A stretch of DNA of 20,009 nucleotides from positions 1 through 20,009 of the IMG/VR virus record IMGVR_UViG_3300028557_000238. One strand, written 5' to 3'. The notes beneath the pieces are model-generated. The model did not search any database. It worked only from the letters and a program-made list of their open reading frames with translations, and was not told the origin of the DNA. Positions 1 to 20,009 of the stretch are shown in pieces. The translations under genes and the position numbers were made by a program. How positions within the stretch are numbered: position 1 is the stretch's first letter; the number at the start of each line of letters is the position of its first letter. Source of the stretch: a virus.

Positions 1-2
1 AC

Positions 3-266
3 ACGGGTTTTACAAATATACAAGCAGGTTTTATCCGCGTTAAAAAGACTGTTGGCGCGTCCACGGCAACTGCACAATTTCAGTCTGGTGGATTTTCGGC
101 ATCAGTTTCATTCGATGTCGCTCCTCCGTCTGGAGTAACGGCATTTCGTTTTTTCCAAGGAGTTACAAATCAAACTTACGCATCAGTAACTTTGATCGGC
201 GTTCCTGTTGGAGCAACGGCTACCTATACTTCTGCAACTTCAACACTTTCGGTAACTGTCCCATGA
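3..266 (+). CDS. C-terminal end of a beta-rich virion-like protein (partial)
   Basis: The open frame enters from the left edge and stops at TGA 264-266, giving 87 visible residues with no start in view. The fragment is rich in Ser, Thr, Ala, Val and Gly with alternating polar and hydrophobic residues (for example VGASTATAQFQSGGF and ATYTSATSTLSVTVP). This is typical of beta-sandwich or fibre-like phage structural proteins and bacterial Ig-like domains. Its stop overlaps the next start by ATGA, so it belongs to the same operon as the lysis genes. A tail fibre, receptor-binding or decoration role is possible but unproven, because no catalytic or family-defining motif is visible and the N-terminus is missing. 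Confidence 0.6.
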   Translation, partial: TGFTNIQAGFIRVKKTVGASTATAQFQSGGFSASVSFDVAPPSGVTAFRFFQGVTNQTYASVTLIGVPVGATATYTSATSTLSVTVP

Positions 267-489
267 TAATTCCACCTAACGCAGATGGCTGGTCATACGA
301 TGATTCCGTAGGCAACTGGAAGTTGGTTTATGCCGATAAGCTAATTGTCTTGTATGAACAGACCAATCAATCGCAACTCAAAGCGTTTTATTTGTAGGCA
401 CTGAACAAGAGTGCGAAGACCAAATTAAATTGCTCGACCTTAAATACCCAGAAGACTTAGCTCCCCCCGACGAGGAGGTTGAACCATGA
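263..489 (+). pseudogene. Small hypothetical gene split by an apparent frameshift
   Basis: An ATG at 263 overlaps the previous stop as ATGA and opens a frame beginning MIIPPNADGWSYDDSVGNW that ends at TAG 395-397 after 44 residues. The -1 frame then stays open from the same place (LFVGTEQECEDQIKLLDL, then an acidic, proline-containing tail). It ends at TGA 487-489, again in an ATGA overlap with the next gene at 486. One extra T in the T run at 386-389 would restore a single protein of about 75 residues that fills the gap exactly. The ATGA overlap at each end argues that this was one gene. The break could be a sequencing or assembly indel, a true mutation, or unusual recoding. No classical slippery heptamer is present. 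The function is not recognised; small acidic proteins of this kind are common between tail and lysis genes. Confidence 0.6.
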
Positions 490-734
490 GCATCGAAAAT
501 ATAAATAAATTTTTGGATATTGCATTGAAACTAAGTGCGCCAATCGGCGTTGCGATAATGTTGTTCTTGCAAACGCAGTTTGTGAGTCGTTCCGAGTTTG
601 CGAAAGCCTATGAGCGAGCAGATGTTAGGCTAACTAAAATCGAGGAACTTCTAATCCGCATGGAGCGGCACGATAAAATTTTAGCGGACCACGAAGAAAG
701 AATTAGAACTGTTGAAAGGAATCAAAACAAATGA
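486..734 (+). CDS. Small membrane protein with coiled coil, possibly lysis-associated
   Basis: This 82-residue protein has one hydrophobic segment near residues 17-30 (SAPIGVAIMLFLQTQF). A highly charged helical region follows (residues about 38-82, rich in Glu, Arg and Lys), with heptad-like spacing suggesting a coiled coil. The start is fixed by the ATGA overlap with the upstream frame and a GAGGAGG-like sequence at 473-479, a good ribosome binding site. It lies directly before a 3TM holin and an M15 endolysin and overlaps the holin gene. A role in lysis, such as holin accessory, antiholin or inner-membrane spanin-like component, is therefore a reasonable inference. It is too small and too generic to assign to a family. 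Confidence 0.75.
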   Translation: MSIENINKFLDIALKLSAPIGVAIMLFLQTQFVSRSEFAKAYERADVRLTKIEELLIRMERHDKILADHEERIRTVERNQNK

Positions 735-1138
735 CGTGGGACATACCAGCTATGATAAAATCGGGCGTCGATCTCATCGACAAATTTATTCCCGATAGCG
801 ACGCAAAGAACCGAGCGAAAGAGGCATGGCAACTGCGCGTATTGGAAATCGCAGCACAGGAAGCGACGCAACAATCCGCAACAAATACAGTCGAAGCTGC
901 TCACCCATCGTTATTTATCGGAGGATGGCGACCTGCGGTTGGGTGGGTGTGTGCTTTTTCATTCGCATGGATTTGTTTCGGGCAACCTTTGTTCAGTTGG
1001 ATTTATGTTTTGACAACAAAACAACCCGCTCCCGTTGTTGAGTTGCCAACGGAAATGCTTATGACCGTGTTGCTTGGGATGTTAGGTCTGGGGACTCTGC
1101 GAACCCTTGAGAAAATTAAATCGGTAGCCGCAAAATGA
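731..1138 (+). CDS. Holin, 3TM superfamily (GTA-type holin)
   Basis: The 135-residue protein has a soluble, charged N-terminal half. The motif GGWRPAVGWVCAFSFAWICF near residues 64-83 follows, then a second hydrophobic stretch (PLFSWIYVL) and a third (MLMTVLLGMLGLGTLRTLEK) at the C-terminus. The G-W-R-P-x-x-G-W signature followed by three membrane segments is the recognised pattern of the 3TM phage holin / gene-transfer-agent holin family. These proteins form inner-membrane holes that release the endolysin at the end of infection. The gene overlaps its upstream neighbour (ATGA at 731) and the downstream endolysin (ATGA at 1135), so the three are probably translated in a coupled way. Family assignment is from motif recognition and gene context. 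Confidence 0.85.
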   Translation: MTWDIPAMIKSGVDLIDKFIPDSDAKNRAKEAWQLRVLEIAAQEATQQSATNTVEAAHPSLFIGGWRPAVGWVCAFSFAWICFGQPLFSWIYVLTTKQPAPVVELPTEMLMTVLLGMLGLGTLRTLEKIKSVAAK

Positions 1139-1719
1139 CAACTGAACAAATCCAACGCATGCAGCGCATCGTCGGAGTTAATCCCGATGGCTTCTGGGGC
1201 CCCAAATCTATCCAGCGATGCAAAGATCATCTACGCTCGCTCATGCCTACGCCGAATCCATGGCCCTTCAGCACCCGCGAGGGCTTGCGTGATTTTTACG
1301 GAGAGCCGGGCGACGAAGCAAATCTCGTCGCCATCACCTTCCCCTATCCCATGTATTACGGCGGGCAGCGGGTCACCAAAACCCGCTGCCACAAAAAAGT
1401 CGCCCCATCCCTCCTACGCATCCTCACCGCCATCGGCCAGCGCGGCGCAGGCACCCGCGAGATCATGGAGCCCGCCGAAGACTACGGCGGCATCTACAAC
1501 TTCCGCAACAAACGCGGAGGCACCAGCCTCTCCGTCCACGCCTGGGGCGCGGCGATTGATTTGGACGCCGATGATAACTCATTTCGCGACTCTTGGCCTC
1601 TCGTTGCGGATATGCCGCTTGAGGTCATGGAGGAATTTGCTAAAGAGGGGTGGACGAGTGCGGGGGCTTTTTGGGGATATGATAGTATGCACTTTGAGGC
1701 TTGCAGGCCGAGAGTTTGA
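1135..1719 (+). CDS. Endolysin, M15-family D-Ala-D-Ala carboxypeptidase/endopeptidase
   Basis: The 194-residue protein cuts peptide cross-links in peptidoglycan. The zinc site of M15 (VanY/DacB-like) peptidases is visible: SVHAWGAAIDLD gives H135 and D142 of the HxxxxxxD motif, and DSMHFEA gives D183 and H186 of the DxxH motif. The first 35 residues (GVNPDGFWGPKSIQRCKDHL) resemble a degenerate peptidoglycan-binding domain, which often has a DGxxGPxT-type turn. No signal peptide is seen, so release would depend on the holin just upstream, which it overlaps by ATGA. About 130 bp without a gene follow (1720-1852), holding AT-rich sequence and only a weak hairpin near 1793-1821. The sense sequence becomes GC-rich in the middle (about 1370-1560), unlike the AT-rich flanks, hinting at domain exchange. 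Confidence 0.9.
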   Translation: MTTEQIQRMQRIVGVNPDGFWGPKSIQRCKDHLRSLMPTPNPWPFSTREGLRDFYGEPGDEANLVAITFPYPMYYGGQRVTKTRCHKKVAPSLLRILTAIGQRGAGTREIMEPAEDYGGIYNFRNKRGGTSLSVHAWGAAIDLDADDNSFRDSWPLVADMPLEVMEEFAKEGWTSAGAFWGYDSMHFEACRPRV

Positions 1720-1852
1720 TTTTAAAAAACGGAAAATAAACCGCAAGGTGTAAGATTTTTTTTGTTTATGATTTTCAAACCTTTCTCAACCAGTTGGAAA
1801 ATAGCCGAAAAAAGGCCAATTAAAAAAATCGCGCGCGTATTGAGACGGGGTA

Positions 1853-2905
1853 ATGGTCGGGGACATGACAAATCCCGAATCATTCTTAAATGTTGATACA
1901 GCCACGCTCGAAGCCGCCTTACTTGCATCTACCGCAGATGCGCAAAACGAATTAACGCCTGCCGAGACAATTGGCAAAGCCGACGAGAATTCGCAGTTCG
2001 AGACAGAAGCGCAAGTTGAAATAGATCAGGAGTTTGATCCGCGTGCTGGTTGGCAAGACTATGAGCGACTTGCCTCTGAAATTCGGGAGCGCAACCCCGA
2101 CATCCTGCTGGACACGGCCCTTGAAATGGCAAAAAGCCGATTGGGTTACAATGCAGCGCCCGAAAATTCTGAGTATGACCCAGAACCCCAACCCGACCCC
2201 GAACCAACCATCGCCGAAAAAATTGACGCCGTTGAAAACGCTCTCGAAGAAGAGGGTGCAAACGAGGGGTTATTTACGCCGAAAGTCGCAGAACTTACAA
2301 AAGAACTGACCCGACTACGCTCGCAGGACGCAGTAGAACAGGCCGAAAATCGCATCTATCAAGCACGCGAAAACGACAACATAGAACGACAGGCTGGTAT
2401 CGAACGAGATGAACTAATGACATCAATGTCTGAAAGTCGCGCCCGCGTTTTTGAAATGTGTCCCGAAGCGGAAGACGGCAACTCTGCAATCGGTCGCGCC
2501 ATGAGCCAACTGATCGACGATTATCAGGCAGTAGGGCACCCCGACCTTTATTTGCCTAATGCGCCCGAATTCATTTTTGCAAAAGCGAACATGCTTTTGC
2601 CGCCGGAAGCAAGGATGTCTGTAGCCGCCCCCAAGGTGCAACCCCAGCCTCAATCCCAAGCTCCGCGAAACCATGTCCAAAATGCAAGCGAACCTTCGCC
2701 GCATCCGTTTACGCTCCCCGTCCCCACGGCGAGAGCGTTGCCGGTCTCGGCAACGGCCAGGACCGCACAACCCGAAATGACAACAACCAACATTAACTCT
2801 GCCCAAATGGGCAAAATGGTGAGGGAAGCAAGTCGGGAAGATTTGGATGCCATCGAGGAGGCAATTTATGGCGTGTCAGGACGAGATGTCCTGCTGCGTA
2901 TTTAA
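1853..2905 (+). CDS. Putative capsid scaffolding protein
   Basis: This 350-residue, strongly acidic protein sits immediately before the major capsid gene. It has a long charged helical middle (about residues 115-205, rich in Glu, Gln, Arg and Ala), a Pro/Gln-rich linker (about residues 260-300, with PQPQSQAP and similar) and a short C-terminal helix. Composition, helix content and position upstream of the capsid gene are those of phage scaffolding proteins, which template procapsid assembly and then leave or are degraded. There is no sequence signature, so the role is inferred. A second start at 1865 (MTNPESF) is equally plausible; each ATG is preceded by GGGG only two bases away. The 104 bp after it carry a C-rich patch and an A/C-rich leader for the capsid gene. 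Confidence 0.65.
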   Translation: MVGDMTNPESFLNVDTATLEAALLASTADAQNELTPAETIGKADENSQFETEAQVEIDQEFDPRAGWQDYERLASEIRERNPDILLDTALEMAKSRLGYNAAPENSEYDPEPQPDPEPTIAEKIDAVENALEEEGANEGLFTPKVAELTKELTRLRSQDAVEQAENRIYQARENDNIERQAGIERDELMTSMSESRARVFEMCPEAEDGNSAIGRAMSQLIDDYQAVGHPDLYLPNAPEFIFAKANMLLPPEARMSVAAPKVQPQPQSQAPRNHVQNASEPSPHPFTLPVPTARALPVSATARTAQPEMTTTNINSAQMGKMVREASREDLDAIEEAIYGVSGRDVLLRI

Positions 2906-3009
2906 ACGCCCCCCGCAAGGCTGCGCTTACGGCTGAAACCTAAACCAAAACTCAAACCAAAAACCATTGTTTGCCGAGACAATCAGCAAACACAACCAAA
3001 CAAATCATT

Positions 3010-4497
3010 ATGCCATCATACGACAAAATCAACGCACAGACAATCGCGGAAGTATTGTCTCGTTCTCCGGAGGCGCAACGCGTCGCCTGGGGTGAGCTTG
3101 CTATCCGCAAATCAAACGACTACTCCGAACTCTACAAATACCTCGTTGGGCCTCTTGGCTCCGGCAAGGCGTTCATCGAACACTCCGATCTGCGAATCTC
3201 GGCGGGTAACCGAGTCGTCCTGCCGCTCGTCGGCGGAGCGCGCGGCGGCGGAGTCCAAGGTTCGGGCGACCGAATCGGAAAAGAGAAGAAACTCGTCCCC
3301 AAGGATTTCGATTTCAAAATCGGACGCTGGTGGGATGGGTTTGCCATCAACAGCGTTGCCCTTAACGAAACTGTTATCGGCTCCAAGTGGGATCGTGCCG
3401 CAAGCCAGTTCTTGCAACGAAATCTCGGTATTAAAAAGACCGATGATATGTTGATGGAACTTCTCTTGCGCTCAAACGCACGCAATACATTGCGACCCAA
3501 CAATAAAGGCACTCGTGACGCTCTCCGGACTGCCGATGTATTCGGAACCAGCACAGTCAATCGAGGCCAAGCCGTCCTAACATCCCTTGGAGCAAAACCC
3601 GTCGCCATTGCCAAGAGTTCTGCCGGTGCAGACATTCGCATGTTTACCTTCCTCGGCACTCAGTTTGCGATGGAGTCCATCAAAAACTCCAGCAGCTACT
3701 TGGAAGCCGCTTACAATGCAGAGGTTCGCGGAATGCAGAACTCCATATTCACTGGCGACATCTCTCCGTGGAATGGCAATGCCATCTACTCTTGGAGCGT
3801 CGAAGACCCCGAAGACCTTGCCCCAGCAGGGTGCCCACTCGTTGCGCGCGCCTATGTTGGCAACGCGATTGCGAGCGGCACGAGCGCCGTGGACATCAAA
3901 GGCGGCGGTGGCGTATCCAATGCTGCCGACACTGATGTTCAGTTTTTCGGCTACTTCAGCAACTCGCCCGTAGTTGGATGTGAAGGTCAGAAGCGAGCGG
4001 CCGATACCGCCACCGAGCGATATGTCGCGATACTGAACCACAGCGGCGTAAACGCCGGAAAGGTGATGTATGCCTCTTACAAGGTAAATAGCGGCAACAA
4101 GATCACCATGTTCAAGCGCCTCGGTGCTTCGGTCAGCGGCGATCAAGTCACCACGCTCGGCAACATCACATGGGGGTCTGCCTCCTACGGTGGAGTTGCC
4201 CTTGCTGACAGCGCCCACGAAGGCGCGCTCATCGTTGAGGTTAACTCCTTCGGCGTTCCCTTTGGCTATGTCCTCGCCCTCGGCGAGATGGCCGGGGTTA
4301 TGGGACATGGATCGATCGACGGCAAGTCTGCCATCGCCAAGCGCACGGAGGAGCATCGCAACCACGACATGGATCACGCTATCGGCCTGGAAACCACTTT
4401 TGGTTCCCGCGCCTTCGAGCGACTCGATGGACAGGTCGGCGGATACGCTGTTGTGGAGTGCGCCCTTCCGATTCCTGGCTTCCCGACAGTTGCTTGA
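3010..4497 (+). CDS. Major capsid protein, N4-gp56/DUF4043-like
   Basis: The 495-residue protein starts MPSYDKINAQTIAEVLSRSP. Near residues 60-140 it shows a conserved-looking block: VVLPLVGGARGGGVQGSG, then FDFKIGRWWDGFAI, then FLQRNLGIKKTDDMLMELLL. This resembles the N4-gp56 / DUF4043 group of HK97-fold capsid proteins, in which a GxGxxGxxxLxG segment precedes the long helix. Length, the upstream scaffold gene and a strong terminator right after the gene agree with a major virion protein. The frame is open back to a TTG at 2971, but ATG 3010 is preferred because the upstream part is A/C-rich leader sequence. No Shine-Dalgarno site is visible before ATG 3010. The capsid assignment is fairly secure; the exact family is less so. 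Confidence 0.78.
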   Translation: MPSYDKINAQTIAEVLSRSPEAQRVAWGELAIRKSNDYSELYKYLVGPLGSGKAFIEHSDLRISAGNRVVLPLVGGARGGGVQGSGDRIGKEKKLVPKDFDFKIGRWWDGFAINSVALNETVIGSKWDRAASQFLQRNLGIKKTDDMLMELLLRSNARNTLRPNNKGTRDALRTADVFGTSTVNRGQAVLTSLGAKPVAIAKSSAGADIRMFTFLGTQFAMESIKNSSSYLEAAYNAEVRGMQNSIFTGDISPWNGNAIYSWSVEDPEDLAPAGCPLVARAYVGNAIASGTSAVDIKGGGGVSNAADTDVQFFGYFSNSPVVGCEGQKRAADTATERYVAILNHSGVNAGKVMYASYKVNSGNKITMFKRLGASVSGDQVTTLGNITWGSASYGGVALADSAHEGALIVEVNSFGVPFGYVLALGEMAGVMGHGSIDGKSAIAKRTEEHRNHDMDHAIGLETTFGSRAFERLDGQVGGYAVVECALPIPGFPTVA

Positions 4498-4510
4498 TTG
4501 CGAAAGAAAT

Positions 4511-4545
4511 ACAGGTGGAGCGGGCAACCGCTCCACCTGTTTTTT
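4511..4545 (+). terminator. Strong intrinsic terminator after the capsid gene
   Basis: A perfect 13-bp stem (4511-4523 pairing with 4528-4540, core CAGGTGGAGCGG) is closed by a GCAA tetraloop and followed by five more T residues at 4541-4545. It begins 13 bases after the capsid stop and ends 8 bases before the next ATG. It would separate the heavily transcribed capsid gene from the downstream head-tail genes, or act as a partial terminator and 3' stabiliser so that capsid messenger is in excess. Confidence 0.92.
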
Positions 4546-4553
4546 AACACAAT

Positions 4554-4925
4554 ATGGAAAACCAAGAATCACAGAAAATAAAAAATGTAGTTGTAGTATT
4601 AGAACTGACAGAAGAACCGACCAGTTCTGTTTTTCCTATACCCGGAGCAGACGGAAGCGAAATTGGGTTGATGACATTTTGCCCTGTTCGGGGTCGGCAC
4701 TGCTTACGGATGCCGCTCGATGTCTTTCGGAAGCATCGATACAACCTATTTACAGCACGGCGTCGATTTTTTCACTTAGTTCCAGACATTGAATTCATCT
4801 ACGAAAATGATGAAGACAAGAATGAAGCGACGGAACTAAACCTTCTAATCCACGAGCCTAATTCTGAAAATCTGCTCCTGCAAGGCGCAAAAAAAAGAGG
4901 CCGACCAGCAAAAACTACTGAGTAA
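4554..4925 (+). CDS. Hypothetical small head-completion region protein
   Basis: The 123-residue protein has no recognised family motif. It opens with a charged N-terminus, then a beta-rich core (VVVVLELTEEPTSSVFPIPG), a CPVRGRHCLRMPLD segment with two Cys residues, an acidic stretch (EFIYENDEDKNEATEL) and a basic tail (GAKKRGRPAKTTE). That tail resembles an AT-hook (KRGRPAK), a minor-groove DNA-binding element. Its stop and the next start overlap as TAATG at 4923-4927. Lying between the capsid and the connector-like gene, it may be a head-completion or internal DNA-contacting protein, but this rests on position and the basic tail only. Confidence 0.7.
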   Translation: MENQESQKIKNVVVVLELTEEPTSSVFPIPGADGSEIGLMTFCPVRGRHCLRMPLDVFRKHRYNLFTARRRFFHLVPDIEFIYENDEDKNEATELNLLIHEPNSENLLLQGAKKRGRPAKTTE

Positions 4926-5842
4926 TGACATCCGCCGACGCTCGCGACGATCTACTATCTATGATCGGGATCGAAAACCCGACCCACGCCAGCGACTCGA
5001 TCCTCCGCCGTATCCAGAGCGATATCAATCTCGCCCTGCAAAAGATTTGGACTATGGCTAATCCGTGGTGGAGCGCGGGAAAAAGCGGAGGCATCCTGCG
5101 AGGCCCGCGAACGATCACTGGACTATCGCTAACCCACGGAGCAACCAATGTTACCGACACCACGAATGCACTAAATCAATCATTGTTAGGCCAAACAGTG
5201 CGTCTTGGGAATGACCCATTTGACAACGAGCTTGCAGGATACGATGCAGTCACACACGCGATCACACTCGTCCGCCCCTACGCAGGGGCCTCTGCCATCA
5301 ATGCGACCGGCACACTTTACAGCGACACCATCATACTCCCCGATGCAGTTATGAGCGTGATTCCGCCGGTGTTGATCCACGGCGAACACGAACTCAAACC
5401 GCTACGCAGCCAGCGCGATGTAATGATGTTTTCTGACGCCTACAACTTCAATGAGTTCGCTGACACGGTCTCCGAAAATCGCGACATCGATGTGCCGATG
5501 GGTTTCTACACGGAAAATTACCGCCGATCAAACGGCAAGACAACTTTGCGCCTGCGCGTCTCGCCGTTGCCGGACAAAGATTATATTTTGCGTTTTGATC
5601 TGCGACTCGGGGCGCCAGAAATTGATGCGCTCGATGCAATCACGGACATCCCAATTCCCCAGAACTACACGCATTCTGTCTTTTTACCGATCCTTCGCTA
5701 TCAATTTTCGACATGGAAACATGTTAACTTTGGAAATCAAGGCAACGAATACAAAACGCAGTATGACGAAGCCTGGCAAATTCTTGCAAAACTCAAACCC
5801 CAACCTGTGTCGGTTGGCCGGGTGCGGGTTGTTTACGCATGA
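4925..5842 (+). CDS. Connector/tail-adaptor-like protein
   Basis: The 305-residue protein begins with a helical segment (DDLLSMIGIENPTHASDSIL, then RRIQSDINLALQKIWTM) of the sort that opens podovirus head-to-tail adaptor proteins. A beta-rich middle (residues about 55-150) follows, and a C-terminal domain contains a long helix (YKTQYDEAWQILAKLKPQP). The order capsid, small protein, this gene, large nozzle-like gene matches the T7 gp8-10-11-12 and P22 adaptor-stabiliser logic. A tail tubular A / adaptor role is therefore the best inference. The start is set by the TAATG overlap with the upstream stop, and the end overlaps the next gene by ATGA (5839-5842). No catalytic motif is seen. Confidence 0.6.
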   Translation: MTSADARDDLLSMIGIENPTHASDSILRRIQSDINLALQKIWTMANPWWSAGKSGGILRGPRTITGLSLTHGATNVTDTTNALNQSLLGQTVRLGNDPFDNELAGYDAVTHAITLVRPYAGASAINATGTLYSDTIILPDAVMSVIPPVLIHGEHELKPLRSQRDVMMFSDAYNFNEFADTVSENRDIDVPMGFYTENYRRSNGKTTLRLRVSPLPDKDYILRFDLRLGAPEIDALDAITDIPIPQNYTHSVFLPILRYQFSTWKHVNFGNQGNEYKTQYDEAWQILAKLKPQPVSVGRVRVVYA

Positions 5843-8577
5843 AACACCAAACGATTAGAAATTTTACAGGAATATCCGCTGGTATCGACAGCACGGATGC
5901 CAGCAGTAACAGTTTGAGTTATGCCAAAAATGTCATCTTGCGTCCCGCCGGAGCAATTAGCAGGTTGCCACCCCTCAAAAAAGTGTGGGGGTTAGCAGAG
6001 GTTCAAAATTACAAAATTCAATTGGGAATCACCGATAGCGACGGCGCAGTATTATGCAGATTTCGACAGCCAAATCCAAATTCAGAAACTCAAAACGAAA
6101 TACTGTTTGTTCACGACTTTAAAAACAATGTTCCTTTAGGTGTATTTTTTCTACAGGCCGACGCAAAAAAAGAAGAAACATCGCTGGACGATCTTGCACA
6201 ATTTATTCCAGTTAGTCCGCTCGAATCACTCACCGTTTTGAAAAAGGGACTGGCGGAAAATGAACGCTGGTTTTTCTATTCGTTTTTTGACAGTGTCCTG
6301 CTTGGCAACGGCGTAGATTTAAATCTAATTTACCAAAGGAACCGCACCGCAAATCCATTGCGCGTTCTCGGCACCGACGAGATTCCGGATGTCCCAGTCA
6401 TTACATCGGCAAGTAATACATCATACAGATCAGATGCAAGGACTGTTTTTAAATTTGCTACATCCAGATTTGGCGTAGTCACTCGTATTGCAGCCGAAAC
6501 CAAGTGGGATGCAATAACTCAAAAGCATTTCATGATTTTACGATGGACGCCCACAGATAGCGCATCGGGTTATACAATTGACTTCTCGTATGATGTTGAT
6601 TATGCAGTTAAAACCACAGTTTTTATACAGTCGGAAACAACATGGCAATTTACAGAACTCGAACCCAGTCGGCGACTTTATTTTCGTATCCGCGCTCAAT
6701 ACACCACAAATGGCGAGCTTTTTTACAGTAACTTCACCAACGGATCGCATACCACCCCCGCCTATGGGTTTGCTGGAACATCGCAAGGAATGCCGACGCA
6801 AATACCCAGCACTGGTGTTGTTTCCCAAGAATCCGAACTCAGCCTTACTGCTATAGGCACATTTCGCTATGAGCAAGGGAATAATATAAAAGTCAGATTC
6901 GCGGCATCAGGCAATGGTTTAAGCAGTTCCCGAACAGGAGAGGGGACATCCTCCGATTCTATAGAATATATTGTTAGTGGCATCGGTGCCGCAAGTCTTA
7001 ATCAATTGCGTGTTTACATTAATGGTGATCCGTTAGTAGCAAATATACTGATTGCCGGAATAAGCGGAGGTTCGGATAGTGTCGGGCTACCCAGTAAACC
7101 GGCACAGCAATTGACTGGTGGCGTCGGAACCCCAGAAGAAACATCGCAAGGGGAATTATTAGCAAACAGCGAAATTGCTTTAACTTATTTTGATCCAGGT
7201 ATTAACAATCAGGGATTAGAAAGCGCGCTAAGCGTTCCTATAAAAATTTTAACCGGAGGGATCAAAATAATAAGCCCAGTCTTTAAATCTAATGCTGATT
7301 TTTTAAGATTCTCAAAAATAAGAGTTTATTACAGAATAAATATACAAGGTTACTCAGTAGCCGGTAATACTCTACCTCCCGAAAAATGGATATTGTTGGG
7401 CGAATGCCCGAATGAACCCAATTCGACATTCGCGGCGTTTACAAGGCCATACGATTCAGAAACTGTGCTGTTACCAGAATCAGGAGGAGCAAAAATCGAT
7501 CGATTGCCACCGTGCAATGTGTTTGAATTTTGCGCGGATAGACTTTTTGCAGCAGGCAACAAGAACAGCACCAAACGCATTTGGTATTCAAACTTGGCTA
7601 CAGAAGGAGTAATTTTACCGGAGGCATTTAATATCACAAAACAATTTTTTGATATGCCGAGCAGTAAAAATGACGGCACACCGTCAAGGGTTACTTTTTT
7701 GCAGGCGCTTGACCAGACATTGCAAATCCATACCGACAAAGGGATCGTAATGATGGACGGGTTTACCTTTAATCGTCGTAACTCGCGCTCCGACTTTGGG
7801 GCACTTAACCCGGCTGCGGCCAGTATGTGGCGGTATCAAAGCTCCCCTTATGTTGGTTCTGACGGCGTCCTTTACGAAATGCAAAACCAACAAGTCCTGA
7901 AAAGTTTGATCGCAAACGAGACATCATGGGATTATATCAAGACCTTTATCGATACTGAAGATCTTATTATTAACCCAAACAGAGTAAATGTATATGGCGA
8001 TTTTACGAATCAATTAGTTTGGGTCTGGATGCCCTGTATTTTTAATAATCAAAAAAAATTAGGAGGCTTTATCTATGACTACAGAACAAAAAGCATCACC
8101 GGGCCGATTACTGGGCAAGGGTTTGTCAGTTCGACCACCATTAACAACACGGATTCGCGACTAATCGGGCAAACCGAAAGCGGGCAGTTGGTGTATCTTG
8201 ATTCGCGAGATTTGAATCTCGATAATTTTCGCGATGATTTTGTCTACACAGGGCAATTTTTCGCAACAGACAACACCCTTAGTTTTACGACAAATTTCCT
8301 GGACTGCGGATTAGCCACCACAAACAAAGTTTTTGGTGAAATCATATTTAGTCTTGTAAGGGGCAGTCAGGTGCAAAGTCTTGCAATATCGATGGAAACG
8401 GACGATGGGAAAGTAGTATCAGTAAACTATGGTTCAGTGGTTAAGGAGAAAAATAAAATCGCATTCCTTTTAGCTGGGTACAATGTAAAAATTACTTTTA
8501 ACGCAGAAACAATTCCTAACAAGCCCTTTGTAATCAGAGATTTGACAATAGGATATCAAGAATTAAAAGCCCTATGA
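5839..8577 (+). CDS. Tail nozzle / stabilisation-like protein with FN3-like insert
   Basis: The 912-residue protein starts with IRNFTGISAGIDSTDASSNS followed by SYAKNVILRPAGAISRLPPL. This is the pattern of an N-terminal segment ending in an asparagine-rich turn and a GxxxRxPG-like motif found in T7 gp12 and P22 gp10-type nozzle or stabilisation proteins. Much of the rest is alternating beta-strand sequence suggesting a propeller or platform fold. Around residues 228-300 there is a fibronectin type III-like unit (ILRWTPTDSASGYTIDF ... TTWQFTELEPSRRLYFRIRA). It overlaps both the connector-like gene and the 8574 gene by ATGA. It would sit at the distal end of the short tail and gate DNA release. 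Confidence that this is a large tail protein is high; the exact homology is inferred. Confidence 0.65.
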   Translation: MKHQTIRNFTGISAGIDSTDASSNSLSYAKNVILRPAGAISRLPPLKKVWGLAEVQNYKIQLGITDSDGAVLCRFRQPNPNSETQNEILFVHDFKNNVPLGVFFLQADAKKEETSLDDLAQFIPVSPLESLTVLKKGLAENERWFFYSFFDSVLLGNGVDLNLIYQRNRTANPLRVLGTDEIPDVPVITSASNTSYRSDARTVFKFATSRFGVVTRIAAETKWDAITQKHFMILRWTPTDSASGYTIDFSYDVDYAVKTTVFIQSETTWQFTELEPSRRLYFRIRAQYTTNGELFYSNFTNGSHTTPAYGFAGTSQGMPTQIPSTGVVSQESELSLTAIGTFRYEQGNNIKVRFAASGNGLSSSRTGEGTSSDSIEYIVSGIGAASLNQLRVYINGDPLVANILIAGISGGSDSVGLPSKPAQQLTGGVGTPEETSQGELLANSEIALTYFDPGINNQGLESALSVPIKILTGGIKIISPVFKSNADFLRFSKIRVYYRINIQGYSVAGNTLPPEKWILLGECPNEPNSTFAAFTRPYDSETVLLPESGGAKIDRLPPCNVFEFCADRLFAAGNKNSTKRIWYSNLATEGVILPEAFNITKQFFDMPSSKNDGTPSRVTFLQALDQTLQIHTDKGIVMMDGFTFNRRNSRSDFGALNPAAASMWRYQSSPYVGSDGVLYEMQNQQVLKSLIANETSWDYIKTFIDTEDLIINPNRVNVYGDFTNQLVWVWMPCIFNNQKKLGGFIYDYRTKSITGPITGQGFVSSTTINNTDSRLIGQTESGQLVYLDSRDLNLDNFRDDFVYTGQFFATDNTLSFTTNFLDCGLATTNKVFGEIIFSLVRGSQVQSLAISMETDDGKVVSVNYGSVVKEKNKIAFLLAGYNVKITFNAETIPNKPFVIRDLTIGYQELKAL

Positions 8578-9011
8578 CCAATAGCGCCGAAATAAATTAT
8601 ACAGCGACTGCCTTTGCGGCTGGTACATCAGTTATCGTACCATACCCAATCGGTTTGCAATATTTTATGTTTGATACGAGCGGCAGCCACTCCTATAAAT
8701 ACAACCAAGTGCAGGCATCAACTGCAAATTCGTTCGATATTCTTTTTGGAGCATCCCATGTGCAAATTACAAATTTGACCGGCGAGACCCTGACTGGCGC
8801 GATCATATTCAATTTGGCGCTCCATGCCCGAGAACCCTCAGATGCGATAAGTCAGAGCATACTTTTGATTGAAATACCAGGCTATGAAAATTTTCCGCAA
8901 ATCGGAACGACTGGGAGAATCTATGTGGATACCATTGTCAATAATATCTACCGCTGGACTGGGTCTGAATATGCCCCACTGCCATCAGTGATCGACGCTG
9001 GAACGGCGTGA
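8574..9011 (+). CDS. Short tail-associated protein with GRIYVDT-YRW motif
   Basis: The 145-residue protein has a beta-rich body and a C-terminal unit FPQIGTTGRIYVDTIVNNIY followed by RWTGSEYAPLPSV. This G-x-x-G-x-I-Y-V-D-x(4)N-x-x-Y-R-W-x-G-x-x-Y pattern recurs in phage tail-fibre and collagen-like proteins as a small beta module, often joining fibre shafts to the virion. It overlaps the nozzle-like gene by ATGA, so it is probably a minor tail protein or fibre adaptor. Its 3' end overlaps by 27 bp the 3' end of an opposing gene (8985-9335), and no clear bidirectional terminator separates them. Confidence 0.7.
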   Translation: MTNSAEINYTATAFAAGTSVIVPYPIGLQYFMFDTSGSHSYKYNQVQASTANSFDILFGASHVQITNLTGETLTGAIIFNLALHAREPSDAISQSILLIEIPGYENFPQIGTTGRIYVDTIVNNIYRWTGSEYAPLPSVIDAGTA

Positions 9012-9335
9012 CGCAAACTGCTCGCCTAATTCTCCCCCAACAATAATTTTTGCAGCGTCTCTCGCCGACACCCGCATTTTTAGAGCGATCTCCAAAATCT
9101 CAGTTTCACTGAAACCGAGCCTGCTGTTAAAATACACGCGGCCATCTGCAATCACGAACGACTTGGTACTGTCAACCCTATATTTCGGACCTCCCTGTTG
9201 CCTCGTTTTTGCGTGTCGAGCCTTTGATTTCGCGTTCAACTTTTCACGGTTGTCCAAGTACCACTGCCGTTTTCGCGCGCGGTCATATTCCTGATTGTTC
9301 TTCCGCCACGCCGCACTGGCTTTGCTCGCACTCAT
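8985..9335 (-). CDS. Hypothetical basic protein
   Basis: The 116-residue protein faces the structural genes. Its N-terminal third is extremely basic and helical (AWRKNNQEYDRARKRQWYLD then KLNAKSKARHAKTRQQ), like the pre-HNH or nucleic-acid-contact regions of some phage endonucleases. No HNH catalytic block follows. The C-terminal half (SETEILEIALKMRVSARDAAKI) looks like a small helical domain with possible helix-turn-helix character. It follows the RHH gene on the same strand with 42 bases between them, so the two probably form one minus-strand unit. The function is unknown; DNA or RNA binding is suggested only by charge. Confidence 0.6.
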   Translation of the reverse strand: MSASKASAAWRKNNQEYDRARKRQWYLDNREKLNAKSKARHAKTRQQGGPKYRVDSTKSFVIADGRVYFNSRLGFSETEILEIALKMRVSARDAAKIIVGGELGEQFASRRSSVDH

Positions 9336-9377
9336 AAAACAAAAAGACGCACCTTACGAAATTTGGCAACAAAAAAC

Positions 9378-9800
9378 TTACGAGGTTACTCGGTTGCTAT
9401 AATAATCGGCTACGAGCAAGATTCGCCGGTAATCGCCGCGCTTGAGATGCAGCGATACTGAATCAGGGCCGGACGCCAAGTGATACTCGGGAAACATTGC
9501 ACTCAGGAGGCTTTGAGCCTCGCTGAGAGTTTTGAATCGTGTATCGTCCAGACCCAGTTTATTCACCTTGTTTTGTTCGGCGGGTGGCAGGAAGTCAGTC
9601 TCTTCAACCACGACCCGCAGGTCACAGGGAATAATTGATTCGATGTATTTGCCGCGCGACTGAGTCCCGCGATCCGCGTCGATCCGTTGCCAGGACTGTG
9701 GCAGCATCGAGATTGAGCGGGTTAAAACTTTCCGGCCTGTGCCAGGGCCCGATTTTCTTCCAGACCCTTTACGCGCCCCTCCATGCGTTGATTTGTTCAT
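9378..9800 (-). CDS. Ribbon-helix-helix-like DNA-binding protein
   Basis: The 140-residue protein begins HGGARKGSGRKSGPGTGRK, a glycine/arginine/lysine stretch common at the N-terminus of small phage DNA-binding proteins. It continues with TRSISMLPQSWQRIDADRG then QSRGKYIESII, which fits a ribbon-helix-helix domain: a strand of alternating residues followed by two helices, the second starting at a Ser/Arg-rich turn. The remaining about 75 residues are not recognised (LSEAQSLLSAMFPEYHLASG and a beta-rich end). The gene points against the virion genes, next to the presumed cargo. Its start overlaps a tiny upstream ORF by ATGA (9797-9800). A transcription regulator of this cassette is the best guess. 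Confidence 0.68.
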   Translation of the reverse strand: MNKSTHGGARKGSGRKSGPGTGRKVLTRSISMLPQSWQRIDADRGTQSRGKYIESIIPCDLRVVVEETDFLPPAEQNKVNKLGLDDTRFKTLSEAQSLLSAMFPEYHLASGPDSVSLHLKRGDYRRILLVADYYSNRVTS

Positions 9801-9853
9801 TGGATTTTCGCTTCTACTGTACCTGCATTAGTCGATATTTCAGCTTTTGACAT
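9797..9853 (-). CDS. Possible 18-residue leader ORF
   Basis: On the minus strand an ATG at 9853-9851 opens an 18-codon frame (MSKAEISTNAGTVEAKIQ). It ends at TGA 9799-9797, overlapping the start of the RHH-like gene exactly as ATGA, the junction used throughout this genome. No good Shine-Dalgarno site precedes it (A-rich sequence only), so translation is uncertain. It could couple or regulate expression of the RHH gene, or be a chance frame. Confidence 0.3.
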   Translation of the reverse strand: MSKAEISTNAGTVEAKIQ

Positions 9854-9941
9854 AGGTTTTTTTATAATGATGTTGTGTTTCATAGGTTGAGTTCAGGGTG
9901 GGGTTCGTGTTGTGTTGTGTTCTGTTGTTTTTTGGTTTGGT

Positions 9942-9964
9942 GGCGCGGGGGTCGAACCCGCGCC
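9942..9964 (-). terminator. GC-rich hairpin downstream of the minus-strand gene, T-arm-like
   Basis: A perfect 8-bp stem (GGCGCGGG / CCCGCGCC, 9942-9949 with 9957-9964) encloses a 7-base loop. It starts 7 bases after the stop of the 9972-10337 minus-strand gene, the place expected for a terminator, but no T run follows. Read on the minus strand the loop is TTCGACC and the sequence continues into ACCA, imitating a tRNA T-arm. It may be a terminator lacking a U tract, an RNA stabiliser, or a relic of a tRNA 3' end. Confidence 0.4.
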
Positions 9965-9971
9965 GGTGGCG

Positions 9972-10337
9972 TTAGAAGTTGTAGTCGTAGTAGTGGTGAT
10001 GACCGGCGCCCAAGGTATTGCCGACGGAATGAGTGGAGCTACCGACGAGCTTGTATTTGCCTTTGCCGTCTCCCAAATCCCGATAGGTGAATTTGCTCAC
10101 AGACCCATTTGGGTTAGCAGTGATTGCATATCTCTGGTCGCCGGAGGTGTGACCGACAAACCCTCCTACACTGAATTGCAGGGCATCGGTTGCCCCGTTG
10201 AGGAGTTGAGCGTTGCCCCTTTGAAAGAGGACGGTTCTGCCGCTTTTGCTGACTCCGATTATGTAGCCTGCGTGACAGTCAGTATAGACATTGAATGTCG
10301 CCTGATCTCCGATTTGGAATGTTGTTGTTGGTTTCAT
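9972..10337 (-). CDS. Conserved phage protein of unknown function (C-terminal YDYNF)
   Basis: The 121-residue protein reads IGDQATFNVYTDCHAGYIIG then VSKSGRTVLFQRGNAQLLNG, a middle DQRYAITANPNGSVSKFTYR, and ends GHHHYYDYNF. This layout (GD-A-x-x-x-x-x-D-x-H-A-x-x-I, VS-x-x-G-x-x-V-x-x-Q, DPNG-like turn, x-Y-x-D-Y-x-F end) matches a small beta-rich family met repeatedly in phages and without assigned function. I recall the pattern but know no name for it. The gene stands alone on the minus strand, opposite the virion genes and next to the attachment site, where cargo expressed in the lysogen often lies. It has its own plausible promoter just upstream. A longer plus-strand frame (9912-10397) is antisense and rejected. 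Confidence 0.72.
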   Translation of the reverse strand: MKPTTTFQIGDQATFNVYTDCHAGYIIGVSKSGRTVLFQRGNAQLLNGATDALQFSVGGFVGHTSGDQRYAITANPNGSVSKFTYRDLGDGKGKYKLVGSSTHSVGNTLGAGHHHYYDYNF

Positions 10338-10346
10338 TACGAAACC

Positions 10347-10375
10347 ATAATCGGCTCACACTTGAAAAAGATCAA
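10347..10375 (-). promoter_or_regulatory. Candidate sigma-70-type promoter for the YDYNF gene
   Basis: On the minus strand TTGATC (10375-10370) and GATTAT (10352-10347) are separated by 17 bases, each matching four of six consensus positions. The -10 box lies only nine bases from the ATG of the gene at 10337, so transcripts would be leaderless or nearly so. This fits the absence of a Shine-Dalgarno site. The assignment comes from sequence inspection only. Confidence 0.35.
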
Positions 10376-10388
10376 CAACTTTTTTCAA
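10362..10388. repeat. Inverted repeat TTGAAAAAG / CTTTTTTCAA
   Basis: TTGAAAAAG (10362-10370) is mirrored by CTTTTTTCAA (10379-10388) across 8 bases, with one extra T. It overlaps the -35 region of the candidate minus-strand promoter and lies in an AT-rich gene-free stretch. An operator or a weak hairpin are both possible. The rest of 10389-10607 holds no gene that I can support: a TTG-initiated frame from 10409 runs on only by overlapping the zinc-ribbon gene. Confidence 0.4.
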
Positions 10389-10607
10389 AATAAATAAATA
10401 TTTTTTATTTGACGGAAAACAAAAAACCTGAAACCCGCATAGAATGGGCCTATCCGGCCATTTGGTTGCCCTCTTTCAAATTCCATTTCCAAAATTTGCA
10501 AGTGGCGCGAGCCATGGCGGCCCGGTATGCTCAAGAGCAGAAATCCAACACAATAAAATCGAAACGACCAGCGCAGCCGCCCTTAAAACCTAACCCTCAA
10601 AAATCCC

Positions 10608-11087
10608 ATGCAAACACATCAACTCACCCCATCGCTCCAACTCACCACCGACCACCCCGCAAGCAGCCACGGCATCCCCGTGCTCGTGACCAACAAGAAC
10701 CAGACAGACCTCGAAGGCATCCCTGCATGCCTCGGCCCCGCCGACATGCTCGAATACGGAGGCAACCTCTGGCCTGCGGCGAAGCATGTGCAACGCTTTG
10801 CCAAGCACCACCCCGACAACATGGAACTCCAGGAAGCCGCCGCAGCCTTCTGCCGCCAGTGGCCCGACGGACCGCAAACGGAACTGACATCCAAACTACC
10901 AGCTGGAGCAAGAAGCCACTTAGACGCACCTTGTCCAAAGTGCGGCGGCATCCTCATTTCGCGTGAGGCAGGGTCGGTGCCCGGCGAGGTGTGCTGCGAG
11001 GACTGCGGATGGCAAGGCACCTGGAAGGGCACGGAGAACCCCTGGGACATGGAGACCGGCGGCGCTGTAGCGCGATTCGAACAATAA
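10608..11087 (+). CDS. Zinc-ribbon protein, function unknown
   Basis: The 159-residue protein ends in a clear zinc ribbon: CPKCGG (C109, C112) and CCEDCGWQG (C130, C133). Two CxxC knuckles about 18 residues apart precede an aromatic, glycine-rich tail. The first 100 residues are not recognised; they include LVTNKNQTDLEGIPACLGPA and a helical segment HVQRFAKHHPDNMELQEAAA. There is no Shine-Dalgarno site before ATG 10608, only A-rich sequence. It is transcribed toward attP and is followed by hairpins and a terminator at 11229-11260. It may bind nucleic acid or act as a small adaptor protein. Confidence 0.75.
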   Translation: MQTHQLTPSLQLTTDHPASSHGIPVLVTNKNQTDLEGIPACLGPADMLEYGGNLWPAAKHVQRFAKHHPDNMELQEAAAAFCRQWPDGPQTELTSKLPAGARSHLDAPCPKCGGILISREAGSVPGEVCCEDCGWQGTWKGTENPWDMETGGAVARFEQ

Positions 11088-11130
11088 AAAAACTTGCGCG
11101 TGAGCGCGGGCAGCGATAAGTATTGGCCAT

Positions 11131-11154
11131 CGCCCTTCGAGCAATCGAAGGGCG
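11131..11154 (+). other. Perfect 10-bp hairpin with GCAA tetraloop
   Basis: CGCCCTTCGA (11131-11140) pairs perfectly with TCGAAGGGCG (11145-11154) around the stable GCAA loop. No T run follows directly, so it is not a standard terminator. It lies in the gene-free stretch 11088-11228, 43 bases after the zinc-ribbon gene. Two copies of GCCGAAAGGC, each a GAAA-capped mini-hairpin (11177-11186 and 11202-11211), follow it, and then a real terminator. The whole could be a structured 3' untranslated region or a small RNA. Confidence 0.7.
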
Positions 11155-11228
11155 CGGATTAAAACCAAAAAGTTAAGCCGAAAGGCATTTGTGACGAGGA
11201 CGCCGAAAGGCTCTGAAATCAACTCCTG

Positions 11229-11260
11229 GCGGGGCTGCGAAAGCAGTCCCGCTTTTTTTT
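11229..11260 (+). terminator. Intrinsic terminator with GAAA loop and T8 tail
   Basis: GCGGGGCTGC (11229-11238) pairs with GCAGTCCCGC (11243-11252), a 10-bp stem with one G-T pair, closed by a GAAA tetraloop and followed by eight T residues (11253-11260). It is a textbook intrinsic terminator. It ends transcription from the zinc-ribbon gene, and possibly a small structured RNA, before the attachment site. Confidence 0.92.
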
Positions 11261-11334
11261 GGCTCTTTTTTTATTCCCCCTCGAACTCGCGCCATCTGAT
11301 CTGCCGCTCGCGGTGACTTACAATTTAGGCTATT

Positions 11335-11356
11335 CGCAAAGGGGGTTTGCGTTTTT
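11335..11356 (+). terminator. Second terminator-like hairpin, also a repeat copy
   Basis: CGCAAA (11335-11340) pairs with TTTGCG (11346-11351) around a GGGGG loop, and five T residues follow. The 17-base unit recurs at 11451-11467 with a single base change. It may be a back-up terminator protecting attP from incoming transcription. The sequence between 11261 and 11334 holds no gene I can support. Confidence 0.55.
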
Positions 11357-11450
11357 GCTACCTGTTTTCTGCCCGGAAAGGCACACGGACACTGGTTCTG
11401 CGGACTTTTCAAATCTGCACTTTTGCAATAATAGATACGCCTCCCAAAAG

Positions 11451-11467
11451 CGCAAAGGGGGGTTGCG
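11451..11467 (+). repeat. Second copy of the CGCAAAGGGGG hairpin repeat
   Basis: CGCAAAGGGGGGTTGCG here differs at one position from the copy at 11335-11351 (CGCAAAGGGGGTTTGCG), with starts 116 bp apart. Both can fold into CGCAA/TTGCG stems around a G run. A related unit, GCAAAGGGGGGCTGCG, occurs at 16690-16705. The function is unknown; binding sites for a phage protein or duplicated terminator stems are possible. Confidence 0.55.
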
Positions 11468-11491
11468 ATAATAAATCGATTATCAGCAGAA

Positions 11492-11700
11492 AAAATGTCA
11501 GATTTCCAATAAACCGAAAACCATTGACATTTTCACCGGACAAGAAGGTGGGTTCGAATCCCACCCCCTCCGCCATTTTTGACTCTATTTTACTGATTCT
11601 AACAATGGCTTCAGAAGTAGACTGGGAGCGGGGTTTGCCGGGGATTGACTGGATTTTACCAAATCTTACGGATTTGCTAAAATGTCAATGGATGTCAATG
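11492..11700 (+). other. attP: tRNA 3' end core with flanking arm-type sites
   Basis: Positions 11548-11575 read as the 3' end of a tRNA: T stem GTGGG/CCCAC, loop TTCGAAT, acceptor strand CCCCTCC, discriminator G and CCA. The G discriminator and inferred GGAGGGG 5' acceptor suggest tRNA-Ser. The rest of a tRNA is absent. Around this core lie AAAATGTCA (11492-11500), its extended inverted copy CCATTGACATTTT (11521-11533), a perfect 13-base match in reverse orientation AAAATGTCAATGG (11679-11691), and ATGTCAATG again at 11692-11700, 10 bp after the copy at 11682-11690. Repeats on both sides of a tRNA-derived core, with the integrase gene starting at 11711, are the layout of an attP with P and P' arms. 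Core borders cannot be set without the host attB. Confidence 0.82.
11655..11683 (+). promoter_or_regulatory. Candidate integrase promoter overlapped by an arm-type site
   Basis: TTTACC (11655-11660) and TAAAAT (11678-11683) are 17 bases apart and match four and five of six sigma-70 consensus positions. The -10 box overlaps the 13-base repeat at 11679-11691, and AAATC/GATTT (11661-11665, 11671-11675) form a short inverted repeat in the spacer. Integrase bound at the arm site would be expected to repress its own gene, as in other phages. This is inferred from sequence. Confidence 0.5.
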
Positions 11701-11710
11701 TGGTGTCAGT

Positions 11711-12724
11711 ATGAATTTACAGGCTCTTATTCCTCGGTTTGATCGCAAGCTGGCGCGTTGGGTGATCGATGTTCCGAAGGCGCTCAATGCAGGGAAACGG
11801 AAAAGAATGTTTTTTCAGGATGCGGCGGATGCGAATAAAGCGCACGCTGAGCTTGTTTTTTCTCTGGCTCACACGGGGGCAATTCCATCTAAAGCGGAGG
11901 CAGGGGAGACGACGGGGCATTTCATCGCGGGATTTCTCGCCAAGAAGTCTCTTGAGGTGGAGCCGGTCACGCTGCGTCAACTCAAATGGGGCCTGCTCAA
12001 ACTCTCGGCGGCGCATGGAGCGAAGAGGCCGGAGGACTTGGATGCAGAGGAGATGCGGCGGTGGGTGGATAAGTTGCCGCTGACGACTCGCGGAAAGTTT
12101 AATGTTTTTGCGGTGTGCCGGGATTTTTTTGCGTCTCCGCCGATGCGGAAGGTTGTTTCGTTCAGTCCGTTTTCTGACGCGCCGCCAAAGAAGGACAAGG
12201 GGGCTCGCTTGCCGATCCTCACGGTGGCTCAGATGCAGGCGCTCCTCAAGCATGAGTGGCCTTCTTGGTTTCAGGCTTGGCTTGTTGCGGGGGCTTTTGG
12301 TGGCTTGCGGACGCGGGAGATTTTTGCGGTGAATAATTCCGCGATTGATTGGGAGTATGACGAGATTGTGATTCGCCGCGAAGATGCCAAACAGGGCGAG
12401 GCTGCGCGGCCGCGCAGCGCGACGATCTACGAGCCGCTCAAGCGCCATATGCCGCGAGGAGATGCGGACAAGGCTTTGGTGCATGGGTGGAGCAAGAAAA
12501 AATGGAAACCGGTAATTCGCGAAGCGTGCCAAGTTATCGGTATCCAGGGGCCGCTGGAATGGCCTTCTAACTGCCTGCGTCACTCATTCGCTTCCTATCA
12601 CCTGGCCCACTATAAAGACACTGTGCAGACCGCATTTTTAATGGGCACATCGCCGCGCCTGCTCTACGAGACCTACGCGAACCAAGTCTCCCGGCGCGAT
12701 GCGGCGAAGTGGTGGATGCTGTAG
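11711..12724 (+). CDS. int: Tyrosine recombinase, phage integrase
   Basis: The 337-residue enzyme cuts and joins attP with the host tRNA site. The N-terminal part (residues about 65-150) resembles a core-binding helical domain; residues 165-337 form the catalytic domain. Visible active-site elements are R200 in GAFGGLRTRE, K227 in the beta-hairpin (REDAKQGE), R290 and H291 in NCLRHSFASYH, and the nucleophile Y322 in LLYETYANQ. Two usual positions differ: the first His of HxxR is Asn (N287), and the His of the LGH box is Thr (T313 in MGTSPRLL). The LRHSFASYHLA and SRRDAAKWW segments recall integrases of Planctomycetes and Verrucomicrobia. No strong Shine-Dalgarno site precedes ATG 11711, which begins just after the arm-type repeats. 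Confidence 0.93.
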   Translation: MNLQALIPRFDRKLARWVIDVPKALNAGKRKRMFFQDAADANKAHAELVFSLAHTGAIPSKAEAGETTGHFIAGFLAKKSLEVEPVTLRQLKWGLLKLSAAHGAKRPEDLDAEEMRRWVDKLPLTTRGKFNVFAVCRDFFASPPMRKVVSFSPFSDAPPKKDKGARLPILTVAQMQALLKHEWPSWFQAWLVAGAFGGLRTREIFAVNNSAIDWEYDEIVIRREDAKQGEAARPRSATIYEPLKRHMPRGDADKALVHGWSKKKWKPVIREACQVIGIQGPLEWPSNCLRHSFASYHLAHYKDTVQTAFLMGTSPRLLYETYANQVSRRDAAKWWML

Positions 12725-12792
12725 CTTATCGGTGCGTGAATATAGCTACCCCCCCCCCGCATTTTGGGTGGGTGTGATGTTGTGAATTTGCC
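12725..12792. other. Convergent spacer with a C10 tract and G-rich complement
   Basis: Between the integrase and the opposing RHH gene there is a run of ten C residues (12749-12758), followed seven bases later by GGGTGGG. The two can pair into an imperfect hairpin, a possible bidirectional terminator. Long single-base runs are prone to slippage in replication and sequencing, so the exact length is doubtful. Confidence 0.45.
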
Positions 12793-13095
12793 CTAACCAG
12801 CCCGACGGGAGGTTTTGGTTGTAGCTTTTAATAACCCAGAGCCTAAACTCCCTGACAGCGTGGCCATCTTCGCACCAACAACCGGGGAGGCTTTGGACGG
12901 TTTGCTGGGGTTTTTTTGCGCGAATTTTTCAGGATTCTTTTTTTTCAACTCGTTAAGAGTCTCCTGAATCAATGAGGAAACGGTAACTCTTGACCCCCTG
13001 TTTTGGCTTTCTTTTTGCGCTTCCTGAATAAGCCATTTGTGAAGATTTGATGGCAAAGACACGCTGACTTTTTTGCACAATGAGTCTGATTTCAT
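12793..13095 (-). CDS. Ribbon-helix-helix repressor candidate
   Basis: The 100-residue protein contains KKVSVSLPSNLHKWLIQEAQ then NRGSRVTVSSLIQETLNELK. This is a CopG/Arc/MetJ-type ribbon-helix-helix: a beta strand with alternating residues, helix one, a turn, and helix two. A lysine-rich tail follows. RHH dimers bind short, tandem palindromic operators. It is transcribed away from the early operon, and several TAGTAG/CTACTA half-sites lie in the intervening DNA, some overlapping its own likely promoter. Place and family point to the lysogeny repressor or an early-promoter regulator. The plus-strand RHH at 13255 may compete for the same sites. Confidence 0.8.
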   Translation of the reverse strand: MKSDSLCKKVSVSLPSNLHKWLIQEAQKESQNRGSRVTVSSLIQETLNELKKKNPEKFAQKNPSKPSKASPVVGAKMATLSGSLGSGLLKATTKTSRRAG

Positions 13096-13101
13096 ATTTC
13101 A

Positions 13102-13244
13102 ATAGTAGGAGAAATTACTACTAAAGCAAAAATAAATTTTAGCCCAGAGATGTAGTGCTCATGCGGATGTCAAGTGAAAAACAACATTCCGACATGGGGT
13201 GATCTACTAATAAAATATTGCTACTGTTTCCGACTTGGTAGTAA
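13102..13244. promoter_or_regulatory. Divergent promoter/operator region with TAGTAG-CTACTA half-sites
   Basis: Half-sites lie at TAGTAG 13103-13108, CTACTA 13118-13123 (an inverted pair, 9-base spacer), CTACTA 13204-13209, CTACTG 13221-13226 and TAGTAA 13239-13244. On the minus strand TACTAT (13107-13102) could be the -10 of the RHH repressor gene, with TTGCTT 16 bases upstream. On the plus strand CCGACA (13189-13194) and TAAAAT (13211-13216), 16 bases apart, could drive the early operon; a half-site fills part of that spacer. The half-site resembles RHH operator elements. This would form a two-promoter switch. Confidence 0.6.
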
Positions 13245-13254
13245 GAAATGCGCC

Positions 13255-13425
13255 ATGCAAAACGCATTCGTAAAAACCAGCGTCAGTATGCCGAGCGACA
13301 TGCTGGAATGGCTGAAGCAGACAGCCGCAGCGGAAGGCCGTATGCCGGTCTCCCGAATCATCGCCCAATTAGTCAAAGAGAAAATGGATCGGCAAAAAAC
13401 CAGCAACAGGTGGGGGACCAAATGA
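13255..13425 (+). CDS. Small ribbon-helix-helix protein, first early gene
   Basis: The 56-residue protein reads VKTSVSMPSDMLEWLKQTAA then EGRMPVSRIIAQLVKEKMDR. It is a minimal RHH domain with the strand TSVSM and a second helix after PVS. It is preceded by the operator cluster and opens the early operon. The frame extends back to GTG 13174, but ATG 13255 is preferred: it starts just before the domain, and the upstream part overlaps the operators. Its TGA overlaps the next ATG (13422). It may be a Cro-like counterpart of the divergent RHH protein. That pairing is inferred. Confidence 0.72.
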   Translation: MQNAFVKTSVSMPSDMLEWLKQTAAAEGRMPVSRIIAQLVKEKMDRQKTSNRWGTK

Positions 13426-13595
13426 AGCCCTGTTGGCTCAAGCCCAAAGCGGCCTGCTTATACCTCAGTATAAGCAGACCCACCCTCTACCTTTTAAAAG
13501 GCTCTGGGGTAATCAAATTCTACAAGCTGGGCGGAGTGATCTTGCTCAAAGTCTCAGAACTCGACGAAGCCGTCGAGAAGGGGGTGCAGAAATGA
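13422..13595 (+). CDS. AlpA/excisionase-like HTH protein
   Basis: The 57-residue protein reads LKPKAACLYLSISRPTLYLL then KGSGVIKFYKLGGVILLKVS. This is the winged helix-turn-helix (HTH_17, MerR/AlpA-like) pattern in which a helix-turn-helix is followed by a beta wing ending in a small lysine-rich stretch. Proteins of this type act as excisionases or as activators of integrase/excision genes. The start is fixed by the ATGA overlap at 13422; a longer frame from 13248 is out of phase with the RHH gene and rejected. It could control direction of recombination at the attP site 1.7 kb away. Confidence 0.75.
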   Translation: MKPCWLKPKAACLYLSISRPTLYLLKGSGVIKFYKLGGVILLKVSELDEAVEKGVQK

Positions 13596-13744
13596 AACGC
13601 TGCCGTCTTTTTCTTTGTGAGGGCTACTGCCCTGTTTTCGGACGCGTGCGTGACCTGATCGACGCGTCTGGATTTGGCGATGCGCGGACCAAGTTTTACC
13701 TCAAGCACCGCACGCAGGCGCTGCATGTCTCTCTGGAAAGATAA
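13592..13744 (+). CDS. Hypothetical 50-residue protein
   Basis: The frame starts at ATG 13592, overlapping the upstream stop as ATGA, and ends at TAA 13742-13744. The product begins MKRCRLFLCEGYCPVFGRV and has three Cys residues in the first 13 positions (C4, C9, C13), then a helix-prone, basic C-terminus (RTKFYLKHRTQALHVSLER). A small metal-binding protein is possible, but the family is not recognised. Its place in the overlapping early string supports that it is real. Confidence 0.6.
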   Translation: MKRCRLFLCEGYCPVFGRVRDLIDASGFGDARTKFYLKHRTQALHVSLER

Positions 13745-13747
13745 TTT

Positions 13748-13867
13748 ATGGAACACGAAACCGTAGTGAGAAACATACAATTCGCGTGGGAGTTTTTCCG
13801 CGCAATGGCGCCGGCGCTTTTGCTGGCGGGAGCGACATATTTGGTAACCTGGGGGAATGCACGATGA
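13748..13867 (+). CDS. Small single-span membrane protein (39 aa)
   Basis: ATG 13748 opens a 39-residue frame ending at TGA 13865-13867, which overlaps the next start by ATGA. Residues about 18-34 (RAMAPALLLAGATYLVTW) form one membrane span with a charged N-terminal segment. Many temperate phages carry such small early membrane proteins, sometimes for superinfection exclusion. Nothing in the sequence shows a specific role. It is missed easily because of its size. Confidence 0.55.
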   Translation: MEHETVVRNIQFAWEFFRAMAPALLLAGATYLVTWGNAR

Positions 13868-14127
13868 GCGCTTGGTGGGTGATCGACAAGGAGTCCTACG
13901 AGCAGAGCTTCGGGACGAAAACGCTTTTTGGTCCGTTTGAGACGAGGAAGTGCGCGGAGAGTTTCATACGCCGCGATTTCGACGGGTGGTGGAAGTCTAC
14001 TGACCTGCCGCTGATGGATCGGAATGAAAATGAGTGCGGCGCTTACTTTATATTGGAGCAAAAGGCCGAGGTGCGGCCGGTGGGAAAATTTCACACCAAA
14101 ATCTCATTGGTGGAGGTGAAGCCATGA
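13864..14127 (+). CDS. Hypothetical early protein (87 aa)
   Basis: Start ATG 13864 overlaps the preceding stop as ATGA, and the stop overlaps the next start as ATGA (14124-14127). The product (MSAWWVIDKESYEQSFGTKT, then LFGPFETRKCAESFIRRDFD) looks like a small alpha-beta fold with GPF and a Cys-containing helix. This resembles short phage proteins that have a GPFxTxxxAxxF turn followed by a helix. The role is unknown. A longer frame from 13786 is excluded because it would overlap the membrane-protein gene in another phase. Confidence 0.68.
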   Translation: MSAWWVIDKESYEQSFGTKTLFGPFETRKCAESFIRRDFDGWWKSTDLPLMDRNENECGAYFILEQKAEVRPVGKFHTKISLVEVKP

Positions 14128-14318
14128 ACGCCTGGACGCATGTGGACGCTTCGATGCCGGACTCGGACTCGGATGTCATTATCCACACCGAGGACGGAGA
14201 GGTGGGGGCGGGCTACCACGACGGCCAGGATTGGCGGTGGCTGAGTGGCGGAACCGTAAAAATTGCGGTGACCCACTGGATGCCATTCCCGCCTCCTCCA
14301 CTGAAGGAGGCGGCATGA
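14124..14318 (+). CDS. DUF551-family small phage protein
   Basis: The 64-residue protein has the DUF551 layout: W near residue 4, MPDSDSDVIIHTEDGEV, GAGYHDGQDWRWLSGG, and the closing VTHWMPFPPPP. The V-T-H-W-M-P-x-P-x-x-P ending is diagnostic for that family of small phage and bacterial proteins, which has no established function. Start and stop are set by ATGA overlaps on both sides. Confidence 0.85.
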   Translation: MNAWTHVDASMPDSDSDVIIHTEDGEVGAGYHDGQDWRWLSGGTVKIAVTHWMPFPPPPLKEAA

Positions 14319-14479
14319 ACGTGGAGTTTGGACTGACTTTGGCGGTGCTGACGCTGGGGAGCTGCTTTGCAAGCTACTGGTGTGGACAACAAAGCATGTT
14401 GTGGCGGATGCGCCAGCATGACGAGCGCCGCCGGGAGAGGCAGCGCCGGTGGGAACATTTTTACAACGAGGAGGACTAA
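14315..14479 (+). CDS. Small membrane-anchored basic protein (54 aa)
   Basis: The frame from ATG 14315 (ATGA overlap) gives a 54-residue protein. It has one hydrophobic N-terminal segment (LTLAVLTLGSCFASYWCG) and then a very basic, arginine-rich helix (RQHDERRRERQRRWEHFYNE). A cytoplasmic basic tail anchored in the membrane is the visible architecture. The function is unknown. A plausible GAGGAGG ribosome binding site for the next gene lies in its last codons, near 14468-14474. Confidence 0.55.
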   Translation: MNVEFGLTLAVLTLGSCFASYWCGQQSMLWRMRQHDERRRERQRRWEHFYNEED

Positions 14480-14484
14480 TTTTT

Positions 14485-15426
14485 ATGAAACTGAACATAG
14501 TAACAGGTAAGCAGTTGCGGGCCCAACGGGTCTGCTTTTATGGAGTAGAGAGCGTGGGCAAGACTACGCTGGCGGCACAGGCAGAAAGTCCGATTTTTCT
14601 GGATGTGGAGAATGGCACCTCGCACCTCGATGTGCCAAGGATCGCGGTGAAGACATGGGGGGCGCTAATCGACGCGGTGCGTGCATTGGCGACGGATGAA
14701 TACAGCCAGTTCAAGACGGTGGTGCTGGACTCTATCGACTGGGCGGAGCGGCTGTGCATCGAGGATCTGAAGGCGGAGAAGAAGATCAAGTCGCTGGAGG
14801 AGATTCCGTATGGGAAGGGCTTCACGATGGGCTCCGAGCGCATGGCTCGTTTTCTGAACGAGCTGGACTACCTGATCGATGTGGGCAGGCATGTGGTGCT
14901 GATCGGCCACGCCCAGGTGAAGCGGGTGGAGCCGCCGGACCAGGTGCAAGCCTACGACCGGTATGAGCTGAAGCTGATCAAGCAGACCGGGCCGATGGTG
15001 AAGGAGTGGGTGGACCATTTGTTTTTCTTGAATTTTAAGACCCGGGTGGTGGAGAGCGAATCGGGTAAAGCAAAGGGACGGGGCGGGAAGGACCGTGTGG
15101 TGCTGACCTCGCACACGGCGGCCTATGATGCGAAGACGCGCTCGGAGCTGGCGGAGGAACTGCCGCTGGCGTGGGAGTCGGTGGCGCCGATCTTTGGCAA
15201 GGTGTCGGCCAAGCCGGTCGCCGTGGAGATCCTTGGCCGTGAGCACAAGGAGACCAAAAAGGCGCTCGGCACCTACCTCGAGCCGCATGAGGGGGAGGTA
15301 AATGCCTGGCTGCTCTCGAAGCGCAAAATCACCGAGGGCCAGACATGGCGGGATATGCCGCTCCAGATGATGTCACAGGTGGAGCAACGACCCGAGGACT
15401 TCCTCCGGGCTGTGGCTGCGAGATGA
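14485..15426 (+). CDS. Sak4-like RecA-fold ATPase (AAA_24), single-strand annealing
   Basis: The 313-residue protein has Walker A GVESVGKTT at residues 20-28 and Walker B TVVLDSIDW near residues 78-86. YLIDVGRHVVLIGHAQVKRV near the middle fits the sensor strand of the RecA/AAA_24 fold. Phage Sak4 proteins of this group anneal single-stranded DNA with help from an SSB. An SSB-like gene (16738) and a nuclease (15631) follow, completing a phage recombination set. ATG 14485 is chosen over the longer frame at 14449: it has GAGGAGG 10 bases upstream and sits after the previous stop. The C-terminal part (SEVEQRPEDFLRAV-like end) is unremarkable. Confidence 0.85.
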   Translation: MKLNIVTGKQLRAQRVCFYGVESVGKTTLAAQAESPIFLDVENGTSHLDVPRIAVKTWGALIDAVRALATDEYSQFKTVVLDSIDWAERLCIEDLKAEKKIKSLEEIPYGKGFTMGSERMARFLNELDYLIDVGRHVVLIGHAQVKRVEPPDQVQAYDRYELKLIKQTGPMVKEWVDHLFFLNFKTRVVESESGKAKGRGGKDRVVLTSHTAAYDAKTRSELAEELPLAWESVAPIFGKVSAKPVAVEILGREHKETKKALGTYLEPHEGEVNAWLLSKRKITEGQTWRDMPLQMMSQVEQRPEDFLRAVAAR

Positions 15427-15644
15427 ACAATTGCCGCGACGAATCGGAATATTCTCTGCCGCTGGAGGACCTTGTTGAGTCCTACAGCTTTGAGGATGCG
15501 AGGACGGGATACAACGGCCTGTCTGTAGAGGCTCTTGAGATCATGAATAATGCGCTCAACGAGTTTTTGAGAAGTCGCGGCAAGTTGCACTCGATGAAGG
15601 AAATAATAAAACAGGAATATCAAAGAAGACATGGAAAAAATTAG
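15423..15644 (+). CDS. Hypothetical small helical protein (73 aa)
   Basis: ATG 15423 overlaps the ATPase stop as ATGA. The 73-residue product (acidic N-terminus SEYSLPLEDLVESYSFED, then LSVEALEIMNNALNEFLRSR and a basic end HSMKEIIKQEYQRRHGKN) is predicted to be mainly helical. Its 3' end overlaps the nuclease gene by 14 bases. No family is recognised. It probably serves as a partner or regulator in the recombination module, by position only. Confidence 0.65.
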   Translation: MNNCRDESEYSLPLEDLVESYSFEDARTGYNGLSVEALEIMNNALNEFLRSRGKLHSMKEIIKQEYQRRHGKN

Positions 15645-16653
15645 ACATTCGATGCTGCCGAAGCTGGCAGAGTGCCCGAAATACACACCGAAGCCGGGCG
15701 AAGCGGGTCCTGCGGCACAGCGGGGAACGCTGATGGACGAGGCTTTTCGTTTGGGGTTACAGGGCGACCGCACCAAGATTGATGAGCTGCCGGCAGAAGA
15801 TCGCCCGGCGGTGGAATGGGCGGTCGCCCTTATGGAGGACTACAAGCGCACAGGCACTATAGAGGCACGGGAGGAATTCCTTGCCATGCACACGCCGGGG
15901 ATCGCCCATGTCGGCACGGCGGATGCGCTTTGCACGAAGATGGGGTGGGTGGCAGATTTGAAAACGGGAGCCCTGAGGGATTACAGCGCACAATTGGCAG
16001 CCTATGCTTATGCCTGCATGCACTTTTACTTCGAGGAGGAGTGGGTGGCCCATGTCCTCTACTGCGACCACCAATTGGTAAAGGGCTATCGGTTTACGAA
16101 GGATCAAGCCCGCCAGATCGTGGAGCGCATCATCGCTGAGGTTAATGACCCGGCAGCCGAGCCTCGGGCGTGCGAATACTGCTCCTGGTGTGCCAATCAA
16201 AATACATGCCCTGCCGTGGTGAAGCCGGTGGAAGCTGGCTTGGCGCTGGCAGCACAGCCGGTGACGAGTCTCGAAACCATCCTCGGCACGATCATGGATT
16301 CGCCTGAGCGGATGGGGGAATTTTTCGCCCAATGGAAGATGGCGGAGAAGCTGGTGGCGGAGCCGGTGGAGAAGGCCATGAAGGATCGCCTCGAGACAGG
16401 GGCCGAGGTGACGGGTTGGAAGCTCATCGAGGTGAAGGGCCGCGAGTTTTTCGAGGCGGATGCCATCCTGTGGGCCGCCAAGCGCAAAGACCTGCCGTTG
16501 GAGTCCGTGGTGCTCGCTATGGGCGGGAAGATGAGCAGCAAAAGCTACCGCGATTGGCTCGCGTCTATCGGCGAGATACCCCTCAACGCCCACAAGCGCA
16601 CCGGATCCAGCACGAAACAACTTCGCCAGGTCAAAGTCACCAAGAGCAAATAA
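15631..16653 (+). CDS. PD-(D/E)XK nuclease, Cas4/RecB-like (DUF2800 type) with Fe-S cysteines
   Basis: The 340-residue protein shows the PD-(D/E)XK core: GTADAL (D98), VADLKTG (D109-x-K111), and the helix SAQLAAYAYAC with Q121. A cysteine near the N-terminus (C15 in LAECPKY) combines with C184-x2-C187-x5-C193 in CEYCSWCANQNTC. This is the one-plus-three arrangement of the iron-sulphur cluster in Cas4, AddB and related nucleases. The family matches DUF2800 phage proteins. The likely role is processing DNA ends to give single strands for the Sak4-like ATPase. It overlaps the 15423 gene by 14 bases; the start MEKIRHSMLPKLAECP is the family's usual opening. C181 is an extra cysteine. Confidence 0.85.
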   Translation: MEKIRHSMLPKLAECPKYTPKPGEAGPAAQRGTLMDEAFRLGLQGDRTKIDELPAEDRPAVEWAVALMEDYKRTGTIEAREEFLAMHTPGIAHVGTADALCTKMGWVADLKTGALRDYSAQLAAYAYACMHFYFEEEWVAHVLYCDHQLVKGYRFTKDQARQIVERIIAEVNDPAAEPRACEYCSWCANQNTCPAVVKPVEAGLALAAQPVTSLETILGTIMDSPERMGEFFAQWKMAEKLVAEPVEKAMKDRLETGAEVTGWKLIEVKGREFFEADAILWAAKRKDLPLESVVLAMGGKMSSKSYRDWLASIGEIPLNAHKRTGSSTKQLRQVKVTKSK

Positions 16654-16662
16654 TTTCCTCGC

Positions 16663-16682
16663 CCGGTTGGTGTTTCAACCGG
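16663..16682 (+). other. Hairpin in the nuclease-SSB gap
   Basis: CCGGTTG (16663-16669) pairs with CAACCGG (16676-16682) around a 6-base loop. No T run follows, so it is probably not a terminator. Downstream, GCAAAGGGGGGCTGCG (16690-16705) resembles the repeats beside attP, and CTGCG/CGCAG (16701-16705, 16718-16722) can form another stem just before the SSB-like gene. These may set messenger stability or translation of that gene. Confidence 0.5.
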
Positions 16683-16737
16683 CACAGGGGCAAAGGGGGG
16701 CTGCGCATCCCAAAAAACGCAGACCAATCAATACATT

Positions 16738-17244
16738 ATGCCTACATACACAGCAAAAAAACCAGAAGCGCCGCAGAGCGGCAGTAAATACCATGTCGAG
16801 CCGGGATTCTACCGTTGTGAAGTTTTCAGCGCAGAGGAGAAGCGGAGCAAGAAGAAGCCGGACGGCTCGGGGGACAACCCGATGATCGAACTGACACTCA
16901 AGGTCATGCTGCCGGATGGCAAGCAGGGGCCAGAGATTCGTGACTGGCTTGTTTTTACCCCGAAAAGCGGGTGGAAGATCGATGCCTTTCGCGCTTCCTC
17001 GGGCGAGGCGGTGCTCGAGGGCGACTCCGAACTCACGGCGGAATCCTGCGAGACCCGCGAGGTGGTGGCCATGATCGGCGACCAACCCGGAGACAAGGAA
17101 GGCATCTATTGGAACACCATCGAATACTACCTCCACGGCGAAGAGCGTGCGGACTTCCTCTCGGGCAAGTCGGTAGCTCGACCTGTGGCCAAGCCTGCAC
17201 CGAAACCTGCCGCAATCGCTGACGGGGATGACATCCCATTCTGA
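16738..17244 (+). CDS. Single-stranded DNA-binding-like protein (DUF669 type)
   Basis: The 168-residue protein has a beta-rich body with PGFYRCEVFSAEEKRSKKKP and NPMIELTLKVMLPDGKQGPE, then WKIDAFRASSG and EGIYWNTIEYYLHGEE. It ends after a Pro/Ala linker in IADGDDIPF. The acidic D-D-I-P-F tip is the hallmark of SSB proteins, where it docks partner enzymes, and the body fits phage DUF669 proteins often found beside Sak4 and nucleases. Neighbours on both sides are recombination or replication genes. The start at 16738 follows an A/C-rich leader without a Shine-Dalgarno site, notably similar to the capsid leader. Confidence 0.8.
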   Translation: MPTYTAKKPEAPQSGSKYHVEPGFYRCEVFSAEEKRSKKKPDGSGDNPMIELTLKVMLPDGKQGPEIRDWLVFTPKSGWKIDAFRASSGEAVLEGDSELTAESCETREVVAMIGDQPGDKEGIYWNTIEYYLHGEERADFLSGKSVARPVAKPAPKPAAIADGDDIPF

Positions 17245-17248
17245 TTCA

Positions 17249-17476
17249 ATGAAAGCGATTCTTGAATTTGAACTGCCGGAGGACTCGGCGGAGATGCGTT
17301 ACGCACAGGCGGGGCTCGATGCCCTGCTGGTGCTGAACGACTTCGACCAAGAGTGCCGGAGCCTGCTCAAGCACGGCGCCGGTGCTTTTGCCGACCTTGA
17401 TGAGAAAACCATCGAGCGCCTCCGCGAGTGGGTGGCTGGGCAGTCGGTGCGGAGGAATTTGCCGGAATTGGAATGA
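17249..17476 (+). CDS. Small conserved phage protein (KAILEFELPE type)
   Basis: The 75-residue protein reads MKAILEFELPEDSAEMRYAQ then ALLVLNDFDQECRSLLKHGA. The opening MKAILEFxLPE and the following aliphatic and acidic helix (VLxDxDxExRxxLK) are seen in many phage genomes beside SSB and resolvase genes, with no known function. The frame extends back to ATG 17228, overlapping the SSB-like gene, but ATG 17249 gives the usual start and is preferred. Confidence 0.72.
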   Translation: MKAILEFELPEDSAEMRYAQAGLDALLVLNDFDQECRSLLKHGAGAFADLDEKTIERLREWVAGQSVRRNLPELE

Positions 17477-17479
17477 GGC

Positions 17480-17686
17480 ATGAACTGGAACCGGCCAGTC
17501 ACAGAGGCGTGCAACTTTAATGCCCGACGCTGCATGTGCCTCAAGAAGAAACGCTACGAAACCAAAAAATTGGCCGAGGCAAAAATGCAGGTGCGGCTGG
17601 CCGCTGAGAAAAGCCCAGCCGAATACCTGCGAGCCTACCTCTGCCTGGTGTGCAGAGGCTGGCACTTAACTAAACAGAAACGATGA
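17480..17686 (+). CDS. Small zinc-finger-like protein (68 aa)
   Basis: The 68-residue protein contains C11 and two nearby cysteines (ACNFNARRCMCLKKKRYETK), then a helix (KLAEAKMQVRLAAEKS), then YLCLVCRGWHLTKQKR. A C-x(n)-C-C ... C-x-x-C-x-x-W-H pattern suggests a zinc-binding mini-domain of the kind found in small phage proteins. The ATGA overlap with the resolvase gene (17683) suggests coupled expression with it. Confidence 0.68.
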   Translation: MNWNRPVTEACNFNARRCMCLKKKRYETKKLAEAKMQVRLAAEKSPAEYLRAYLCLVCRGWHLTKQKR

Positions 17687-18120
17687 CCATCCTTGCCCTT
17701 GACCCCGGCACTACCGAGACGGCGTTTGTCCTTTGGGACGGGCGCCGGATCCTCGATGCCGACCACCTGCCGAATGCGGAGATCAGACAAATCTTGATCG
17801 GCCGCGAATACAGCAGCGTGGCGTGCGAGATGATCGCCAGCTATGGAATGGCGGTCGGGGCTTCGACCTTCGAGACCTGCGTGTGGATCGGTCGATTTAT
17901 CGAGGTGGCCCGCAGAGAGACGCGCTTGGTCTACCGCCGCGATGTCAAACTCCACCTCTGCCAGTCACCCAGAGCAAAGGACGCCAATGTGCGGCAGGCG
18001 CTCATCGACCGCCTCGGGCCGCAGGGCACGAAGAAGACCCCCGGCCCGACCTACGGCATGCGCTCCCACTTGTGGGCGGCATTGGCCGTAGGCGTGTATG
18101 CGGGGGATGTAAAGTATTAA
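17683..18120 (+). CDS. RuvC-like Holliday junction resolvase
   Basis: The 145-residue protein has an RNase H fold of the phage RuvC type: D7 in ILALDPGTTETAFVLWDG, E49 in SVACEMIASYGM, D100 in the AKDANVRQAL helix, and H129 in the closing helix RSHLWAALAVGVY. That is the D-E-D-plus-His/Asp active-site pattern. It would cut branched DNA before packaging and after recombination by the Sak4/nuclease/SSB set. It overlaps the upstream zinc-finger gene by ATGA and is followed by the helicase gene after 6 bases. Confidence 0.82.
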   Translation: MTILALDPGTTETAFVLWDGRRILDADHLPNAEIRQILIGREYSSVACEMIASYGMAVGASTFETCVWIGRFIEVARRETRLVYRRDVKLHLCQSPRAKDANVRQALIDRLGPQGTKKTPGPTYGMRSHLWAALAVGVYAGDVKY

Positions 18121-18126
18121 TTTTTA

Positions 18127-19641
18127 ATGCAATACCCTCAGAAAGAAAGCGCCGTCGTCGGCTACCTGAGCATCTGCGGATTTGCTGGTGTGCCGAAGTC
18201 GGCCGTGGTGGATCCGGAGGCATTTGCCAGTGTGCTGAACGGTCTCTACTACGCCGCCGCGCACCGGCTGCACCACGCTGGCAAGGCGGTGGTGGGTGCC
18301 AAGATCCTCGAGGTCATCGCGGCGGAGCCGTATTGGCTGAAGATGGCGGAGGCCGAGGCACAGGCCGCCGGCATGGTGTCTTGGCAAGATGGCGTGACAT
18401 TGGCAGACACCTCGCTGGGGTTTAGCTCGGCGGGCGGCGCAATCGTCACCGAATACCTGGAGGACATTGCAGCGGCAGCAGGCACCCGCAAAGCTACCCA
18501 AATCGGCCGGAAACTGGCGGATGGCAGCATGGCCGTGGCGGACGCCCTCGAGGAACTCAAGCAACTGGCCAAGCCCAAGTCGACGATGGCAGGCGTTGAA
18601 ATGCATACCTTCGAGCAGCTCTTCGCCTACACGCCGAAGGATGACGCGAGCACGCTGGTAGGCGACCGCTGGCTGTGCCGTGGCGGGCAGCTCCTGCTGC
18701 TCGGTCAGTCCGGCATCGGCAAATCCAGCTACACACTCCAGCAGGCGATGACTTGGGCGCTGGGCATGCCATTTTTCGGCATGAAACCACGGCAACCGCT
18801 GAAGTGCCTGATCGTGCAGGCGGAGAACGATATGGGCGACATGGCCGAGGTGGTGCAGGGCGTGAAGACCTATGTGGTAGACGGGAGCAAGCTGGACGAA
18901 CGCACCGCGCTCGAGCAACTCAAGCGCAACATTATCGTCGCACGGGTCACAGCACAGACCGGCGAGGCATTCATCGAGGTGATCCGCGAGCTGATCGCTA
19001 AGCACGGGCCATTCGACCTGGTCTACGGGGATCCGCTGCTGTCATACATCGGCGATGACATTTCGCAACAGGCTGTGGCCTCGCACTTCTTGCGCGAGCT
19101 CTGCAACCCGCTGGCATTCGAGCACAATTTCGCATGGGTATGGTCTCACCACACCGGCAAGCCGCAGAGCGATAGCAAGAGCCGAGCGCATTGGAATGCA
19201 AACGACTACGCCTACATCGGCCTCGGCTCCTCCGAACTCACCAACTGGGCTCGCGCCATTGCGGTGCTCCAGACGACCAAGCACGAAGGCATCTTCAAGG
19301 TTCTCCTGGCGAAGCGTGGCAACCGCGCTGGCGTAGTGGACGAACACGGCCACCCGACCACCGACATCATCATCAAGCACGCCGACCGTGGACTGCATTG
19401 GGAACCAGCCACACTCCCCGAGGAGACCGAGGAAGAGGGCAAGTCGCAGGGCAAGTCGGGACGCACACCGAAGCTCAGCCCTCTCCAAGAGGCCGAGATC
19501 ATTGCCAAGCACGCCATATGGCCGGATGGCGCCCGTGGATTCTATAGCGAGATGAAGACCAAATACGGCGTCTCTCGCGACACAATCGAGCGCATACTCA
19601 GGCGCTCCAGAAACTCAACCGAAACCCAAAAAGCAGCATGA
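18127..19641 (+). CDS. RepA/DnaB-type replicative helicase with C-terminal HTH
   Basis: The 504-residue protein joins an N-terminal helical domain (residues about 1-150, like the DnaB N-domain with PEAFASVLNGLYYAAAHRLH) to a RecA-type motor. Walker A is GQSGIGKSS (about residues 193-201), Walker B is DLVYGDPL (about residues 297-303), the sensor stretch is WVWSHHTGKP, and GSSELTNWARA is a RepA/AAA_25 feature. The last 100 residues after an acidic linker contain a helix-turn-helix (FYSEMKTKYGVSRDTIERIL), often seen in phage helicases that recognise their origin. No polymerase or separate primase gene is in the window. The iteron array starts 20 bases after its stop, so this protein may bind it or be loaded there. 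Confidence 0.85.
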   Translation: MQYPQKESAVVGYLSICGFAGVPKSAVVDPEAFASVLNGLYYAAAHRLHHAGKAVVGAKILEVIAAEPYWLKMAEAEAQAAGMVSWQDGVTLADTSLGFSSAGGAIVTEYLEDIAAAAGTRKATQIGRKLADGSMAVADALEELKQLAKPKSTMAGVEMHTFEQLFAYTPKDDASTLVGDRWLCRGGQLLLLGQSGIGKSSYTLQQAMTWALGMPFFGMKPRQPLKCLIVQAENDMGDMAEVVQGVKTYVVDGSKLDERTALEQLKRNIIVARVTAQTGEAFIEVIRELIAKHGPFDLVYGDPLLSYIGDDISQQAVASHFLRELCNPLAFEHNFAWVWSHHTGKPQSDSKSRAHWNANDYAYIGLGSSELTNWARAIAVLQTTKHEGIFKVLLAKRGNRAGVVDEHGHPTTDIIIKHADRGLHWEPATLPEETEEEGKSQGKSGRTPKLSPLQEAEIIAKHAIWPDGARGFYSEMKTKYGVSRDTIERILRRSRNSTETQKAA

Positions 19642-19660
19642 GCAACCATGAAAACAAGTG

Positions 19661-19819
19661 CCGCAAAATTACCGCAGAATGACCGCAGAATAACAATTGT
19701 GCGGCACATGGATGACTGCCGCAAAATAACTGCCGCAGATACCCCCTATAAAGGGGGGTTATCTGCGGCACTTCGTTATTTTTCGGCGTCGTCATTTCCA
19801 ACCATGACTACCGCAAAAT
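19661..19819 (+). other. Iteron array, candidate replication origin
   Basis: CCGCARAAT-type units are CCGCAAAAT 19661-19669, CCGCAGAAT 19672-19680 and CCGCAGAAT 19683-19691 (each start 11 bp after the last), the reverse copy CCGCACAAT at 19696-19704, CCGCAAAAT 19719-19727, CCGCAGATA 19733-19741 and its reverse at 19760-19768, a degenerate reverse copy at 19778-19786, and CCGCAAAAT 19811-19819. Reading frames through the region are broken by stops, and the spacing follows the DNA helix, as in plasmid and phage origins where an initiator binds iterons. Location right after the helicase gene supports an origin. A regulator operator array is the alternative. Confidence 0.75.
19731..19770 (+). other. 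Long imperfect hairpin within the iteron array
   Basis: TGCCGCAGATA (19731-19741) pairs with TATCTGCGGCA (19760-19770). The stem continues through CCCCC (19742-19746) and GGGGG, interrupted by a single bulged T, around a short A/T-rich loop, for about 16 pairs in all. Its base is built from an inverted iteron pair. The A/T-rich sequence after it has T residues at 19776-19783 but no tight T run. A cruciform used in origin melting or primer binding, or a terminator for the early operon, are possible. Confidence 0.75.
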
Positions 19820-19825
19820 AGAATT

Positions 19826-20009
19826 ATGCTGGAAACAAACAAAGACCCCAAGATCACCTGCCAATCCTGCGGCCGCGAATGGCAGGACCACCCAGGCGTC
19901 GCTCACACCTGCCGACTCGCCACCGATTTGGCCGATTCCCTCCGCTGGGCACTCAACCATGTCGAGCCCCCAGAATACACCCGCGACATCGGTGAGCAGG
20001 AAATCTACT
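19826..20009 (+). CDS. Start of a zinc-finger-like protein (partial)
   Basis: The frame from ATG 19826 runs off the right edge, 61 residues visible. It opens with a possible zinc site CQSCGREWQDHPGVAHTC (C-x2-C ... H-x-C) and continues with a mainly helical segment (RLATDLADSLRWALNHVEPP). It starts just beyond the last iteron, so its promoter would lie in or beside the array. The function is not recognised, and the C-terminal part is outside the window. Confidence 0.6.
   Translation, partial: MLETNKDPKITCQSCGREWQDHPGVAHTCRLATDLADSLRWALNHVEPPEYTRDIGEQEIY

Follow-up and report, generated by a model that had tools for sequence, protein, structure and literature searches.

The organizing principle of the locus described here is already known from SaPI Rep and SCCmec Cch2 (downstream iterons), pRN1 (stem-loop) and PLE (modular swap). 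The C-terminal domain of SaPI Rep reads an origin that lies directly downstream, and SCCmec Cch2 does likewise (PMC7581432). The origin of the IncQ plasmid RSF1010 comprises iterons plus the stem-loops ssiA and ssiB, the iterons being read by RepC and the DNA unwound by RepA (PMC4234260), whereas pRN1 has, downstream of its replication gene, an essential 100-nt stem-loop whose shape is preserved despite poor sequence conservation (PMC4234260). In the PLE satellites of Vibrio cholerae, the DNA-binding domain of RepA and the origin covary, are swapped, and have been found by experiment to be mutually specific; PLE origins are cut by the nuclease Odn, which has been proposed as the selective force (PMC8263062). 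The alpha protein of satellite phage P4 carries primase, helicase and origin binding on one polypeptide (mentioned in PMC4234260). P4 also has a second, distant cis site.

The stretch of DNA analysed here (the window) is 20,009 bases of an IMG/VR virus record. From about 14.4 kb onward, its + strand encodes a replication and recombination module that includes a Sak4-like annealing protein, a PD-(D/E)XK exonuclease, a RuvC-like resolvase and a helicase of 504 residues (18127-19641, + strand; Pfam AAA_25 at residues 177-347, E 2.5e-16), followed by the start of a next gene (19826-20009, + strand) that leaves the window. The helicase consists of a helical N-terminal part, a RecA-fold SF4 motor, a linker and a C-terminal helix-turn-helix (HTH) domain. 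Because a sequence search of solved structures with the helicase returned just weak matches in the Walker region, a fold search was used, with an AlphaFold2 model built from 35 homologues (mean pLDDT 78, about 90 in the motor) that superseded an earlier model from eight sequences (pLDDT 56). The closest solved fold to the motor (residues 155-436 by VIA-align against 1olo/1nlf, 18589-19434, + strand) is RSF1010 RepA (Z 23.5, 2.4 Å over about 232 residues), the runners-up being Twinkle (Z 19.3) and DnaB (Z about 19), and the Walker A motif GQSGIGKSS is conserved. By both fold and intact Walker A, the motor is predicted to be a hexameric helicase of the RSF1010 RepA type. The linker (residues 434-450, 19426-19476, + strand) is disordered in the model (pLDDT about 50), and the three-helix HTH, the presumed word reader (19480-19614, + strand; helices at residues 452-464, 472-480 and 484-496), is modelled with a confidence of 77-87 over most of the domain. 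N-termini differ among related helicases, and in L053 a DnaG-type zinc ribbon forms part of the helicase polypeptide itself.

Immediately 3' of the helicase stop lies an array of ten copies or close variants of the word CCGCARAAT, six forward and four reverse, which extends from about 19656 to 19831. Five of the six exact matches to this word in the 20 kb fall within the array, whereas shuffled versions of the window have a mean of 0.85 matches and none of 100 reached six. The exact copies, all on the + strand, are word 1 (CCGCAAAAT, 19661-19669), words 2 and 3 (both CCGCAGAAT, 19672-19680 and 19683-19691), word 5 (CCGCAAAAT, 19719-19727) and word 9 (CCGCAAAAT, 19811-19819), with the starts of words 1 to 3 separated by 11 bp each. 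The near-copies are word 6 on the + strand (CCGCAGATA, 19733-19741) and, on the - strand, word 4 (CCGCACAAT, 19696-19704), word 7 (CCGCAGATA, 19760-19768), word 8 (CCGAAAAAT, 19778-19786) and the degenerate word 10 (CAGCATAAT, 19823-19831), whose counterpart in several relatives (L005, L008 and L020) is a full inverted word. The copies are arranged as two long inverted repeats. In hairpin 1 (19655-19710, arms 19655-19670 and 19695-19710), word 4 pairs with word 1, and words 2 and 3 lie between them. Hairpin 2 (19712-19797), identified by folding and compensatory pairs, is an imperfect long inverted repeat with words 5 and 6 in its left arm and words 7 and 8 in its right arm (word 7 pairing with word 6 and word 8 with word 5), capped by a GC tip (CCCCCTATAAAGGGGGG, 19742-19758) in which a C-run, a T-A loop and a G-run are kept in most relatives. 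The array folds far better than its shuffles (z -7.75, with 0 of 200 as good). A first, sequence-only reading had described an array at 19661-19819 whose first three words are 11 bp apart, with further copies in both orientations and nothing protein-coding to explain them. The spacing and the two orientations were confirmed; the array is longer than described, and the two long inverted repeats had been missed. An open reading frame of 57 aa (19648-19821) does overlap the array, yet a coding role for it, which was given no separate test, is disfavoured by the whole-array changes of word described below and by the hairpin structure.

Comparison with the systems above indicates both a shared layout and a different motor. 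Like SaPI Rep and SCCmec Cch2, which have been called self-loading (PMC7581432), the phage helicase has a C-terminal reader and short repeats just 3' of its own gene, so that the SaPI Rep-type layout of C-terminal reader and downstream origin is matched, with binding and origin activity inferred. The SaPI Rep and SCCmec Cch2 motors, however, are of the DUF927 and Primase_Cterm/D5-like types, neither of which is present in the phage protein, an AAA_25 helicase with the RecA fold of RSF1010 RepA; moreover, unlike SaPI and SCCmec, the phage has its words largely in hairpin stems. RSF1010 supplies the closest motor fold, but its iteron binder is the separate protein RepC, whereas that of the window phage is apparently fused to the helicase; the RSF1010 layout of separate RepC and separate primase RepB' is not matched, the HTH being fused to the helicase in the window and its close relatives and the DnaG-type zinc ribbon of L053 being part of the helicase polypeptide. 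ORF904 of pRN1 resembles the phage helicase in having a C-terminal winged helix and a stem-loop just downstream, but is an SF3 helicase with an archaeal-type primase, and no iterons are reported at its origin (PMC4234260). The PLE binder is an N-terminal RepA_N initiator domain that reads semi-palindromic iterons of about 30 bp, as against the HTH and short words of the phage, and the helicase type of P4 alpha also differs from that of the phage.

A scan of viral contigs carrying the helicase gave 70 loci. In the approximately 50 that have the HTH tail and sequence past the gene, the same plan is found behind the helicase stop: several direct copies, in many cases three spaced at 11 bp, are followed by one inverted copy, further direct copies, a GC tip, inverted copies and finally one direct copy. 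The words themselves vary among close relatives (TGCCGCAAAAT, CTCCGCAAAAT, TGTCCAGAAAT, CCGAAAAAT and TGGAAAAAT), and a switch of word between phages affects every copy in the array together. Distant relatives, which are found in viral contigs and in assemblies of Verrucomicrobia, Lentisphaerae, Kiritimatiellaeota and Planctomycetes, carry further words (among them TAGTGCA, GGACAAA, AGTCTCA, TGGAACA and TGCCAAA). The helicase is present in 23 of 388 sampled genomes from the phylum of a Verrucomicrobiia assembly, several of them with an array of their own. Where relatives have this helicase with its HTH tail, an array almost always directly adjoins the gene, as was to be checked for the motif; absence or random scattering of the repeat in relatives, which would have refuted the sequence-only reading, is not what was observed, since the layout is kept, though the word itself differs between phages.

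The extent of this conservation was also assessed on cluster representatives. In 36 of 63 representatives, no other 240-bp stretch of the locus is as word-repetitive as the 240 bp that follow the helicase, and in 37 of the 63 these 240 bp are equalled by at most 1 of 100 shuffles. An obvious array (one word at least four times) is found in 42 of 84 representatives, with 34 distinct words, 39 of the 42 having their word in both orientations; the median folding z is -4.95 in these 42 and -0.9 in the rest of the 84. All of these array counts are lower bounds, because the simple 7-mer count fails on A-rich words (L174, L177 and L188). By simple word count, about half of the 84 representatives have no clear array; A-rich words, displaced arrays or a split-off binder account for some of these but not for the others. 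Among relatives, 98.2% of stem cells are paired and 11 pairs have changes on both sides (48 both-side changes observed versus 17.9 in shuffles, with slid controls collapsing). Many of these both-side changes represent the shared change of word class, but pair 90/173 lies outside the words. Compensatory pairing is no proof that the hairpins form, because a palindrome read as duplex DNA gives the same pattern. Neither the helicase nor the array has a match in 50,697 named phage records, and searches of named phages, distant DNA and plasmids gave no match save helicases of Wolbachia WO and Arthrobacter at about 25% identity; the two of these inspected (L304 and L305) have no comparable array.

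The word is co-inherited with the HTH. Twenty-eight close relatives were divided into class A (TGCCGCA, n = 15) and class B (CTCCGCA, n = 13), and the ratio of between-class to within-class divergence was measured in 60-bp bins. This ratio is 0.91-0.96 in every bin of 18127-19326, indicating no linkage to the word, 1.1-1.2 over 19327-19446, and 2.0-3.9 over 19447-19806, being 2.0 already at 19447; it falls to 1.3 at 19807 and is back to 0.92 from 19867. Correlation with array distance (Mantel r) is 0.92 for the HTH codons, as against 0.14 in the remainder of the helicase, 0.17 in the next gene and 0.22 in the region 400-800 bp downstream of the helicase; when core distance is controlled for, the HTH remains at 0.92 and the next gene drops to 0.10. 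Some co-inheritance of neighbours such as the HTH and the array is expected from linkage alone, but linkage alone is insufficient, because the next gene, equally near the array, does not co-vary with the word.

A nearly isogenic pair delimits the exchanged tract. The window and L010 differ at 123 of 1738 aligned bp, and 121 of these differences fall inside 19412-19840, leaving only 2 in about 1,310 aligned bases outside; therefore the HTH and the array move as one specificity cassette. Within it, the two phages share the 36 bp encoding helix 2 (FYSEMKTKYGVS) without a difference, whereas the array and portions of helices 1 and 3 have been replaced. The left boundary of the cassette falls in the disordered linker. 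A third cassette is seen in L038, the helicase of which is of the window type to about residue 385 and then has an L046-type tail with a TGTCCA array, beyond which the next gene is again of the window type. On the evidence of anatomy, conservation, co-inheritance and swap, HTH and array are exchanged between phages as one cassette.

The residues with non-overlapping sets between the two word classes are 456, 460, 461, 469, 484, 488 and 492, plus the tail, and thus lie mainly in helices 1 (in part) and 3 of the HTH. At residues 484/488/492, class A has R/E/R where class B has G or H/K/D or N. Their spacing of four on the last helix is approximately one helical turn, as on one face of a recognition helix, and this helix (19576-19614, + strand) is assigned as such from the structure model and the class-separating residues. 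The array is very probably the DNA that the C-terminal HTH of this helicase specifically binds, a strong inference made without binding data.

One branch (L057, L060 and L066) has evidently a different arrangement: its helicase lacks the HTH tail, an independent ORF of about 114 aa comes next, and beyond that ORF lie a hairpin and repeats, for instance AGGATGACGAT, spaced at 11 bp. In this respect the branch resembles RSF1010, which likewise has a separate binder. More broadly, tail-less helicases (L055-L070, for example L060 and L066) are followed by a separate ORF of about 100-115 aa with MPPLxHDRI or a similar sequence, several with 11-bp repeats. The reader has apparently been split off as a protein of its own in these tail-less loci, although this is inferred.

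With short direct repeats at near helical pitch, no evident coding function and a position adjoining the gene of the putative initiator, the array has the features of an iteron origin, and is likely to be the replication origin of the phage, an inference for which there are no coverage, nascent-strand or experimental data. The helicase would then be an initiator-helicase, an RSF1010 RepA-like motor with an origin-reading domain of its own and a cognate iteron-plus-hairpin origin adjoining its gene; this is the favoured reading, with binding, self-loading and firing all inferred. Both proposals of the sequence-only reading are supported, namely that the C-terminal HTH could be the initiator domain (the word co-varies with exactly that domain, binding being inferred) and that the array acts as an origin, although initiation there is still an inference. 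As to the GC-skew check that it had called for, cumulative GC skew in near-complete relatives has one sign change at the array or no more than about 3 kb from it, and a second about 7-10 kb upstream; the array, however, marks the cumulative maximum, whereas the usual bidirectional origin is a minimum. This is not the textbook pattern, and gene modules or transcription may be its cause; GC skew was rejected as proof of an origin, being ambiguous.

The proposed mechanism is that the HTHs of a helicase ring would bind the CCGCARAAT words and so concentrate the motor at the array. The 11-bp pitch would set words 1 to 3 on one face of the helix, the inverted words would permit two rings facing opposite ways, and phased and inverted words together would fix the number and direction of the rings. 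The palindromic hairpin region may supply single-stranded DNA for loading, perhaps also for priming, and the helicase would load itself and recruit or carry a primase. Because the HTH codons and the array are adjacent, reader and words would be exchanged as one cassette, leaving each phage with a private origin. Strong pressure for private origins is suggested, as has been shown for PLE satellites and Odn (PMC8263062), and word diversity is plausibly driven by replication conflict, by analogy with PLE, although this force has not been shown for these phages.

Alternative functions of the array were considered. An operator or terminator, with the HTH tail repressing the helicase operon or the next gene, hairpin 2 ending transcription and the origin lying elsewhere, would also fit the HTH/word pair; the next gene, starting at 19826, begins within the last word, and T-rich sequence follows the hairpin in some relatives (L177 and L152). 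This is unlikely, however, as the array is downstream of the helicase gene, the hairpins of L084, L153 and L075 lack a T-tract, repressor operators seldom require as many as ten words and two hairpins, and in pRN1 mutation of the terminator is harmless while the stem-loop is essential (PMC4234260). A regulatory role of the same binding is not excluded, and origin and operator roles could possibly coexist. An allelic explanation, in which the linkage is coincidental and a 400-bp tract has two ancient alleles that recombine en bloc with no functional pairing, is supported by the fact that any exchange of the tract carries the adjacent HTH codons and array along. It is all but ruled out by the limits of linkage, which on many helicase backgrounds lie at the far edge of the array and within the linker preceding the HTH, by the changing together of all words of an array, and by the concentration of HTH changes in helix 3 and part of helix 1.

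Two further proposals appear very unlikely. Terminase genes lie within a few kb downstream in relatives, and cos sites too contain repeats, so that the array might be a packaging site (cos or pac) read by the small terminase subunit; but a packaging site should track the terminase, and the array follows the helicase instead. The same architecture is found beside two unrelated large terminases (Terminase_6N in L003, GpA in L042), the region 400-800 bp downstream barely correlates with the array in comparison with the HTH (see above), and a better candidate for cos is offered by a conserved, G-rich intergenic site that lies about 1.3 kb downstream. If the array were instead a structured RNA (a 3' UTR or small RNA) in which the words are merely stem sequence, this would account for its strong fold and for the pairing and both-side changes described above. 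Words 2 and 3, however, are at 11-bp pitch and unstemmed, yet change with the others; the link to a DNA-binding-looking HTH would be left unexplained; and inverted words recognized as duplex DNA yield an identical compensatory pattern.

To return to the initiator-helicase reading, the combination of an RSF1010 RepA-like motor with a reader/origin cassette, in an uncultured phage group that has no counterpart in named phage records and along with dozens of natural word/reader pairs and a near-isogenic swap, was not found in the open-access literature searched. This motor type and the numerous natural pairs seem not to have been described before. Placement of ring helicases of the DnaB/RepA type is usually credited to separate loaders or initiators, whereas the motor here appears to be self-addressed, and matched reader/address pairs make helicase self-loading and an HTH recognition code testable by simple swaps. 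Array/helicase pairs could also supply orthogonal origins for engineering. A bolder reading is that these loci represent a large and so far undescribed group of initiator-helicases, SF4 enzymes of the DnaB/RepA type that find their own target, in phages from Verrucomicrobiota and neighbouring phyla. Each would have a private, exchangeable reader and an adjacent hairpin-iteron origin, the words being in stems for re-recognition on refolded single strands after unwinding. As a joint claim this is tentative, the balance of evidence falling slightly short of it; if true, replication conflict among mobile elements would have shaped dozens of initiator/origin pairs that are orthogonal by nature.

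Several minor features of the window and its relatives were observed. GC skew in the window is positive from near the integrase (cumulative minimum at 10960), mostly so up to the helicase, and negative toward the window end. L039, L041 and L042 have extra small hairpins of the same word ahead of the standard array, in the first 150 bp or so after the helicase stop. Upstream of the large terminase, L003 (approximately 7790-7900) has a conserved intergenic block (AGGGGGGGGAGGGGGGTCGGTCCGCTGGCTCCGCAAAATTACCCCC), which other relatives have in the same place, about 1.3 kb past the stop codon of the helicase; it does not follow word class, and may be a cos site. Among isolated word matches elsewhere in near-complete relatives, the recurring one about 1.3 kb downstream was rejected as part of the module: it lies in a G-rich intergenic block and contains CTCCGCAAAAT in both word classes. 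The large terminases of L003 (8774-10420, Terminase_6N) and L042 (8623-10353, GpA) are unrelated but lie behind homologous replication modules, which indicates module exchange between phage lineages. L008 has at least five tandem small paralogous genes starting MSD (mostly MSDTPETDA) at 8170-9889, and L003 has one MSD gene at the matching position, suggesting a change in copy number. The slot upstream of the helicase is variable, containing by visual inspection a C5-methyltransferase-like gene in L003 (4273-4995) and a different, resolvase-like gene in L008 (4447-5001). The records behind L017, L020 and L040 (G003, G004 and G007) have identical 127-bp ends, as expected of assemblies of circular genomes of about 41-42 kb.
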